Assembly (NCBI GenBank): GCA_947473045.1
Contig: CANJCO010000028.1
Span: 1 to 61,096 of the forward strand
DNA: 61,096 nucleotides
Source of the DNA: Myxococcales bacterium
GTDB lineage: Bacteria > Myxococcota_A > Polyangia > Polyangiales > Polyangiaceae
Direction: 5' to 3'
The translations under genes and the position numbers were made by a program. Positions 1-61,096 of the stretch are shown piece after piece. Each line of letters begins with the position of its first letter. Within the stretch, counting starts at the first letter, position 1. The notes beneath the pieces were generated by a model, which worked only from the letters and a program-made list of their open reading frames with translations, ran no database searches and was not told the origin of the DNA.

Positions 1-79
1 CAACACTCGCGACATCGGCCGATGATGCCCGAAATACGCTTCGCTCGCCAAAAAATGTACGTGGGGGCTGATAGTCGGT

Positions 80-631
80 TCACGCTCCGATCAGCCCGAA
101 ATCAGCCCGAAACTCAGGCCGAACCTCTCCCGTCGCCGGCTCAGTGAGCCATCGCATCGCGAGCTTTCGTGGCACCATGATGCGGCCCGGACGCTGGTAG
201 GTACCAAACGCGATATCCCAGACGGGACTCGTGACGCCATGGTTTCTTCGAACGTCCGAAAAGTGATGGCTAAAGTGATGTTTGCGCGCCCAGCGCCCAT
301 ACGGTCCGAGGCCGGGATGGACATGCAGCAGCCAGTGATGCAGCTCGTAGGCGCCGTACATGGCCATGAGCCCGAAGACGAAGCCGCCAGCCGCCGCCGA
401 GCCAACCGCCAGCCCGCCGAGCCCCCAGGCTCCCGCCCCGACGATGAGCGAGGCGATCGCCTTCAGCCACGCGGAGGCGAAGTAGTTGCCGAGCGCGTGG
501 TGCCGGGTGTGCTCGACTCCGAAAGGGTTCTTGCGAAAGCGCCGGCCGTGACCGAGCCAGCGATGAATGGCGTATTCCGTCAACGTCCACGCCACTACGC
601 CGAGGAGCACAGAAAGTGCGCAGGCGATCAT
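80..631 (-). CDS. Fatty acid hydroxylase / sterol desaturase family membrane protein
   Basis: About 183 residues from ATG at 631. The family is integral-membrane di-iron hydroxylases or desaturases acting on lipids, sterols or carotenoids. The His clusters are visible in order: HRWLGH, HTRHH, HHWLLH and HHFSHH, separated by hydrophobic segments. The frame stays open upstream to a TTG at 736, overlapping the previous gene, but the added residues are not membrane-like, and ATG 631 puts the first hydrophobic helix at the N-terminus as is usual for the family. It is the last gene of the cbb3 oxidase operon, but a role in respiration is not established. Substrate unknown. Confidence 0.75.
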   Translation of the reverse strand: MIACALSVLLGVVAWTLTEYAIHRWLGHGRRFRKNPFGVEHTRHHALGNYFASAWLKAIASLIVGAGAWGLGGLAVGSAAAGGFVFGLMAMYGAYELHHWLLHVHPGLGPYGRWARKHHFSHHFSDVRRNHGVTSPVWDIAFGTYQRPGRIMVPRKLAMRWLTEPATGEVRPEFRADFGLIGA

Positions 632-717
632 CGGAGCCTGCGCTTCGGCATCGCAGGCCGCCAAACCTGATAAACCATCGACTTGCAATGATAGCGCAGC
701 GCTGAGCGGCAGGCACG

Positions 718-1443
718 TTAGCGAGCAGGGTGGCAATTCGCGAGCGCGGCAGGCGCTGCAGCCGGCAGCAGCGACGCCGCGGCGTACGCGGCGGTCATCA
801 CGCCGAGCGTCAAGATGAGGCCGCCAGCCGCGACGCGCACGATCCGCGAACGCAGGCGCGACGCAAGATCACCCGCGACGGAGCCCGCGAACACGAGCGC
901 TGGCAGCGTGCCGACGCCAAACGCGCCCATGATCAGCGCTGCGCTCGCGGCAGACCCGGACGCCGTCGCGACCGACAGCGCCGTGTAGACCATGCCGCAC
1001 GGAGCGAATCCCCAGACCGCGCCGAGCGCGACCGCGTGGGGAATCGAGCGCACCGGAGTCACGAGGCGCACCACCGGTTGCAGCGCCCGGAAGAGCGGCC
1101 CTCCCGCCTTGTCGATGACCGAAAACCAGGGCAGGCAACCGCACAGATGCAGGCCGAGACCGACGAGCAGCGCCCCCGACATCAGCCGCAGTCCGAGCGA
1201 CGCCACTTCGAGCTTGCGGGCGACGGCAGCAGAAAAGAGCCCGAAAAGCGCGCCAGCGAGGGCATACGCCAAAACACGGCCCGCGTTGAGCGCCACAATG
1301 AGCAAAAGTCGCGCAGCAGGGCGCTTGCGAAGCGAGGGTGACACTCCGCCTGACAGCACCCCGAGCATGCCGCCGCACATCGCGACGCAGTGCACGCTGC
1401 CGAGCGCGCCAGTCGCGAATCCGGCGAGAGCGAGTAGCCACAT
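718..1443 (-). CDS. TauE/SafE-like (DsbD_2-type) membrane protein of the cbb3 oxidase operon
   Basis: 241 residues, about six membrane segments. It begins with a glycine-rich first helix carrying the motif HCVAMCGGM, typical of the TauE/SafE-like or DsbD transmembrane-2 family (COG2836 type) that often ends cco operons and is linked to copper supply or heme/thiol handling for the oxidase. A second conserved patch, WGFAPCGMVY, lies near the middle. The ATG at 1443 is 5 bp after the ccoG stop, so the two are probably co-translated. The exact transported species is unknown. A cbb3 assembly role is inferred from the motif and the operon position. Confidence 0.8.
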   Translation of the reverse strand: MWLLALAGFATGALGSVHCVAMCGGMLGVLSGGVSPSLRKRPAARLLLIVALNAGRVLAYALAGALFGLFSAAVARKLEVASLGLRLMSGALLVGLGLHLCGCLPWFSVIDKAGGPLFRALQPVVRLVTPVRSIPHAVALGAVWGFAPCGMVYTALSVATASGSAASAALIMGAFGVGTLPALVFAGSVAGDLASRLRSRIVRVAAGGLILTLGVMTAAYAAASLLPAAAPAALANCHPAR

Positions 1444-1448
1444 GCGCT

Positions 1449-2852
1449 TCAGCGCCCACCTTTGCTGCCGAGAAATCGGGCCGAGACCACATGCGCAGGT
1501 GTCGCACCGTCGGCGGTCACGTGCACCCTCACCGCAAAGTCTCCCTGATACTGCGCGGTCGCCTCCGTCACGAACAGCGGCACCCGCTGATCGCTCATCG
1601 GAGCCAGTCGCAGCGCAGCGATGGGCAAAACGAACTGCGCCGTCGATGAATCAGCCTCAGCAGAAATGGCATAAACATGAACCTCGGCGGTCTTGTTCAC
1701 TACGTGCACTTCAAAGCTGTCGCGCACGTTGCCGCCGTCGAACACGTAGGGCGCCCCCGGAAGCCGGAGCAGATTCGCCTCGAACGCCTCGTGCGTACGA
1801 AAAGCGAGCGTTGCAGCGACGATCCCGGCGAGGCCCAGCCCGCAGTAAATCAGCATGCGCGGCCGCACAATCCGGGTCACGTCGCCGAGCAGCGCCCGCG
1901 TCGACGCATACCGAATCAGGCCGCGCGGGCGCCCAAGTTTGTCCATCACCTGGTCGCACGCGTCGATGCACGCAGTGCACGCGATGCAGTCGACCTGAAG
2001 GCCATTTCGAATATCGATCCCCGTCGGACATACCACGACGCATCGCTTGCATTCGACGCAGGCTCCGGCGTTCGGGTCGCTCGCCTTTCCCCGCGGCTCA
2101 CCGCGCCCCGCGTCGTAGCCAATCGCCAGCGAGTCCGCGTCGATCAGCACGCTCTGGAGGCGACCGTACGGGCAAATCGCGAGGCACACCTGCTCACGAA
2201 AATAGCCGAGATCGAAATAGAGCACGCCGGTGATGGCCGCCGCCCACGCGAAGGCCTCGGGGTGCGCCGAAGGATTGCCGCGAACCATGACCAGCAGACC
2301 CGGCATTGACGTAAAATAGGAAAGTACGATGTGGGCGATGACAAACGAAATGGCCACGTACGCCCCGTGGGTCGCGGCGATTCGCCACACTTTATGAAAG
2401 CCGTCGGGACTGGCGGCGCGGCGAATTCGAACCTCGCGAGGCCCGTTGATCCAGCGCTCTACCCTGCGGTAGACGCCGTCGAGGAACACGGTCTGCGGGC
2501 ACGCCCAGCCGCACCACACCCGCCCCAGCAGTGCCGTCGCGAAGAACAGAGCGAAGCCCACTCCTGTAAGCAGAAAGAACGCCAGCCACACATCCTGGGC
2601 GTTGAACGTCGCACCGAACAAGTAGAATCTGCGTCGCTCTATATCGATAAATACGGCCGGATTGCCGCTTATCGTTACCCACGGAAGTGCCGCCCACAGC
2701 CCAATCAGCGCTGCGAACACCACCTTGCGCGCGCGGGAAAATCGGCCCGTGACGTCTGCCGTCTCGACCTTCTCGCGCGATCCGTCGCTTCGAAGCGAGC
2801 CCTTGACCACCGATCCCGGCAGCAGCGCCGAACGGCGCTCGGGCGCAACCAC
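1449..2852 (-). CDS. ccoG: Cytochrome c oxidase accessory protein CcoG (FixG)
   Basis: 467 residues from a GTG start. CcoG is a membrane-bound ferredoxin-like protein that reduces copper for insertion into the cbb3 oxidase. Seen: a basic N-terminus, membrane segments near residues 43-60 and 88-108, the motif CGWACPQ (Cys114, Cys118), a second CICPYGR motif, and two 4Fe-4S signatures near residues 265-305 (CVECKRCVVVCP and CIACTACIDACD). A further membrane helix and an Ig-like C-terminal domain follow. Length is normal for the family. It lies 20 bp after ccoP and just ahead of the TauE/SafE-like gene. No strong ribosome site precedes the GTG, so the exact start is a little uncertain. Confidence 0.95.
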   Translation of the reverse strand: MVAPERRSALLPGSVVKGSLRSDGSREKVETADVTGRFSRARKVVFAALIGLWAALPWVTISGNPAVFIDIERRRFYLFGATFNAQDVWLAFFLLTGVGFALFFATALLGRVWCGWACPQTVFLDGVYRRVERWINGPREVRIRRAASPDGFHKVWRIAATHGAYVAISFVIAHIVLSYFTSMPGLLVMVRGNPSAHPEAFAWAAAITGVLYFDLGYFREQVCLAICPYGRLQSVLIDADSLAIGYDAGRGEPRGKASDPNAGACVECKRCVVVCPTGIDIRNGLQVDCIACTACIDACDQVMDKLGRPRGLIRYASTRALLGDVTRIVRPRMLIYCGLGLAGIVAATLAFRTHEAFEANLLRLPGAPYVFDGGNVRDSFEVHVVNKTAEVHVYAISAEADSSTAQFVLPIAALRLAPMSDQRVPLFVTEATAQYQGDFAVRVHVTADGATPAHVVSARFLGSKGGR

Positions 2853-2872
2853 TGGCAGTGTGCGCCGAGGGG

Positions 2873-3475
2873 TCAGGGCTCCACGTCTCCCTGAGCGGCC
2901 TTACCGCCGGCCACATTCGTATTTTCAATGCTGACGACGTAGGCAGCGACCGCAGCCGTTCTGTCGCTGCCCAGTTGCGGCCCCCATGCCGGCATGCCCT
3001 TGGCTGCCACACCGTCGTTAATGGTCGCGAAGACCTTGTCGGGCGCGCCTCCGTGAATCCACGCGCGGTCGGTGAGGTTCGGCCCGATCAGGCCCGAGCC
3101 GTCTGCCTTGTGGCAAACGGCGCAGTTCTGGGCGAAGACTGCCTTCCCGCTCGCACGCGTCGCGGGATCCTTCGACAGCACGGCGAGCGTCCCCGCGTTG
3201 ATGATCCCGCTCGACTTGATGCGTTCTGCGTCCTTCGCGCGCGCGGCGACAAGCTCCCGCTCGTACGCCTCGCGCGGCTGATCGTAGCTGCGAAGAATGT
3301 GATAGCCGCTCCAGTAGATGCCCGCGAAGACCACCGCGGCATAGAGGGTATACAGCCACCAGTTCGGCAGCTCGTTATCGTACTCCTGAATGCCGTCATA
3401 TTCATGAACGACCACGTCCTGCGCCGGCGGCGGCACCTCGGTGACCTTCGGAATCGAATAATTGTTGTCAGTCAT
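2873..3475 (-). CDS. ccoP: cbb3-type cytochrome c oxidase subunit III, mono-heme CcoP
   Basis: 200 residues. CcoP carries electrons into the cbb3 oxidase. Seen: the FixP N-terminal region (EYDNELPNWW), one membrane helix at about residues 38-58, and a periplasmic cytochrome c domain with CAVCH (Cys118, Cys121, His122) and a probable axial Met161 in GMPAW. The usual CcoP has two c-type domains and about 280-310 residues. Here only one is present, and its NLTD-x-x-WIHGG stretch resembles the first domain. The gene is complete with a normal stop, so this looks like a natural short form and not a break. Its ATG overlaps the end of ccoQ, with GGAGG just upstream. Confidence 0.93.
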   Translation of the reverse strand: MTDNNYSIPKVTEVPPPAQDVVVHEYDGIQEYDNELPNWWLYTLYAAVVFAGIYWSGYHILRSYDQPREAYERELVAARAKDAERIKSSGIINAGTLAVLSKDPATRASGKAVFAQNCAVCHKADGSGLIGPNLTDRAWIHGGAPDKVFATINDGVAAKGMPAWGPQLGSDRTAAVAAYVVSIENTNVAGGKAAQGDVEP

Positions 3476-3641
3476 TTGAATCCTCCGTGGCGAACGGCAA
3501 CGCCGACAGCGCGCGCACTTCTGCGTCCTTCTTGAAACAGGCTCGCGCTACGGCCACAGCGAATATGGCAATAAATAGCATCAGCGCGACGATCGGCAGC
3601 GCCATGAGCGGCCCTGCTTTTGTGAATATCTGGGCGTACAT
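3468..3641 (-). CDS. ccoQ: cbb3 oxidase small subunit CcoQ (FixQ)
   Basis: 57 residues, translated by hand from ATG 3641 to TGA 3468-3470. One hydrophobic helix (about residues 13-32, MALPIVALMLFIAIFAVAVA) is followed by a polar tail with FKKDAE. This is the size and layout of CcoQ, the small stabilising subunit of cbb3 oxidases. It sits exactly between ccoNO and ccoP, where ccoQ is expected. AAGGAAG precedes the ATG. Its last codons contain the ribosome site and ATG of ccoP (8-bp overlap), so translation of the two is coupled. Sequence identity in this family is low, so the call rests on size, topology and position. Confidence 0.87.
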   Translation of the reverse strand: MYAQIFTKAGPLMALPIVALMLFIAIFAVAVARACFKKDAEVRALSALPFATEDSND

Positions 3642-3653
3642 GTTGGGCTTCCT

Positions 3654-5978
3654 TCAGCGCGTCTGCGCAACGGCGGAGCCAGGCTTCGCCGGCGCCGGCT
3701 TGCGCCCGATCGACTGGACGTAGGCGATGATCGCGACCATGTCGGAGTCGGCGGCGACCTGAACGCCGTCGACCGCGAGTTCAGTGGCGATTTCGGCGCC
3801 CTGAGCGCGCGCGTCAGCGGCCGCGCCGGCCACGTCCGCGTCGCTGTAGGGAACGCCGATTGACTTCATGGCGGCTACCTTCGCCGCGCTTCGACCAAGG
3901 TCTACGCGCCCAGAAACGAAGTGGCTGTACGGCGGCATATTGGACCCCGCGGAGATGTCGCGCGGATTCACGAAGTGCTTGTAATGCCAGCTGCTCGGGT
4001 ACTTACCGCCGAGGCGCGCCAGGTCGGGACCGGTACGCTTGCTGCCCCAAAGGTAGGGGTGGTCGTACTGCGAGTCGCCAATCGCCGACACTTCTCCGTA
4101 GCGCGCGGTCTCGAACGAAAAGGGGCGAATCATCTGCGAGTGGCAGTTGAAGCAGCCCTCTCGCAGGTAGACATCCCTGCCCTCGAGCTCGAGCGGCCGA
4201 TACGGGTGCTGGCCCCCTTGCGTCACCGGCGCCTGAACCACCACCGCGGGCACGAGCTCAGCGACGCCGCCAATGAGCACCGCGAGCACCGTCATCACTG
4301 TAAACAGCAGCGCCCTGCCTTCCACCAATCTGTGCCAGTTTGGTGCATTTTTGTCGGCGGTGAGCTGCAGCGCGACCGTGCCGAGCACGGCGACGACCCC
4401 CGCGACCATGAGCATCACCAGACTGGCGATGTCGTTGAGAAACGCGACGGTGCCGACGATGAGCGCGACGGCCACCGAGAGCATGACGGGGCGCCCGAAG
4501 ATCACCTTCGTCCACGCCGCTTCAGCAGCAGGCGGTGGAACCATTACGGTGGCGCCCGCACGCACAATCTCCGCTCCCTTGGCCGTCATGAGCAGGTTGA
4601 AGGCCATCATGCAGAAGCCCGCAAAATACATGAGTCCGCCGATGAGACGCATCCAGTACATCGGCTTGATCGCGAGCAGCGTCTCGACGAAGTTGGGATA
4701 AGCGAGCGCGCCGTCGGCGGCGACCTGCCGCAGCATGAGCCCCTGCGTAACGCCGGCCACCCACATCGATACGACGTAAAGGAGAATGCCGAACGTCGCC
4801 AGGTAGAAGTGAATATCGGCAAGCTTGACCGAGTACAGGGCTCGCTTGTAGAGGCGCGGAAAGAGAAAATAGAACATTCCGGCCGCCATAAAGCCGTTCC
4901 ACCCGAGCGCGCCCGCGTGCACGTGGCCAATGATCCAGTCGGTATAGTGCGCCAGCCCGTTTACGCTCTTGATGCTGAGCAGCGGGCCCTCAAACGTGGC
5001 CATGCCGTAGAAGGTCACGCCTGCCGCGAAGAATTTGATGACCGGATCGCTCCTGAGCTTGCCCCAGGCGCCGCGCAGCGTGAGCAGGCCATTGAGCATT
5101 CCGCCCCAAGAAGGCGCCCACAGCATCACGCTGAAGATCATTCCCAGGGTTTGCGCCCAGTCGGGAAGTGCGGTGTTGAGCAGGTGGTGCGGGCCTGCCC
5201 AGATGTAGACAAATATGAGCGCCCAAAAATGAACGATCGAGAGGCGGTACGAATACACCGGCCGATCGGCTGCCTTCGGCATGAAGTAGTACATAATGCC
5301 GAGCACTGGCGTGGTCAGAAAGAACGCCACCGCGTTGTGCCCGTACCACCACTGCACGAGACCGTCTTTGGCGCCGCCGTAGATTGAATAGCTCTTGAGC
5401 GCAAATACGGGGATCGCAAGGCTGTTTACGATATGAAGACTCGCGACCGTGACGATGCTCGCGATGTAAAACCATATCGCGACGTAGAGATGCTTTTCGG
5501 CGCGACGGGCCAGCGCCCAGAAGAAGTTGATCGCAAAAACCACCCAGACTGCCGCGATGGCGATGTCAATGGGCCATTCCAGCTCGGCGTATTCCTTGCC
5601 TTGCGTGTAACCGAGCGGAAGCGTGACGGCCGCCGCGACGATAATCGCCTGCCATCCCCAGAAGTGAATCTTGGAGAGCAGCTCGTTCATGCGAACTTTT
5701 ACGAGCCTCTGCGTCGAGTAGTAGATGCCGGCAAAGACCATGTTGCCGACGAACGCAAAGATGACAGCGTTGGTGTGCAGCGGCCGCAACCTGCCGAACG
5801 ACAGCATCGGGTGCACGTTCGCCTGCCACATCGAAAGCTGCAGGGCCACGATGATGCCGACGAGCATTCCAACGATGCCCCAGACAATCGAGGCGATGGA
5901 AAACCAGCGAACAGGATCGTCGTAATATTCAATGCGCGTTTCGACTCCGGATTGCTCCGGCACGGCGACTTCAGACAT
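3654..5978 (-). CDS. ccoNO: cbb3-type cytochrome c oxidase, fused subunits I and II (CcoN-CcoO)
   Basis: 774 residues. Residues 1 to about 480 are CcoN, the multi-helix heme b/Cu-B oxygen-reducing subunit. Visible ligand regions include RPLHTNAVIF, WYGHNAVAFF, GPHHLLN and DWIIGHVHAGALGWNG. Two or three linking membrane segments follow, then a CcoO part from about residue 545 with a membrane anchor (ALLFTVMTVLAVLIGG) and a mono-heme c domain with CFNCH near residue 607 and the conserved YDHPYLWGSKRTGPDL stretch. CcoN and CcoO are separate in most Proteobacteria. Fused forms are known from Bacteroidetes and some deltaproteobacterial lineages. The start overlaps ccoS by 8 bp. Confidence 0.95.
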   Translation of the reverse strand: MSEVAVPEQSGVETRIEYYDDPVRWFSIASIVWGIVGMLVGIIVALQLSMWQANVHPMLSFGRLRPLHTNAVIFAFVGNMVFAGIYYSTQRLVKVRMNELLSKIHFWGWQAIIVAAAVTLPLGYTQGKEYAELEWPIDIAIAAVWVVFAINFFWALARRAEKHLYVAIWFYIASIVTVASLHIVNSLAIPVFALKSYSIYGGAKDGLVQWWYGHNAVAFFLTTPVLGIMYYFMPKAADRPVYSYRLSIVHFWALIFVYIWAGPHHLLNTALPDWAQTLGMIFSVMLWAPSWGGMLNGLLTLRGAWGKLRSDPVIKFFAAGVTFYGMATFEGPLLSIKSVNGLAHYTDWIIGHVHAGALGWNGFMAAGMFYFLFPRLYKRALYSVKLADIHFYLATFGILLYVVSMWVAGVTQGLMLRQVAADGALAYPNFVETLLAIKPMYWMRLIGGLMYFAGFCMMAFNLLMTAKGAEIVRAGATVMVPPPAAEAAWTKVIFGRPVMLSVAVALIVGTVAFLNDIASLVMLMVAGVVAVLGTVALQLTADKNAPNWHRLVEGRALLFTVMTVLAVLIGGVAELVPAVVVQAPVTQGGQHPYRPLELEGRDVYLREGCFNCHSQMIRPFSFETARYGEVSAIGDSQYDHPYLWGSKRTGPDLARLGGKYPSSWHYKHFVNPRDISAGSNMPPYSHFVSGRVDLGRSAAKVAAMKSIGVPYSDADVAGAAADARAQGAEIATELAVDGVQVAADSDMVAIIAYVQSIGRKPAPAKPGSAVAQTR

Positions 5979-6156
5979 GGCGGATCTCCACGGGTGCGAC
6001 GGCTCGCGAGGGCGACGGCTCGTCGTCTCGCGTCGGCAGAAGCGCGAGTCGATCGGAGTGATCGAAGTCGCGCTGCCGGCAAGTAAACAGAAACAGAACG
6101 ACAGAGCCGGTGACGAGCATGAGGCTCACAAAAACCTGCAAGATCAGGACTTCCAT
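5971..6156 (-). CDS. ccoS: cbb3 oxidase assembly protein CcoS
   Basis: 61 residues. A single N-terminal helix (MEVLILQVFVSLMLVTGSVVLFLF) is followed by the short conserved stretch CRQRDFDHSDRLALLP, which matches the polar segment after the helix in CcoS proteins (typical form: G-x-F-D-D-x-x-x-x-x-x-x-P). CcoS is needed for cofactor insertion into the catalytic subunit. The gene overlaps both neighbours: 13 bp with the end of ccoI and 8 bp with the start of ccoNO, giving tight translational coupling through the operon. The length is typical, with a slightly long C-terminal tail. Confidence 0.88.
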   Translation of the reverse strand: MEVLILQVFVSLMLVTGSVVLFLFTCRQRDFDHSDRLALLPTRDDEPSPSRAVAPVEIRHV

Positions 6157-8525
6157 AGGCTGCTTCTTTCGGAGAGCGAGAACGCTGTGAGCATGACGGT
6201 GCTGATGCTGCTGACGGGCATGAAGATGGCGGCCAGGACGGGCGACATCACGCCGGCAAACACGAGCGATACGGCAACAAGGTTGTAGGCAGTGGCGAGC
6301 GCGAAGTTGCGCCGAACCACTGCGGCGAGGGCGACCGCCGCGACGAGCGCCGCGCGCACCGGGGCGAGTCCAGGAGACACGAAATAGAAGTCGGCGCGCG
6401 ACGCCACGAAGGGGCGGTCGACTGCGGGCGTTCCCGAGCAGAACGCGCGCGACACCGCGATCAGATCATTGATTCCGTCGCCGATCATGAGCGTATCGCT
6501 CGAGTCGTGGGTGACCAGCCAGTCGGCTTTCTGCTCGGCTGTGCACCCGCCGATGCAGTGATCCGCGGCGAGCCCGACGCGGGCGCCGAGTTCTCCGGTG
6601 CGATCGTGCTCGTCGCCCGAGAGTATCCATACTTCGTAGCCGGCGCCGCGGAGCGCCGCGACCTCGCGAACGGCGTCGCTGCGCAGTCGCTCGCCGGTAG
6701 CCACGCCGGCGACCGTGAGGCCGTCTATGGCGAACGTGACATCACACTCGCCGAATCGACCGGCGTAGTTGGGGGAGCCGAGTCGGTAATCATGGCCGCC
6801 GACCTGCGCGTGAAGGCCCGCGCCAGGGCGCTCAGTCACGACCACGTCGTCGGGCGGCGACGCGTCCCGCAAAATGCTGGCAACGGCGACGCTCTTCGGG
6901 TGCGCGCTGGCCCCCGCCAGCGCGGCGAACACGTTGCGATCAGCGGCGCTCAAGCTGGCGATTGACTCGGCGCCCGACAGCGTCGTCGCGCCCTCGGTCA
7001 GGGTGCCGGTCTTGTCGAAGACCACCTTGCGCACGCGCGTCGCTCGGTCGAGAAAATCGGCCGATCGGACGAAAACGCCGCGCTTTCGCAGGTGCCCCTG
7101 TGCCAGCTCGTAGGCGAGGGGCGTAGCGATGCCGAAGGCGCACGGGCACGTGACGACCAACATCGCCGTAGCCACCTGAATGGCGCGTGAAAGGTCGTGG
7201 GTCGCGATCAGCCAAACGCCAAATGCGCTGGCGGCGAGCGCCAGTACAGTGCCCACGTAGATGGGGGCCAGCAGGCGCAGAAAGCGGCTCTCCACGCCGC
7301 GCTGGCCGACTCCCCGCATGGGTGTGCGCAGCAGGTCGGTGACCGCGCTGGCCGCGAAGTCTGTAACTGCCACGACGCGCAGCGCTGCGACGCCCGCGTT
7401 GAACGCACCCGCAGGCACCACGTCTCCAGGGCCGAACAGCCGCGGACTGCTCTCTCCGTTGATCCAGTCGAGCGAGAACGGAGCCGCGCCGGCCACCAGC
7501 CGCGCGTCGACCGGCAGCAGGTCGCCCGAAGCGATCGACAGCTCGTCGCCGACCTGAATCTCGCTGCAAGCGACGACCGCCGGCATGCCACCGGGCGATA
7601 CGCGGCGCGTGAGCAGGGCGCCCGCTCCGGTATCGCTCAGGAGCTGCGCGCGATTTTTTTCGATAATGCGCTGCTGCAGATACCGCCCGAGCAGCATCAG
7701 CGTCGTGAACACGCAAATGGTGTCGAAATAGACGCCTTCGTGCGCAAAATAGGCGCGAACGCTACCGGCGTAGGCGAGCGAAAGCCCGAGCGCAATTGGC
7801 AAATCGAGGTGCAACGCCCGCGCGCGAATGGCCTGCAACGCCGATTTGAAAAATACCGGACCTCCGACCAGAAGCGCAGTCGTCGCCAGGCCGAGTCCGA
7901 TGGTGTCGAACAGCCTGTGAAGGCGCGCCTCGGTGAGACCCAGATACCCAGCGATCGCGAAGATCATCGCGTTCATCGACAGGGCAACACACACGCCGAA
8001 GCGCGTGACAATCGCAGATGACGCGGCGCTGTCCAGCCTTGTCGCCGGGCCAATTCGGTATCCGAACGCCTCGATGCGGGCGACGAACGCGGTCAGCTTG
8101 AAGCGGGGGCGGACGCTCAGGGAGAGGCGGCCCAACGTGGGATTGACGAGCATCTCGATGCCGCCAGAATCACGACGAAACAGCTCTTCGATCAGCCAGA
8201 CGCAGGCCGAACAGTGGATGCCCTGAATGTCGAGCGCGAGGCGCGAAGCCGATTCACTGCTCTCGACGCCGCGGGCCGCCGCTTCAAGCCATTTTCTGTC
8301 GTTCGGGGCGGCGGACTGTACGACAGGGACGCCAACGCTGCCGCGCAGGTCGTAGTAGCGGCCGAGGTTCTCGGTGCGGAGCAGCGCCGAGACGGCCTCG
8401 CAACCACCGCAGCAGTAGGCATCACCCGCCGTCGTAACCGCTTGTCCGCAATGCAGACAAGCGCCGTCGATGCGGGCGAAAACGGGATTGGTGACGGCTG
8501 TGGCGGACACGGGAGTTCCGCCCAC
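6144..8525 (-). CDS. ccoI: Copper-transporting P-type ATPase CcoI (CopA2-type)
   Basis: 793 residues from GTG 8525. A GTG at 8510 with GGGCGGA upstream is an equally good start. CcoI exports copper for the cbb3 oxidase. Seen in order: an N-terminal Cys-rich metal site (CLHCG and YCCGGC), an HMA-type domain with HCSAC near residue 103, membrane helices, the transport motif CPCAFG near 457, the phosphorylation motif DKTGT near 502, and GDGINDL near 680, followed by two helices. The double N-terminal metal site is the usual CcoI/FixI layout. It is the first gene of the cco operon, and its position upstream of ccoS supports the CcoI call over a detoxifying CopA. Confidence 0.93.
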   Translation of the reverse strand: MGGTPVSATAVTNPVFARIDGACLHCGQAVTTAGDAYCCGGCEAVSALLRTENLGRYYDLRGSVGVPVVQSAAPNDRKWLEAAARGVESSESASRLALDIQGIHCSACVWLIEELFRRDSGGIEMLVNPTLGRLSLSVRPRFKLTAFVARIEAFGYRIGPATRLDSAASSAIVTRFGVCVALSMNAMIFAIAGYLGLTEARLHRLFDTIGLGLATTALLVGGPVFFKSALQAIRARALHLDLPIALGLSLAYAGSVRAYFAHEGVYFDTICVFTTLMLLGRYLQQRIIEKNRAQLLSDTGAGALLTRRVSPGGMPAVVACSEIQVGDELSIASGDLLPVDARLVAGAAPFSLDWINGESSPRLFGPGDVVPAGAFNAGVAALRVVAVTDFAASAVTDLLRTPMRGVGQRGVESRFLRLLAPIYVGTVLALAASAFGVWLIATHDLSRAIQVATAMLVVTCPCAFGIATPLAYELAQGHLRKRGVFVRSADFLDRATRVRKVVFDKTGTLTEGATTLSGAESIASLSAADRNVFAALAGASAHPKSVAVASILRDASPPDDVVVTERPGAGLHAQVGGHDYRLGSPNYAGRFGECDVTFAIDGLTVAGVATGERLRSDAVREVAALRGAGYEVWILSGDEHDRTGELGARVGLAADHCIGGCTAEQKADWLVTHDSSDTLMIGDGINDLIAVSRAFCSGTPAVDRPFVASRADFYFVSPGLAPVRAALVAAVALAAVVRRNFALATAYNLVAVSLVFAGVMSPVLAAIFMPVSSISTVMLTAFSLSERSSLWKS

Positions 8526-8605
8526 CGAGCAACAGGTGTGCCGCTCGCAATGCGCAGCGATTGCGCAGGTATTCCCACTCCAAAGCGCGAACCATGTGCG
8601 CCGAG

Positions 8606-8620
8606 GTGCAAGGTTTGCAC
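8606..8620. promoter_or_regulatory. Perfect inverted repeat upstream of the cco operon
   Basis: GTGCAA and TTGCAC form a perfect 6-bp inverted repeat separated by GGT. It lies between the end of the LysR gene (stop at 8630) and the start of ccoI (8525), about 80 bp before the first cco codon. It could be an operator for the oxidase operon, for example for a metal- or oxygen-responsive regulator, or a small hairpin. No classical FNR box (TTGAT-N4-ATCAA) was seen in this gap. The function is unproven. Confidence 0.4.
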
Positions 8621-8629
8621 GTTGGACTG

Positions 8630-9502
8630 CTACGCAGTGAGCAGCGCCAGCAATTCGGCTCCAGCGCGCCCGAGCGGTCGCGCCGTCGGGTGGGCGAGCA
8701 CCGGCCTGAACGCGTATCGGTCGCCGCCGTCGTAGGGAAGCGGCACGAGGGAGCCGTCTGCAAGCTCACCGGCTATAAGGTATTCCGGCATCCAGCCGAA
8801 GCCGAGTCCGAGCTGAAGCGCGCGCTTTTTGGTATAGAAATCCGTGAGATAGTAAACGCGCGGGCCGCCGAAAATGTGGGTATCGATCAGCCGCTTCGAC
8901 TCGCTCGAGTCGTGTACGGTCAGCTCCACGTGCCGATGCAGGTCGCCGAGGCTTACGGCGGGCAGTTCGGCCAGCGCGTGCGCGCGGCTGGTCACGAGCA
9001 GCACCCGCACCTCCGGAAGCGCGTGCTCCATCAGGTCGGCTCCGCGCGCGTAGTCCTTCACAAGCATCATGTCGGCCTGCGTTCGCTCGAAGCGATCCTG
9101 CACGCCGCCGAGGAACTCCACGCGCACCTGGATATGCGTCGGCACCCCCTGCCGGGTGAGCGCGCCAAGCGCCCCGAGGATGGGATCCATCGGTAAAATG
9201 CCGTCGATCACGATTTCGAGCCGAGGCTCCCAGCTCCCGGCGAGCGTCTGTGCCATGCGCTCGATTCGCCGAGCACGCACCAGCAGCACGCGGCCCTCGT
9301 CGAGCACCGCGCGCCCAGCGTCGGTGAGCACAGCGCGATGTCCTGCCCGGTCGAACAGCTCGAGCCCGAGCGCCTCCTCGAGCTGCTTCACCGAGTAGCT
9401 GATGGCCGACTGCGCCTTGTGGAGTTCGCTCGCGGCCGCCGCAAAGCTCTTGTGACGATCGATCGCGTCCAGCGCCTCCACCTGCTCCAGCGAGAAACGC
9501 AT
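8630..9502 (-). CDS. LysR-family transcriptional regulator
   Basis: 290 residues. The N-terminal winged helix-turn-helix is clear (FSLEQVEALDAIDRHKSFAA, then AQSAISYSVKQLEEALGLEL and FDRAGHRAVLTDAGRAVL), followed by a periplasmic-binding-type effector domain from about residue 90. LysR proteins bind small metabolites and activate a neighbouring, usually divergent gene. Here the divergent gene is hmgA, 119 bp away, so control of the homogentisate genes by an aromatic intermediate is the simplest inference. The inducer is not readable from sequence. The cco operon follows on the same strand and could also receive read-through from this gene. Confidence 0.93.
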   Translation of the reverse strand: MRFSLEQVEALDAIDRHKSFAAAASELHKAQSAISYSVKQLEEALGLELFDRAGHRAVLTDAGRAVLDEGRVLLVRARRIERMAQTLAGSWEPRLEIVIDGILPMDPILGALGALTRQGVPTHIQVRVEFLGGVQDRFERTQADMMLVKDYARGADLMEHALPEVRVLLVTSRAHALAELPAVSLGDLHRHVELTVHDSSESKRLIDTHIFGGPRVYYLTDFYTKKRALQLGLGFGWMPEYLIAGELADGSLVPLPYDGGDRYAFRPVLAHPTARPLGRAGAELLALLTA

Positions 9503-9547
9503 GTGGGCAGAATATCAACGATGCATCCCGCGCGCGCAAGACTCACT

Positions 9548-9569
9548 TCATCAGTCGATTCGATGATGA
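9548..9569. promoter_or_regulatory. Candidate LysR operator between the regulator and hmgA
   Basis: TCATCA (9548-9553) and TGATGA (9564-9569) form a 6-bp inverted repeat with a 10-bp spacer, in the divergent gap between the LysR gene and hmgA. This dyad format fits LysR-type sites. Its right arm touches the proposed -35 element of hmgA, as expected for an activator. Assignment to this regulator is inference. Confidence 0.45.
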
Positions 9570-9595
9570 CGGTCAAATCATTGTGTTTTTATGTT
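9566..9595 (+). promoter_or_regulatory. Putative hmgA promoter
   Basis: ATGACG (9566-9571) resembles a -35 box and TATGTT (9590-9595) resembles a -10 box, with an 18-bp spacer. Transcription would start near 9602, giving a leader of about 20 bases before the hmgA ATG at 9622. The local sequence is distinctly AT-rich for this genome. Prediction only. Confidence 0.4.
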
Positions 9596-9621
9596 TCGTG
9601 CACTGGCCGTATGCAGACTTC

Positions 9622-10728
9622 ATGCATATCGTGCGCGGGAAAGTCACACGCCAGGCCCACGTCGACGTTCCGTTCGGACTCGTCGAGGAGGAGTTTGGTC
9701 GCAACGGGTTCTTCGGTAGGGCCTCCCATCTGTACCGAACGCGGCCGCCGGTTGAATGGCAGTCCGTGGAGGGTGACCTGGCCCCCGCCGCGCTCCGTGC
9801 CACCGAGCTGCCGGGGCTGCGCCACAAGGGTCCGTGGAGCGGGGCGCGCGTTGCATTTGTCGAAAATGCCGATGTGACGCTGTCGATGGCGCAGCTGGAG
9901 ACTCCGATGCGCGAGCTGTACCGAAACGCCGACGGCGACGAGCTGATCTTCGTGCATCAGGGCGCGGGAGTGCTCGATACCGACTTCGGCCCCCTCGCCT
10001 ATCAGCGCGGCGATTACCTGATGATTCCGCGCGGCGTGACGTATTCGCTCTCTCCCGATGTCGCGTCCAGCTTCCTGATTGTGGAGTCGGCCGAGGCGTT
10101 TGAGATTCCCGATCGGGGACTGCTCGGAAAGCACGCGCTGTTCGACCTCGATACGATCGAGGCGCCGAATCCGGCCCCGCACGAGGAGCGAGGCGATTTC
10201 GAGGTGCACGTGAAGCGCGCCGGCAAGATGTCCACGATTCGATACCCGTTTCACCCGCTCAACGTCGCAGGCTGGAAGGGCGATCTGTATCCGTGGCGCC
10301 TCAATATAAGAGATATCCGGCCGATACTGTCGGAGCGCTACCACCTGCCTCCGTCGGCGCATGCAACGTTCATTACGCCCAGCGCCGTGATTTGCACATT
10401 TCTCCCCCGCGGACTCGAAACCGGTGATCCCGGGGCGATGCGAGTGCCATTTTATCACTCGAACATCGATTTCGATGAGGTCATTTTTTATCACGACGGA
10501 GACTTCTTCAGCCGCGCCGGCATCAAGCCGGGAATGGTCACGTTTCACCCGCAGGGCATTCACCATGGTCCCCAACCCGAGGCCGTACGAGCCGGCAGGA
10601 GCAAAGAGCGCACGAGCGAGCAGGCCGTGATGATCGACACCCGAAGGCCCCTGTCGCTCACGGCGGCCGGAGCAGCAGCTTCAATCCCAAACTATCACCT
10701 TAGCTGGACGAACGAGGAAGACCGATGA
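9622..10728 (+). CDS. hmgA: Homogentisate 1,2-dioxygenase
   Basis: 368 residues from ATG 9622. The frame opens at 9583, but MHIVRGKVTRQAHVDVPFG matches the usual N-terminus. The enzyme cleaves the ring of homogentisate to maleylacetoacetate using Fe(II) and O2, in tyrosine and phenylalanine catabolism. It has a cupin fold: the motif DELIFVHQGAG and the following G-D-Y-L-M-I-P-R-G-V form one half. The C-terminal half carries the iron-ligand region, with FYHSNIDFDEVIFYHDGDF and TFHPQGIHHGPQP. It is shorter than the roughly 430-residue human-type enzyme, as many bacterial forms are. It overlaps hpd by 4 bp (ATGA). No strong ribosome site is seen. Confidence 0.93.
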   Translation: MHIVRGKVTRQAHVDVPFGLVEEEFGRNGFFGRASHLYRTRPPVEWQSVEGDLAPAALRATELPGLRHKGPWSGARVAFVENADVTLSMAQLETPMRELYRNADGDELIFVHQGAGVLDTDFGPLAYQRGDYLMIPRGVTYSLSPDVASSFLIVESAEAFEIPDRGLLGKHALFDLDTIEAPNPAPHEERGDFEVHVKRAGKMSTIRYPFHPLNVAGWKGDLYPWRLNIRDIRPILSERYHLPPSAHATFITPSAVICTFLPRGLETGDPGAMRVPFYHSNIDFDEVIFYHDGDFFSRAGIKPGMVTFHPQGIHHGPQPEAVRAGRSKERTSEQAVMIDTRRPLSLTAAGAAASIPNYHLSWTNEEDR

Positions 10729-11765
10729 CGACCGCCACGCACAACCCGCTGGGCCTCAAGGGCCTGGCCTTCGCTGAGTTTTCATCCGACCGTAGCGAGA
10801 TGGCGCGCCTTCTGTTCGGAATGGGCTTCTCGCGCACGCGCAAGCACGCTGTCCGTTCGATCGAGGTCTTTACGCAGGGCGCTGCCTCGTTCATCGTCAC
10901 CGACGAGCCGGGCACCTTCGCCGCGAGGTTTCGCGCGCTTCACGGGCCCTGTGTGGCCTCCCTCGGCTTCCGCGTGCAGGACGCAGATTTCGCGTTTCGT
11001 GAGGCGCTCCGACGCGGCGCCCACGCGTTTCACAGTTCTTCAGGCTGCAAGGCCACCATCGACGCACCCGCGATTTACGGCATTGGCGACAGCCTCGTGT
11101 ACTTCGTCGACGGTTCGTCCGAGCGGGGCGCCGTGGTCGACCGCGAGCTCGTCGCGCTCGCCCGGCCCGAGCTGGTGCCCGAGATCGGCATCACCTGCTT
11201 CGATCACTTGACGAACAACGTCGCCAAGGGAGAGCTCGGCGCGGTCTCGGCGTTTTACAAGAACGTATTCGGCTTTACAGAAGTGCGTAGTTTCGACGTC
11301 TCGGGCGAAAAGACCGGTCTGTATTCCTACGCCCTCCGCTCACCCGACGGATCGTTTTGCATTCCCATCAACGAGGACAAGGGCGAGACCGGGCAGATTG
11401 CCGAATACCTGAGAGAATACCGCGGCCCCGGCGTACAGCATATTGCGCTGTCGACCGACGACCTCATCGGGACGCTCGACCGGCTTCATGGAATCCCCAC
11501 GCTCGACATCGACGATGACTACTACGCGACGGTGTTCGACCGGGTGCCCGCGGTGCGCGAAGATCGCGCGAAGCTAAAGGCGCACGAGATACTCGTCGAC
11601 GGCGACGCCGACGGCTACCTGCTGCAGATATTTACGAAAAACGTAGTGGGCCCCGTGTTCTTCGAGCTGATTCAGCGCCGCAATCACCTGTCGTTCGGCG
11701 AGGGAAATTTCGGCGCACTCTTTCGCTCAATCGAGCGCGATCAGGAGCGCCGCGGCGTGCTGTAA
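10725..11765 (+). CDS. hpd: 4-hydroxyphenylpyruvate dioxygenase
   Basis: 346 residues. It converts 4-hydroxyphenylpyruvate to homogentisate, the substrate of the gene just upstream. It is a two-domain vicinal-oxygen-chelate protein. The iron facial triad is visible: His161 in FDHLTNNV, His239 in PGVQHIALSTDD and Glu314 in FFELIQR. The C-terminal RRNHLSFGEGNFGALFRSIE matches the gating helix of the family. The start overlaps the hmgA stop (ATGA), so the two enzymes are translationally coupled and expressed in the order last step, first step. Length is normal. The fumarylacetoacetase and maleylacetoacetate isomerase genes are not in this window. Confidence 0.96.
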   Translation: MTTATHNPLGLKGLAFAEFSSDRSEMARLLFGMGFSRTRKHAVRSIEVFTQGAASFIVTDEPGTFAARFRALHGPCVASLGFRVQDADFAFREALRRGAHAFHSSSGCKATIDAPAIYGIGDSLVYFVDGSSERGAVVDRELVALARPELVPEIGITCFDHLTNNVAKGELGAVSAFYKNVFGFTEVRSFDVSGEKTGLYSYALRSPDGSFCIPINEDKGETGQIAEYLREYRGPGVQHIALSTDDLIGTLDRLHGIPTLDIDDDYYATVFDRVPAVREDRAKLKAHEILVDGDADGYLLQIFTKNVVGPVFFELIQRRNHLSFGEGNFGALFRSIERDQERRGVL

Positions 11766-11779
11766 CGCGGCCGCGTCGG

Positions 11780-14296
11780 CTACGCCGAGGCGGGCAGATG
11801 AGACGGGTGCGGTTCACTTTTCGGAAACGACAGGGTGAAGGTGGCGCCGCCGTCGCTGGCGGCCTCAATCGTGCCGCGCAGCTGACGCGCGAGCGTTCGT
11901 ACCAGCTGCAGTCCGAGGCTCGTGGTGCGCGTGATGTCGAACTGGTCGGGGAGGCCCTTGCCGAAGTCGCGCACCGTCAGAACAATCATCCGGCCATCGA
12001 GCTTGAGTTCAACGACCACATCGGGCTCCTGCGAACGCGCCGCGCGTGGCAAAACGCCGTATTTCAGGGCGTTGGTGAGCAGCTCGTTCAAGATGAGGCC
12101 GACCGGCACCGCGTGCTCAATCGTGACCTCGACGGCGCTCGCGTCGAGGCGCAGGTGCGACATGGGCGCGAGCGCGCCGCGAAGCGATTCGGCGAGCTGG
12201 GATGCATACGAGGCGAGATCAATGCGCGCGAGCGACTCAGCGCCGTACAGCTGCTGGTGAATCAAGGCCATCGAGCGCACGCGGTGCACGCTCTCGGCGA
12301 GCAGCTCGCGCGCGCGGGCCGACGGCATTTCGTCGACCTGGAGCATGAGCAGGCTCGAGATGATCTGCAGGTTGTTCTTGACGCGGTGGTGAATCTCTTT
12401 AAGAAGCGTCTCTTTCTCGCGAAGCGAGTCGAGGAGCGCGCCTTCCATCGCGTGGCGGTCGGTCAAATCGCGTACGGCCAAAATCGCGCCACGCGCTTGG
12501 GCTGTGTGGGTCGCAGCGACGCTGACCTCCGCTGAAAATTCCTGGCCGTTTTGGCCCTGGGCGTTGCGGTGATAGAGGGCGGCCGCCCCGGCCACGCCGT
12601 CTCGCTCCTGAAGCTCGATGGCCTTATGAACCAGGGCCTCGCCACCTTCGAGGACATCGTCGACGGAGCGCCCAGCGCACGCCCCGAACAATGCGTCGGC
12701 GCGCACGTTAGCGGCCCGAACGCGCCCGTTCTCATCGACGAGCAGCAGACCGTCGGGGCTCTGGTCGAAGACCGAGCGAAACGCGCGCCGACTGAGATCG
12801 TGCAGCATGAATGCCGCGACTTGCTCGGCCACGCGCGCGAGAATCGACGGCAGCGCGTCCGTCAGCAAATGCCCGCGCTCGACGCCAATTTCGAGCACGC
12901 CCAGCACGCCGTTGGGTCCCAGAATCGGCGCGGCGCCGAACGTATGGAGTCCTGCCGCGGCAGCCCGCGAACCGCGAAGGAACGAAGCGGCGCCCCCTGC
13001 CTCGAAGGCGTCGAGGAGCGACACCTTGCCGCTCGCCCAGACGGCGCCGGGCAGCCCAACACCAGCGGTCCCATAGGCTCCGGCGCGAAATTCGACGCGG
13101 CGGGTCGCCACAAGGAACTGAGCGCCCGCCGAGCCCGTCGCAGGGGCTGCAGAGCCAGCGAGGTAAGCGAGCGTCGCGTGTCCCGGGCGCACTGCCCACG
13201 CCTGCGCGATCGGCACGCCAAGCTCTTCTACAAGCGCGCCGACCAGCTGCTCGCTCGCGCCATCGAGCGAATTCGAGGTGAGCAGGAGCCCGGCGACGCG
13301 CTGCGCCAGCGCCTCCCGGCGCGCGGCGATCCGCTGCTTGGTCACGTCGGTTTGAATCCCGATGAAGCCCGAGGGCTCTCCGCGCTCGTCGTGGGTGACC
13401 CGACTCTCAATGGTGACGCGGTACTGGCGCCCCGATTTTGCGTAGTTCGACACTTCGACGTCGAACGGCAGGTGCGCCGCGACGGCCTCGCGCATGATGC
13501 GGCGCGCTTCGACATCGGTCTCGGGGCCGGCGAGCAGCTCGCCCGGAAATTTGCCGACCGACTCGGCGAGCGAATAGCCGGAAAGGCGCTCAAAGCCGTC
13601 GTTGACCCACTCAATGCGGCCGGCGCGATCGGCGATCACCACGCCGTTCGACGTGCGGCTCGCCACGTCGGCGAGGCGCTGCATCTTTTCGGCGGCGGTG
13701 CGTACTTCGAGCGCGACGCGCACGTGCTGCTGCAACGCGGCGACGTGGGCAACGAACGCGCAATAGCTGGGCGCGATGGCCGCGTCGACCCCCGACGAAC
13801 CTGTGCGACCAGCAGCCGAAACGCCAGCGACCAGAGCGTACGAGGTTGCCGCTTCCTGCCGATCCCGAAACCCGCAAACGAGCAGCACCGCCGTTGGCGA
13901 CCCCGCGATCGTCGGCAGCCAGTCCCCCACGACGACGCCCTCGCCGGCCGCGAGCGCGCGACGCACCGTCTGAGTCAGCGCCGCTAGCTCCGTCTCGGAA
14001 GGGCGGGCCGTGCCGCTGCTTACGCAGACTTCGACGCCGTCGGGTCGGGCATCGTCGAGGCGCAGCAAAAGCGCGGTCTGCGCGCCGAAGGCCGAGACGA
14101 CCTCCTCGGTGGCAACCGTCCAAAGCGCCCCGAGGCTCTCGGCTTCGAGGCCGCGCGCGCTCAGCCGAAGCAGCCCCTCCGCCGCAAGGTGCTTGCGCTC
14201 GATGCGAGCCTCGAGCGTGGCGACCTGCTGCTCGGCGACCGCCCGTCGCACCTGAATTTCGCGGCCAGGTTCTTCAAACAACACAAATTCGAGCAT
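11780..14296 (-). CDS. Multi-PAS/GAF sensor histidine kinase (HisKA_2 type)
   Basis: 838 residues, with no clear membrane helix, so probably cytosolic. In order: a short coiled coil (about 10-40), a GAF-like region (50-190), a PAS domain (about 205-325, with [15 protein letters not shown]), a second GAF-like region (330-490), a PAS domain (about 500-615), a HisKA_2 dimerisation domain with the phospho-acceptor region [12 protein letters not shown] near residue 636, and a HATPase domain ending [13 protein letters not shown]. Such kinases usually signal through a separate receiver. None is adjacent. Its last 200 residues are nearly the same as those of the kinase at 31520-33658, so the two are paralogs. 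It is divergent from the tetR gene. Confidence 0.93.
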
Positions 14297-14401
14297 ACTC
14301 GCTCACCGGTTCAACAGCTCATGAATCGCTCCGTCGACAAACGATTTGCGCGCGGGCGTCTGAGCCCTGAGGCCTCGCGCGAACGGGGCGCGAGCACAGG
14401 C

Positions 14402-14430
14402 TTGTCGCAAAGTTAGTTTAGCGATACTAA
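14402..14430 (+). promoter_or_regulatory. Putative tetR-efflux promoter
   Basis: TTGTCG (14402-14407) and TACTAA (14425-14430) fit -35 and -10 boxes with a 17-bp spacer. Transcription would start only a few bases before the tetR ATG at 14442, giving a very short leader. The TetR-type operator overlaps the spacer and the -10 box, which is a typical repression geometry. Confidence 0.5.
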
Positions 14431-14432
14431 CT
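14411..14432. promoter_or_regulatory. TetR-type operator palindrome
   Basis: AGTTAGT (14411-14417) and ACTAACT (14426-14432) are perfect 7-bp inverted arms around an 8-bp centre, 22 bp in all. The size and symmetry are typical of TetR-family operators. It ends 9 bp before the tetR start codon, is AT-rich against a GC-rich background, and overlaps the proposed -10 box. Autorepression of the tetR-MFP-RND operon is inferred. Confidence 0.65.
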
Positions 14433-14441
14433 CCCGCGACG

Positions 14442-15059
14442 ATGGCGCGCCCGAGGCAGGTGACCGACGAACAGATCCTCGCGACGATGCGCGCTTGCGC
14501 GCTCGAGCACGGCGCGCAAGTCTCCCTCGACGTCGTCGCCGAACGCCTGAGCGTCACCTCCCCCGCGCTGCTCAAGCGCTTCGGCTGCAGGCAGGAGCTC
14601 ATGGTCAAGGCGCTGCGACCGCCCGCCTCGCCCCCGTTCGTCGAGCGGTTCCTCGAGGGCCCCGACAGCAGACCGCTCCGCGTACAGCTCGCAGAGCGCC
14701 TGCGCGAAATGTCCCAATTTTTCGACGAGATCGTACCGTGCGTGCTCGCGCTCCGCGAGAGCGGCGTGCCTCACGCGCGCATTTTTGAAGGCCGTCACAC
14801 TGCCCCCCTGACGGCCATCAAAGCCATCGCGCGGTGGCTGCTTCAGGCCGACGCTTCGGGACTCGCCACGGTTCGCGCGCCCGAGAGCGTGGCCGTCGCA
14901 CTGCTCGGCGCCGTGCAGACGCGCGCGGTCACAGCCCACCTCGCAAACGTGCGACTGAGCCGGCGCAGCACCGATCAGTATTTGAACGATCTCGTCGATC
15001 TTTTCGCAGCGGCGCTCGCAGTCAAGCGTCGTCGCGCACCTTCACATTCGGCCGTGTAG
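14442..15059 (+). CDS. TetR/AcrR-family transcriptional regulator
   Basis: 205 residues. The N-terminal helix-turn-helix is VTDEQILATMRACALEHGAQ, then VSLDVVAERLSVTSPALLKRF. The usual TetR Tyr/Phe after the recognition helix is present as KRFGCRQELM. The rest is an all-helical ligand-binding domain. It is the first gene before an RND efflux pair, 39 bp upstream, the classical arrangement for a local repressor of a pump that responds to the pump substrate. A strong inverted repeat overlaps its promoter. The substrate is not readable. It is divergent from the sensor kinase at 11780-14296, which may share the control region. Confidence 0.92.
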   Translation: MARPRQVTDEQILATMRACALEHGAQVSLDVVAERLSVTSPALLKRFGCRQELMVKALRPPASPPFVERFLEGPDSRPLRVQLAERLREMSQFFDEIVPCVLALRESGVPHARIFEGRHTAPLTAIKAIARWLLQADASGLATVRAPESVAVALLGAVQTRAVTAHLANVRLSRRSTDQYLNDLVDLFAAALAVKRRRAPSHSAV

Positions 15060-15098
15060 CCCCCTTCCCCTCCGTTGACGCATCTCAGGACACCCGCG

Positions 15099-16166
15099 AT
15101 GAAAACCACCACGCTCATGCTTGCCCTGCTCGCGCTCGCCAGCTGCAAAAAGCCGCCGCCGCCGCCCGAAGCCTCCGGAAAGTCACTTGTCTCGCTTCCG
15201 CCGGTGAAGGTCGAAACGGGCGCGATCGTGCTCCAGAAAATGCCGAAATACCTGACCTTTACCGGCAGCATCGGCGCCGACCGCCAGTCCGACGTCGCCG
15301 CGAACGTCGCCGGCCGCGTCACCAACGTTTACGTCGAGCGCGGCATGCCGGTGAAGCAGGGGCAGGTACTCGCGGTGGTCGACTCACGCACCGCCGGGCT
15401 TCAGGTCGTCGCCGCGGTCGCGCAGAATCAGGCAGCGCAAACGCAGCTGCAGTTCGCAAAGCAGGACTGCGATCGGGCCGAGAAGCTCTTCGCGCAGGCT
15501 GCGATCTCCAAGACGGAGTTCGAGCGCCTCAAGACTCAGTGCACGGCGCAGCTCTACCAGGCCAATGCTACGCAGGCGAACGCCGATCTCGCCAACAAGG
15601 CGGCGGGCGACACCATCATTCGGGCGCCTTTCGACGGCATGATCGGCGAAAAATTCGTCAACGTCGGCGAGTTCGTACAGGCCCCGACGCGTGTCGCGAG
15701 CGTGTTCGCGATCAACCCGGTTCGCGTGAGTCTCAGCGTGCCCGAGGGCGCGGTCAGTCTCGTGAAAGAAGGGCAATCGCTGCTGCTCGGCGTGTCGTCG
15801 TGGCCCGGCCGCGACTTCGCGGCGACGGTGCGCTTCGTCTCGCCCGCGCTGCGGCCCAACACCCGCGATCTCATCATCGAGGCGCAGGCCCCGAACGCCG
15901 ACGGCGCGCTGCGGCCCGGCATGTTCGCGACCGCAAAAATCGAGGTCGGAGAAGAAGAGCAGCCCACCGTACCCGCGGCCGCCATCAAGGCTGACGGCAC
16001 AGTGAAGCGCATGTTTCTCGCGCGCCAGAATCAGGCCTTCGAGATGATCGTCCGCACCGGCGTCGAGAAAGACGGCCGCATCGCCGTGCTCGAAGCGCTC
16101 ACCGGAGCCGACAGGGTCATCGTCTCTCCTCCGCCCGGCCTGCAAGACGGCTCGGCGATTCAGTAA
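15099..16166 (+). CDS. RND efflux periplasmic adaptor (membrane fusion protein)
   Basis: 355 residues from ATG 15099, with AGGA upstream. The lipoprotein signal is LALLALASC, with Cys17 as the lipidated residue, followed by a proline run (KKPPPPPEA). The HlyD/AcrA fold is visible: barrel-sandwich halves around GRVTNVYVERGMPVKQGQVL and DTIIRAPFDGMIGEKFVNVG flank an alpha-hairpin, and a beta-barrel and membrane-proximal domain follow. The adaptor links the inner-membrane pump with an outer-membrane TolC channel. The permease gene follows after 24 bp. A TolC-like gene lies separately at 44514. The frame is open further upstream to a TTG at 15075, but that would bury the signal peptide. Confidence 0.93.
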   Translation: MKTTTLMLALLALASCKKPPPPPEASGKSLVSLPPVKVETGAIVLQKMPKYLTFTGSIGADRQSDVAANVAGRVTNVYVERGMPVKQGQVLAVVDSRTAGLQVVAAVAQNQAAQTQLQFAKQDCDRAEKLFAQAAISKTEFERLKTQCTAQLYQANATQANADLANKAAGDTIIRAPFDGMIGEKFVNVGEFVQAPTRVASVFAINPVRVSLSVPEGAVSLVKEGQSLLLGVSSWPGRDFAATVRFVSPALRPNTRDLIIEAQAPNADGALRPGMFATAKIEVGEEEQPTVPAAAIKADGTVKRMFLARQNQAFEMIVRTGVEKDGRIAVLEALTGADRVIVSPPPGLQDGSAIQ

Positions 16167-16190
16167 AGAACGGCCTTCGGAGCTCCCCCC

Positions 16191-19505
<3,315 letters not shown>

Positions 19506-19526
19506 GCGGCGAACGTGACCGGGGCC

Positions 19527-19865
19527 ATGACCGCCGCGCGCACGATCTTGTTGCTCTGCGCAGCAAACGTTTTTATTACCCTCGCGTGGTACCGCCACTT
19601 GCGCGCTCAGGCGAACGCGCCGCTGTGGAGCGCGCTCCTCGTCAGCTGGGGCATCGCGTTCCTCGGCTACTGCCTCGCTGTGCCGGCCAATCGCTACGGG
19701 TTCGGGCGCTTTTCGGTGGTGCAGCTCAAGGTTACGCAGGAGATCATCTCACTGGTTGCCTTTGGCATCTTCGCAAGCGTCTCGATGAAAGAGCGACTCT
19801 CTTCGAATCATATGATTTCGGCGCTCTGCCTGGTTGCAGCGGCCTATTTCGCCTTCCGCAAATAG
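19527..19865 (+). CDS. DUF486 (DMT-family) small membrane protein
   Basis: 112 residues from ATG 19527. A GTG at 19515 would add four residues. Four hydrophobic helices are visible, with the conserved features AWYRHL, NRYG, LKVTQEIISLVAF and the ending AAYFAFRK, which match the DUF486 group related to small drug/metabolite transporters. The function of the family is not established. It begins 21 bp after the RND permease stop, so it probably rides on the same transcript. Whether it takes part in efflux is unknown. It converges with the aminopeptidase gene, whose stop lies 4 bp beyond. Confidence 0.85.
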   Translation: MTAARTILLLCAANVFITLAWYRHLRAQANAPLWSALLVSWGIAFLGYCLAVPANRYGFGRFSVVQLKVTQEIISLVAFGIFASVSMKERLSSNHMISALCLVAAAYFAFRK

Positions 19866-19869
19866 CCGC

Positions 19870-21150
19870 TCAGGCGAACAGCCGGCCGAGGGCCTTCACC
19901 ATCATCGCGACATCCGCCGCTCCGCACATTTCGCGCGCAGAATGCATGGAAAGCATCGGGCTCCCGACATCGACCGTAGCGATGCCGAGGCGCGTGGCCG
20001 TGAGCGGGCCGATCGTCGATCCGCAGGCCAGATCGGTGCGCGTGACGAAGTCCTGCACGGGCACGTCGGCTTCGGCGCACAGGGCGCGAAAGCGCGCCGC
20101 AGTGGCGCCGTCGGTGGCGTAGCGCTGCTGGGCGTTGGTCTTGATGACGGGCCCCTGACCGATGCGTGGCATATGCATCGATTCGTGGCGGTCGGGGAAA
20201 TTCGGGTGAACCGCGTGGGCCATGTCGGCCGACACGCAAAAAGAACGCGTCATGGCGCGGGCGAGGCCCGAGCGCGCCGTCGCGTCGGCGGCTTCGACGA
20301 TTCGCGCGAGCACGTCGCCGAGCATCGGCCCCGCGGCGCCCTGAGCCGAGCTGCTGCCGACCTCCTCGTGGTCAAACAGCGCGATCACGCGCGTCGCGTC
20401 GCTGCGAGCCGGCGCGGCCGCGAGCGCGCACGTGGCCGCGTGGCACGACGCGAGGTTGTCGAGGCGCGCCGAAAATACAAGCGATTCATCGAGACCGCCC
20501 ACCGTGGGCCTCGTGAGATCGTAGAGCCCAAGGTCGAACCCGCGCACGGCTGCTGCGTCTCCGGCGAGACGCATCATCAGCGATTCGAAGGCGATTTTGG
20601 CGTCTCCCATGGCGATCACCGGCGGCAGGTGCTGCTGACGGTTGACGAGCAGACCGCGATCGTTGACCTCGCGGTCGAGATGGATGGCGAGGCTCGGAAT
20701 GCGCGCGATCGGCTCCGAGATGCGCACGTTGCGCCGCGCCTGCTGGCCTGATTGCTCGATGATCACGCGGCCAGCGACCCCCAGATCGCGGTCGAGCCAG
20801 GTATGCAGCAGCACGCCTCCGTAAACCTCGACGCCGAGCTGACTGTAGCCTTCTTTTCCGCAAGCGGGCCTCGGCTTCAGGCGCAGGTTGGGGCTGTCAG
20901 TGTGGGCGCCGGCGATGACGAAGCCTGACTCGACGGGCGAGCGATCGCCTGTGCGAAACGCGATGAGCGACGCGTCGGCCCGAACGACATACCGGGCATC
21001 GCCGGGCTGCAGCGACCACGCTTCGCCCTCATCGAGGCGGGAAAATCCGACGGCCTCGAGTCGCCGAACGGTCTCGTCGACCGCGTGAAACGGAGACGGA
21101 CTCGCGTCGATGTAATCGCAGAGGTCGCGCGCGGAGGAGACGTCGGTCAT
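19870..21150 (-). CDS. apeB: M18-family aminopeptidase
   Basis: 426 residues from ATG 21150 (a TTG at 21171 is less likely). M18 enzymes are cytosolic tetrahedral dodecamers that remove N-terminal residues, often acidic ones, using two metal ions. The metal and active-site motifs are visible: GAHTDSPNLRLKP, LFDHEEVGSSSAQGA, and CVSADMAHAVHPNFPDRHE, plus a C-terminal STIGPLTATRLGIATVDVG and HSAREMCG. Length is normal. The gene stands alone, convergent with the DUF486 gene. No local regulatory signal is seen. The gene symbol is by family and the substrate preference is not proven. Confidence 0.93.
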   Translation of the reverse strand: MTDVSSARDLCDYIDASPSPFHAVDETVRRLEAVGFSRLDEGEAWSLQPGDARYVVRADASLIAFRTGDRSPVESGFVIAGAHTDSPNLRLKPRPACGKEGYSQLGVEVYGGVLLHTWLDRDLGVAGRVIIEQSGQQARRNVRISEPIARIPSLAIHLDREVNDRGLLVNRQQHLPPVIAMGDAKIAFESLMMRLAGDAAAVRGFDLGLYDLTRPTVGGLDESLVFSARLDNLASCHAATCALAAAPARSDATRVIALFDHEEVGSSSAQGAAGPMLGDVLARIVEAADATARSGLARAMTRSFCVSADMAHAVHPNFPDRHESMHMPRIGQGPVIKTNAQQRYATDGATAARFRALCAEADVPVQDFVTRTDLACGSTIGPLTATRLGIATVDVGSPMLSMHSAREMCGAADVAMMVKALGRLFA

Positions 21151-21196
21151 GGTCGGGCAAACGTAGCCCAAATCGCGCCCCGCGGGCCGCGCGTCG

Positions 21197-22594
21197 CTAT
21201 TGCGCGCCGTGGTGGGTCATCCGGTTCAAGTCGCCATCGAGCATCCACATGCCAAACACGTGAAACCCCAGGTTCACGCTCACCGCCACGCGACGGCCGT
21301 ACATCGCCTCGAGCGCCTCGGGCACGACGCCGGCGGTCGCCTCGCCGAAGAGGCCAAGCTGCAGCCCGCTCGATGCGCCCCCAAGCACGACGCGCTCGGC
21401 CCCGAGCGTCTCGAAGAGCCACGGCGACGTGACGCCCCCGCCCGCGGCTGCGCTCTCTTCGCGCTGATTGATCTCGCTGCGAAGCCACACGGTGTCGCGG
21501 CGGCTGGGCGACCGCACCGCCACTTCGGCGAGCAACGCCTGAGCCGAATGCCGCGGCTCGGTGGCAGCGGCGTCGGCCACATCGGCCGCCCAGTCGAGCA
21601 GGCCGTCGAAGCGAAAGCCCCGCACGTTGCCCCACGCGTACGCGCTCGCGCTCGCTTGGAACGCATCGGGCTGTCCGTGGCCCTGATCGCGCAAGCGCTC
21701 GCCCGAAACCTGAAGCTCCAGCCACGAGCCAAACGTGTGGCGCACGCGCGCGGCGATCGAGCTGGGCGCGCCCACTTGCGGAAGATTACGGCTGTCGCTC
21801 GGCAGCAGCTCCTTCGCGCTGAACACCGACGACTCAAACCACGTGTCTCCCACGCGAAGCTGAGTGCCAATCACCGGAAACGTCTCGTGCGGATTTTCGC
21901 CCTTGTGATGCTTGCGCGGCACCGTCGGCCCGGGACTGGACGCCCGATGCATGAAGATCGGCGGGCCGATCGTGGCGCTGCCCTGACCGAAGAACACGGC
22001 AAAGTCCGCGCGCCCCTCGGTCATCATGTTTTCGGGATGCCAGCCGGGCAGTCCCGCGAGCGGGTGCACCGAAATGGCCAGTTGGTGAACGAGCTGGTGC
22101 GAATGCTGGGCGTCCCACAATCCTTCTCCGGCCTGACCCAACTCGGGATAGCCCTCGGGGCCGACCGTGAGCGGCTCGAAGTTGAGCATGGCGAGACCCT
22201 CGACGTAGCCGCGCGAATCGCGCCCGTACGCCATCGCCCAGTCGCTCACGAGCAGGGGAATCGTCGCACCGCCGTCGTGGGTGGCCACTGCCTGATTGGC
22301 AATTACGTGCGCGCCGAGGCCGGAATTATGCAAAAATCCGAAGCCGTTGAGCATGAGGTGAATACCGCCTGGCATTCCGGGAGTTCCCGGAATGAGCGCC
22401 GCGCGGGGCGAGGCGTACCCGAGCTGGGCGGGCTCCTCACTCGGCGCTGCAGCGGGGCCCAGGTGCGAAGCCGAATTCGCAGGCTCGGCGGCGGAGGCCG
22501 GACCGGAAGCAGCGAGGGCGCCCGCGACCCACGCCGCGCGCACGGCCGCAAGGCGGCGGAAACAGCGGCTCGCCCTCAACTCGTTGGATTGCAT
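21197..22594 (-). CDS. Exported protein of unknown function, probably outer membrane
   Basis: 465 residues from ATG 22594. The Sec signal ends LAASGPASAAEP, with cleavage likely after ASA. The mature protein has conserved-looking stretches: GIHLMLNGFGFLHN, EGLAMLNFEPLTVGPEGYPE, DAQHSHQLVHQLAISVHPLAG, IGPPIFMHRASSPGPTVPRK, then HHKGENPHETFPVIGTQLRVGD. The C-terminal half has alternating aromatic and polar residues like beta strands. I recall similar proteins in clusters with metal-resistance genes, but their role is unknown. The His-rich middle (several HxH or HH pairs) would suit metal binding. No operon partner is evident. It is divergent from the GDSL lipoprotein gene. Confidence 0.6.
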   Translation of the reverse strand: MQSNELRASRCFRRLAAVRAAWVAGALAASGPASAAEPANSASHLGPAAAPSEEPAQLGYASPRAALIPGTPGMPGGIHLMLNGFGFLHNSGLGAHVIANQAVATHDGGATIPLLVSDWAMAYGRDSRGYVEGLAMLNFEPLTVGPEGYPELGQAGEGLWDAQHSHQLVHQLAISVHPLAGLPGWHPENMMTEGRADFAVFFGQGSATIGPPIFMHRASSPGPTVPRKHHKGENPHETFPVIGTQLRVGDTWFESSVFSAKELLPSDSRNLPQVGAPSSIAARVRHTFGSWLELQVSGERLRDQGHGQPDAFQASASAYAWGNVRGFRFDGLLDWAADVADAAATEPRHSAQALLAEVAVRSPSRRDTVWLRSEINQREESAAAGGGVTSPWLFETLGAERVVLGGASSGLQLGLFGEATAGVVPEALEAMYGRRVAVSVNLGFHVFGMWMLDGDLNRMTHHGAQ

Positions 22595-22704
22595 TCGTAA
22601 ATCTGCCCGCCTTTGCTGCCGCCTGCGGGCCCGCACGCGACCTGGTCATGCTACACCGCTGTGGCCGACGTTGAATCTCCACTCGGCGTCTGAGGAGGCT
22701 TTTC

Positions 22705-23649
22705 ATGATTATTCGTAACGTCCTTGGTTTCGGCGCGCTCGCGCTCGCTCTCGGCGCCTGCAGCAGCGCCAGCACCGACACCCCCGCAGCCGCCGACGCA
22801 GGCACCAAGCCGATCGACTCCGGCGCCGCGGCCGACTCCGCCGTTTCGCACGCGTGCCCGACCTCCGCGCACAAGACGATCGTCGTGGTCGGGGACTCCA
22901 TCTCCGATCAGGGAAGCGGCGAGACGCTGGCGTCCCAGGAGCCGTTTTACCGCACCCTGCTCGTCAAGAACGACGACGCGAAGTACCCCGACTGGAAGGG
23001 AAGCGACCTCTCCACCTGCTGGAAGATCGACCCGACGGCCAACGTCGTGAAGGTTTCTGTCGGCGGAGCAATCGCCACCGAGAAGGTGGGCAAGCAGTCG
23101 GTGCTGCTCGATCAGGTCAAGAGCCTCCCCGCGAGCCTTCCCGGCCCCGTTCTCGTGATCGGGACCATCGGCGGAAACGACGCCCTCGCCGGCCTCGCAG
23201 ACGTGCTCATCGGCACCGCCGAGCAGCAAAAAGCCGACCTCGACGGCTTCATCAAGGGCTTCGGCGACGCAATGACCGAGCTCACCAGGACCGACCGCTT
23301 CGGCGCCGGCGTCAAGGTCGACGTGCTCATGACGAACATCTTCGACCCGAGCGGCGGGACCGGTAACTTCGTTTACACGCCCGAGAAGATCAACTGCCCC
23401 GGCTCATTTTCGCTGTGGCCCGCCGGCAAGCCGACCGATCCGGTTCTCAACGCGTGGGACACGGCGATGCAGGCCGAAGCCGCGAAGTATCCTGGCGTGA
23501 AGCTCCTCGACCTGCACGCGCAGTTCAAGAGCCACGACGTCAATCAGGCCGCCGACGCAAACTGGTTCTACGACGACTGCATTCACCCCAACAGCGCTGG
23601 TCACGAGCACATTCGCGAGCTGTTCTGGGGCGGCATTTCCGCCCTCTAA
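22705..23649 (+). CDS. SGNH/GDSL-type hydrolase lipoprotein
   Basis: 314 residues, with a strong GAGGAGG ahead of the ATG. The lipobox LALGAC is followed by an Ala/Asp/Ser-rich stalk of about 30 residues (STDTPAAADAGTKPIDSG). The SGNH hydrolase domain follows: block I VVVGDSISDQ with Ser65 as the nucleophile, block III GTIGGNDAL, and block V DDCIHPNSAGHEH with the Asp and His of the triad. These enzymes hydrolyse esters or acyl groups of lipids or polysaccharides. The cell location is the outer surface or periplasm. A stable hairpin lies just after the stop. The gene is divergent from the unknown exported protein and seems monocistronic. Confidence 0.9.
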   Translation: MIIRNVLGFGALALALGACSSASTDTPAAADAGTKPIDSGAAADSAVSHACPTSAHKTIVVVGDSISDQGSGETLASQEPFYRTLLVKNDDAKYPDWKGSDLSTCWKIDPTANVVKVSVGGAIATEKVGKQSVLLDQVKSLPASLPGPVLVIGTIGGNDALAGLADVLIGTAEQQKADLDGFIKGFGDAMTELTRTDRFGAGVKVDVLMTNIFDPSGGTGNFVYTPEKINCPGSFSLWPAGKPTDPVLNAWDTAMQAEAAKYPGVKLLDLHAQFKSHDVNQAADANWFYDDCIHPNSAGHEHIRELFWGGISAL

Positions 23650-23661
23650 ACTGCTGCAAGC

Positions 23662-23697
23662 CGGGCCCGTGGGCGTGTCTTCGCGCTCACGGGCCCG
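23662..23697 (+). terminator. Hairpin after the GDSL gene, probable terminator
   Basis: A 14-bp stem is formed by 23662-23675 (CGGGCCCGTGGGCG) and 23684-23697 (CGCTCACGGGCCCG) with one G-T pair and an 8-base loop. It starts 13 bp after the stop codon at 23649. There is no run of T after it, only CGCCGTTTAAG, so it may act as a transcript-protecting hairpin or a weak terminator. It also lies in the gap where the convergent HDOD gene ends. Confidence 0.55.
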
Positions 23698-23748
23698 CGC
23701 CGTTTAAGCCGCCCCGCCCGCATCCGATCGCGCCGGGTGGGGAGGTGG

Positions 23749-24846
23749 CTACAGCGCGCGGGCTTTGACGACGCTCGATCTTACCTGCGAGCGAAACGCC
23801 CGGAGCGCGTAGTTGTCCATCCCGAGCGAGGCGGCGGTCGCGTAGACTTCGTCCTCGCTGCCGACGCGGTAGTTCGGCGACAGGTGAATCGCCGTGAGGC
23901 CCGACGCCAGACGCACGAGCTGCACTTCGGCAGACGTCGCCACGTCGGAGAGGTGGTGCTTTTCGCACACTTCGATCAGAAAATCGGGCAGCTTCCACGC
24001 GCGCGCAGCAGCAGCGCCGAACTCGACGTGCACGGTTTCGAGCGCGGCAGCGACCACTCCCAGACTCGGCTCGCCAGGCTCCGCCATTTCGCGCCACGCA
24101 GCAGAGACATCGCGAAGCGCGAACGTCTTGCCGATTTCGTGCAGCATGCCAGCGAGAAAACAGTGTTCGAGATTGCCCTTCCGCAGCTCGATGCTCAGGC
24201 TGCCAGCGGCAAACGCGCTCGAGACCGAGTGCAGCCAAAGCTGACCCCACAGATCGCGAAGCAAGCCTCGCGAGGCTTTCATGCCCGAATCGAACACGCC
24301 ACGCGTCGAGAGCGCTGCGGCGATGCCCGCGACCGTCTGCGCTCCGAGGCGCACGATCGCGTCACGGAGCGAGTCGACCTTCTCGCGGCTCGCCGAGGCC
24401 GCCGAGTTGGCGACGCGAAGCACGCTCGCCGATAGCGCGGGGTCGCGCTGCGTGAGCAGCACGAGGCGCTCCATGTCGAAATCGGGATCTTCGAGCAGCG
24501 CGAACAACCGCGACGATCGGGCCGGAAACGGCTGCGCCTCGACTTGAGCGGCATCGAACCGCAGGCGCAGCGCTGTCGACAACCGCTGTACCTGATCGCG
24601 CTCCCCGAGCGTGAGCGGCACGCGCTCGGCAGCGGCGTACTCGCAGCCCTGCGTCAGATCGAAATCTTCGATATCACCGGGTGCCGGCGTGCCTTCGCTC
24701 GCGCGGGTGGAGGCCGGCGCCTCGGGAGTAAGCTCACGCGCGGGCGAAAGCCGCGGAGGGCTGTCACCGTCGCCCTCGTCTGCGGCAGCGACCGCGCCAG
24801 AGCCGAGCTTCGCGAAGAGCGATCGCAGCCAACGCAGGAACGACAT
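23749..24846 (-). CDS. HDOD-domain signalling protein
   Basis: 365 residues. The N-terminal 130 residues are polar and low in structure, including a stretch of Pro, Ala and Glu (about 20-60). The HDOD domain follows from about 130: FALLEDPDFDMERLVLLTQR, DPALSASVLRVANSA, then LRDAIVRLGAQTVAGIAAAL and FLAGMLHEIGKTFAL. HDOD proteins are HD-related but usually lack catalysis and act as scaffolds in signalling or stress responses. The canonical HD pair is absent here apart from the related LHEIGK, in keeping with that view. No neighbour gives a pathway. It starts with ATG at 24846. Confidence 0.85.
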   Translation of the reverse strand: MSFLRWLRSLFAKLGSGAVAAADEGDGDSPPRLSPARELTPEAPASTRASEGTPAPGDIEDFDLTQGCEYAAAERVPLTLGERDQVQRLSTALRLRFDAAQVEAQPFPARSSRLFALLEDPDFDMERLVLLTQRDPALSASVLRVANSAASASREKVDSLRDAIVRLGAQTVAGIAAALSTRGVFDSGMKASRGLLRDLWGQLWLHSVSSAFAAGSLSIELRKGNLEHCFLAGMLHEIGKTFALRDVSAAWREMAEPGEPSLGVVAAALETVHVEFGAAAARAWKLPDFLIEVCEKHHLSDVATSAEVQLVRLASGLTAIHLSPNYRVGSEDEVYATAASLGMDNYALRAFRSQVRSSVVKARAL

Positions 24847-24956
24847 CGGAGGCGATGATAGCCCCGCGGGCGGTGCGTCGGCGAAATTTGGTGCGCCTTT
24901 CGCGCTAAATCGGCCGCGCTTCCGCCTTACGCCCGAGGCGAATCGCGAGCATCCGC

Positions 24957-25946
24957 TCAGAGCCGGGCAGCGACCAGCAGATCGCCACCCGCGTCATAGT
25001 ACACCTTCGAACAATCCCGGTTCGGCTGCGCCCTGCCCCACGCGCCGCGGTCGACGAATACGCTCGCCTTGGGTGCATCGACATCGAAATAGGCTATTTT
25101 GGCAGTCGCGGTCAGCTCATCGAAATAAAACAGGGCGCGCGCGTCCGACGAAAGCCCCGAGGGCCGTCGCGCCGAGTTTCCCGATTGCACGAGCTCGCCC
25201 TGCGCAGCAAATTCGGCAAGCGGCGGCCACCATACCGAAGCCATCATGCGATCGGCGCGAAGCAGGCCGGGGGCCTGCCCGCCAACATGCCGCGCGACGA
25301 GCGCGAGCCCGACCGCGCCGATGGTGAGGTCGCTCAACCGCTCTGCGGGCGGCATGGCGGCCAGCTGCGCGTTGAGCTGCGCGACCGTCACCATGGGGAG
25401 CGCGAGGTTCGGCGCCACCGACAGCGCATCTCCCGGAGCGGAGCGTGCATACTGCACGATTGCACGCCCTCCCGAAGCGAGCGCGTAGAGGACGAGGCCG
25501 GCCGGCTCGAGCGCGACGCGTTCACCGGGCGCGAGCGCCGAGCCATCGAACGTCTGCTCGCCAGCGAACGTGACGGAGTTCTTGAGGCGATCGGCATAGT
25601 GAATGACGCCGTCCGAAGGCGTAATCCACGCGATCGTGCGCTCATCGTCGGCAATCGCCGAAAGCTGCTTGATTTGCCCCACGCCCAGCCCAAGCGACAC
25701 GCCAGCGCCGTATTTCGCCCCGGGATCGCACGCCGCAGGAACGATGAACGGCCCCGCCTCCGCTGCGTCCATTTTTTCGGCGTCGAAGGCGGCGTCGACC
25801 GAGGCCTCGGCGCCGCCATCATCGCCAGTGGCGACCGACGAATCGGCCGCGGCGCCCGAGTCGAACTTCGCCACTGCAGGACGCGTCTCGCTGCTGCAGC
25901 CGAGCGCCACGCAGCCGACTGCGAGCCAGAGCAAACGCGCCGTCAT
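24957..25946 (-). CDS. Lipoprotein of unknown function
   Basis: 329 residues from ATG 25946, which overlaps the stop of the upstream mosaic lipoprotein (ATGA). The signal is LLWLAVGCVALGC with lipobox ALGC. A long Asp/Ala/Ser-rich stalk follows (FDSGAAADSSVATGDDGG and onward to about residue 60). The rest contains repeated hydrophobic and aspartate-rich strands such as IAWITPSDGVIHYADR, ARALFYFDELTATAKIAYFD and SKVYYDAGGDLLVAARL, which suggests a beta-propeller-like fold. No catalytic motif is recognised. Co-translation with the 1067-residue protein implies a shared role at the cell surface. Confidence 0.7.
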   Translation of the reverse strand: MTARLLWLAVGCVALGCSSETRPAVAKFDSGAAADSSVATGDDGGAEASVDAAFDAEKMDAAEAGPFIVPAACDPGAKYGAGVSLGLGVGQIKQLSAIADDERTIAWITPSDGVIHYADRLKNSVTFAGEQTFDGSALAPGERVALEPAGLVLYALASGGRAIVQYARSAPGDALSVAPNLALPMVTVAQLNAQLAAMPPAERLSDLTIGAVGLALVARHVGGQAPGLLRADRMMASVWWPPLAEFAAQGELVQSGNSARRPSGLSSDARALFYFDELTATAKIAYFDVDAPKASVFVDRGAWGRAQPNRDCSKVYYDAGGDLLVAARL

Positions 25947-28900
25947 ATGGCGTCCACGCAATCGTAGCTGAGCTGCCACTGATTGAGCGTGGGCGCCGCC
26001 GGGGGATTCGACGAAGGGTTCAGGGTCGACGTCACGCGCAGATAGCTCTTCGAGACCTGCCCCGCCGCGACGAGCTGCTGCTCGACGGTATTGGCGAGGC
26101 TCGTCCAGTTGGCAGTCGTGAAGTTGGCAGTACCGACCGACACCGCCGCGCCGTACGGGTCGGCGAGAAGCTCTTTGGTCTGCGCGGTAAAGGCAATCGA
26201 GGTGCCCGCCGGAATTACCGCCTGCCAGCTGTAGAACTTCCACGCCGGCCGCTTCTGCGCAGGGCACACGGCCACATATTCACGGGTATAAGACGCTTGC
26301 GCGTACTGCGAAAACGCTGCCGGCGCGATGCATTTTCCGCTCAAGCACCGCGTGCCGGTCGCGAAGGTGCAGCAGTTGCCGTCGTTGGAGCACGCGCCGT
26401 TGTCCGCGATGCAGCCGTTGACGCCATTGGCCACGCAGTGGCGCACAGGAGGATTGGCAATCGGAGAATCGAGGGTGCATGCCGCCAGCTTCGGGTTCGA
26501 AGTGCCGCCGCAGCAGTCGAGATCGGTCGTGCACACTCCCCCCGTGTGGGGGCTCGAATTGGCCGGCTCCGACACCCCGCAGGCGTCGAGTGCAAAGTAG
26601 GCGCGCGAGTTGCCGGCCAGCAGCTCCTGCCCGGGCAGGTAGAACGCCGGATAGCTCGGGTCCTGGCCGGGCGTGGGGTTGTTCGCGATGGCCGCGACCC
26701 AAAGCTTCTTTGGTGTGGGCTCGGCGCTGATGTCGATGAAGCGCGGATCGCTCGCGTACGGATTGACCGTCGCGATGTTGCCGTACATGCGTCGCGAGGT
26801 GAAGACCACCCACGAATAACCGCCGATTTGAATCGGCAGCACCGTGGGCTCGTAGTTGTAGATGGTGTCGTTGTAGTTCGCTGTATTGATATCGAAGCCC
26901 CACGCGTCGCGGGCTTTGTACTGCGCAAAATAGGTATTGTAGAGGGCGCCGGTCGGGTCGCCGTGGAGGTTCGGTCCGGTCGGCAGGTTCACGCCGTTGA
27001 GGTTCGTCAGCGCCGTGTAGGTGACCGGGCCGGACGTGTTCAGGTACCAGAGGTTGCTCACCGCGCCGGTGTCGGAGCAGTTCCACAGCCCGTAGCCGTT
27101 GAAGTACGTATTGCCGAGATAAAACTGGCCCGACGGGGCGTCGCAGTGGTGGCGGGTAAAGCCGAAGCCGCCGTCCTGCGAAGGCCAGATCTCCCACTCG
27201 GCGATCAGGCCATTTTGGCCGGTCGGAAGAAACGACGGCCACGCCCAGCTGTTGAACAGCGGCTTGCCGAGGTTGACGTGATTCGAAAACGTCATCGTCG
27301 CCGGGTTGAAATTCATGACCGAGAGCGTTGCGCGGTCGCCGCTGGTCACGCCGGAGGGCGGATTTGCGATGGCAGGTCCGTTGACGACGGAGTTGTTCCA
27401 GTTCCACCAGTTGAACGCCAACTGTTTGCCGTCGGCCGAGAACGCCGGCGATGCCGCGCTGAGTCCGCCGAACATCGTGCGCGTGTTCGGCAGCGCGGCG
27501 CCGTTGATCGAGTACAGCGCGCTCGTCCCGGTATTGGTGCTCCCGGGCATCGAGCTGGTGTCCGAGAAGCCGTAGGTACCGTTGGGCGAGAGCGCCTGCC
27601 AGGCATAGGTGCCATTCGGCCCCAGCGGCGTCTCCGTGTTCTGCGGATTCGGATTCGTGATGTCGTATTTGAACGTATAATAATCCGAGCCGCGGAGAGT
27701 CGTCAGCACGTTGCCGTTTCCGGACGCCGAGTGGCAGCCACGGCAACCGGTGACGAAGACATTTGTGCCCGCGGCGATGGCCGGCTTCGCAGCGCCCGGC
27801 GCCACGCTCAAGGTGGCCGCCCCGAACAACTGGCCATTGTAAGTGTAACCGTAGTTCTGACTCAGATTGGTGCCATACGACTGGTAATAAATGCGACCCT
27901 TGAGCTGGTCGCTCGCGAACCGAACCGTAATCGTCTGCTCAGTCTTGAGAACGCCGCCGACGATGCGCTGCACCGCGACCGTGCCCGTGTCGCCGAGCTT
28001 GGCGCGGTTGCGATTGACGGTCTGCTCGAAGTCGAACCACGCGTTTTGCGGGATCATCCCGCGGGGCTGCGATTTGGGCGTCTTGCCGCCGACGGTGTCG
28101 GCCTGCGTGGTCAGCTCATTGATGATTTCCGACCAACGAAACGGCGCCGTGTTGGCGGGGGCGCCCGCCGGATAGCGCAGCGACACCATCACCGCGTTCG
28201 CGGTCGCGCCCTTGTTGTCCCACTGAATCACGGGCGGGATCTGCCCGAGCGGGAAGGTGGTGTTGTCATACGGATACAGCCAGCGCACGTTGTCGGCGCC
28301 GCCGGGCGCCACCGTGAACTTCGTCGCGTCGTAGCCTGCGGGCGCCGCAGTGGCGTCGACGGCGTTGACAGTGACGTTCACCACTGCAGTCGCCGAAAGA
28401 TTGCCGGTTATCGCCTGCACGTTGAGCGTGGTGGCCACCGGCGTGATGAGCGTCACCTTGCCGGGATTGGGATCTTTGATCGAGTCGATCTTCGCAATAT
28501 CGTATTGATCGAGCCCCCATATGGCCGGCGCCGGACCCGAATAGCAGCTCAGCGGCGTGAGCGTCGCCGTGAGCTGATTGGTAAAGGTCTTGTTGATATC
28601 GGTAACGATGATGGTCGACGGCGTAGGCGTGATCGCGAGCCCCGTGCACAGCGGCGGCGTAACAATGGTGCCCGTGAGGGTGACGCCGGCCTCGGTGACC
28701 GACAGTCCGGGGCCCGCGTCGATGCCCGGAGGCGTGTCGGTAAACGACAGGCAGTCGGGATCGCACGGATCGTCGACGCACTTCTGAGAGGCGCCGAGCC
28801 CCTGCATATGAATGCCGCCGAGCGATTTCGTCGTTTCGCGCTCGCCGACGCACGCGCCCCAGAGGCCGCCTTGGCATTTGCGGTGCCCGATCGAGCAACG

Positions 28901-29146
28901 CACTTCCGTTCCCGAGCGCTCCGTCACCACGCCGCAGTCGACGCTGGCTCCTTCGACGGGGCACGCGCACAGCTCCTGCGGGGTTTGACACCCGTCGCCG
29001 GCAGACGCGGCAGGCAGGGCGCCGTTGTCGCCCGGCGCGCCCGCCTGGTCAGCGGCGCAGCCGGCGATGACGATCGAAAGCGCGGCGGTAACAAAAACAC
29101 GCCAAGCGTTTGCCGACTGGGCCGTTACGGCAACCGTGTTTCGCAT
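25943..29146 (-). CDS. Large mosaic lipoprotein with heme c motif and Cys-rich repeats
   Basis: 1067 residues. The lipobox is IVIAGC near residue 30. Next comes a Cys-rich segment (about 50-135, with CDPDCLSF), then Ig-like strand-rich regions (about 150-400), including a bacterial Ig-2-like part (TLITPVATTLNVQAITG). A CRGCH motif, one c-type heme site, is near residue 467. A propeller-like part follows (SAASPAFSADGKQLAFNWW). Residues about 852-945 hold disulfide-knot-like repeats with CTTDLDCCGG and CSNDGNCCTF. Cys pairs and the lipobox indicate an oxidised extracellular site. No family name fits the whole protein. The downstream lipoprotein gene overlaps it by 4 bp. Confidence 0.75.
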   Translation of the reverse strand: MRNTVAVTAQSANAWRVFVTAALSIVIAGCAADQAGAPGDNGALPAASAGDGCQTPQELCACPVEGASVDCGVVTERSGTEVRCSIGHRKCQGGLWGACVGERETTKSLGGIHMQGLGASQKCVDDPCDPDCLSFTDTPPGIDAGPGLSVTEAGVTLTGTIVTPPLCTGLAITPTPSTIIVTDINKTFTNQLTATLTPLSCYSGPAPAIWGLDQYDIAKIDSIKDPNPGKVTLITPVATTLNVQAITGNLSATAVVNVTVNAVDATAAPAGYDATKFTVAPGGADNVRWLYPYDNTTFPLGQIPPVIQWDNKGATANAVMVSLRYPAGAPANTAPFRWSEIINELTTQADTVGGKTPKSQPRGMIPQNAWFDFEQTVNRNRAKLGDTGTVAVQRIVGGVLKTEQTITVRFASDQLKGRIYYQSYGTNLSQNYGYTYNGQLFGAATLSVAPGAAKPAIAAGTNVFVTGCRGCHSASGNGNVLTTLRGSDYYTFKYDITNPNPQNTETPLGPNGTYAWQALSPNGTYGFSDTSSMPGSTNTGTSALYSINGAALPNTRTMFGGLSAASPAFSADGKQLAFNWWNWNNSVVNGPAIANPPSGVTSGDRATLSVMNFNPATMTFSNHVNLGKPLFNSWAWPSFLPTGQNGLIAEWEIWPSQDGGFGFTRHHCDAPSGQFYLGNTYFNGYGLWNCSDTGAVSNLWYLNTSGPVTYTALTNLNGVNLPTGPNLHGDPTGALYNTYFAQYKARDAWGFDINTANYNDTIYNYEPTVLPIQIGGYSWVVFTSRRMYGNIATVNPYASDPRFIDISAEPTPKKLWVAAIANNPTPGQDPSYPAFYLPGQELLAGNSRAYFALDACGVSEPANSSPHTGGVCTTDLDCCGGTSNPKLAACTLDSPIANPPVRHCVANGVNGCIADNGACSNDGNCCTFATGTRCLSGKCIAPAAFSQYAQASYTREYVAVCPAQKRPAWKFYSWQAVIPAGTSIAFTAQTKELLADPYGAAVSVGTANFTTANWTSLANTVEQQLVAAGQVSKSYLRVTSTLNPSSNPPAAPTLNQWQLSYDCVDAI

Positions 29147-29310
29147 GAGCTGGCAGGCTATCGCGACCCGCAGTGGCCGCCACGTAAAAATGTCGGCGCG
29201 CAGCAGCGGCGTGTGCGACGCTGAAGGTTTCTTCAGTGCGCGCGGCTCCGGCGGCGCCGGGTTCGAACGATTGTGCCCGCGAGCGGCGCCCGAGGCCGCA
29301 TACTTCGGCG

Positions 29311-30840
29311 ATGTCGCGGCCCCGCCTCATTGTTTTGCTCGACCCGCCCCACGCCACGCGCGGCGGGGACTGGTATTATCGCGCATTTGCGCCAGGTCGC
29401 GCGATGAGCGAACGCGACGGCGTTTATGTCGTCGGTTGCGATCGCCTGCATCGCGCGCTGCCACGCCTCGCGCGCGCCGCCGACGTTCTGGTGCTCAACA
29501 GCGTGTGCGACGCCGATTTGTTTCCGCTCATCGCGGAGCGCGGGGCGCGAAACGCCGCGACGGTGTTCGAGGTCAGCGACGATTTTTCGGCCGTCCAACC
29601 CTGGAATCCAATTTACGGATTTTACCAGAATCCCGCCAACGTGCGGCTGTACAAACAGCTGGCGCGCGCCTGCGACGCCATGCAGCACACCGTGCCGGAG
29701 CTTGCGCGGCTCTACGGGCATCTCGGGCGAAGCAGCCGCGTGTTCGTCAACCACCTGCTCGAAATGCCGCCGCCCCCCCGACGCAGCGACGGCGAGAGGC
29801 TGCGCATCGGATGGGGCGGTTCGAGCGGGCACCGCGAAGACATCGCGCGCATCGCGCCTGCCCTGTGTCAGTGGATCAGCCACACCCCGGGAGCCACCCT
29901 CGCGCTCATGTGCTCCGACTCGATTTGGGAGCTGTTCGCCTCACTTCCGAATACCAGAAAGGCGCGCACAGCCACCGGCTCGATTGACGACTATTACCGA
30001 TTTGTAGCGTCGCTCGACATCGGCCTCGCGCCGCTCGGCGACACGGCCTTCAACCGCTCGCGCTCCGACGTGAAGTTCGTTGAATATGCCGCGTTCGGCG
30101 CCGCCGCCATCGTGCAGGATTTCGAGCCTTACCGATCCACCGCAAAAGACGGCGAAAATGCGCGCGTCGTTCGCGACAGTGACGGCCTCGTGGCCGCGCT
30201 CGACGCGCTCGCGAAGTCGCCCGGCGAGCGCGCGCGCCTTCGCGACGCCGCGTACAGTTACGTTTCAACGGAGCGAACGCAACGGGCGCACGCCGCCGAG
30301 CGACTCGATTTCTACGCGTCGCTCGCGGCCGGCGATTGTCCCGGCGCCGTTGATATAGCCGCCCTGTTTGGCGAGATTGAGAGCTGGGAGGGTGCGGAGG
30401 TGACGGGCCGGCACGCGCTGCTCGCCCACACCCGCATCGAGCGCGGCATGCACGACGCCCTCGTGCTCGCGCAGCAGGACGGAAAGCGCGCAGAGGCCCG
30501 CAGCCTGCTCGCCGATGTTGCGCGCCGGGCTCCCGCGCTCGACCTGCCGCACCTCTACGCAGGCGGGCTCTTCGCCGACGCCACGGAGCTCACGAAGGCT
30601 TTGAAGCTCAATCCCAAATCGGTTACCGCCCTGGTCGGGCTCGGCCGGATCGCCCTCGCGGCAGGCGCCGCCGCCGAGGCGCTGGGCTATTTTGTGCGCG
30701 CGATCGAGCTGGCCCCCGCGCACGATGAGCTCTACCGGCAGGCGTCGGTAGCCGCCGCGGCGCTGGGCGCGAAGCCCGATGCGGCGAGCTTGCTCGAGCA
30801 CGCCGAGACGCTCGCACGGCAGCTCGAACCCGCCGCGTGA
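29311..30840 (+). CDS. Glycosyltransferase-like protein with C-terminal TPR region
   Basis: 509 residues from ATG 29311. The start is set by the Rossmann-like first strand MSRPRLIVLLDPPHATRGGD. The second GT domain begins RIGWGGSSGHREDIARI and includes FVASLDIGLAPLGDTAFNRS and VKFVEYAAFGAAAIVQ, matching the donor-binding half of GT-B transferases. From about residue 400 the sequence becomes helical with TPR-like units (TALVGLGRIALAAGAAAEAL). The donor sugar and acceptor are unknown. The gene is alone, divergent from the mosaic lipoprotein across 164 bp, so a link to surface glycoprotein or polysaccharide assembly is only suggested by position. Confidence 0.8.
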   Translation: MSRPRLIVLLDPPHATRGGDWYYRAFAPGRAMSERDGVYVVGCDRLHRALPRLARAADVLVLNSVCDADLFPLIAERGARNAATVFEVSDDFSAVQPWNPIYGFYQNPANVRLYKQLARACDAMQHTVPELARLYGHLGRSSRVFVNHLLEMPPPPRRSDGERLRIGWGGSSGHREDIARIAPALCQWISHTPGATLALMCSDSIWELFASLPNTRKARTATGSIDDYYRFVASLDIGLAPLGDTAFNRSRSDVKFVEYAAFGAAAIVQDFEPYRSTAKDGENARVVRDSDGLVAALDALAKSPGERARLRDAAYSYVSTERTQRAHAAERLDFYASLAAGDCPGAVDIAALFGEIESWEGAEVTGRHALLAHTRIERGMHDALVLAQQDGKRAEARSLLADVARRAPALDLPHLYAGGLFADATELTKALKLNPKSVTALVGLGRIALAAGAAAEALGYFVRAIELAPAHDELYRQASVAAAALGAKPDAASLLEHAETLARQLEPAA

Positions 30841-30921
30841 TGCCGCCCGCGTTGCAACCGCCTTCGGCGCGGCGACCGCGGCGACGGGCTGTCCTACAAG
30901 AGTCCAATCAAGGAGAAATGC

Positions 30922-31512
30922 GTGAAAGCTACTGTCGCCCCGATCTTCGCCCTCGTGATCGCCGCCTGCGCGTCGACGTCGCCGGCGCCACCCGCCGCCA
31001 CCGGTCCCGACGCGGCCACCGCCGATGCCGCCGTCGCGCACCCCGACTCGGGAGCCTTCCAGCTCACGAGCACCGCGTTTACCGACAACGGCACAATGGG
31101 TGCAGAATACACTTGCGACAGCGAGGCCGGCGCCGGCCACAGCCCCCCGCTCGCGTGGACGGGCGCCCCCGCCGGAACAACCGAATTTGCCCTGCTCGCC
31201 ACGACGCTCGCCAAAGACGGACTCAAGTGGAACTGGGTGGTCTATGGCATTCCGGCGGCTACCACCCATCTCGACGTGGGGTCCACAGGAGTGGGCACCA
31301 CCGGCATCACGAGCGACGGACCCGCGCTCGCGTACGCTCCGCCGTGCTCGCAGGGCCCCGGGCTCAAGACCTACACGTTCACGCTTTATGCCCTGTCGGG
31401 GCCCCCAATGCTGCCAGCCCCGGCGAGCCAGGTGACAGGGGCCGTGCTCACCGCAGCGATCGCGTCGCTGACACTGGGGTCGAGCGCGATTACTGCAGGA
31501 TACACGCGTTAA
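30922..31512 (+). CDS. YbhB/YbcL-type PEBP lipoprotein with diverged ligand motifs
   Basis: 196 residues from GTG 30922, with AAGGAG upstream. The lipobox is VIAAC, followed by an Ala/Pro/Asp-rich stalk. The fold is that of Raf-kinase-inhibitor-like (PEBP) proteins: SPPLAWTGAPAGTTEFALL, WNWVVYGIPA and YTFTLYALSG are typical core strands. The usual DPDAP ligand-site motif is replaced by TTLAK, and the GPCPP-x-G-x-HRY motif appears as PPCSQGPGLKTY. So the fold is retained while the anion pocket is altered. The function of bacterial PEBP proteins is not clear. It seems monocistronic. Confidence 0.85.
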   Translation: MKATVAPIFALVIAACASTSPAPPAATGPDAATADAAVAHPDSGAFQLTSTAFTDNGTMGAEYTCDSEAGAGHSPPLAWTGAPAGTTEFALLATTLAKDGLKWNWVVYGIPAATTHLDVGSTGVGTTGITSDGPALAYAPPCSQGPGLKTYTFTLYALSGPPMLPAPASQVTGAVLTAAIASLTLGSSAITAGYTR

Positions 31513-31519
31513 GCGGACC

Positions 31520-33658
31520 TCACACTGCGAAGACGACGCTGAACACTGCGCCTTCATCGGTGCGTGCGATCAGCTTCCCTTTTACCTGCCGGGTCAGTGA
31601 ACGCACGAGCTGAAGACCCAAGGTCGCGCTGCGGTCGACGCTAAATCCGTCGGGCAGCCCGGGTCCGCGATCGCGAACGGACAGGTGAATCTCTCCGCCG
31701 CGCTTCGCGATCTGCACGAGGACGTCATATCCAACGTCGGCGCGATTGGCCGGAGCGAGTCCGTACTTGAAGGCGTTGGTCACCAGCTCGTTGAGAATCA
31801 GCCCCACCGGAACGGCGTGCTCGACCGTCACCAGCGCCGAATTGGCGTCGATCTGCAGACGCGCCGACGGCGCGAGCGCGAAGCGCAGCGACTCGCCGAG
31901 ATCGCGTGCGTAGGTCGCCAGCTCGATGCGCTCGAGCGACGTCGAGCCGTAGAGGTGCTGGTGGATGAGCGCCATCGACCTCACCCGCTGCACACTCTCG
32001 GCGAGCAGCGCACGGGAGGTGCCCTCGGGCACGTGCTCCATCTGGAGCGTCAGCAGGCTCGAGACGATTTGCAGGTTATTTTTGACGCGATGGTGAATCT
32101 CTTTGAGCAGCGTCTCTTTTTCGCTGAGCGATCGCTTGAGGTCGAGCTCCATGCGCTCGCGCTCGCTGAGCGCCTCGTTGCGCAGGCGCACCCGGTCCTC
32201 GAGCTCGGCGCGCTCGTGGAGCAGTCGCGTCTCGCGCGCATGCGCGCGGGTCACGTCGCTGGCCAGCAGCACGAGACGCCGCGGACCGTTCCAGCTCATC
32301 ACCAGACTGCGCACTTCGACCCGCAGATCCGACCCGTCCTTGCGACGAAACACCGCCGCCTCGAACGCGAGCTCGGCCGACTCGGCGAGTCGGTTGGCGG
32401 AGGCTGAAAACCAGCGCTGCCGAAGCCCGTCGGTGAAGTCGGGATAGACCGCGCGCATCGAACTGCCAATCAGCGCGTCGTACTCCCAGCCGAGCTCAGC
32501 CACCGCGCGCGCGTTGGCGTCGACAATGCAGCCGCGATCGTCGAGCACGATCATGGGCCCGACGACGTGCTCGACCACAGCGCGGAGCTGGAGCTGACTC
32601 GCGACCAGCTCATCTTCGGCACGCACGCGTCCCGCGATGTCTCCCATGCGTGCGTCCAGCAGACCGGCGAGCAGCTCGAGGCGCTCGTCGAGCTTTTCAA
32701 TCTCGGCGGGCTCGTCGTCTTCGCCGCGCGCCTTGAGCGCCCTGACCAGCGCCCGCGCGTCGGCGAGGGGGTCGGCCAGCTCGCCCCGCACCTCGGCCAC
32801 CACGCGGGAGTGCGCGGCGCCGCTGCGTTCGAGCGAGATGTCGCGCAGCACGCAGATGACCTGGTCGTCGACGTCGTGCACGCGCGACACGCTCATCCCC
32901 GCGCTGACCACCTCGCCCGAGAGGCGCACGAAGCGCAGCTCGCGCCGCGTTGGGCTGTCGGGTCGCCCCAGGGTGTGCGCGATCATGGCGCTGGCCAGCG
33001 CGCGGTCGGCGGGCAGTAGAAACGACGAAAGCTCACGGCCGAGCAGCATGCCTGTAGCGCGCCCGGTCAGCGCGCCAAAGGCAGGATTGACGCGAACGCA
33101 GCGCCCGCCGCGCTCGACGATCACCAGCGACAGAGGCGAATCGAGCCACGCTCTGCGAAACGCGAGCCCCTCGATGTAATGCTCGACGAGGCTCGCGATG
33201 CGGGCGAGGGTCGCCTTCTCCTCGCGAGTCCACTGTCGCGGCTCGTGGTCGACGACGCAGAGCGTACCGATGGCGCTCTGCCCAAGGCCACCAAGCAAAG
33301 GCACGCCGAGGTAGGCGCGCACGTCGACGGCGCCCACCACGAGAGGATTGGCGGCGAAGCGCGCATCTTCATGCGAGTCGGGGACGGACATCGGCAAATT
33401 GTCGACCACGGCATGACCGCAAAAGCTCTCGCTGCGCCCAGTGCCGTGCTCGGCGAGGCCAACGCGCGAGAGAATAACCTGGCGGTCGTCTTCGACGAGC
33501 GAAACAAGCGCGATGGGCACGCCGAGCACGGTCGAGGCGAGCGCAGTCAAGTTGTCGAGCACCTCGTGCGATTGCCCTTCCCGAATTCCGAGGCGCAAGA
33601 GCCTGCGAAGGCGGTCGGGCTCGTCGACGGGAACTGGCGCGGGCACCCACGGCGCCAT
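31520..33658 (-). CDS. GAF/PAS sensor histidine kinase (HisKA_2 type)
   Basis: 712 residues, no membrane helix visible. In order: a GAF domain (about 25-165, with SESFCGHAVV and YLGVPLLGGLGQSAIGTLCV), a PAS domain (about 170-290, ending DVDDQVICVLRDISLER), a helical linker, a second PAS domain (about 345-470, ending RRLVLLASDVTRAH), a coiled coil, the HisKA_2 domain with [12 protein letters not shown] near residue 522, and a HATPase domain with ILNELVTNAFKYG and the G-box LGLQLVRSLTRQV. It is a paralog of the kinase at 11780-14296. The GAF type fits cofactor or light/redox sensing, but no chromophore Cys is identified. No receiver gene is adjacent. Confidence 0.93.
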   Translation of the reverse strand: MAPWVPAPVPVDEPDRLRRLLRLGIREGQSHEVLDNLTALASTVLGVPIALVSLVEDDRQVILSRVGLAEHGTGRSESFCGHAVVDNLPMSVPDSHEDARFAANPLVVGAVDVRAYLGVPLLGGLGQSAIGTLCVVDHEPRQWTREEKATLARIASLVEHYIEGLAFRRAWLDSPLSLVIVERGGRCVRVNPAFGALTGRATGMLLGRELSSFLLPADRALASAMIAHTLGRPDSPTRRELRFVRLSGEVVSAGMSVSRVHDVDDQVICVLRDISLERSGAAHSRVVAEVRGELADPLADARALVRALKARGEDDEPAEIEKLDERLELLAGLLDARMGDIAGRVRAEDELVASQLQLRAVVEHVVGPMIVLDDRGCIVDANARAVAELGWEYDALIGSSMRAVYPDFTDGLRQRWFSASANRLAESAELAFEAAVFRRKDGSDLRVEVRSLVMSWNGPRRLVLLASDVTRAHARETRLLHERAELEDRVRLRNEALSERERMELDLKRSLSEKETLLKEIHHRVKNNLQIVSSLLTLQMEHVPEGTSRALLAESVQRVRSMALIHQHLYGSTSLERIELATYARDLGESLRFALAPSARLQIDANSALVTVEHAVPVGLILNELVTNAFKYGLAPANRADVGYDVLVQIAKRGGEIHLSVRDRGPGLPDGFSVDRSATLGLQLVRSLTRQVKGKLIARTDEGAVFSVVFAV

Positions 33659-33820
33659 CAGGACGCCGCTGTCGTGAGCAGGAGAAAGTCCCGAGCGCGC
33701 AAGGGTTAATCATAAGGCACGCCCGCTCGCATCGCAACGGATCGCACCGCGGGGCCCAACGTTCGCGGCGACGCAATACGGTTGTAAATTGCAGCCCAGC
33801 CGCAGTGGCTGAGCTTGGCG

Positions 33821-33838
33821 GCCGCGCGATCGCGCGGC
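33821..33838. repeat. 18-bp perfect palindrome upstream of the YHYH gene
   Basis: GCCGCGCGATCGCGCGGC reads the same on both strands. It lies in the divergent gap between the GAF/PAS kinase and the YHYH lipoprotein and ends 12 bp before that ATG. It contains GCGATCGC, a motif found as a common repeat in some genomes. It could be a protein site or a transcript hairpin close to the start codon. Confidence 0.5.
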
Positions 33839-33850
33839 TATCGTGGCGCG

Positions 33851-34816
33851 ATGATGCGAAAAGCCGTCTTTGCCGTCTTCGGACTCTCGATCGCCGCGTG
33901 CTCCAGCGCGTCGGACGTCGCCGCCATTACGCCGGACGCGAGCGCGTCGCTCGACGCGACCGCGACGCCCGACGGCAGCGCGCCGGATGGTTCGGCAGGC
34001 GCAGACGCCAGCGCGGCGCCCGACGGCGCATCGGGCAACGCGTGCTCGCTCGCTGCGAGCACCTCGCCGACGAGCAAGGTCAGCGCCGACGGCTGCGCAG
34101 TGCTGACCCGCGATGCGAGCGCTTGCAACGCGGCGCGCGTCGCGGCTGGCCTCACCGGCGACTGGCTGAAGTTCTCGTGCCGGGTGACGCTCACCGTCGA
34201 CAAGCTCACCGGCCCGGTGCCCTTCGTGCTCGTCTCCGCCGACAGCCAACCCGACTACCTGAGCAACTACTTTGCGACGAGCAGCGCCTGCTACGAAAAC
34301 TACCAGGTCAAGGGCATGCCTACGCCCAACAAGATCGCCGTGCAGAGCGTGAAGTCGAAGGTGCCACTTACCCCCGACGCCAAGGGTGTGGCGAAGAAGA
34401 CGAACAACGCCGGCGTCGCCGTCAACGGCGTGTGGCTGTTCAACGACGCCGCGGCCCCGCCCGACGACATTTACAAGGCGATCAACTCATTCGACCGGTG
34501 CACCGGACACCCCGATCCGCAAAACGGGGGAACCTACCACTATCACATCGAGCCCACCTCAATCTCGAACGACGACGCGAACCTCGTCGGCGTCATGCGG
34601 GACGGCTATTTTGTTTACGGGCGACGCGACCTCAGCTTGGTGGTTCCAAGCGATCTCGACGCCAACGGCGGCCATACGACTGTGACCTCCCATAGTCCCA
34701 ATACGCCCGTCTACCACTACCACCTCAAGCAGGAGACCAGCACCAACCCGGGCACGCTCGGGCAGATGGCCTGGTTCGTGGGCGTGGGCAACTTCCACGG
34801 CTCCGTGCTGCCGTGA
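33851..34816 (+). CDS. YHYH-domain lipoprotein
   Basis: 321 residues from ATG 33851 (a second in-frame ATG follows directly). The signal is VFAVFGLSIAAC with lipobox IAAC. A long low-complexity stalk of Asp, Ala, Ser and Gly follows to about residue 70. The domain carries TYHYHIE near residue 229 and VYHYHLK near 288, the paired Tyr-His-Tyr-His motif that names the YHYH family. The family occurs in secreted proteins and its biochemical role is unsettled. A metal or cofactor site built on the His residues is plausible. It is divergent from the GAF/PAS kinase and ends shortly before the convergent receiver gene. Confidence 0.85.
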   Translation: MMRKAVFAVFGLSIAACSSASDVAAITPDASASLDATATPDGSAPDGSAGADASAAPDGASGNACSLAASTSPTSKVSADGCAVLTRDASACNAARVAAGLTGDWLKFSCRVTLTVDKLTGPVPFVLVSADSQPDYLSNYFATSSACYENYQVKGMPTPNKIAVQSVKSKVPLTPDAKGVAKKTNNAGVAVNGVWLFNDAAAPPDDIYKAINSFDRCTGHPDPQNGGTYHYHIEPTSISNDDANLVGVMRDGYFVYGRRDLSLVVPSDLDANGGHTTVTSHSPNTPVYHYHLKQETSTNPGTLGQMAWFVGVGNFHGSVLP

Positions 34817-34841
34817 AGGGCAGCGGCGCGGCTCACCTGAA

Positions 34842-35438
34842 TCAGCCCGTGCGCAGCGCCCGCGCGACGGCTTCTCCGAGCGACTCGCGGGTGTAAGGCT
34901 TGGAGAGCCTGTGGACGGGGTTGGGCACGTCCACCCCGTCCGCGCTCGACATGGCGGCGCCCGAGAGCAGGATGATCGGCAAGTCGACGCGCGCGGCGGA
35001 AATGAGTCGGGCGACCTCAAACCCCGACAAATCAGGCATGTTGAGATCCGTGATGAATACATCCACGTCCGCGGGACTGGCCCGGACGGCGTCGACGGCG
35101 TCGAGTGCGCGCGAAAATCCTGTCACGACGTAGCCGAGGCGTTCGAGCAGGCGCTTGCCGACCCGCACAAGCGGCTCTTCGTCGTCGAGCAACCACACCC
35201 GGGCGGGACCCTGCGCGGTTGGCTCGCGCGCGGCGCCGGAAGCGTCCGCGGGAGGGTCCGCGGCCGAGCGACCTTCGGCAGCCGTCGCCCCGCCGGCGAC
35301 TGCGACCGCGGCGGCGCTTCGCGCTGGCGCGATTTGGCGGATGAGGCTGACTCCGAAACCTGCGGCGCCGCGGGCCAAGCGCGGACTGCTACCGCGCACA
35401 AGCGGCTGACATTGATGGGTCATGTGATTCGAATCCAT
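34842..35438 (-). CDS. Response regulator receiver protein with degenerate N-terminal extension
   Basis: 198 residues from ATG 35438 (ATG 35423 is an alternative). The C-terminal 120 residues are a receiver domain: acidic pocket WLLDDEE, phospho-acceptor Asp in VFITDLNMPDLSG, LLSG with the switch Ser, and KPYT with the conserved Lys. There is no output domain. The N-terminal 80 residues are Ala-rich, but GFGVSLIRQIA looks like the G2 box of a histidine kinase ATPase domain, followed by a glycine/alanine run, so this could be the tail of a lost hybrid kinase. A stand-alone receiver could serve one of the two orphan kinases nearby. Confidence 0.8.
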   Translation of the reverse strand: MDSNHMTHQCQPLVRGSSPRLARGAAGFGVSLIRQIAPARSAAAVAVAGGATAAEGRSAADPPADASGAAREPTAQGPARVWLLDDEEPLVRVGKRLLERLGYVVTGFSRALDAVDAVRASPADVDVFITDLNMPDLSGFEVARLISAARVDLPIILLSGAAMSSADGVDVPNPVHRLSKPYTRESLGEAVARALRTG

Positions 35439-35796
35439 GGGGCATCCACGACGCAGATCGAGCCCGGCGCAAGCCAGGGCGATTTACCCAACACACAAGA
35501 GAACTCCGATCGCACGACGCAATCAACCCCTAATGCGAATCCGCAGACACAACCGCTGCCGCTTGCGAGCCGCGCACGCGAAAAGGCGCGCGGCCCACGA
35601 CGTGCGCCTCGGGTTTGCCCGAAGACGCCGCGGCGAGTGGCCGGTCGTTTGCGGTCGCCCGATTTCATCGATCGCGACGTGCGGCGTCGGCGCACGAATT
35701 GCGACCCGGCGCGCACGATGCGCGCAGGGCCAAGGCAGACCCGCCGCGCGGCCATGTCGATCCGCCTTGGCACCGGGGGTGCATTGCGTCTCGGGC
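35439..35796. other. Intergenic region of 358 bp before the universal stress gene
   Basis: No convincing gene is seen on either strand. Near the right end CCAAGGC (35730-35736) can pair with GCCTTGG (35764-35770), and GCACC-GGG-GGTGC (35770-35782) forms a small hairpin just before the start codon at 35797. They suggest a structured leader on the following gene. No clear -35/-10 pair was identified, and the left half holds nothing I can name. Confidence 0.5.
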
Positions 35797-36240
35797 ATGC
35801 CTGCGTTCAAGACAATACTGGTAGCGACCGACTTCAGCGAAACGTCAGCGCGAGCCGTTGATTTGGCGATTGACCTCGCGCGCCAGTACGACGCTCAACT
35901 GGTCATCACCCACTGCTTCGAGATCCCCGCTTACGTTTACGCGGGAATGGCGCAAACGCCGGTCGACGTGCTCGGCCCGATCGAAGCGTTCGCGCGCAGC
36001 GAGCTCGACCGGGCGGTCGCGCGCGCGCATGAGCAGCATCCCGGGACACGCGGCGAGCTGCGGTCGGGCTCGCCGGCGGACCAGATTGTTACGGCTGCGC
36101 TGCGCGAACGCGCCGACCTCGTCGTCATGGGCACGCATGGCCGGCGCGGATTCGCGCATCTATTTCTCGGCAGCGTGGCCGAACGCGTGGTGCGAACTTC
36201 AGCGGTTCCGGTGCTCACTGTGCCGGGAAAGAAACCCTGA
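35797..36240 (+). CDS. Universal stress protein (UspA family)
   Basis: 147 residues from ATG 35797. One complete Usp domain: it begins FKTILVATDFSETSARAVD and ends with the ATP-binding loop VVMGTHGRRGFAHLFLGSVA and VPVLTVPGKK. The G-2x-G-9x-G(S) motif is intact, so nucleotide binding is likely. Usp proteins accumulate under starvation or oxidative stress. The frame is open far upstream, but the residues there are not Usp-like. No good ribosome site precedes the ATG, and the leader can form hairpins. The next gene, a class II aldolase, starts 17 bp later, so the two are probably co-transcribed. Confidence 0.93.
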   Translation: MPAFKTILVATDFSETSARAVDLAIDLARQYDAQLVITHCFEIPAYVYAGMAQTPVDVLGPIEAFARSELDRAVARAHEQHPGTRGELRSGSPADQIVTAALRERADLVVMGTHGRRGFAHLFLGSVAERVVRTSAVPVLTVPGKKP

Positions 36241-36257
36241 TACAATTGTCAGCCCCC

Positions 36258-36995
36258 ATGACCCAATCCGACGCCGAGCGTTCGCTGCGCATCAACCTCG
36301 CGGCCTGCTACCGACTCATCGCCCTCTATGGTTGGGACGACCTCGTCTTCACCCACATCTCCGCGCGAATTCCAGGACCAGAGCACCACTTCCTCATCAA
36401 CCCGTACGGCATGCTGTTCGAGGAGATCTGCGCGAGCAGCCTGGTGAAGATCGATCTCGGCGGCGACAAAGTCGAACCCAGCGAATATCCCGTCAATCCA
36501 GCCGGTTTCGTGATTCACAGCGCCATTCACGCGGCCCGCGAAGACGTCACGTGCGTACTGCACACGCACACCCCTGCCGGAGTCGCGGTGAGCGCGCAGG
36601 CTGGCGGACTGTTGCCGATCTCCCAACAGGCGACGGTCGCGCTCGCGTCGCTCGGCTACCATGACTACGAGGGGATCGCCCTGCGCGACGACGAGAAACC
36701 CAGGCTTGTGCGCGACCTCGGCTCGAACATGGGTCTCATGCTTCGCAATCACGGCCTGCTGACCGTCGGCGCGAGCATCGCCGACGCGTTCCTCGCCATG
36801 TACAACCTGCAGCGCGCGTGCGAAGTTCAGGTGCTCGCTCAGGCCGGCGGCGCGGCGCTCACGAGCGTGCATCCAATGATCGTCGAAGGTGTCCGGCAGA
36901 ACATCGCCAAAGTCACGCGGGGCATGGGCGGCGAGCTCGCGTGGCCAGCGCTGCTCCGCAGGCTCGACCGCAGCGGCGCACGCTACAAGGACTGA
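36258..36995 (+). CDS. Class II aldolase/adducin family protein
   Basis: 245 residues from ATG 36258 (a TTG at 36246 is also in frame). The family includes fuculose- and rhamnulose-phosphate aldolases, ribulose-phosphate epimerases and decarboxylases that use a Zn ion. The metal motifs are present: FTHISARIPG at the N-terminus, VTCVLHTHTPAGVAVS with the HxH pair, and MLRNHGLLTVG with the third His. The substrate is not readable, and the closest forms are often of unknown role. It lies 17 bp after a universal stress gene and 142 bp before moxR. Confidence 0.9.
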   Translation: MTQSDAERSLRINLAACYRLIALYGWDDLVFTHISARIPGPEHHFLINPYGMLFEEICASSLVKIDLGGDKVEPSEYPVNPAGFVIHSAIHAAREDVTCVLHTHTPAGVAVSAQAGGLLPISQQATVALASLGYHDYEGIALRDDEKPRLVRDLGSNMGLMLRNHGLLTVGASIADAFLAMYNLQRACEVQVLAQAGGAALTSVHPMIVEGVRQNIAKVTRGMGGELAWPALLRRLDRSGARYKD

Positions 36996-37137
36996 TCCGG
37001 CCCCGAATGCGACAGCGCTGCTCGCGGAAGAAGGCAGCCTCGCCGCAGGTTCGCGCGCGCCGCCCGAGCACCTGCGCCCCGCGCCGCGTTCGCGGTCGCG
37101 TCGCGGCGCGATCCCTGCGACAATGCGAGGCGAGTTG

Positions 37138-38070
37138 ATGCCCCATCACGAGCTCGTTCGAGGTCTGCGCGAGGGTCTTTGCGGCGTGCTGCGCGGCAAG
37201 CCGCTCGCCGTCGATCTGGCGCTGATCGGCATATTCGCCAGCGGTCACGTGCTGCTCGAGGACGTTCCGGGCGTAGGCAAAACCACGCTCGCAAAAGCCC
37301 TCGCGAAGGCGTTCGGCGTCCGCTTCTCGCGCGTGCAGTTCACTCCCGACCTGCTGCCCGGCGACATTACGGGCGGCCTCGTGCTCGCGCCCGACAAGGG
37401 AACGTTTTCGTTTCACCGCGGCCCTGTCTTCACCAACGTGCTGCTGGCCGACGAAATCAACCGCGCCTCGCCGCGCACGCAGGCCTCCCTGCTCGAGGCC
37501 ATGAACGAGGCGCAGGTAACCGTCGACGGCGAGACGCACAGCCTCGATTCGCCGTTCTTCGTGATCGCGACCCAAAACCCGGCCGACTATCAAGGCACCT
37601 ACCCCCTGCCCGAGGCGCAGCTCGATCGGTTTCTGGTGCGACTGTCGATCGGCTATCCCGACCCGGCCGACGAGCTCGCGATGCTGTTCGCCCGGCAGCA
37701 CGATGACCCGCTCGCGGCGTTGCAGGCGTTGTGCTCGAGAGCCGAACTGCTTGACGTGCAGCGAGCCGTTCGCGAGGTCGAGGTGAAGCCGATCGTCGCC
37801 AGCTACATGCTCGCCATCGTGCGCGCCTCGCGCGTCGATCCGGCGCTTTCGCTAGGCGTAAGCCCGCGCGGGTCGCTGGCGCTCTTTCGCGCAGCCCAGG
37901 CGCAGGCGTTTATGAGCGGTCGTGATTACGTGACGCCGGAAGACGTTCAGGCCATCGCGCCGGCGACACTGTGTCACCGAATCGCGCTTCGCGACGAGGC
38001 CCGCTACGGAGGCTCAAGCGACCGGGAGGTCGTCGCGCGGATCCTCGGCGCAGTGCGCGTGCCGGTGTGA
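37138..38070 (+). CDS. MoxR-family AAA+ ATPase
   Basis: 310 residues from ATG 37138, preceded by GAGGCGAG. An ATG at 37123 would add five residues. MoxR ATPases are chaperone-like and act with von Willebrand or DUF58 partners on metal centres or envelope proteins. Walker A is DVPGVGKTT (about residues 42-50), Walker B LLADEINRA (Asp near 105), sensor 1 FFVIATQNP, and the lid contains VSPRGSLALFRAAQA. Length is standard. The stop overlaps the next gene (GTGA), a DUF58 protein, which is followed by a transglutaminase, a conserved three-gene set. Confidence 0.94.
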   Translation: MPHHELVRGLREGLCGVLRGKPLAVDLALIGIFASGHVLLEDVPGVGKTTLAKALAKAFGVRFSRVQFTPDLLPGDITGGLVLAPDKGTFSFHRGPVFTNVLLADEINRASPRTQASLLEAMNEAQVTVDGETHSLDSPFFVIATQNPADYQGTYPLPEAQLDRFLVRLSIGYPDPADELAMLFARQHDDPLAALQALCSRAELLDVQRAVREVEVKPIVASYMLAIVRASRVDPALSLGVSPRGSLALFRAAQAQAFMSGRDYVTPEDVQAIAPATLCHRIALRDEARYGGSSDREVVARILGAVRVPV

Positions 38071-39404
38071 GCGAGTCGAGCGGAAGCCCCGGCTCGCTGC
38101 GCGCGGCGTTCAAAGGGGTGAACTGGGAACGTCTCAACTACATCCTGATTCCATCGGCGCGCTCACGCAGGCCGATCCCGGTCCCGCTCGGCGAGCCTGT
38201 TTCGCTCTCGGCGAGGGCCCTGCTGAGGCTCTATCGAGCCTTTACGCGCGAGGGGCGGGCCGTGTTCGGCGCGACCCTGCTCGCGGCCGCCTTTTCGGTC
38301 GATGTGGGACATACCAAGGTATACCTCCTATTTGTCGTACTGGGGGCCGCGCTGCTCGCTTCGCTGGCGCTGAGTCCGTGGATGCGCCTCGGCGACGTCA
38401 CAATCACGGTTCGCGCGCCCGCGCGGGTGATGGTCGGGTCGGAGGCGGCCTTCGTGGTCGAGTGCGATCGCGGGACTGCGTCTGCCACGAGCGATATCCA
38501 CGCCGAGGGTCCGTTTCTTCCCTATTTCGGACGCTGGACAGGCTCCCCGCCCGCGATGGAACGCGCGCCGGGCGGGGCGGAACAGGTCACGTTGCGGGCC
38601 CGCTTCAGCGAGCGCGGAGACCTCACCCTGGGCCGATTTCGCGTGAGCGCCCGCGTTCCGATGGGGCTCGCGAACGGCCCGGCGATCGAGAGCGCGCCGG
38701 TGCGGCTTCGGGTGGTTCCCCGCCCGGCCAATGTCACCGCCGTTACGTTCCCTGTCGCCAACCGGAGCATAACGGGCGGCGCAGCGAGGGCCGCGAACGG
38801 AGGCGAATCGACCGATCTGCGCGGGGTTCGCCCGTATCGCGCGGGTGATCGCGTGCGCGATTTGTCTGCCAGAACATGGGCCCGCACCGGCAAGCCTGCC
38901 GTGCGCGAATATCAGGACGAGCACCTGACGCGCGTCGGCGTCATGCTCGACTGGTGCGCGCCGCCGCGGCCGCGCCGGGCCGACGATCAGGCCTTCGAGG
39001 CGGCAGTGTCGCTCACGGCGGGGCTCGTTGCGAGGTTGGGTCGCGGCGACACGCTCGTTTCCGTGTTGGGATGCAACGGCGTCGCCCACGGACTCGGGTC
39101 GGGTCGCGGCGCCGTCGCGCTCGATCTGGCGCTCGACCGGCTCGCGGCGGCCGAGCTCGACGCACGGCCCGACCGCGCCCAGACCGCGCGGCTGCTCGCT
39201 CCGTACCTCGCAAACCTGTCGACCCTCGTGATGGTCGTCGATCGCTGGGACGAGGCGCGAGAGTCGTTCGCGCGCGGGATTGAAAGCAGCGGCGTGATCG
39301 TGCGCGCGATCGCGGTCGGCGAGCCCCAGAGCCGCGTCTCGGGAGAGCGCATTCGGGGGGTGTCGATCGAAGCGGTGCTGCTCGGCGCGCCGGTGGTGGC
39401 ATGA
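38067..39404 (+). CDS. DUF58 domain protein
   Basis: 445 residues from GTG 38067, which overlaps the moxR stop by 4 bp. This start is chosen by the overlap. Two N-terminal membrane helices (about residues 65-105) are followed by a beta-rich region and the DUF58 core: RGVRPYRAGDRVRDLSARTW and GKPAVREYQDEHLTRVGVML, then a vWA-like part with VSLTAGLVARLGRGDTLVSV. The protein is probably an inner-membrane partner of the MoxR ATPase. The biochemical role is not known. It is also coupled to the transglutaminase gene (4-bp overlap). Confidence 0.9.
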   Translation: MSESSGSPGSLRAAFKGVNWERLNYILIPSARSRRPIPVPLGEPVSLSARALLRLYRAFTREGRAVFGATLLAAAFSVDVGHTKVYLLFVVLGAALLASLALSPWMRLGDVTITVRAPARVMVGSEAAFVVECDRGTASATSDIHAEGPFLPYFGRWTGSPPAMERAPGGAEQVTLRARFSERGDLTLGRFRVSARVPMGLANGPAIESAPVRLRVVPRPANVTAVTFPVANRSITGGAARAANGGESTDLRGVRPYRAGDRVRDLSARTWARTGKPAVREYQDEHLTRVGVMLDWCAPPRPRRADDQAFEAAVSLTAGLVARLGRGDTLVSVLGCNGVAHGLGSGRGAVALDLALDRLAAAELDARPDRAQTARLLAPYLANLSTLVMVVDRWDEARESFARGIESSGVIVRAIAVGEPQSRVSGERIRGVSIEAVLLGAPVVA

Positions 39405-41218
39405 GCGCGCGCCTGCTGTCGGCCATCCCGCTTATTTTCGCGATTGTGCTGCTCGCAGCGGGCGGGGCGCCGCCAATGTGGCCCGTCGCGATCGGTCTCG
39501 CGACGCTGGCCTCAGTCGTGAGCGCGAGGCGCGCCAAGCTCACCACGTTCGCTTCACTGCTCTGGATGATCGCCGGCGCGGCGCCACCGATTTTATGGGC
39601 GCGGTTCGCCACGCTCGAGATGAGCGGCGCGCTGCCTCCCGCGCTCGTGTTCCTCGGAGTCGCGACCGTTCGTCGGTTCTTCGACGAGCCGCTCTTCGGG
39701 CGGCAGTTCGATCGCGCCCTCGCCGTGTTTGCGTGCATCGCCATCGGTCTCGGACTCAAGAGCGGCGCGTACCCGTACCTGGTCGTCGCCTTCGCGGCAG
39801 CTCTGCTCGTCGACTTCGGCGGTGGCGCCGATGCCCTGCGTTCCATCGCGCGTGCGCCTCGCGCGTCGATCGCCCTCGGCGCCGTCACGGCGATCATGGC
39901 CACCGGCGCTGCGCTGGCCCTGCCCGCAATCGACCGGGCGACCAACCGGCGGTTCGAGCGCATGTTCATGGGCCCCACCCAGCGCACCGGATTTTCGCCG
40001 CACGTTCGGCTCGACGACAGCAGCCAAATTCACGAGTCCGACGAGGTCGTGCTTCGGCTCAGCGGCGCGGAGACCGACTACTTGCGCGGCGCCGTGTTCG
40101 ATTCGTTCGACGGCAGCGACTGGAGCGTGTCAGCGCCCAGGCTTACGGGCACGCGCAAAAACGCAGTAGATTCGGCGGGCCCCCGCACCGAGGTCGAAGC
40201 GGCCACCCCAAGCTTTTGGATTTTTGCGCAGCGCGGCTCCGAGATCGTCAGCGACATCGCGTGGGAAGCCGACGGTCTCGGGATTTTCCACCCGACGACG
40301 CCGCGCACCGTTCGCCGCTACGCGCTGGCGACTGCGTCCGTCGAAGTATCCGACGAGCCGGCGCAGGCCGACATTCTGGTGCTGCGCTCGCTGATGCCCC
40401 GGCTGCGCCCGCTCGCTCGCGCGTGGACGGCCGGAGCAAACGACGACAGGCAGCGCGCGGAGGCGCTCGTCGCGCACCTCACCGAGGAGTATTCGTACAC
40501 GCTCGACCGGCCGCGCTACGCGTACGGAAAATCCGAGCTGATCGATTTTCTCTTCGTTCACAAAACAGGGCACTGCGAGTTCTTTGCGTCAGCGTTCGTG
40601 CTGCTGGCGCGCTCGATCGGCGTGCCTGCGCGCCTCGTCGCCGGCTACCGCGTCGTCGAGCACAACGGGTTCGGTGGATACGCAGTCGTCCGCGCGAAGC
40701 ACGCCCACGCGTGGGCCGAAGCGTGCGTCGCGCCCAAATCGGGAAGCGGCGCGTGCCACTTCGAGACCTTCGACCCTACGCCACCAGGAGTGCCAACCCT
40801 CGCCGGGCAACAACCTCGGACCGCCTCTGCGTTCTTCGACTACCTGCAGACCTCGGCGCTGTCGCTCTACCGCGCTGCGCTCGACGCGCCCGAACGCTCA
40901 CTTCCCGTCCTCGGCGCCATCGTCGCAGTGGCGTTCGCGCTCAGGGCTCTGCGAAACCGGCGCATCCGCCGCAGCCGCGGAGCCGGCGAAGACGCGTATG
41001 CTCCGCCTCCCGCGTTCGTTCGCTTCGAGCGGGCCCTCGCAGCAGAAGGCTTCGTACGCGCCCCCGCCGAGCCCCTCGAGAGTCTCGCAGCCAAACTCGC
41101 CGCCGCGGGTCGAGCTGCTCCGTCACTCGCGCTGCGCCGCTACATGCGCGCACGGTACGGCCCCGGCCAGAGCACCGACGGCGAGCTCGAAGCCGCGCTC
41201 ACCGAGCCGCCCCGCTAA
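39401..41218 (+). CDS. Membrane transglutaminase-like protein (TgpA type)
   Basis: 605 residues, start overlapping the DUF58 stop (ATGA). Six or so N-terminal membrane helices are followed by a periplasmic transglutaminase-like domain with an intact triad: Cys392 in TGHCEFFASAF, His436 in KHAHAWAE and Asp458 in FDPTPPG. A last helix near residues 500-530 and a cytosolic C-terminal DUF4129-like tail follow. In the related TgpA system the activity is needed for growth, and the substrate is not firmly known. Together with moxR and DUF58 this makes the well-known MoxR-DUF58-TgpA operon. Confidence 0.93.
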   Translation: MSARLLSAIPLIFAIVLLAAGGAPPMWPVAIGLATLASVVSARRAKLTTFASLLWMIAGAAPPILWARFATLEMSGALPPALVFLGVATVRRFFDEPLFGRQFDRALAVFACIAIGLGLKSGAYPYLVVAFAAALLVDFGGGADALRSIARAPRASIALGAVTAIMATGAALALPAIDRATNRRFERMFMGPTQRTGFSPHVRLDDSSQIHESDEVVLRLSGAETDYLRGAVFDSFDGSDWSVSAPRLTGTRKNAVDSAGPRTEVEAATPSFWIFAQRGSEIVSDIAWEADGLGIFHPTTPRTVRRYALATASVEVSDEPAQADILVLRSLMPRLRPLARAWTAGANDDRQRAEALVAHLTEEYSYTLDRPRYAYGKSELIDFLFVHKTGHCEFFASAFVLLARSIGVPARLVAGYRVVEHNGFGGYAVVRAKHAHAWAEACVAPKSGSGACHFETFDPTPPGVPTLAGQQPRTASAFFDYLQTSALSLYRAALDAPERSLPVLGAIVAVAFALRALRNRRIRRSRGAGEDAYAPPPAFVRFERALAAEGFVRAPAEPLESLAAKLAAAGRAAPSLALRRYMRARYGPGQSTDGELEAALTEPPR

Positions 41219-41245
41219 CTTCGACAGCCGCATCGCCCGCTGCGA

Positions 41246-41644
41246 TCAGCCGATTTCAGCCGCGAGAGGGGGCGCGTTCGGTAACAACGAAAGCGCAGCG
41301 TCGATGCGCGCGCGATCGTCCGCGGTCGGCGCAAGGAGGTCGATTTTCGCGCGGCCACAAAGAAACGCGAGACACGAAAGCTCGAGCGGAGACAGCTCGA
41401 CGCGCCTCGTCAGCCGCACACGCGGCACCTGATAGACGACGACGGCGAGCGCTCCGGGCTGCACCACAAACCCGCTCGCGCCGCCGCCGGCGAGCTGGCG
41501 AAACACGCTGCGAACGAGGCGCGCGCGCGATCTCGCCTGACGCACTGCCGGATCCGAGAACAGCGCGAAGAGCTTGTTGCGCGAATAGAGCGCGGGCACG
41601 ATCGCCATCGCGACCGACAGCGGCCCGATCAGCGCTTCACGCAT
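41246..41644 (-). CDS. Small protein of unknown function coupled to prfA
   Basis: 132 residues. Its ATG at 41644 overlaps the last 8 bp of prfA, so it is translated with it. The sequence has a hydrophobic N-terminal stretch (MREALIGPLSVAMAIVPALY), a basic middle (RQARSRARLVRSVFRQL) and a C-terminal part with PLELSCLAFLCGRAKIDLLA. I do not recognise the family. In many bacteria the gene after prfA is prmC, the release-factor methyltransferase, but no methyltransferase motif (NPPY) is present here. Coding is supported by the overlap and by consistent codon usage. Confidence 0.6.
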   Translation of the reverse strand: MREALIGPLSVAMAIVPALYSRNKLFALFSDPAVRQARSRARLVRSVFRQLAGGGASGFVVQPGALAVVVYQVPRVRLTRRVELSPLELSCLAFLCGRAKIDLLAPTADDRARIDAALSLLPNAPPLAAEIG

Positions 41645-42743
41645 CGTCGTCGGCGCCGATGAGCGTCGGCGCCTCGCCCGCCCCCACCGCGTGCAGCAGC
41701 TCAGCCTGCCGGTGGGTCCGAAGCGCCGTGATCACCTCTTCGAGATCGCCCGAAACGATGCGGTCGAGCTTGCTTAGCGTGAGGCGAATTCGGTGATCGG
41801 TGACCCTGTTTTGCGGGTAGTTGTAAGTGCGGATTTTCTGGCTGCGCTCGCCGGTCGACACCATGCTGCGGCGCTCTTTGGCCTCAGCCGCCTCGCGCTT
41901 TTCGCGCTCGATGTCGAACAACCTCGACCGCAGCACCTTCAGCGCCTTGGCCTTGTTCTTCAGTTGCGAGCGCTCGTCCTGGCACTTTACGATCATGCCC
42001 GAAGGCTTGTGCAGAATCTGAACCGCGCTGTTGGTCGTGTTGACGCCCTGCCCGCCCGGACCGCCGCTCGCGGCGATGCTGAACTCGAGGTCTTTGTCGT
42101 CGAGCTCCACGTCGAAATCTTCGGCCTCGGGCAACACAGCGACGGTCGCAGTCGAGGTGTGAATTCTGCCCTGTGCCTCGGTTGCCGGCACACGCTGAAC
42201 GCGGTGCACCCCACCTTCGAATCGCAATTGCGAATACACGTCGCGCCCGGTGACGAGCGCGATGATCTCTTTGTAACCGCCAGTGGCGCTCTCGCTCGAT
42301 GACAGAATCTCGACCGTCCACGCCTGCTTTTCGGCGTAGCGGCTGTACATCCGAAAGAGGTCCGCCGCGAAGAGCGCAGCCTCCTCGCCGCCTTCGCCGG
42401 AGCGAATCTCGAGGATCGTGTTCTTCTTGTCGTTCGGATCGCTCGGCAGCAGCAGCAGCTGAAGCACCCGCTCGAGCTCGGCCTTGCTGGCCTGCAACTC
42501 GGGGATTTCCATCTCGACGAGCTCGCGCAGCTCCGGATCGGCGAGCGCCGCGACATCTTCGGCGAGCTTGCGGTCGATGGCCTCATACTGCCGAAATTGG
42601 AGCACGATGGGCTCGATATCGGTCCGCTCCTTGTTCAGCTTCGACAGCCGCTGACGATCGGCGAGCACGTCTGGCCGGCACATCACGTCGTCGAGTTCGA
42701 CGTACCTTCGGGAGAGCTGTTCGAGGCGGTCGGTGGGCAGCAT
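41637..42743 (-). CDS. prfA: Peptide chain release factor 1
   Basis: 368 residues. RF1 ends translation at UAA and UAG codons. The tripeptide region RVPATEAQGRIHTSTATVAV contains the PxT anticodon-like motif of RF1 (here PAT). The GGQ loop is ASGGPGGQGVNTTNSAVQI near residue 229, where the Gln is normally methylated by PrmC. N-terminal and C-terminal RF1 domains are complete. It lies 2 bp after the DUF1385 gene, a common pairing near rpmE and prfA, and it overlaps the small gene that follows. Start ATG 42743. Confidence 0.97.
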   Translation of the reverse strand: MLPTDRLEQLSRRYVELDDVMCRPDVLADRQRLSKLNKERTDIEPIVLQFRQYEAIDRKLAEDVAALADPELRELVEMEIPELQASKAELERVLQLLLLPSDPNDKKNTILEIRSGEGGEEAALFAADLFRMYSRYAEKQAWTVEILSSSESATGGYKEIIALVTGRDVYSQLRFEGGVHRVQRVPATEAQGRIHTSTATVAVLPEAEDFDVELDDKDLEFSIAASGGPGGQGVNTTNSAVQILHKPSGMIVKCQDERSQLKNKAKALKVLRSRLFDIEREKREAAEAKERRSMVSTGERSQKIRTYNYPQNRVTDHRIRLTLSKLDRIVSGDLEEVITALRTHRQAELLHAVGAGEAPTLIGADDDA

Positions 42744-42745
42744 GT

Positions 42746-43846
42746 TCAGGCGTCCGGACGAAGGCGATCAGCAGCAACCAGATCGCCGTAGGTTTTGTAG
42801 TCGACCTCGGTCGGGCTGTCTTCGCCCTGGCCCCGCTCGCGAAATAGCGTGGCCCGCAGCGACGCCAGGGCAATTTCGAGCTGCGCGTCGTCGGGCTCGA
42901 TGGTCGTGATGCCCTGAACCCAGAAGCCGGGCAGCAGCAGCACACGAAGCGGCCCGGTCGTGCAGTAGCGGGCGAACACGCGCTGGAGTTCGAACGTGAG
43001 CCCCGCGAGCAGCGGGAAAAATGGCAGTTTGACGAGGGCGAAAGCGACGCCGTCGAGCAGCCAGTTGCCCGTGTCGAGGCGCGGCATGAGGCCACCGAGC
43101 ACCGTCCACACGACCACGCTGACAATGACGACCATCACCAGAAACGTCGTGCCGCATCGAGGATGGCGCGTGGTCTTGGTGCGCGCGTGGGCCAGGTCGA
43201 GCGGCTCGTCGGCTTCGTAGGTGCTAATCGTTTTGTGCTCGGCGCCGTGGTACTGAAATACGCGCCTTATGAGCGAAACGCGCCGGATCGCGAGCATGTA
43301 TCCGATGACGATGGCGAGCTTGAAGGCCCCCGTGACCGCCTGCGCTTGGGCGCTCTGCGCGGCCCAGTGCACGCCGAAAAGTCGGGTCGTACCGCTCGCG
43401 GCGAGCTGCGGCAAAACGATGAGGAGCCCCATCATCAGCGCTGCCATGACCACCATCGAGCCACCGCCGCCACCTTCAGTGCTGGGGGCGCCTCCGGCGT
43501 CCTGCGCGCTCAGGTGCCAAACCGAGAGGCCGAGCGCCGAGAGAATTCCGGGCTTCGGTCCGTCGCCGGGGATGTCGTCGCCGTCGTAGTCGGTCTGCAG
43601 CTTCTCGGACGAAAAGCGCAGCGCCTCGTTTCCGAGCTTCAACGACTCTACCAGCGACGCGACTCCGCGCACGAACGGCCACTTCACCCAGCCAGTGCGT
43701 GCGACTGGCGCGCGCCTCTCGCGGATGGTGATCGTGCCGTCGCGCCTGCGCACTGCCGTGGCGAGCGACGTCGGGGCGCGCATCATCACGCCCTCGATGA
43801 CAGCCTGACCACCAATGTACGGGCGAGGCTCGCGGGCGCTGCTCAT
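42746..43846 (-). CDS. DUF1385 membrane protein
   Basis: 366 residues. The opening YIGGQAVIEGVMMRAPTSLATAVRR is the DUF1385 signature, followed by an amphipathic region, several membrane helices (about 130-155, 170-190, 230-255, 260-285) and the conserved YHGAEHKTISTYE and HPRCGTTFLVMVV. The family is linked to the prfA-rpmE-prmC region in many bacteria and its function is unknown. A longer than usual loop (about 95-130) is rich in Gly and Ser. It lies 92 bp after rpmE and directly before prfA, so rpmE-DUF1385-prfA-small gene is likely one operon. Confidence 0.92.
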   Translation of the reverse strand: MSSAREPRPYIGGQAVIEGVMMRAPTSLATAVRRRDGTITIRERRAPVARTGWVKWPFVRGVASLVESLKLGNEALRFSSEKLQTDYDGDDIPGDGPKPGILSALGLSVWHLSAQDAGGAPSTEGGGGGSMVVMAALMMGLLIVLPQLAASGTTRLFGVHWAAQSAQAQAVTGAFKLAIVIGYMLAIRRVSLIRRVFQYHGAEHKTISTYEADEPLDLAHARTKTTRHPRCGTTFLVMVVIVSVVVWTVLGGLMPRLDTGNWLLDGVAFALVKLPFFPLLAGLTFELQRVFARYCTTGPLRVLLLPGFWVQGITTIEPDDAQLEIALASLRATLFRERGQGEDSPTEVDYKTYGDLVAADRLRPDA

Positions 43847-43938
43847 GAATGTACCGTAGCCTGACGTCGCCGCGCGATCGCCACGTCGCGCCGATTATTG
43901 TAACGGGCGGACGCGGCGATGCGGACGAACGAGGCCAA

Positions 43939-44223
43939 TCAGGCCTTGGTCCCGGTCTCGGCGGAGGGAGCGGTCTCGGCGACAGGAGCGGCCCCTTCGG
44001 CGGCGCCCTTTTGAACCTTCGTGGTCTTGCCCTGGTAGCGGCGATTGAAGCGATCGATGCGTCCGGCCGTGTCGAGCAGCTTGATCGTTCCCGTGTAGAA
44101 CGGGTGGCACTTCGAGCAGACGTCGACCTGGAAGTCGCCGCGCGTCGAGCGCGTGACGAAGCTGGTGCCGCAGGCGCAGGAGACGCGGGCGGCGGGGTAG
44201 TTCGGGTGAATGGCTTCCTTCAT
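43939..44223 (-). CDS. rpmE: 50S ribosomal protein L31 (zinc-binding C+ form)
   Basis: 94 residues from ATG 44223, with AAGGAA upstream. The frame continues upstream, but MKEAIHPNYPAARVSCACG is the true N-terminus of L31. The Cys ligands CxC and CSKCHPF (first pair near residue 17, second near 36-39) form the C+ type zinc site. The core FYTGTIKLLDTAGRIDRFNRRY is canonical. The last 22 residues, rich in Ala, Glu and Thr (GAAEGAAPVAETAPSAE), are an unusual extension beyond the normal 66-75 residues. Gene context with prfA is standard. Confidence 0.95.
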   Translation of the reverse strand: MKEAIHPNYPAARVSCACGTSFVTRSTRGDFQVDVCSKCHPFYTGTIKLLDTAGRIDRFNRRYQGKTTKVQKGAAEGAAPVAETAPSAETGTKA

Positions 44224-44513
44224 GGCTTTCCTTGTTCCCAGCAGGTCCGGGCTCGAAGTGAGGTGCCGGCGAGCCGAAGAGGGGCGGGAACGTAATCGCT
44301 CGCCAGGCCGCGCGCAACCCGGGATTTCTGCGCCGCACGCCGCCGAACGCCCAAGCCGGGCTGGCGCGCGGGTCTGCCCGTTTCGTGCTTTGCAGAATGG
44401 CGCGCGTCGCTCTATGACCGCCACAGATTCACGCGAGCCGGATGCAGCGCCGCTCCGCCAACTCCCTGGCGGCCCTGCCGGCATCGAACTCGCCGATGTC
44501 GCGGCCCTCTCCC

Positions 44514-45992
44514 ATGCGCAAACCTCTTTTTTTGGTCGTTTCACCCGTTATTTTGCTCTCTGGGCCGGCGTTCGCCGAGGGCGACCAAGCGTCACCCGCA
44601 GCCGCCGCTCCCGAAGCTGTAAACGTCGACCTGCTGCGCGTCGAGGCTTCGGGTCTCACGGCCGACCAGGTGGCCAGGCGCGCCGCACAAACGAGCTACG
44701 TCGCGAAGGCGAACGAGGCTGCACTTCAAGCCGCAAGCGCGCGCGTCGACGTGGCGTACGCCCAGTATTTCCCTCGATTGAGTGGCACTGCGCGCTACAC
44801 GCGCCTGTCGGACTTCACGCCGCCTGCGCTCAGCTTCGGCTCCGGCGGTTCGCTCGTGGGCACTCCGGCCCCCGCCGGCACGCTCAACCCGAGCCCGACC
44901 GTTGCCGTCGCTCTTGGCGGCATCTCGTTTCCGCTCGTGCTCAACAACTACTTGATGCAGGCGAGCCTGATCGTTCCGGTCAGCGACTATTTCCTGCGCA
45001 TTTCGCAGAGCTACAGCGCCGCCACGAACGCGCAAGCTGCCGCCCGCCACGACGTGGTAGCCGCACGAGCGAGGTCGGCGGCCGACGGACGCGTGACGTT
45101 CTACACGTGGCTGCGCGCCCGAGGCGCCTACCTCGTGACCGTTGAGGCGCTCCAGGACCAGAAAAACCACTACAAAGACGCCCAAAATCAATTCAACGTC
45201 GGCAACGCGTCGAAGGCCGACGTGCTGCGCGCAGAGACGGGCGTGGCCGCCGCGGAGCTTCAGGTGGTGCGCGCGCACAACCTCGCCGAGCTCGTCGACA
45301 AGCAGCTTCGCATCGCGATGCACGACAGCTCCGATCGCCCTCTCGCCGTGGGCGAGAGTCTCGATGCGGCGGTGGCGCCTGTGCAGGGCAACCTCAAGAC
45401 GCTCGTGAGTGAAGCGCACTCCGCGAGGCTCGAGATCAAGAGCATCGACGCGAGCGCAGAGGCCGTTCGCCAGCAGGCTGTCGCGGTAAAAAACGGCGGT
45501 TTGCCCCAGTTTGCGGCGTTCGGCGACGCCTTGTACGCCAACCCCAACCAGCGTCGATTTCCCCAGACCGACGAGTGGTTCGCCACGTGGGACGTGGGCG
45601 TGCAGCTCACCTGGTCCCCGAACGACACCGCGTCGGCATTCGCAAACGCGCGCGGCATCGACGCTCAGGTGGCACAAATTGAGGCGCAAAAGCTGTCGCT
45701 GCGCGACGGAATCGAGCTCGAGGTCACGCAGGCCTATCAGGCAACGCTCGAGGCCGATCAGGCGATCGCGTCGACCAAGCGAGAATTGGCAGCGGCAACC
45801 GAGGCCTACCGCGTCTCGCGCGAGCTGTTCAACGCCGGCCGCGCGACATCGCTGGTTGTGACCGACGCTGAGAGCGGCCTGACACGCGCGCGGCTCGACG
45901 AGCTCAACGCGAAGGTCGACGCGCGGCTGTCGCGCGTGCGCCTCGATCATGCGCTCGGACGCGACACCGCGGGCGCGATCGCCACGCCGTGA
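44514..45992 (+). CDS. TolC-family outer membrane channel protein
   Basis: 492 residues from ATG 44514. ATGs at 44496 and 44442 are in frame but would mask the signal peptide. The signal is MRKPLFLVVSPVILLSG ending PAFA. TolC-type channels span the outer membrane and the periplasm and serve RND or ABC pumps. Two related repeats of helical hairpins are visible, with QFNVGNASKADVLRAETGVA and SRELFNAGRATSLVVTDAES as the matching segments. There is no pump gene beside it. The only RND pair in the window is 25 kb away and lacks its own channel, so this protein could serve it. Confidence 0.88.
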   Translation: MRKPLFLVVSPVILLSGPAFAEGDQASPAAAAPEAVNVDLLRVEASGLTADQVARRAAQTSYVAKANEAALQAASARVDVAYAQYFPRLSGTARYTRLSDFTPPALSFGSGGSLVGTPAPAGTLNPSPTVAVALGGISFPLVLNNYLMQASLIVPVSDYFLRISQSYSAATNAQAAARHDVVAARARSAADGRVTFYTWLRARGAYLVTVEALQDQKNHYKDAQNQFNVGNASKADVLRAETGVAAAELQVVRAHNLAELVDKQLRIAMHDSSDRPLAVGESLDAAVAPVQGNLKTLVSEAHSARLEIKSIDASAEAVRQQAVAVKNGGLPQFAAFGDALYANPNQRRFPQTDEWFATWDVGVQLTWSPNDTASAFANARGIDAQVAQIEAQKLSLRDGIELEVTQAYQATLEADQAIASTKRELAAATEAYRVSRELFNAGRATSLVVTDAESGLTRARLDELNAKVDARLSRVRLDHALGRDTAGAIATP

Positions 45993-46025
45993 TCGCCAGC
46001 GCGGCGCCGTGGTAGAATGCGCGCC

Positions 46026-46961
46026 ATGTCCGAGCAACCGAAAGTAGCGATCGTCGGAGGCGGCCCCTGGGGGCGCGCGCTCACGCTCGCTGCGCAAAAT
46101 GCCGGAGCGGTCACCTCGGCGTTCAGCCGCAAAGCGGACGCCGTTCCCCCGGGCGTCACGCGCATCGAATCGCTTCGTGACGTGGGCCGCGCTGCGAGGC
46201 TCATCGTGCTCGCGGTGCCTTCGGCGGCCGCTGCCGACGTCGCGCGCGCCCTCGGTGACGGGCTCGACGGCAGCCACCTCGTTGTGCACGCCGTTCGCGG
46301 CTTCGCGGGCGACGGACTCGAGACGATCAGCGATGTGATTCGACGCGAGACGCCGGTACGTCGGGTAGGAGCGCTCGGCGGCCCGGTGCTCGCCGAAGAC
46401 CTCGCTGCGGGCCGACCGTCGGTGATCGTTTCCGGGTCCAATTTTCCCGAAGTCAACGCCGCCATCGAAGCTGCGTTCGGATGGCGAGGCACCCGCATCT
46501 ACCCTACGAGCGATCTGCTCGGTCTCGAGTGGGCCAGCGCGCTCGTCGGGTGCCTCGCGATCGGTGTCGGCTACGCAATTGAGCAGGGCATGAGCGCCGG
46601 CCTGGTCGCCGCCGTCATTTGCCGAGGCATCGACGAGGCGGCGCGCATCGCCGCAGAGGCCGGTGGCGACGAGCGCACGCTGCTCGGTCTTGCGGGCTAT
46701 GGCGATCTCCTGGCGTGCATCGCGCAGCGCGAGCGCCCGGAGATGCGGCTGGGCGTGGCGCTCGCTCAGGGCCTTTCGCTTGGTGAGGCAGTGGCCGCCA
46801 CGAAGCTGCGCGTCGAGGCTGTCGAGCTGATTCCGCGCATCGTGCGGTGGACCGAAGCGCGCGGGCTGCGGGCTCCCATCCTCTCGACGCTTGCGCACGG
46901 CGTGTTCGAAAAAAAGCCCGCGGCCGAGCTGGTGGCCGAGCTGATGGCCTTCCCGCGCTGA
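46026..46961 (+). CDS. GpsA-like NAD(P)-dependent dehydrogenase lacking catalytic lysines
   Basis: 311 residues from ATG 46026. The fold is that of glycerol-3-phosphate dehydrogenase: VAIVGGGPWGRALTLAAQNAG, the Rossmann loop, then GALGGPVLAEDLAAGRPSVI, LAGYGDLLACIAQ and MRLGVALAQGLSLGEAV. Two key lysines are changed. The canonical TKGL lysine is Arg (HAVRGF), and the canonical ALKNV lysine is Val (SALVGCLA). The catalytic-region Asp in GDL and the phosphate-binding Arg are kept. So it may not be a standard GpsA, whose product feeds phospholipid synthesis. A changed substrate or a non-enzymatic role is possible. Ser/Thr kinase gene follows after 48 bp. Confidence 0.8.
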   Translation: MSEQPKVAIVGGGPWGRALTLAAQNAGAVTSAFSRKADAVPPGVTRIESLRDVGRAARLIVLAVPSAAAADVARALGDGLDGSHLVVHAVRGFAGDGLETISDVIRRETPVRRVGALGGPVLAEDLAAGRPSVIVSGSNFPEVNAAIEAAFGWRGTRIYPTSDLLGLEWASALVGCLAIGVGYAIEQGMSAGLVAAVICRGIDEAARIAAEAGGDERTLLGLAGYGDLLACIAQRERPEMRLGVALAQGLSLGEAVAATKLRVEAVELIPRIVRWTEARGLRAPILSTLAHGVFEKKPAAELVAELMAFPR

Positions 46962-47009
46962 GCGCCCCGCTTCGACGCAACGTCCCGTCGCCCCGGCCGA
47001 CAGGGGCCC

Positions 47010-48119
47010 ATGCTCGACGACGCCAACCGCTACCACGCGGGCGATTTGCTCTGCGGCACTCCCTATCGCGTCATCTCGCTGATCGCGTGCGGCGGGATGG
47101 GCTCTGTCTACGAGGTCGAGGACGAGAGCCTCGGCAAGCGATTCGCACTTAAGGCGCTGCACACTTCCGTGACTTCAGCCATCGAGACGGAGCGCAGAAT
47201 GCGCGCGGAGGCGCGAATCCTCGGGCGGCTGACGCATCCGAACGTAGTTCAGGTCTTCACCGCGGGCGCGACGCGCGATGCCCATCCGGTGCCGTTTATC
47301 GTGATGGAGCTGCTCGTAGGCTCGACGCTCCGGGCGGTCATCCGCGAACGCGGCGGCCTTGGCGTTCGCGCCGGCGTTCGCGTCACGCTCGACCTGCTGG
47401 GGGCGCTCGAGCAGGCTCACGAGCTTGGGCTAGTGCACCGCGACATCAAACCTGACAACGTATTCTTGCACTGCGACAAGCGCGGCGATCGCACCACGAA
47501 GCTGCTCGATTTTGGCGTCGCCGACCGGCTCTGTGACGCCAATCGCGATCCCGCCAACTTCGCGGGCACGTTCCGGTACGCGAGCCCCGAGCAAGTTGCC
47601 GGGCGACCGCTCGGGCCGACAAGCGACCTTTATTCAGTCGGGCTGCTGCTCTTCGAGATGCTCGCCGGGCACCACGCGTTTCCGCACGCCCGGGGCCGCG
47701 AGGCGATCGTCCACGCGCACATGAACGAGTCCGTGACGTTGCCGCACTGGCCCGAGCCCATCCGGGCCGTCGTAAGCTCGGCGCTGGCGAAGGAGCCAGG
47801 GCTCCGTCCCGCCGACGCATGGACGTTCGCGTCCCGGCTGCGAGGCGCCATGCGCGCGATGGGCATCGGCGCGCAGGCGAGCGCGTGTCCCGTTCCTGCT
47901 CCGGCGAGCAACGTGCGATCGGCCCCGCCGGAAGCCGCATGCGACCGAACGATGTCGAGCCACGACACGCTCCGCGATGAGACGTTCGAGGTCTCGCGCG
48001 ACGAACTGGCGGGCGACGGGGCGCGAAGGTCAGGCGCGTTGGCCTCACGCGAATCGAGCACGCTTCGCGTCGTCGCCCGCCCGACGGCGCGCGTGGCTAT
48101 CGCGTCGACGAGACGCTGA
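47010..48119 (+). CDS. Hanks-type serine/threonine protein kinase
   Basis: 369 residues, AGGGG ahead of the ATG. Kinase domain about residues 15-285: glycine loop IACGGMGSVYE, Lys48 in FALKAL, Glu in RAEARILGRL, catalytic HRDIKPDNVF (Asp145), LLDFGVAD (Asp167), and the APE-like FRYASPEQV. All catalytic residues are present. The C-terminal 80 residues are low in structure, with a basic Arg-rich end, and no membrane helix or sensor is seen, so it is cytosolic. Such kinases are frequent in myxobacteria. The 3' end overlaps the convergent TPR gene by 23 bp. It may be co-transcribed with the GpsA-like gene. Confidence 0.95.
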   Translation: MLDDANRYHAGDLLCGTPYRVISLIACGGMGSVYEVEDESLGKRFALKALHTSVTSAIETERRMRAEARILGRLTHPNVVQVFTAGATRDAHPVPFIVMELLVGSTLRAVIRERGGLGVRAGVRVTLDLLGALEQAHELGLVHRDIKPDNVFLHCDKRGDRTTKLLDFGVADRLCDANRDPANFAGTFRYASPEQVAGRPLGPTSDLYSVGLLLFEMLAGHHAFPHARGREAIVHAHMNESVTLPHWPEPIRAVVSSALAKEPGLRPADAWTFASRLRGAMRAMGIGAQASACPVPAPASNVRSAPPEAACDRTMSSHDTLRDETFEVSRDELAGDGARRSGALASRESSTLRVVARPTARVAIASTRR

Positions 48120-50082
48120 CGCCCAGCCTTGCGCGTGCCTGCGCGAGCCCCGCGGACGCGAGATACGCGAGGAGATCGCCGCGCCGATCGTCGGCGGTAA
48201 CATCTGCAATCACACGCGACTCGCTCGCGATGCGACGCACCGCGAGCTGCGCATCCCCCGCGAGCAGGAACGCTGCGCGATGCGCGGTGAGCTCGACGCC
48301 CCGGATGTAGGCCGCGAGGTCTACCCGCCCGCCCTTGCGCTCAATCGAGCGCGCGGCCTCGAACAGCGCCTCCCGTTCAGCGTCGCCAAGCGTGCGGATC
48401 ACCGCAGCGCGGAGCACCTTGACGCCGTCGTTCGCGGGGATGGGCATGTCGGGAAGACCGAGCGACAACCCTGTGAGAAACAGCTGCGTAAACTCGACGA
48501 TGGTCGGGAAAAAAACGAGCGGATAGTGCTCCGGGCGGTAGTACGCGAGGTGCCGCGCGGCCACGTAGATGATCTCCTGCATTCCGAGGCCGCTCAGCAG
48601 CTGCGGCCCAACGGCAGTCGCCGGTGCGCCAGCCTGAATCGCCGCGCATCCGCCCGGCACGTTGTCCATCACGTACAGGTCCGGCAGCGCGATCCCAAGC
48701 ACCTGCGCGGCCCACGCAAACGCGCGCACCGCGGTGACGGTGCCCGAGGCGTCCTGACGCTTCGCCGGGTCGAGGGCGACGAGCTTCTTTTGCTCCGACA
48801 GCTCGGCAACGCGCGCCTTGATCGCGGCGGGTCCGATGGCGCGCAAGATCGCCGCGACGTCGAGGTCGTATCCGGACGCGCGGAGCGTGGTGTCCCAATC
48901 GGTCGCTGTGAGCGCCGCCGCGGGCTGCATTCGCCCTTCGGGCTTAAACTGATTGATGATCAGGTCGTGGTCCATTTCCGCGGCGTCGAGCACCTCGAGC
49001 GCGAGCGCCGCGAGGTACGATCGGTCGGCGTCTGCCGCCCTTCCGTGCAGCTCGAAGAGCCTGCGAAACGCGTGCGGACGCGTCGGAGTAAGCGCAGCCG
49101 CCTGCTCGTATTCGGAAATCGCGAGGCCGATGTCGCCGCGCGCGACGAGCAGCTCAGCGAGGGCGCCGCGCACCTCTGCATCTCCGGGCCTCAGCTTCAC
49201 CGCGCCCTGGAGCGCGTCGACCGCGCCGGGGCCGTCTGCGAGCTTGTCGCGGCGAAGCAACCCGAGGCGCTTGCATATCTCGAAGGCGCGGTCCGCGTCG
49301 CCGCGCGCGACGTGCAGGTTAATCAAGCGTGCATAAAGCGCCTCGATTTCAGCCCATTCCGAGCCGCGCGAGCGAATCGCGACGAGCGCAGCGAGCGCCT
49401 TTTCCTGCGAAGGGTCATCCTCGAGGGCGGCGTCGAGCATGGCCAGTCCGCGCGGCTCTTCGCGCAGGCGCGAGAGCACAATATCGGCCTGCGTGAAGCG
49501 TATGGCTCCGCGCTCCGCGCTCGTCTCGCAAAACGACCACATCGCGTCGAGCGTCTCGACGACCTTGGGCCAGCGCTGCAATTTTTCGTAGCTGCCGACG
49601 AGCTTCTCGAGCAACGCGCGGTCGGCCGGTGCGCTGTCGCGGGCCTTCTCGAGCGCCTCCACCGCGCCGCGCACGTCGTTGTTTCTGTCGCCCAAAATGG
49701 CAGCGATCGCCTTGTATTCAGCGGCTTTTGCGGTTGGGTCGGAGGTCGCTTCGGCGAGCCGGCCGCGGTACGTGACCGCTCGCTTCCAGTCGGCCCCGGC
49801 CTCAGCCATCTCGACGATCGCGCGAATCGCAGCCGCGTATGCCGGCATCAACGCCAGCGCTTTTTCGAAGTTGCTGTCGGCTTCGCGCAGCTTGCCCTGC
49901 GCTCGCTTCAGGTCGCCGAGCGCCACGTAAATACCGGCACGGTCGAGAACGTCGTCGTCGACGGTGAGCATCAGCGCGCGCTTGTAGAGCCCCAGCGCGC
50001 CGTCGATGTCGCCAAGCTCGCGGGCCACTACCGCTTGATGCATGATCGCGTCGACGTCTGACGCTTCGGTCGTGTCATTCAT
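48097..50082 (-). CDS. TPR-repeat protein of unknown function
   Basis: 661 residues. The first 370 are TPR units, for example GALGLYKRALMLTVDDDVL, READSNFEKALALMPAYAAA and GLAISEYEQAAALTPTRPHA. The C-terminal 280 residues are not repeats: they include LDVAAILRAIGPAAIKARVA, VMDNVPGGCAAIQAG and GMQEIIYVAARHLAYYRPEHYP, and near the end AYIRGVELTAHRAAFLLAG. I have seen this combination in large TPR proteins of Myxococcota with no known role. No signal peptide is visible. It starts 18 bp before the EEP nuclease gene stop on the same strand, so the two are probably co-transcribed. It overlaps the kinase gene tail to tail. Confidence 0.8.
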   Translation of the reverse strand: MNDTTEASDVDAIMHQAVVARELGDIDGALGLYKRALMLTVDDDVLDRAGIYVALGDLKRAQGKLREADSNFEKALALMPAYAAAIRAIVEMAEAGADWKRAVTYRGRLAEATSDPTAKAAEYKAIAAILGDRNNDVRGAVEALEKARDSAPADRALLEKLVGSYEKLQRWPKVVETLDAMWSFCETSAERGAIRFTQADIVLSRLREEPRGLAMLDAALEDDPSQEKALAALVAIRSRGSEWAEIEALYARLINLHVARGDADRAFEICKRLGLLRRDKLADGPGAVDALQGAVKLRPGDAEVRGALAELLVARGDIGLAISEYEQAAALTPTRPHAFRRLFELHGRAADADRSYLAALALEVLDAAEMDHDLIINQFKPEGRMQPAAALTATDWDTTLRASGYDLDVAAILRAIGPAAIKARVAELSEQKKLVALDPAKRQDASGTVTAVRAFAWAAQVLGIALPDLYVMDNVPGGCAAIQAGAPATAVGPQLLSGLGMQEIIYVAARHLAYYRPEHYPLVFFPTIVEFTQLFLTGLSLGLPDMPIPANDGVKVLRAAVIRTLGDAEREALFEAARSIERKGGRVDLAAYIRGVELTAHRAAFLLAGDAQLAVRRIASESRVIADVTADDRRGDLLAYLASAGLAQARARLGVSVSSTR

Positions 50083-50100
50083 GATCGGTTAAGCTTCAGC

Positions 50101-51006
50101 TTAGACCAGAACGGCTCCGCCGAAGCGCGCGAACAGCGGTGCGTGATCGGAGCCCGCAGGCATCGGTGCATCACGCGGCAGCTCCGACATGTCGACGAGA
50201 TCTTCGCACACGAATCGCGCCTCCAAAAGCCGCGACATCAGCGCGCTCGAGACAAGAATGTGATCGATGGCCGACGGCTTGCCGTGGTGAAAAATGCTCG
50301 TACGCCTCGCCAGGGGAACCGTCTCTCCGACGGACGCGAGCGCCCCCTCCCCCTTTCCCGTCAGCGCGCGCAGCGGCAGCGATCCGGCAACGTCGTTGAG
50401 ATCGCCCATGACGACGACGTGATCGGCCTCGGCGCGCGCGATCGCCACGTCGACCGCACGACGCACGAACAGCGCCTCGGCGGCGCGCCAGACCAACGTA
50501 CGCACTTCGGCATCGGCCCAATCGCCCTGGGAGGCGGGCTCGACGATCGCCCCGCGAGCGTCTTTCATTGGAAGCGCCCGCATCGACTTGAGGTGCGCCA
50601 CAAACAGCTGCACTTTGCCGATCGGGCCCCCGTCGACGAGCACAGAGACAACGCCGCGCCGCAGCGGAATGCGCGCGCCAAACGGCTCGGGATCGCCCTG
50701 CGAGAAGGCCGGAAACTGCAGCGCTTCGCAGGTGAGAATCTCGCGGCGCAAGACCGGCAGCCGCGAGGCGAGCGAACAGCCGATGCCGCGCGCGTCACGC
50801 GTGCCGTGCACGATCGTCGCGCCGGCGAACCCAGACGCGTCGGCGAGCCGCTGAAACGCGGCGTCCGAAGCGACCTCCTGGAAACCGATGACGTCTGCGG
50901 CGAGCGCGCGCACCTGCGGAGCGACAGCGGCGACCCGGCGGGCGATCGCGGCGGCGTCGAGATCGAACCAGTCGAGCAAGTTGAATGTCGCGAGCGTGAT
51001 CGTCAT
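50101..51006 (-). CDS. Endonuclease/exonuclease/phosphatase (EEP) family protein
   Basis: 301 residues from ATG 51006. The EEP fold acts on nucleic acids, phosphoinositides or sphingolipids with a metal ion. Seen: ITLATFNLLDWF at the start, VIGFQEV with the catalytic Glu, GDLNDVAGS with Asp and Asn, and GSDHAPLFARF with the terminal His. All four active-site blocks are present, so it is probably active. No signal peptide is visible, so the protein may be cytosolic. The substrate is not readable. It is 21 bp from the divergently oriented gene at 51028, so promoters must overlap. Confidence 0.87.
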   Translation of the reverse strand: MTITLATFNLLDWFDLDAAAIARRVAAVAPQVRALAADVIGFQEVASDAAFQRLADASGFAGATIVHGTRDARGIGCSLASRLPVLRREILTCEALQFPAFSQGDPEPFGARIPLRRGVVSVLVDGGPIGKVQLFVAHLKSMRALPMKDARGAIVEPASQGDWADAEVRTLVWRAAEALFVRRAVDVAIARAEADHVVVMGDLNDVAGSLPLRALTGKGEGALASVGETVPLARRTSIFHHGKPSAIDHILVSSALMSRLLEARFVCEDLVDMSELPRDAPMPAGSDHAPLFARFGGAVLV

Positions 51007-51027
51007 GCTGCGCTATTGTCTCACGTC

Positions 51028-51966
51028 ATGGCTCTGCCCGGCGACGACACACTCAAGTGGCTGATTTCCCGGTACGCAACCCTCCGGCTTGCAGCCGGCG
51101 ATGCGTTCGAAGGCGCTGTGCTGGTGACACCGACCGGCGAGCATTTTCCCGACCAGTTCGAGCGCGACGCAGACAGCGTGGCGCGCCTGCTCCGGAGAAT
51201 GATGACCTACACGCCGATTGCTGACTCGGTGCGCGTCGAGCTCGGCTTCTTCGAGCCCGACGAAGCCGAGGCCAGCGGCGGCGGCGGATGCGGTTCTTGT
51301 GGGCCAACGTCGTGCGGGCCCACGTCCGCGGCGGGCGCCAAGGCGACCTCGCGCGTCGACGCAGTGAGCGGCGGCTATCGACTGGCGCTGTCGGTGGCCG
51401 ACGTGAGCGATCCGGTCGTTCTAACGTCGACCGTGGCGCGCTCGCTCGGTGCGATGCTCCTCGCGGAGTCGGCTGTCGATGACGTCGAAGACATCGCTAC
51501 AGACTCCGAAATTGCAGCGGCGGCGTCCGGCTTCGGCGTGCTCGTTGCGTCCGCTGCGCATATCTACGGAAAATCGTGCGGCGGCGTAAGCGTACGCAGA
51601 AACACGGCGCTCTCGCTCGACGAAGCAACGTTCGTCCTCGCGCTCTTCTGCGCGGTGCACGAGATCAAGCCGTCGAAGGCGCGTTCGCATCTGGGCCCGT
51701 CGCAGCGGGAGGCCTTCGCCGAGTCGGTCGATCTCGTCGACAAGAACCCCGCCCTCGTTGCGGCGCTGCGCGACGCGCCCGAAACGCTGACCGACGGAAT
51801 CGTCGCGATCGCGCACGAGCGAAGCTTCTTCGCGCGACTTTTTGCGCGGCGCCCCGAGCCCGAGTTCGCGTCCGCCGGAAAGCGTGCCCTGCCGCGCAGC
51901 GAAGAAGATCTTCGGCGCCTCGCCGAAGCCAAAGCGCTCGTCGAAGAAGCGCTCGGCGAGAGCTGA
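51028..51966 (+). CDS. Protein of unknown function with a Gly/Cys-rich linker
   Basis: 312 residues from ATG 51028. The N-terminal 75 residues (LKWLISRYATLRLAAGD, then AVLVTPTGEHFPDQFERDAD) could be one small domain. The linker GGGGCGSCGPTSCGPTSAAG around residues 87-106 holds three Cys and could bind a metal or form a flexible hinge. The rest is alpha/beta, including LTSTVARSLGAMLLAES, VLVASAAHIYGKSCGG and ATFVLALFCAVHEIKPSKAR. I do not recognise the family. It is 12 bp before the next gene, so they form an operon, with the kinase-PilZ gene possibly included. Confidence 0.75.
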   Translation: MALPGDDTLKWLISRYATLRLAAGDAFEGAVLVTPTGEHFPDQFERDADSVARLLRRMMTYTPIADSVRVELGFFEPDEAEASGGGGCGSCGPTSCGPTSAAGAKATSRVDAVSGGYRLALSVADVSDPVVLTSTVARSLGAMLLAESAVDDVEDIATDSEIAAAASGFGVLVASAAHIYGKSCGGVSVRRNTALSLDEATFVLALFCAVHEIKPSKARSHLGPSQREAFAESVDLVDKNPALVAALRDAPETLTDGIVAIAHERSFFARLFARRPEPEFASAGKRALPRSEEDLRRLAEAKALVEEALGES

Positions 51967-51978
51967 TAGCATCGAAAA

Positions 51979-53661
51979 ATGGAGCGCCTCCCGCCCGTAG
52001 CCCCCGCCGACGAAATCGACCTCTACGTTCGAACCTACACTTCGCTGCTGCGATCGACTGGCGCAGTGCGGGTGCGCGCCTTCGAGGAGGCTCACGCCTA
52101 CAGCGCGTCTTCGCTGCATGCGGGCGCGCTCTCGCCAGAAATCGACGTGGCCGCGTTCGCGTACGCCGCCGCGCGACTGCCCGCGGAAATGATCGGCGTC
52201 ACGCGACTTTATCTGGGTCAGTCGCATGAGCTGTTCGAAGCCGCGGGACTGACGGTGCGCGACTGGGCGCCGGTGCGCGCGCGGGGGCGCCGGCGGCCGA
52301 CGCGCTTCGACGGGCGCGACGCGCTCGCTGTGTTCATCGCGAGCGCGAGCGACATCGACGATCTCGTGCCGATCGTCACAGCGTACCAAATCGAGTGGAA
52401 CAAGATTCACCGCAGGCTCGCGAGCCACGAGCTCAGCGGCAGCGAAGACGTCGCTGCTGCGCTGCAACTCGACCCCGATCAAGTCGCGACGCTCGTCGCT
52501 GCGCTCGGCCGCGATCGCTTCATGGCTGCGCTCGCGGCGATGCGCGCCCGCGAGTGCGACCTGTCGATCGTCATGCTGTCGGCGTCGTACTCGCAATACC
52601 AGCGCGCCGCGCAGCGCTGGTGGAGCGGGGTAGAGCCCAAGTACCTGCGCGCCGAGCGCCCCAGGCGGCCTCCTGTCTACTTTGTGTCGTCGAACACGCA
52701 CGCCATCGCGAACCTCTGGGGTGGCTACGCGCTGTCCAATCAGGCGGCCATCGTCGAGTATGCCGAGCGCGTCAACCCCGAAGGGCTGCGCGACGAGCTC
52801 CGCGCCGCGCTCGCGTCCGGCAACGCGAGCCGCGTTTCCGGCTTTCTGTACTACCTGCTGCGCGGCTTCATTCACGACGACGCGACCGGAGCGCGCGTCG
52901 CGCAGGTGCGCGCCTTTGAAGCCGCGATCGGCCTCGAGCACGTGACCGAGCCGGGCCACGTCGACGTCGACGCGCAGCTCATCGAGCTGTCGAAGCTCGA
53001 CCCCGCGCGCATCGATCCGCGCTTGCGCGTGCCGGGCGTCGAGCGCCTCGTCGGCAGCGACGCGCGCATCATCAACATCGATTATCCCCTCGGCATGTCG
53101 GCCTACCACCTGCTCTCGCGGCTCGGACAAGGGGTCGGCGAGCTGCGGGGGGTCTACATCATGGGCAAGGCCGCGACGCTCAATGGACGCGTCGGCGACG
53201 TCTCGCTGTCGAGCGTCGTATTCGACGAGCACACCCGAAATACGTTCTTGTTCGATAACGCGATCAAGGCGCGCGACGTCTCGAAGTACCTCGAACACGG
53301 CAGCGTTTTTGACAACCAGTCTGCGCTCACCGTGCGCAGCGCGTTTCTTCAAAACACGCGCTACATGGGCGCGTTCTACCGCGACGGCTACACCGTGCTC
53401 GAGATGGAGGCCGGCCCGTTTCTGTCCGCCGCCTACGAGCTGGTGAGCCCCACACGCGTCCGCAGCAACGAGATCGTGAGCCTCGCAGGGCGCACGCCGT
53501 TCGAGTTCGGATTGTTGCACTATGCATCTGATACGCCCTACTCGCGGCGCAAGGAGCTGCTGTCGAAGAGCCTGTCGTATTTCGGTGTAGACAGCACGTA
53601 CGCGTGCGCTATCGCCATCGTCCGGCGTATCCTTGAGCTTGAGGTCGCGCGGCTGCGTTGA
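51979..53661 (+). CDS. Protein of unknown function with phosphorylase-like C-terminal half
   Basis: 560 residues. The N-terminal half is helical with no known motif. The C-terminal half has features of the nucleoside phosphorylase fold: RGVYIMGKAATLNGRVGDV (about 390-408), SSVVFDEHTRNTFLFDN, then DNQSALTVRSAFLQNTRYM, and LEMEAGPFLSAAYEL with Glu475, which resembles the substrate-binding MEAAA patch of that family. LHYASDTPYSRRKEL and SLSYFGVDSTYACAIAI follow. I recall homologs in Bacteroidetes listed as domains of unknown function (possibly DUF6909). Enzyme activity is inference from motif resemblance. Confidence 0.75.
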   Translation: MERLPPVAPADEIDLYVRTYTSLLRSTGAVRVRAFEEAHAYSASSLHAGALSPEIDVAAFAYAAARLPAEMIGVTRLYLGQSHELFEAAGLTVRDWAPVRARGRRRPTRFDGRDALAVFIASASDIDDLVPIVTAYQIEWNKIHRRLASHELSGSEDVAAALQLDPDQVATLVAALGRDRFMAALAAMRARECDLSIVMLSASYSQYQRAAQRWWSGVEPKYLRAERPRRPPVYFVSSNTHAIANLWGGYALSNQAAIVEYAERVNPEGLRDELRAALASGNASRVSGFLYYLLRGFIHDDATGARVAQVRAFEAAIGLEHVTEPGHVDVDAQLIELSKLDPARIDPRLRVPGVERLVGSDARIINIDYPLGMSAYHLLSRLGQGVGELRGVYIMGKAATLNGRVGDVSLSSVVFDEHTRNTFLFDNAIKARDVSKYLEHGSVFDNQSALTVRSAFLQNTRYMGAFYRDGYTVLEMEAGPFLSAAYELVSPTRVRSNEIVSLAGRTPFEFGLLHYASDTPYSRRKELLSKSLSYFGVDSTYACAIAIVRRILELEVARLR

Positions 53662-53724
53662 CCCACTCCCGCTGTTCGAAGCCATGACGAAACGCCCGCC
53701 CCTGCCCGCTCCCCCGGACCGCCT

Positions 53725-54972
53725 GTGAGCGACGATCAGGCTGAGCTGCTCGACGGCCGGTATGCCCTGCGGCGAGAGCTCGGGCGCGGCGGCATTTGCG
53801 TCGTTCATGAGGCCCACCACCGCTTTACCGAGCGACGGGTCGCCGTCAAAACGCTGCTGCCGGAGTATGCAGGCAATGCCTACGCCGCGGAGCGGCTGCT
53901 CGTCGAGGCCACTGCGCTCGGACGGGTTCGGCATCCGTGCGTCGTCGAGGCGATCGACGCGGGGCGCGCCGAGGGGCGCCCTTACCTCGTGATGGAGCTG
54001 CTCGAGGGCGGCAGGAGCCTCGAAGGCGTGCTCGCGACGCGCAGCACGCTGGGCGTAACCGCCGGCGTCAGGCTCGTGCGCCGCATGGCCGACGCGATCG
54101 CGGTATCTCACGAGGCCGGCGTCGTTCATCGGGACATCAAACCCGGCAACGTGCTGCTCGTGCGCGTTCCGTTGCAGGACGATCCGAGCCGCAAGCACAC
54201 GGCAGTCAAGGTCATCGATTACGGTCTCGCCACCATCGACAACCCCATCGGCGGAAACAGTGAAAGCAGACCCGAGGACGGAATCGTCGGCACGCCCGAG
54301 TACATGTCGCTGGAGCGACTCATGGGCACCGCGCCGAACCTCCCTGCGGGCGACGTCTATGCGCTCGGCGTCACGCTCTACGAGTGCCTCACCGGAACGG
54401 TGCCGTTTCCGGGGAATTATCCGCAGGTCCTTCAGGCAGTGGCGACCACGGAGGCCCGCAGGCTGTCGCTCGTGCGCAGCGGCGTTCCCGAGTCGATTTC
54501 CGACGTCGTGCACCGAGCCCTCGCCCGTGAGCCGCAAGACCGCTACCTGCACGCGCGGCAGTTCTGCGACGCGCTCGACACCGCCTATGGCGACCTCGAT
54601 CAGACGATAGCCGAGAGCGTGCCCTCCGAAGACGCCGCGAAGCGCCGAAAATTCTCCCGCGCCGCGTACATCACGCCGGTTCACGTGACGCTCGACGGAG
54701 AGACCTTCGACGCGCGAAGCGAAGACCTGTCGGAGGGCGGGCTGCTGGTGCTCGCTCCCCACGCGATCCGCCTCGGCGCGACGGGCGAAATTCGCTGGGC
54801 GCTTCCTGTGTCGGGCACGATGGTGACCACGCGCGTGCGCGCACAGTGGTCGCGCGCGAACCCCGAGCACCCTCAGGCGCCGTGCGCCCTGGGCCTTGAG
54901 TTCGTCGATGCCGACGCGCAGACGTGCAGCGAGATCACTCGCTACTCGGCGACCGCGGGCAGCCCCGTCTGA
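53725..54972 (+). CDS. Serine/threonine kinase fused to a PilZ domain
   Basis: 415 residues from GTG 53725. Kinase domain residues 10-275: LGRGGICVVHE, Lys42 in VAVKTLL, HRDIKPGNVLL with Asp137, and DYG (Asp165) in place of DFG, followed by GTPEYMSLERL. Catalytic residues are intact. From about residue 307 comes a PilZ domain with the c-di-GMP motifs R308-x-x-x-R312 and D334-x-S-x-x-G339, then the usual beta-strands to VDADAQTC. So c-di-GMP binding is likely and could control the kinase. No membrane helix is seen. It lies 63 bp after the unknown gene at 51979 and may be in the same operon. Confidence 0.93.
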   Translation: MSDDQAELLDGRYALRRELGRGGICVVHEAHHRFTERRVAVKTLLPEYAGNAYAAERLLVEATALGRVRHPCVVEAIDAGRAEGRPYLVMELLEGGRSLEGVLATRSTLGVTAGVRLVRRMADAIAVSHEAGVVHRDIKPGNVLLVRVPLQDDPSRKHTAVKVIDYGLATIDNPIGGNSESRPEDGIVGTPEYMSLERLMGTAPNLPAGDVYALGVTLYECLTGTVPFPGNYPQVLQAVATTEARRLSLVRSGVPESISDVVHRALAREPQDRYLHARQFCDALDTAYGDLDQTIAESVPSEDAAKRRKFSRAAYITPVHVTLDGETFDARSEDLSEGGLLVLAPHAIRLGATGEIRWALPVSGTMVTTRVRAQWSRANPEHPQAPCALGLEFVDADAQTCSEITRYSATAGSPV

Positions 54973-54992
54973 GTCCCTGCGCGTCCGATTCG

Positions 54993-55967
54993 CTACGGAA
55001 CGAGGACCAGCTTGCCCGTGGAGCCCCGGGACGCCAGCGCCTCGTGGGCCGTCGCAGCCTCGGCGAGCCGGTACGGAGCGCCGCGCACGATTTTTACGGC
55101 CCCGGTCGCCACCCAGTCTGCGAGTTGCATGAGCTCGGGCTCGCAGCGCCCGCGATCTTCCAAAACCGACGTGAGATAATAGCCCGTCACGGTCAGGTTT
55201 TTGCCCATGAGACCGACCGGCTCAAACGTGCCGCGCAGGTCGCCGCCCGCGGCGCCGTACACAACCATGCGACCGAACGGCGCGAGGCAGGCGAGGTTGC
55301 GTTTGTAGGTCTCCGCGCCGCCCAACATTTCGAGGACGACGTCGACCCCTGCGCCGGACGTCGCCTCCTTCACCCGTTGCGGAAAGTCCGCTGCGGCCGC
55401 GAAACACGCATCGGCGCCGAGTTGCAACGCGAGGGCCTGCTTTTGCGGCGTCGACGCGGTGCCGATTACGACCTTCGCGCCGCGCAGCCTCGCGATCTGC
55501 ACGGCGAGCGCGCCGACGCCGCCAGCCGCCGCATGAACGAGCACGCCCTCGCCAGGCGCGAGCCGACCATGCATGGATAATACATGCATCGCAGTCAGCC
55601 CTTGCACGGGCAGCGCGGCCGCGTCTTCGAAACCGATTGCGTCGGGCAACGCATACACATGCGACGCGCGGGCAAGCATCTTCTCCGCGTAGGCGGCCGC
55701 GCCAAATGCCATAACGCGCTGCCCAACGCGCAATCCGGTTACCCCGGCCCCTACTTCGAGGATCTCGCCAGCAGCCTCCATTCCCGGGGTGTCCGGAAGG
55801 CGGGGCTTGATGAAATAGTCACCTTTTCGGAAATGGAGATCGGCATAGTTCACGCCGATCGCCCGAACCGAAATGACGACGCATCCTGGTCGAACGGCCG
55901 GCTCGTCGACCTCTTCGAGGGCCAGAACGTCAGGTCCTCCCGTGCGGTGGAATCGAATCGCGCGCAT
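54993..55967 (-). CDS. Quinone oxidoreductase-like MDR protein
   Basis: 324 residues from ATG 55967, with GAGGA upstream. This is a medium-chain dehydrogenase/reductase of the zinc-independent quinone oxidoreductase type: MRAIRFHRTGGPDVLALEEV, NYADLHFRKGDYFIKP, PGMEAAGEILEVG, the Rossmann loop GVLVHAAAGGVGALAVQIAR, and GRMVVYGAAGG. No structural or catalytic Zn Cys set is present. It uses NAD(P)H to reduce quinones or enones. It follows boxB by 41 bp on the same strand, so it is probably in the boxC-boxB operon, though it is not one of the core box enzymes. Confidence 0.9.
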   Translation of the reverse strand: MRAIRFHRTGGPDVLALEEVDEPAVRPGCVVISVRAIGVNYADLHFRKGDYFIKPRLPDTPGMEAAGEILEVGAGVTGLRVGQRVMAFGAAAYAEKMLARASHVYALPDAIGFEDAAALPVQGLTAMHVLSMHGRLAPGEGVLVHAAAGGVGALAVQIARLRGAKVVIGTASTPQKQALALQLGADACFAAAADFPQRVKEATSGAGVDVVLEMLGGAETYKRNLACLAPFGRMVVYGAAGGDLRGTFEPVGLMGKNLTVTGYYLTSVLEDRGRCEPELMQLADWVATGAVKIVRGAPYRLAEAATAHEALASRGSTGKLVLVP

Positions 55968-56008
55968 TGGAGAAGTCCTCGCTTTCGGCTGGGGGCGGGC
56001 GCCGCGCG

Positions 56009-57436
56009 TCACACTTCGTGACGAACGTACTCGAACTCGATGGGCCTGCCCTTGATGCCCTGCTTCGGCGGCGCGATCCAGTTGGCCATCTGCTTCGGAT
56101 CGTAGACCGGCTTCGTCATCAAGCTCTTGACGTAGGTCTTGTCGGCTTCGGTGGGCAGCCAGTCAGAGCGGCTGGCAGCAAATTCTTCGGACGTGATGAG
56201 GTTACCCGCCCGATCGAACGACATGCCGGAGTGAATGCCGACGTGGCGGTGAAAACGACGACTCGGCAGCGTAAGCTCAAAGGCCACGCCATGCGCCGCG
56301 ATGGCGCGATTCCACTTGTCGACGCCGCGCTGGCAGTCTTCGACGTACTCGTCGCGGAGCACTTCATTCATCGCGTTTCGCAGCGGCACTTCATCGGTCG
56401 TGAGGCGGCCATCTTGAAACCGTTGCATCGCGTAGCTGCTGCTCAGCGCGATGTGGTCTTCATGGCTGGCCTCTTTTGCGCGGCCTTTGATGCCCGAAGC
56501 GAAGTACGAAGCGGCGTTCGACGAAACCTCGCCGCCGAACAAGTCGAGCGACAGCGAAAACCAAAGGTTCAGGTACCGCTGCATGGTCGGCAGATCGATG
56601 AGACCCAGCGCGCGAACCTGGTCGGGAGACTCGACCTTATGCGCTGCCATTTGGCTCGCCGTACGCTCGACGACGCGCAGCACGCCCGTCTCTCCGACGA
56701 ACATGTGGTGCGCTTCTTCGGTGAGCATGAACCGCGTGGTGCGCGAGAGCGGATCGAAGGCGCTCTCCGCGAGCGCGAGCAGCTGATACTTGCCGTCACG
56801 GTCGGTGAAGAAGGTGAACATGAAAAACGACAGCCAGTCAGAGCACGGCTCGTTGAAAGCGCCGAGGAGCCTGGGCTTGTCGGCGTCTCCGGAGCGGCGC
56901 TCGAGCAGCGACTCGGCTTCCTCGCGGCCGTCCCGACCGAAGTGCGAGTGCAGCAGGTAGACCATCGCCCACAGGTGCCTGCCCTCCTCGACGTTGACCT
57001 GAAACAGATTGCGGAGATCATACACAGATGGGCAGGTCTGCCCGAGCAGCCGCTGCTGCTCGACGCTGGCGGGCTCTGTGTCGCCCTGGGTGACGATGAG
57101 GCGGCGCAGGGTGTTCCTGTGCTCCCCCGGCACCTGCTGCCAAACGGGCTTACCGAAGTCGTCGCCGCACGCGATCGTCCGGTCTTTCACCGGATCGGCG
57201 AGAAAAATGCCCCACCGGTAGTCAGGCATTTTCACGTAGTCGAAGTTCGCCCAGCCATCGCTCTCGACGCTGATCGCGGTGCGCAGAAAGACCTGGTCGT
57301 CCTGGAAGCCGACAGGCCCCATTTCCTTCCACCAGTTGATGTAGTTCGGCTGCCACGCCTCCAGCGCGCGCTGCAGTCGCTTGTCGTCCGCGAGGTGAAC
57401 GTTGTTCGGGATCTTGTCGTCGTTTACTTGCGACAT
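56009..57436 (-). CDS. boxB: Benzoyl-CoA 2,3-epoxidase subunit BoxB
   Basis: 475 residues from ATG 57436, with AAGGAG upstream. BoxB is the di-iron oxygenase that epoxidises benzoyl-CoA with O2 and electrons from BoxA. Seen: WWKEMGPVGFQDDQVFLRTA, FDYVKMPDYRWGIF, the di-iron helix NVEEGRHLWAMVYLLH, a second one FMLTEEAHHMFVGETG, and a C-terminal stretch GRPIEFEYVRHEV. Length and motifs match the family closely. The gene is 13 bp after boxC and is followed by an MDR oxidoreductase. BoxA, the reductase partner, is not in the window. Confidence 0.97.
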   Translation of the reverse strand: MSQVNDDKIPNNVHLADDKRLQRALEAWQPNYINWWKEMGPVGFQDDQVFLRTAISVESDGWANFDYVKMPDYRWGIFLADPVKDRTIACGDDFGKPVWQQVPGEHRNTLRRLIVTQGDTEPASVEQQRLLGQTCPSVYDLRNLFQVNVEEGRHLWAMVYLLHSHFGRDGREEAESLLERRSGDADKPRLLGAFNEPCSDWLSFFMFTFFTDRDGKYQLLALAESAFDPLSRTTRFMLTEEAHHMFVGETGVLRVVERTASQMAAHKVESPDQVRALGLIDLPTMQRYLNLWFSLSLDLFGGEVSSNAASYFASGIKGRAKEASHEDHIALSSSYAMQRFQDGRLTTDEVPLRNAMNEVLRDEYVEDCQRGVDKWNRAIAAHGVAFELTLPSRRFHRHVGIHSGMSFDRAGNLITSEEFAASRSDWLPTEADKTYVKSLMTKPVYDPKQMANWIAPPKQGIKGRPIEFEYVRHEV

Positions 57437-57449
57437 TTTCGGTGCTCCT

Positions 57450-59114
57450 TCAGGTGCGGCGCCAGTCGAACTCGGCCCGCTCGGGCTTACCGTAGAGCGT
57501 GAGCGCGCCACGCTCACCGACGGCATTGGGCCTCTGGAAAATCCAGTTTTGCCAGGCGGTCAGCCGCCCAAAGATCTTCGTTTCCATCGTTTCCGGACCG
57601 CCGAAGCGCAAGTTGGCTTCCATGCCGGTCATCGCGTCGGGCGACAGACTCGCGCGCTCTTCGAACGCGACTCGAATCTCGTCGTCCCAGTCGATATCGT
57701 CGGGGGCAAACGTGACGAGTCCGAGTTTGTTCGCCGCCGGCGTGTCGATCGGACCAACGTGCCCAAGCGTCCTGCCGACGCGCTCGGGCTCGCGCAGAAA
57801 CCGTGACTGCAGCCGCGAAAGGCCGTTGGGCATCGGATACGCGCCCCCGTTCATCGCCGACACTTGCACGCTCACGCCCGCTTCGTCCTTCATGTAGGTG
57901 CGATCGGCAGCGAGCGCGATTTCGAGCAGCGTTCCGGCGAACGCAGAGTCCCCGTCGATGACCGCGAACAAGCTCTTGGCGGTCATGTCGAGGCGCTTGA
58001 GTACGCGCTTGATGAGCAGGCGAACCTCGTGGACGAGGCCGTCGTCCGAGTGCGCCGCGAGCATCGCGTCAACCGCGAGCACCGCCTGCGGATCGCCCTC
58101 GGTGTGGAGCGCCAACGTGCCGATAAGCGGATGGTTGAAGCGCAAGTCGAGGAGCGCGTCGTCGAGCTCTCGAAAGGCTCGCACGCACCAGGCAGCGTCG
58201 CCGGCGGACGCGAGCTCCGCGGGGGTCGAGGGCTCGGGTTCGCGCGGCGTTCGAACGGTGAGCTTGGCCGTGCGTGCGGCGAGATCGAGCTCGACCGAGA
58301 CATACTTGTATTCTGCACCATTTTCGGTACGCGTGACCGACAGCGGGCCGAACTTCATCGGCGCGAAGCTCTTTCGCGTGCTCCGAGCGACCATCGCCTC
58401 GGCGCGCCGTTTGACGCACTCATGGAATTTCGGTTTGCTCGGGGCCTCGTCCACCAGCGCCCATTCAACCGCGCGCTTGCCCCGCACTCCCTCGGCGAGC
58501 GTCGAAAACGCGTCGGCGAGATCGCGACGGATCATGCGCTTGTCGACGAGGCGCGTGAGGCCGCCGGTGCCTGGAAGCACGCCGAGCAACGGGCACTCGG
58601 GGAGGCTGACGGCGCTGCCGCCGTCGTCCTGGAGGACGATCTCATCGCACGCGATCGCGAGCTCGTATCCGCCACCCGACGCGGTGCCGTTGAGGGCCGC
58701 GAGGCTCGAAATACCCGAAAACGCGCTCATCTCTTCGAGGTAAAGGCGCGTCTCGTTGGTGAACTTGCAGAAGTTCACCTTGAAGCCGTGGGTGCTCGAC
58801 CCGAGCATGTAGATGTTCGCGCCGGAGCAGAAGATGCGATCCTTTTCTGAGGCGAAAACGAGCGCCTTGACGTCGGGATGCTCGAAGCGGATGCGCTGCA
58901 GCGCGTCGGCGAGTTCGAGGTCGACTCCAAGATCGTACGAGTTGAGCTTGAGCGGATAGCCCGGGCGCATGCCCTGATCTTCTTTGACGTTCATCACCAG
59001 TCGCGCGACGGCGCCGCCGTACTCCTCGGGCAGCGACAGCTCCCAGTGCTTGTAGCGCTCTGGGCTGGTCTCGAAACGAACGGGCTCGGTCGGGGCGTGG
59101 TTGTGGTCGGCCAT
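57450..59114 (-). CDS. boxC: Benzoyl-CoA-dihydrodiol lyase (ring cleavage) BoxC
   Basis: 554 residues from ATG 59114. BoxC opens the ring of 2,3-epoxybenzoyl-CoA to 3,4-dehydroadipyl-CoA semialdehyde and formate. It is a double crotonase-fold protein: KALVFASEKDRIFCSGANIY, then LAALNGTASGGGYELAIACD, ECPLLGVLPGTGGLTRLVDK, and a second half with LFAVIDGDSAFAGTLLEIAL. Length is as expected. The start has no ribosome site and lies 57 bp from the divergent boxR start. An in-frame extension upstream runs over the operator repeats and is not expected to be translated. First gene of boxC-boxB-MDR. Confidence 0.96.
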   Translation of the reverse strand: MADHNHAPTEPVRFETSPERYKHWELSLPEEYGGAVARLVMNVKEDQGMRPGYPLKLNSYDLGVDLELADALQRIRFEHPDVKALVFASEKDRIFCSGANIYMLGSSTHGFKVNFCKFTNETRLYLEEMSAFSGISSLAALNGTASGGGYELAIACDEIVLQDDGGSAVSLPECPLLGVLPGTGGLTRLVDKRMIRRDLADAFSTLAEGVRGKRAVEWALVDEAPSKPKFHECVKRRAEAMVARSTRKSFAPMKFGPLSVTRTENGAEYKYVSVELDLAARTAKLTVRTPREPEPSTPAELASAGDAAWCVRAFRELDDALLDLRFNHPLIGTLALHTEGDPQAVLAVDAMLAAHSDDGLVHEVRLLIKRVLKRLDMTAKSLFAVIDGDSAFAGTLLEIALAADRTYMKDEAGVSVQVSAMNGGAYPMPNGLSRLQSRFLREPERVGRTLGHVGPIDTPAANKLGLVTFAPDDIDWDDEIRVAFEERASLSPDAMTGMEANLRFGGPETMETKIFGRLTAWQNWIFQRPNAVGERGALTLYGKPERAEFDWRRT

Positions 59115-59155
59115 CGGTTTGAAAAAAGTACGCGAGGCGGGCGCGTCAATCAAGT

Positions 59156-59167
59156 AGTATACTTCAT
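59156..59167. promoter_or_regulatory. Direct repeat copy 1 in the boxC-boxR gap
   Basis: AGTATACTTCAT lies in the gap between boxC and boxR. It matches a second copy 29 bp on at 10 of 12 positions and contains the perfect palindrome AGTATACT, whose TATACT can serve as a -10 box on either strand. An operator for BoxR is the likely use, since BoxR represses box genes in the absence of benzoyl-CoA. Confidence 0.5.
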
Positions 59168-59171
59168 CAAG

Positions 59172-59990
59172 TTGAGCGTAACGCACTATACTGCATGCGA
59201 CTCCGGTCGCAGAGACGCGCTCCTGCTCGGGCTGGGCGCTGCGGTGCGCGCCCGGCGGACGGAGCTCGGATTCACCTTGAAGGCCCTCGGCGAACGGGCG
59301 CAGGTGAGCGAGCGATTTCTCGTACAGCTCGAGGGCGGCAGCGGAAACATTTCAGTCGCCCGCCTCCTCGACGTCGCCGACGCGCTGGGCACCTCGCCCT
59401 CCGCGTTGCTCGCAGACGCATCGAGCGCGCCTCCGGCGATCGGACGCCACGTGGCGCTCGTGGGGCTGCGCGGCGCCGGCAAGAGCACGATCGGCGCGAG
59501 GGTCGCGGCCGAGCTCGGCGTTGGATTCGTTGAGCTCGACGCGCTCGTGGCCCGCGAGGCCGGGATGAGCCTCGCGACGATCTTCGAAGTGCACGGCGAG
59601 TCATGGTTCCACCGTGCGGAGAGGGACGCCCTCGCGCGGCTGCTGGCCCACGAGCGGCCCGCGGTGATTTCCACCGGCGGCTCGCTCGTCACGCACGCCA
59701 CGACCTGGTCGATGCTGCGGGGGCGAGCGCTCACGGTGTGGCTCAAGGCCTCTGCCGACGACCATTGGAACCGCGTCGTCGCACAGGGTGATGGTCGACC
59801 GATGCGTGGGCGTCCCGAGGCGATGACCGAGCTGAAAACGCTGCTTCGGGAACGCCGTCCCCTGTACGCCATGGCAGAGGCCGCGATCGACACGACGAGC
59901 ATGTCGCTCGAAGACGCTGTAGAAGAGGTCGCGCAAATCGCGCGACGCGCGAGCAAGCACGACACGACGGGCAAAGGGAGCAGCAGATGA
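59172..59990 (+). CDS. boxR: BoxR regulator: XRE helix-turn-helix fused to shikimate-kinase-like domain
   Basis: 272 residues from TTG 59172, the only plausible start codon: no ATG is in frame, and GTG 59244 would cut into the first helix of the DNA-binding domain. Residues 15-80 are an XRE domain ([40 protein letters not shown]). The rest is a shikimate-kinase-like P-loop domain ([17 protein letters not shown]) that in BoxR binds benzoyl-CoA and relieves repression. It is not a true shikimate kinase. The stop overlaps the boxD start (ATGA), so regulator and enzyme are coupled. Confidence 0.93.
59185..59196. promoter_or_regulatory. Direct repeat copy 2, over the boxR start
   Basis: ACTATACTGCAT is the second copy of the 12-bp element, 29 bp after the first. 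If translation starts at TTG 59172, it lies within the first codons of boxR. It has a near-palindrome, GCACTATACTGC. Two copies spaced by nearly three helical turns on the same face would suit a cooperative dimer. Confidence 0.45.
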
Positions 59991-61096
59991 TCGACCTATC
60001 GAGCTACGTTGCAGGCAAGTGGACCGCCGGCGAGGGCAAGACGAGTGACCTCGTCAACCCCGCGACGGAAGCAATCATCGCCCGCACGAGCACTGCGGGA
60101 ATCGACATGGGCAGCGCCCTCGCGTACGCCCGCGAGGTCGGCGGCCCTGCCCTTCGCGCGCTGACGTTTGCACAGCGCGGAGAAGCCCTAAGGGTCGCCT
60201 CGAAGGTCGTGCATGCCCACCGCGACGAGCTGATCAAGCTCGCGATCGAAAACGGCGGCAACACCCGAGGCGACGCGAAGTTCGACATCGACGGCGCCAT
60301 CGGAACGCTCGCATTTTACGGTGATCTCGGCGTTCAGCTCGGCGCGGTGAACGTGCTCGAAGACGGCGAGTCGATCCAGCTCGGGCGCTCTCCCAGGCTG
60401 CACGGGGCGCACGCGTTCGTCCCGCGTTGCGGCGTGGCCGTGCACGTGAACGCGTTCAATTTCCCGGCCTGGGGCCTGGCTGAAAAGGCTGCATGCGCGT
60501 GGCTCGCAGGGATGCCTGTCGTCACGAAGCCAGCCACGAGCACCGCGCTCGTCGCGTGGCGCACGACCCAGCTCCTCGTCGACGCTGGCGCGCTCCCGGA
60601 CGGCGCGCTGTCGCTGCTTGCGGGCAGCGCGGGCGATCTGCTCGACCGACTCACCGGCCAGGACGTGCTGGCGTTTACGGGCTCGAGCCAAACCGGCGCT
60701 CTGCTTCGCGGCGGGCGAAGCGTCGTCGCGAACAACGTGCGCGTGAACGTCGAAGCCGACAGCCTCAACGCCGCGGTGCTCGGCCCGGATGCCTCCGAAG
60801 GCTCCGAGACGCTCAACCTGTTCATCGGCGACGTCGCGCGCGACATCACGCAGAAAACGGGACAGAAATGCACCGCGATCCGCCGCGTCTACGTGCCGCG
60901 GGAGCTCGTGGGCCTCGTCGTAGCGCTGCTCGACGAGCGCCTCGCGGGCGTCAAGGTCGGCAATCCTGCTGACGACGGCGTGAACATGGGACCTGTCTCA
61001 ACGGCTCAGCAACTCGCCGACGTCCGCGCCGGAATCGGTCGACTCGCCTCGGTCGGAAAAATCGTGCGCGGTGGTTCTGGCGCCCTGGACGGCGTC
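59987..61096 (+). CDS. boxD: 3,4-dehydroadipyl-CoA semialdehyde dehydrogenase BoxD, cut by the window end
   Basis: At least 370 residues from ATG 59987, open at the right edge. The aldehyde dehydrogenase oxidises the ring-cleavage product semialdehyde of BoxC to the acid. Seen: [20 protein letters not shown], the N-terminal cofactor half, [44 protein letters not shown], and the catalytic Cys295 in [11 protein letters not shown]. The NAFNFPAWG form is that of the PaaZ/BoxD branch. It overlaps the boxR stop (ATGA), with GGGAG upstream. The last residues and stop are missing. Confidence 0.93.

Follow-up and report, generated by a model that had tools for sequence, protein, structure and literature searches.

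The window analysed here, a stretch of 61,096 nucleotides of a Myxococcales genome, encodes two adjacent lipoproteins, A and B (Table 1), and the longer of the two, A, combines several types of domains with a single CxxCH motif. What might a heme be doing on such a mosaic of the cell envelope? The preliminary description of this sequence had suggested extracellular electron transfer, redox sensing, or cell contact. Our results do not support the first of these, and redox sensing or cell contact may apply. They do support the view that A is a lipoprotein built from modules, that it probably has a heme c site, and that its partner, B, is conserved and often coupled to it in translation. We give a probability of about 0.5 to the reading that A and B form a tethered two-lipoprotein binding complex in which a heme c acts locally and does not belong to an electron conduit.

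Table 1. Features of genes A and B, given as positions in the window and, where relevant, as residues of the encoded protein.
Feature	Residues	Positions	Strand	Description or basis
Gene A		25943-29146	minus	mosaic lipoprotein, 1067 aa
A signal peptide, lipobox IAGC	1-30	29057-29146	minus	sequence
A N module, Cys-rich	30-159	28670-29059	minus	sequence comparison
A Ig-like (Big_2-type) domain	165-270	28337-28654	minus	model; Big_2 in relatives; weak PDB profile matches
A pre-propeller domain, LYPYDxT motif	280-411	27914-28309	minus	alignment and model
A six-bladed TolB-like beta-propeller	412-855	26582-27913	minus	predicted model and fold search
A CxxCH motif (CRGCH)	C468, C471, H472	27731-27745	minus	direct reading, alignment, model
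A knottin-like part, a 6-Cys motif with CC twice in tandem	856-939	26330-26581	minus	alignments
A C module (beta-sandwich; two Cys invariant)	953-1065	25952-26290	minus	alignment and model
Gene B		24957-25946	minus	lipoprotein, 329 aa
ATGA, overlap of A stop and B start		25943-25946	minus	direct sequence reading
B propeller	74-329	24960-25727	minus	predicted model and fold search

The mosaic make-up of A and its coupling to B are supported, and the parts listed in the preliminary description (lipobox, Ig-like part, CxxCH, propeller-like region, Cys repeats with a CC doublet, and an ATGA overlap with a second lipoprotein gene) could all be located. Both proteins have a signal peptide and a lipobox cysteine in their sequence, Cys30 in A and Cys17 (ALGC) in B. 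The mature N-terminus of A reads C-A-A-D-Q-A-G, and thus has neither a Lys at +2 nor an Ala at +7. By the sorting rules for Myxococcus xanthus lipoproteins that are given in PMC3222651, this sequence would be compatible with the outer membrane, on either face. The Ig-like part is all-beta in the predicted model, has weak PDB profile matches to Ig-like chains, and is matched by Big_2 in 3 of 54 relatives. The cysteines of the two knottin-like motifs are nearly all invariant (11/12 in the alignment of 54 rows, 12/12 in the one of 25 rows). The modularity of A is seen in its two ends, since the N and C modules also occur as small stand-alone lipoproteins in the same genome (L185:3795-4136 and L184:5365-5892, respectively). 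Together they make up a frame that elsewhere holds other centres, of the IgGFc-binding (IgGFc_binding, E-value 1e-77), VWA (6e-8), and CNA-B-like types.

In A, the centre of the frame is a propeller. Its predicted model matches a TolB-like propeller with a Z score of 22.2 (rmsd 3.1, 263 aligned residues). The PD40 profile scores 12.7 bits in A, under its cut-off of 20.9, and matches 31 of the 54 relatives at E<=0.01. The likeness to TolB/PD40 propellers extends to the blade motif PxFSPDG. However, the A propeller is embedded in a long lipoprotein with other domains, and the CxxCH substitutes in it for the hydrophobic-Pro pair that opens a blade. In the model, which like that of B was built without heme, the motif begins the inner strand of blade 2 and H472 stands where the other blades have their opening Pro. 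The surroundings consist of strands (469-474, 480-485, 491-495) without a helix, such that the CxxCH lies, as modelled, outside a cytochrome c fold. Given weak matches to the motif in Pfam, NCBIfam and PDB, we also considered that the propeller might contain an inserted cytochrome c domain, and rejected this because the region is modelled as one four-stranded blade in a total of six. Every Pfam cytochrome score in A is below its cut-off, including Cytochrom_C (15.6 bits, cut-off 21.3). When six heme-blade segments were searched in isolation, PD40 matched none of them and weak cytochrome matches were obtained in two, a result that lends no support to the placement of the motif in a blade.

The motif itself is strictly conserved. 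It occupies the same register in 80 of the 80 relatives kept (79 CxxCH and 1 CxxxCH), and in the A3 alignment the two cysteines and the histidine are present in 54/54 sequences (53 CxxCH and 1 CxxxCH). The CxxxCH spacing was found in three sequences (L043=L128, L029, L007) on both sides of the tree, always with the Cys and the CH kept. At least one CxxCH arose by chance in 0.83% of 20000 shuffles of mature A. The alignment of the core has no further conserved Cys outside the knots, and in its 54 rows no Met or His after the motif is invariant as a second heme ligand; H757 and H832 are common only in stand-alone relatives. Two tyrosines close to the heme blade, Tyr421 and Tyr424, are invariant. 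The genome has three matches to cytochrome c assembly genes. Among 377 genomes of the phylum, 69 have the A3 profile and 8 lack the cytochrome c assembly family. The two sets do not overlap, but chance alone would give an overlap of about 1.5 genomes, and the comparison therefore says little. From the conservation of the motif and the assembly genes of the genome itself, we infer that A probably binds heme.

Protein B is also predicted to be a propeller, with a best fold match at Z 14.2 (rmsd 3.7, 210 aligned residues; mean pLDDT 66.8 for a model from 8 sequences), and it has no heme motif. The pairing of the genes is observed repeatedly: out of 25 strong matches to B, 23 lie directly behind a gene encoding a frame (C module), one lies in tandem behind another B, and one is elsewhere (L164). 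Six of the 25 were used to build the B profile, and 18 of the other 19 lie directly behind a frame gene. An in-frame start of B at -4 relative to the upstream gene was found in 18 of 29 pairs. The count of heme-type frames with B, 23/25, is biased upwards because L164-L183 were fetched as B-bearing loci, and the sample derived from A is fairer. In this sample, where L084 and L162 reach contig ends, the downstream sequence is long enough for 11 heme-type frame genes; 9 of them have B as their neighbour, and L042=L089 and L085 lack it. Hence, the refuting condition named in the preliminary description, that the two genes are never paired in relatives, does not hold. B also follows frames without heme motif, in six pairs (L034, L046, L165, L166, L176, L182), which indicates, at the level of gene order, that B tracks the frame and not the heme. 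Weaker relatives of B occur alone. The distances between B sequences correlate poorly with those of the N module, the C module, and the core (Spearman 0.03-0.29) and follow none of them, such that this mirror-tree analysis was uninformative.

Taken as a mechanism, our preferred reading would run as follows. A and B would be lipoproteins of one envelope complex, in which the frame of A displays a payload, here the six-bladed propeller. C468 and C471 would receive a single heme from the cytochrome c maturation machinery, and H472 would be a ligand. Since the inner strand of blade 2 begins at these residues, the heme should be located at one opening of the propeller channel. The propeller lipoprotein B, translated right after A, would assemble with the frame, possibly by direct contact, and the pair would be tethered at the outer membrane, probably facing outward. 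There it may bind extracellular material, e.g., polysaccharide or a cell surface. PA14 domains in four heme-type relatives and CBM60 in relatives of this type make us lean, by sequence, towards extracellular polymers, even if PA14 is absent from A itself. At the binding face, the heme would then carry out local chemistry or act as a sensor, and would not wire electrons across the membrane. The arrangement of six blades followed by a Cys-rich module is also that of the LDL receptor and LRP6 (Z 18.7 for the latter), which have no heme, and the likeness is one of arrangement only. PilY1 is similar in joining a propeller to an exchangeable N-terminal part such as VWA. Yet, its propeller is seven-bladed (PMC13190605), it is encoded in a pilus gene cluster, and its propeller domain PF05567 has no match in A or B at E<=1.

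The electron transfer proposed earlier, where A would hand electrons on at the cell surface, could draw on a probable heme on a lipoprotein and on about ten related heme-propeller loci in the same genome. We rejected such a conduit as the leading reading, and regard it as very unlikely, since A has one motif and B none, and since no multiheme, porin or oxidoreductase gene recurs among the neighbours across 32 loci. The presence of B next to heme-less frames also counts against it. By comparison, in the known operons for this process (PMC5539420) the propeller proteins are accompanied by cytochromes of 16 and 26 hemes, and our search of the open-access literature for lipoprotein cytochromes in extracellular electron transfer of Myxococcota returned no paper. 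The motif may also carry no heme at all, its two Cys being joined in a disulfide where the blade begins or making up a metal site together with the His. This is unlikely, albeit in line with the predicted fold, the low Cytochrom_C score, and the lack of an invariant distal ligand, because a disulfide does not need the invariant His, a metal site would want a fourth invariant Cys or His and the alignment has none, and the spacing variants preserve the pattern of heme c. With class I cytochromes c, A shares one CxxCH, whereas it lacks the helix in the model and a conserved distal Met or His.

A heme could otherwise be structural, or serve the maturation of a partner, and contribute to the stability of A or B without redox work. 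The precedent is myxobacterial: TfcP of M. xanthus, a non-canonical cytochrome with one unusually ligated heme, acts in this way for the surface protein PilY1.1 (PMC8833165). The single heme of A without a conserved second ligand and the close pairing with B would fit such a role, which we nevertheless find rather improbable, since B also accompanies frames without the motif and TfcP is small and soluble, folds like a cytochrome c, ligates its heme by His and Cys, and belongs to a pilus cluster. Finally, A could be a heme enzyme acting on a small substrate, like the alpha subunit of hydrazine synthase (5C2V), whose chain likewise joins a six-bladed propeller to a non-standard, catalytic heme c with unusual ligands (PMC12607021, PMC12758564). 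The invariant Tyr421 and Tyr424 might point in this direction. However, the heme of the synthase is in a separate middle domain with a Tyr ligand, and in A the residue four positions after the His is a Gly (476; mostly A, S, P, or G in the family). The beta-gamma partner is absent, and HZS_alpha (PF18582) was found neither in the genome (E<=1) nor in the 54 relatives. Cytochromes and subunits of the synthase other than 5C2V_B are missing from the fold matches listed, which by itself carries no weight. We see this reading as highly improbable, and membership in the hydrazine synthase alpha family was rejected.

Relatives of A are numerous, with at least 274 retrieved by two sequence patterns in one genome collection, and our search of the open-access literature on propeller c-type cytochromes, Sorangium/Polyangiales cytochromes, and surface modules found no description of this family among the papers listed. 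One may tentatively go further, at somewhat less than even odds, and propose that heme c in the inner blade strand of a TolB-type propeller represents a separate class of c-type heme protein that spread through Myxococcota. The N/C frame and B would then be a general display system of the envelope with swappable payloads, where the heme propeller could be exchanged for heads of the IgGFc, VWA, or CNA-B-like type.

Myxococcota are a group with contact-dependent predation and a social life. The apparent and unusual placement of a heme on a propeller blade, in a swappable scaffold accompanied by a second propeller, suggests an undescribed kind of envelope receptor. If the heme is bound, the site is one that searches for cytochrome c folds miss, since all Pfam cytochrome scores are below their cut-offs, and a propeller strand can carry a c-type heme, which broadens what counts as a cytochrome. 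The frame and B would serve as a ready scaffold for the display of envelope proteins.

Gene A encodes a lipoprotein with a single CxxCH and is followed by gene B, a second lipoprotein gene that begins within its stop codon. The preliminary description had noted this motif, the lipobox, and the partner with its ATGA overlap, and all are read directly in the sequence. Lipobox signals open both proteins, and the sequence of B contains no CxxCH. Neither protein matched a Pfam or NCBIfam family above cut-off. When the mature residues of A were shuffled 20000 times, 0.83% of the random orders contained one or more CxxCH; given the conservation of the motif in relatives, a chance origin is untenable.

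Coordinates of the two genes, their neighbours (Pfam), and the stand-alone modules of the same genome
Feature	Position	Strand	Length
Gene A	29146 to 25943	minus	1067 residues
Gene B	start within the stop of A (ATGA)	minus	329 residues
CRGCH, sole CxxCH of A (direct reading)	27731-27745	minus	
AcrB	16191-19505		
GDSL lipoprotein	22705-23649		
HDOD	23749-24846		
Glycosyltransferase with TPR	29293-30840		
PEBP	30922-31512		
GAF-PAS-HisKA_2 kinase	31520-33658		
YHYH protein	33815-34816		
MoxR ATPase	36889-38070		
Stand-alone N module, small lipoprotein	L185:3795-4136		113 aa
Stand-alone C module, small lipoprotein	L184:5365-5892		175 aa

Within its own genome, the middle of A (residues ~164-943) matches about nine further loci, and its two ends (12-159 and 937-1067) have counterparts in three long proteins whose middles differ. 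Since middle and ends match different proteins, A has a mosaic evolutionary history as well. The mosaic character proposed earlier is thus borne out: the parts have separate relatives, and the Cys-rich N module and beta-sandwich C module, which together we call the frame, also occur alone. In a sample of 377 genomes from across the phylum, a C-module profile found matches in 80 (E<=1e-5). In a tree of 75 heme cores, the 26 that sit in a frame group in a single clade (support 0.999), separate from the 49 stand-alone ones (0.487); by this tree, the fusion of frame and heme core has a single origin.

The centre of the frame varies. Among the first seven frame proteins, Pfam identified IgGFc_binding in L034 (1.2e-77) and VWA in L047 (6e-8), with weak, below-cut-off CarboxypepD_reg in the remaining five. 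A second round of nine (eight without heme core, plus L045 with one) gave DUF4215 and PA14 in L182 and weak CarboxypepD_reg in others. PA14 occurs in 4 of the 7 heme-type frames scanned (L170, 9e-40; L171; L051; L183), L051 also carrying CBM60 (1.6e-13). The genome of A holds a second frame-B pair (G000 contig 31, L034:3679-7240), with the IgGFc-binding centre replacing the heme propeller. At L045:5956-12034 and L091:3128-9195 two frame genes, one with and one without heme core, lie head to head. The A-type gene at L044:4927-8105 (contig shared with L087) consists of an N-module ORF (240 aa) and a remainder (819 aa) overlapping by 4 bases; its sister L086 has one ORF, and the division is either a frameshift or a true split.

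The gene pairing is conserved across relatives. A B profile built from six sequences gave 25 matches at E<=1e-20 in 183 genomes of the order, 23 directly behind a gene with the C-module end; of the others, one follows another B and one (L164, genome G094) lacks an adjoining frame. Outside the profile-building set the figure is 18 of 19. In the A-derived sample, 11 frames of the heme type have a long enough downstream stretch, and B lies beside 9 of them (split across two reading frames at L088) and is absent at L085 and L089, while L084 and L162 run out at contig ends. Six frames without heme core also have B behind them, and the core-only loci of the 25-row scan gave no convincing B (one weak opposite-strand match, E 0.0013). 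An in-frame start at -4 is found in 18 of 29 frame-B pairs (14 ATG, 4 GTG). At L046:9757-10248, L165:6856-7341, and L166:8300-9064, B is closely followed by a short N-module ORF in the opposite orientation. Weaker B-like lipoproteins occur without a nearby frame, which places B in a wider family. B itself was modelled as a propeller over residues 74-329 (mean pLDDT 66.8, 8 sequences; best Z 14.2, 210 residues aligned). Protein kinases recur as neighbours at 6 of 32 loci, where no further neighbour recurs and other shared genes link only two to four. Among the neighbours within 16191-38070, the ORF at 21197-22636 has no Pfam family.

The heme motif is nearly constant. Scanning a genome collection with the 25-row alignment returned at least 274 relatives, and 80 of them were kept; the labels are myxobacteria or older Deltaproteobacteria/Proteobacteria bins. 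CxxCH is present in 79 and CxxxCH in one (L128), in the same register ahead of the blade turn; a stricter pattern missed 12 of the 80, solely at the residue preceding Gly. C468, C471, and H472 are invariant in the 54-row alignment. Two more relatives, L007 and L029, have CxxxCH. Together with L043 (contig shared with L128) they fall on both sides of the core tree, which suggests repeated origins of the altered spacing. The genome of A has about ten heme-propeller loci, and the seven that were read, A included, gave six CxxCH and one CxxxCH; this genome has three matches to cytochrome c assembly.

In the structure predicted for A from 54 sequences (mean pLDDT 80.4, pTM 0.70; pLDDT about 75-84 around 460-509), residues 412-855 align with the six-bladed propeller of Escherichia coli TolB (Z 22.2, rmsd 3.1, 263 residues). 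The CxxCH lies in strand 469-474, which makes up a normal blade together with strands 480-485, 491-495, and 506-509, and no helix surrounds it in the model; in this prediction the motif is not in a cytochrome c fold. By register, the invariant H472 takes the position of the Pro that opens other blades (P567 in 54/54, P637 in 46/54, P517 in 27/54), and C471 that of the preceding aromatic. From the blade topology, a heme, if attached, should sit in the channel, towards the D-A loops. All 54 rows keep Tyr421 and Tyr424. Proteins of the A type show no clear conserved second ligand, since His757 and His832, found in 38/41 and 35/41 stand-alone relatives, are uncommon in frame proteins (0/13 and 3/13).

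Our search of the open-access literature found no description of the heme-propeller family of A. Cytochrome f is an all-beta protein with heme c. Heme c on unusual folds is not new as such, since the Encyclopedia of Domains includes novel folds, as yet without names, that contain CxxCH (PMC7618865). The nearest case of a propeller and an odd heme c in a single chain is HZS-alpha, whose heme, according to passages of PMC12607021 and PMC12758564, has a Tyr ligand and occupies a domain of its own, unlike the blade motif of A; the HZS-alpha Pfam domain is absent from the genome of A. In cytochrome cd1 the CxxCH is placed in an N-terminal extension (in a section of PMC10654088).

The extracellular electron transfer suggested earlier does not fit well, as a conduit would require more hemes or a heme-bearing partner, but A has a single CxxCH and B has none. 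In myxobacteria, TfcP is described in part of PMC8833165 as a cytochrome c serving a surface protein without electron transport. As for location, a passage of PMC3222651 gives Lys at +2 as the inner-membrane and Ala at +7 as the matrix lipoprotein signal of Myxococcus xanthus; neither A nor B has either, which is compatible with the outer membrane. The frame and B would form a constant part for tethering and assembly, with the centre as an exchangeable head. The heads identified are domains for binding, some of them carbohydrate-binding in the heme type, so the most likely role of the heme propeller is that of a head for binding or sensing, with a putative local heme, at the outer membrane.

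What the first reader, a model, noticed from the sequence alone, without database searches (positions are those of the whole stretch)
50101..54972. Uncharacterised operon: EEP enzyme, Cys-linker protein, phosphorylase-like protein, kinase-PilZ
A 21-bp divergent gap links the EEP gene with a three-gene run spaced 12 and 63 bp. It combines a nuclease or phosphatase, a protein with a three-Cys Gly linker, a protein of unknown function with phosphorylase-like motifs and a c-di-GMP-gated kinase. Together they may form a nucleotide-related signalling system. I know no published equivalent.
Basis: inference. Interest (0 to 1): 0.65.

Follow-up and report, generated by a model that had tools for sequence, protein, structure and literature searches.

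The report
Nucleoside-cleaving enzyme cluster with unrelated kinase
In an uncultured myxobacterium, three neighbouring genes kept together in relatives centre on an unnamed protein family (DUF6909) that looks like a divergent enzyme for splitting nucleosides into base and sugar; the kinase beside them is an unrelated local neighbour, so this is more likely nucleotide recycling than a new signalling system.

Summary
The layout is as described: EEP gene (-), 21-bp gap, Cys-linker gene, 12 bp, 560-aa gene, 63 bp, kinase-PilZ. The four-gene 'operon' is not a conserved unit. In the same GTDB family, EEP, Cys-linker and 560-aa genes stay together across about 11 genera; the EEP orthologue is in 11/11 genomes with the 560-aa gene and 2/26 without. 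The kinase-PilZ is not there, not even in the congener; the genome holds about 112 kinases.

The 560-aa protein is full-length Pfam DUF6909 (no published work found). Its predicted C-terminal half has the NP-I fold (purine/uridine phosphorylases, AMP nucleosidase; VIA Z 19.7), with the NP-I signature Met-Glu...Ser-Asp invariant in 37 sequences, yet no Pfam NP-I hit. In Chloroflexota it lies next to xanthine-dehydrogenase-type genes (15 of 28 loci). In Actinomycetota it directly precedes phosphopentomutase deoB, near a PnrA-type importer, deoC, cdd, punA and deoA. I conclude DUF6909 is a divergent nucleoside (probably purine) phosphorylase or nucleosidase, and the three-gene module a nucleotide/nucleoside scavenging unit. 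The Cys protein is a new family with three conserved cysteines and a weak, non-catalytic zincin-like fold. The signalling reading is not supported; kinase-PilZ fusions are known (Pkn1).

The parts
50101..51006 (-). EEP-superfamily nuclease/phosphatase, 301 aa, all catalytic motifs present
   Evidence: PF03372 E 7e-15; motifs; orthologue in 11/11 DUF6909 genomes of the family
51007..51027 (.). 21-bp divergent intergenic gap
   Evidence: sequence
51028..51966 (+). Cys-linker protein, 312 aa; family almost wholly confined to this GTDB family; weak, non-catalytic zincin-like fold
   Evidence: no Pfam/NCBIfam family above cut-off; in 34 of 37 genomes of the family; model pLDDT 80; BepA Z 7.0
51277..51327 (+). 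Gly-rich linker with C88, C91, C95 (conserved pattern C-x(n)-C)
51577..51579 (+). C184 of the invariant K-x-C motif
   Evidence: 35/35 homologues
51979..53661 (+). DUF6909 protein, 560 aa: predicted nucleoside phosphorylase/nucleosidase
   Evidence: PF21850 E 2e-198; NP-I fold; context
52609..53646 (+). NP-I fold domain (residues 211-556)
   Evidence: VIA Z 19.7 to 3uay, 214 residues at 2.6 A
53401..53412 (+). E475-M476-E477-A478, NP-I ribose-binding signature
   Evidence: E475, M476 and E477 invariant in 37 sequences, A478 nearly so; register
53527..53532 (+). S517-D518, NP-I catalytic/base-recognition position
   Evidence: invariant in 37 sequences
53725..54972 (+). Ser/Thr kinase-PilZ protein, 415 aa; local neighbour, not part of the conserved module
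   Evidence: absence in relatives

Best explanation
EEP, Cys protein and DUF6909 form a conserved three-gene module for scavenging nucleotides or nucleosides; the kinase-PilZ gene is a lineage-specific neighbour. DUF6909 is a divergent, two-domain NP-I enzyme that splits the N-glycosidic bond of a nucleoside, most likely a purine one. Glu477 would hold the ribose hydroxyls and Asp518 would protonate the base. Phosphate attack (giving ribose-1-phosphate for DeoB) is slightly favoured over water. The EEP enzyme probably feeds it by cutting nucleic acid or removing phosphate. The Cys protein is probably a non-catalytic, metal- or thiol-binding partner. Shown: the genes, conserved linkage, predicted fold, invariant motifs and pathway context. 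Inferred: activity, substrate, phosphorolysis versus hydrolysis, and the roles of EEP and the Cys protein.
For: Fold: AlphaFold2 model pLDDT 88.4, pTM 0.88; Foldseek: 444 chains at E <= 0.001, the listed best all NP-I enzymes, top AMP nucleosidase; VIA Z 19.7, 214 residues, 2.6 A to B. cereus adenosine phosphorylase. Motifs: E475/M476/E477 and S517/D518 invariant in 37 sequences from at least three phyla, equivalent to M404, E405 and D428, the active-site residues conserved between AMP nucleosidase and its structural homologues (PMC9584410); profile alignment puts MEMEA on MEMEA and ASD on VSD. Context: 15 of 28 Chloroflexota loci are directly next to same-strand xanthine-dehydrogenase-type genes, several with XdhC and some with YqeB. 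Actinomycetota: DUF6909 directly followed by DeoB in L080 and L089; PnrA/Bmp ABC importer genes upstream in L083 and L089; DeoC, Cdd, PunA and DeoA in L089. Module: EEP orthologue in 11/11 DUF6909 genomes versus 2/26 without; Cys gene upstream of DUF6909 in all 12 testable genomes of the family.
Against: No sequence-level hit to PF01048 in any of 37 members, and hhalign probability to a four-sequence NP-I set is near zero, so homology rests on a predicted structure. The phosphate-binding Arg of hexameric phosphorylases (E. coli PNP Arg87 by this register) is Ile/Val here, with an invariant Lys in place of the nearby Ser, which argues for hydrolysis and against the DeoB hint. No deo or xdh genes were found beside the myxobacterial copies. 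The family genomes are related, so the Fisher test is not phylogeny-corrected, and gpsA is also syntenic. One relative (G132) has no EEP near the pair and one named locus (L085) no Cys gene.
Confidence: 0.72

Rival explanations
1. DUF6909 is a nucleosidase (hydrolase), like AMP nucleosidase, acting on nucleotides or nucleosides rather than a phosphorylase.
For: Foldseek top hits are AMP nucleosidases, which also carry an extra N-terminal domain; phosphate-binding Arg of hexameric phosphorylases missing; 282 Myxococcota genomes lack AMP nucleosidase (PF10423).
Against: DeoB next door in Actinomycetota implies ribose-1-phosphate; VIA ranks nucleoside phosphorylases and AMP nucleosidase as tied (19.7 versus 18.8); the N-terminal domains were not shown to match.
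Confidence: 0.4
2. All four genes form a c-di-GMP-controlled signalling operon, the kinase regulating the other three.
For: Same strand, 63-bp gap, no terminator-like site found in that gap; PilZ motifs intact.
Against: Kinase absent from this position in the congener (NIF3 gene instead) and in other genera; kinases near other DUF6909 genes lack PilZ; about one kinase per 46 kb in this genome.
Confidence: 0.08
3. DUF6909 has the NP-I fold but is a non-enzymatic nucleoside sensor or a defence effector.
For: Patchy distribution (35 of 377 genomes of the phylum).
Against: Invariant catalytic residues and catabolic gene context in two phyla.
Confidence: 0.07
4. The three-gene adjacency is only inherited synteny with no shared function.
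For: GpsA is syntenic too, and the genomes belong to one GTDB family.
Against: EEP is present almost only where DUF6909 is, and adjacency persists although EEP and Cys proteins have mostly dropped to 30-47% identity and intervening genes have changed.
Confidence: 0.2

Closest known systems
NP-I nucleoside phosphorylases (DeoD, B. cereus adenosine phosphorylase, Udp)
   Same: Predicted fold of residues 211-556; Met-Glu and Ser-Asp positions; neighbours in other phyla are deo/xdh-type genes
   Different: 560 aa with a 200-residue N-terminal domain, no PF01048 hit, canonical phosphate-binding Arg replaced, long insert between the MEA helix and the SD strand
AMP nucleosidase (Amn)
   Same: Two-part architecture with NP-I C-terminal domain; top Foldseek hit
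   Different: No AMNp_N (PF10423) match; N-terminal domains not shown to correspond; substrate unknown
Pfam DUF6909 (PF21850)
   Same: Full-length member, E 2e-198
   Different: Family has no function assigned; the held open-access library of 5.39 million papers does not mention it
Pkn1 of Myxococcus xanthus (Ser/Thr kinase-PilZ)
   Same: Kinase plus PilZ domain in one protein (PMC8316039)
   Different: Pkn1's PilZ is predicted not to bind c-di-GMP; here both motifs are present
M48-type zincins such as BepA
   Same: Weak resemblance of the Cys protein's model (Z 7.0, 126 residues, 4.5 A)
   Different: No HExxH in 35 homologues; Z in the range where chance arrangements occur

Membership tests
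DUF6909 (PF21850) | Match above Pfam's gathering score over the whole model | tested here: met
   660 bits against 27, profile 1-535/535
NP-I superfamily (fold) | NP-I alpha/beta fold | tested here: met
   Predicted model; Z 19.7, 214 residues, 2.6 A; not an experimental structure
NP-I superfamily (fold) | Conserved Met-Glu and Asp active-site residues | tested here: met
   E475/M476/E477 and D518 invariant in 37 sequences; register from a profile alignment of low probability
Pfam PNP_UDP_1 (PF01048) | Sequence match above cut-off | tested here: not met
   No match in 37 members at E <= 10
Hexameric phosphorylases (DeoD/Udp) | Phosphate-binding Arg before the GS(C/A)G motif | tested here: not met
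   Ile/Val at that position, invariant Lys397 for the Ser; register rests on a weak alignment
AMP nucleosidase | AMNp_N domain (PF10423) upstream of the NP-I domain | tested here: not met
   Only DUF6909 matches; no PF10423 in own genome
Nucleoside phosphorylase (activity) | Phosphate-dependent release of base | not testable with these tools
   Needs an enzyme assay
EEP superfamily | Domain match and catalytic motifs | tested here: met
   PF03372 55.8 bits against 24.5; motifs
Zincin metallopeptidases (Cys protein) | HExxH | tested here: not met
   Absent in 35/35
c-di-GMP-binding PilZ | RxxxR and (D/N)xSxxG | tested here: met
   RKFSR, DLSEGG; binding itself not tested

The most novel reading that the evidence does not exclude
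DUF6909 is a separate class of N-ribosyl-cleaving enzyme, missed by sequence classification, that in this myxobacterial family works as a complex with an EEP nuclease/phosphatase and a three-cysteine pseudo-zincin, channelling nucleotides (for instance from prey nucleic acid) to free base.
Probability: 0.15. Interest if true: 0.65.

Novelty: new variant of a known kind. Interest (0 to 1): 0.45.

Why it matters
It gives a testable function to an unnamed 560-aa family found in at least three bacterial phyla, with a named activity, catalytic residues and likely substrates. It would add a divergent branch to the NP-I enzymes of nucleoside salvage, a group used in biocatalysis and drug design. It also removes the kinase from the picture, so effort is not spent on a supposed c-di-GMP signalling operon.

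Tried and rejected
PDB sequence searches with DUF6909, the Cys protein and EEP gave nothing useful. Sequence-profile comparison of DUF6909 with four E. coli NP-I proteins was not significant, though in register. Co-occurrence of DUF6909 with molybdenum hydroxylases inside Myxococcota is uninformative: 43/59 genomes have them. AMP nucleosidase as a source of a larger profile: none in 282 genomes. The TPR protein's C-terminus as a relative of the Cys protein: no signal. Neighbours of the Cys gene in genomes without DUF6909: no single conserved partner.

Full report
Observation. The four genes, their strands and the 21, 12 and 63 bp gaps are as reported. The families are EEP (PF03372), no family for the 312-aa Cys protein, DUF6909 (PF21850, full length) for the 560-aa protein, and kinase plus PilZ for the last. 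The EEP catalytic motifs and both PilZ c-di-GMP motifs are intact. The window is one contig of a 5.15-Mb, 138-contig assembly; named relatives are metagenome-assembled Myxococcota/Polyangiaceae.

Conservation. In 37 genomes of the same GTDB family, 11 carry a closely related DUF6909 (a further genome, G010, has a divergent copy), and 34 carry the Cys protein. Wherever it can be tested (12 genomes including two fetched later) the Cys gene lies upstream of DUF6909 on the same strand, at 0 to about 1100 bp. A strong EEP orthologue (over 140 bits) is in all 11 DUF6909 genomes and in only 2 of the other 26 (Fisher 9e-8, not corrected for phylogeny), usually divergent from the Cys gene and in G021 co-directional. 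Exceptions: G132 has no EEP near the pair, L085 no Cys gene. GpsA is also syntenic in several, so part of the pattern may be inherited order.

Kinase. In the congener G001 the gene after DUF6909 is a NIF3-family gene. No kinase-PilZ was seen at this position in other genera; the seven kinases checked near other DUF6909 genes lack a PilZ domain. The genome has about 112 kinase matches over cut-off, one per 46 kb, so a kinase nearby is expected fairly often. A kinase-PilZ protein, Pkn1, is already known in M. xanthus (PMC8316039). The kinase is therefore left out of the module.

DUF6909 fold. The alignment of 37 sequences (Myxococcota, Chloroflexota, Actinomycetota and others) shows invariant E475, M476, E477, G479, P480, S517 and D518, with A478 nearly invariant. 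The model is confident (pLDDT 88.4, pTM 0.88). Foldseek gives 444 PDB chains at E <= 0.001; the 50 listed are all AMP nucleosidase, MTA/SAH nucleosidase, uridine phosphorylase or purine nucleoside phosphorylase. VIA gives Z 19.7 over 214 residues at 2.6 A for residues 212-553 with B. cereus adenosine phosphorylase; AMP nucleosidase is 18.8 (tied). No member matches PF01048. The AMP nucleosidase paper names M404, E405 and D428 as the active-site residues conserved across its structural homologues (PMC9584410). By the weak but consistent profile alignment these correspond to M476, E477 and D518. Asp rather than Asn at that last position goes with acceptance of 6-aminopurines in the known enzymes (PMC5074518), and E. 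coli Udp lacks the SD pair, so a purine nucleoside is the likelier substrate (inference).

DUF6909 context elsewhere. In 15 of 28 Chloroflexota loci the gene is directly beside same-strand genes for xanthine-dehydrogenase-type molybdenum hydroxylase subunits, several with XdhC and some with YqeB; the enzyme subunits do not reach NCBIfam equivalog cut-offs, so xanthine as substrate is not proven. In Solirubrobacterales (L080, L089) the next gene is phosphopentomutase DeoB, over its curated cut-off. L089 and L083 have a Bmp/PnrA-type ABC importer upstream, and L089 also has DeoC, cytidine deaminase, PunA-type phosphorylase and thymidine phosphorylase. Two independent phyla thus place DUF6909 in nucleoside catabolism.

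Mechanism. The best reading is N-glycosidic bond cleavage of a nucleoside. DeoB next door favours phosphorolysis; the missing phosphate-site Arg (I394, with K397 for the usual Ser) favours hydrolysis; I do not resolve this. The window's genome has three PF01048 proteins, which look like a trimeric PNP, an MTA phosphorylase and a futalosine hydrolase (with ORFs; names by my reading), with none of the hexameric adenosine-accepting kind recognised, a gap that DUF6909 could fill (inference).

Cys protein. Present in nearly all genomes of the family, 35/35 with FPD, two linker cysteines (one, in L116, by eye, where the scripted pattern window missed it) and K-x-C, none with HExxH. Its model (pLDDT 80) best resembles M48-type zincins (BepA Z 7.0), within the chance range stated by the tool. 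A metal- or thiol-binding partner protein is a guess.

Verdict. Ordinary in kind (nucleoside metabolism) but a real functional lead for an unnamed family; the signalling-operon reading is not supported.

Noticed in passing
window 54993-59990: A probable benzoyl-CoA (box) cluster: quinone-oxidoreductase-like gene, BoxB (TIGR03225 over cut-off), an enoyl-CoA hydratase-type gene (BoxC-like by position) and an HTH-plus-shikimate-kinase protein that looks like BoxR. BoxB also lies near DUF6909 in L119 and near the Cys gene in L117.
   Followed up: partly
L112 (G010) and L160-L163: A divergent DUF6909 branch (about 23-27% identity to the window copy) in other Myxococcota, context not studied.
   Followed up: no
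L060, L093: In some Chloroflexota (Caldilineaceae-type) DUF6909 has a PlsC-type acyltransferase gene just downstream instead of xdh genes.
   Followed up: no
L117 (G034): A genome that keeps EEP and Cys orthologues on separate contigs but has no DUF6909, a possible secondary loss.
   Followed up: no
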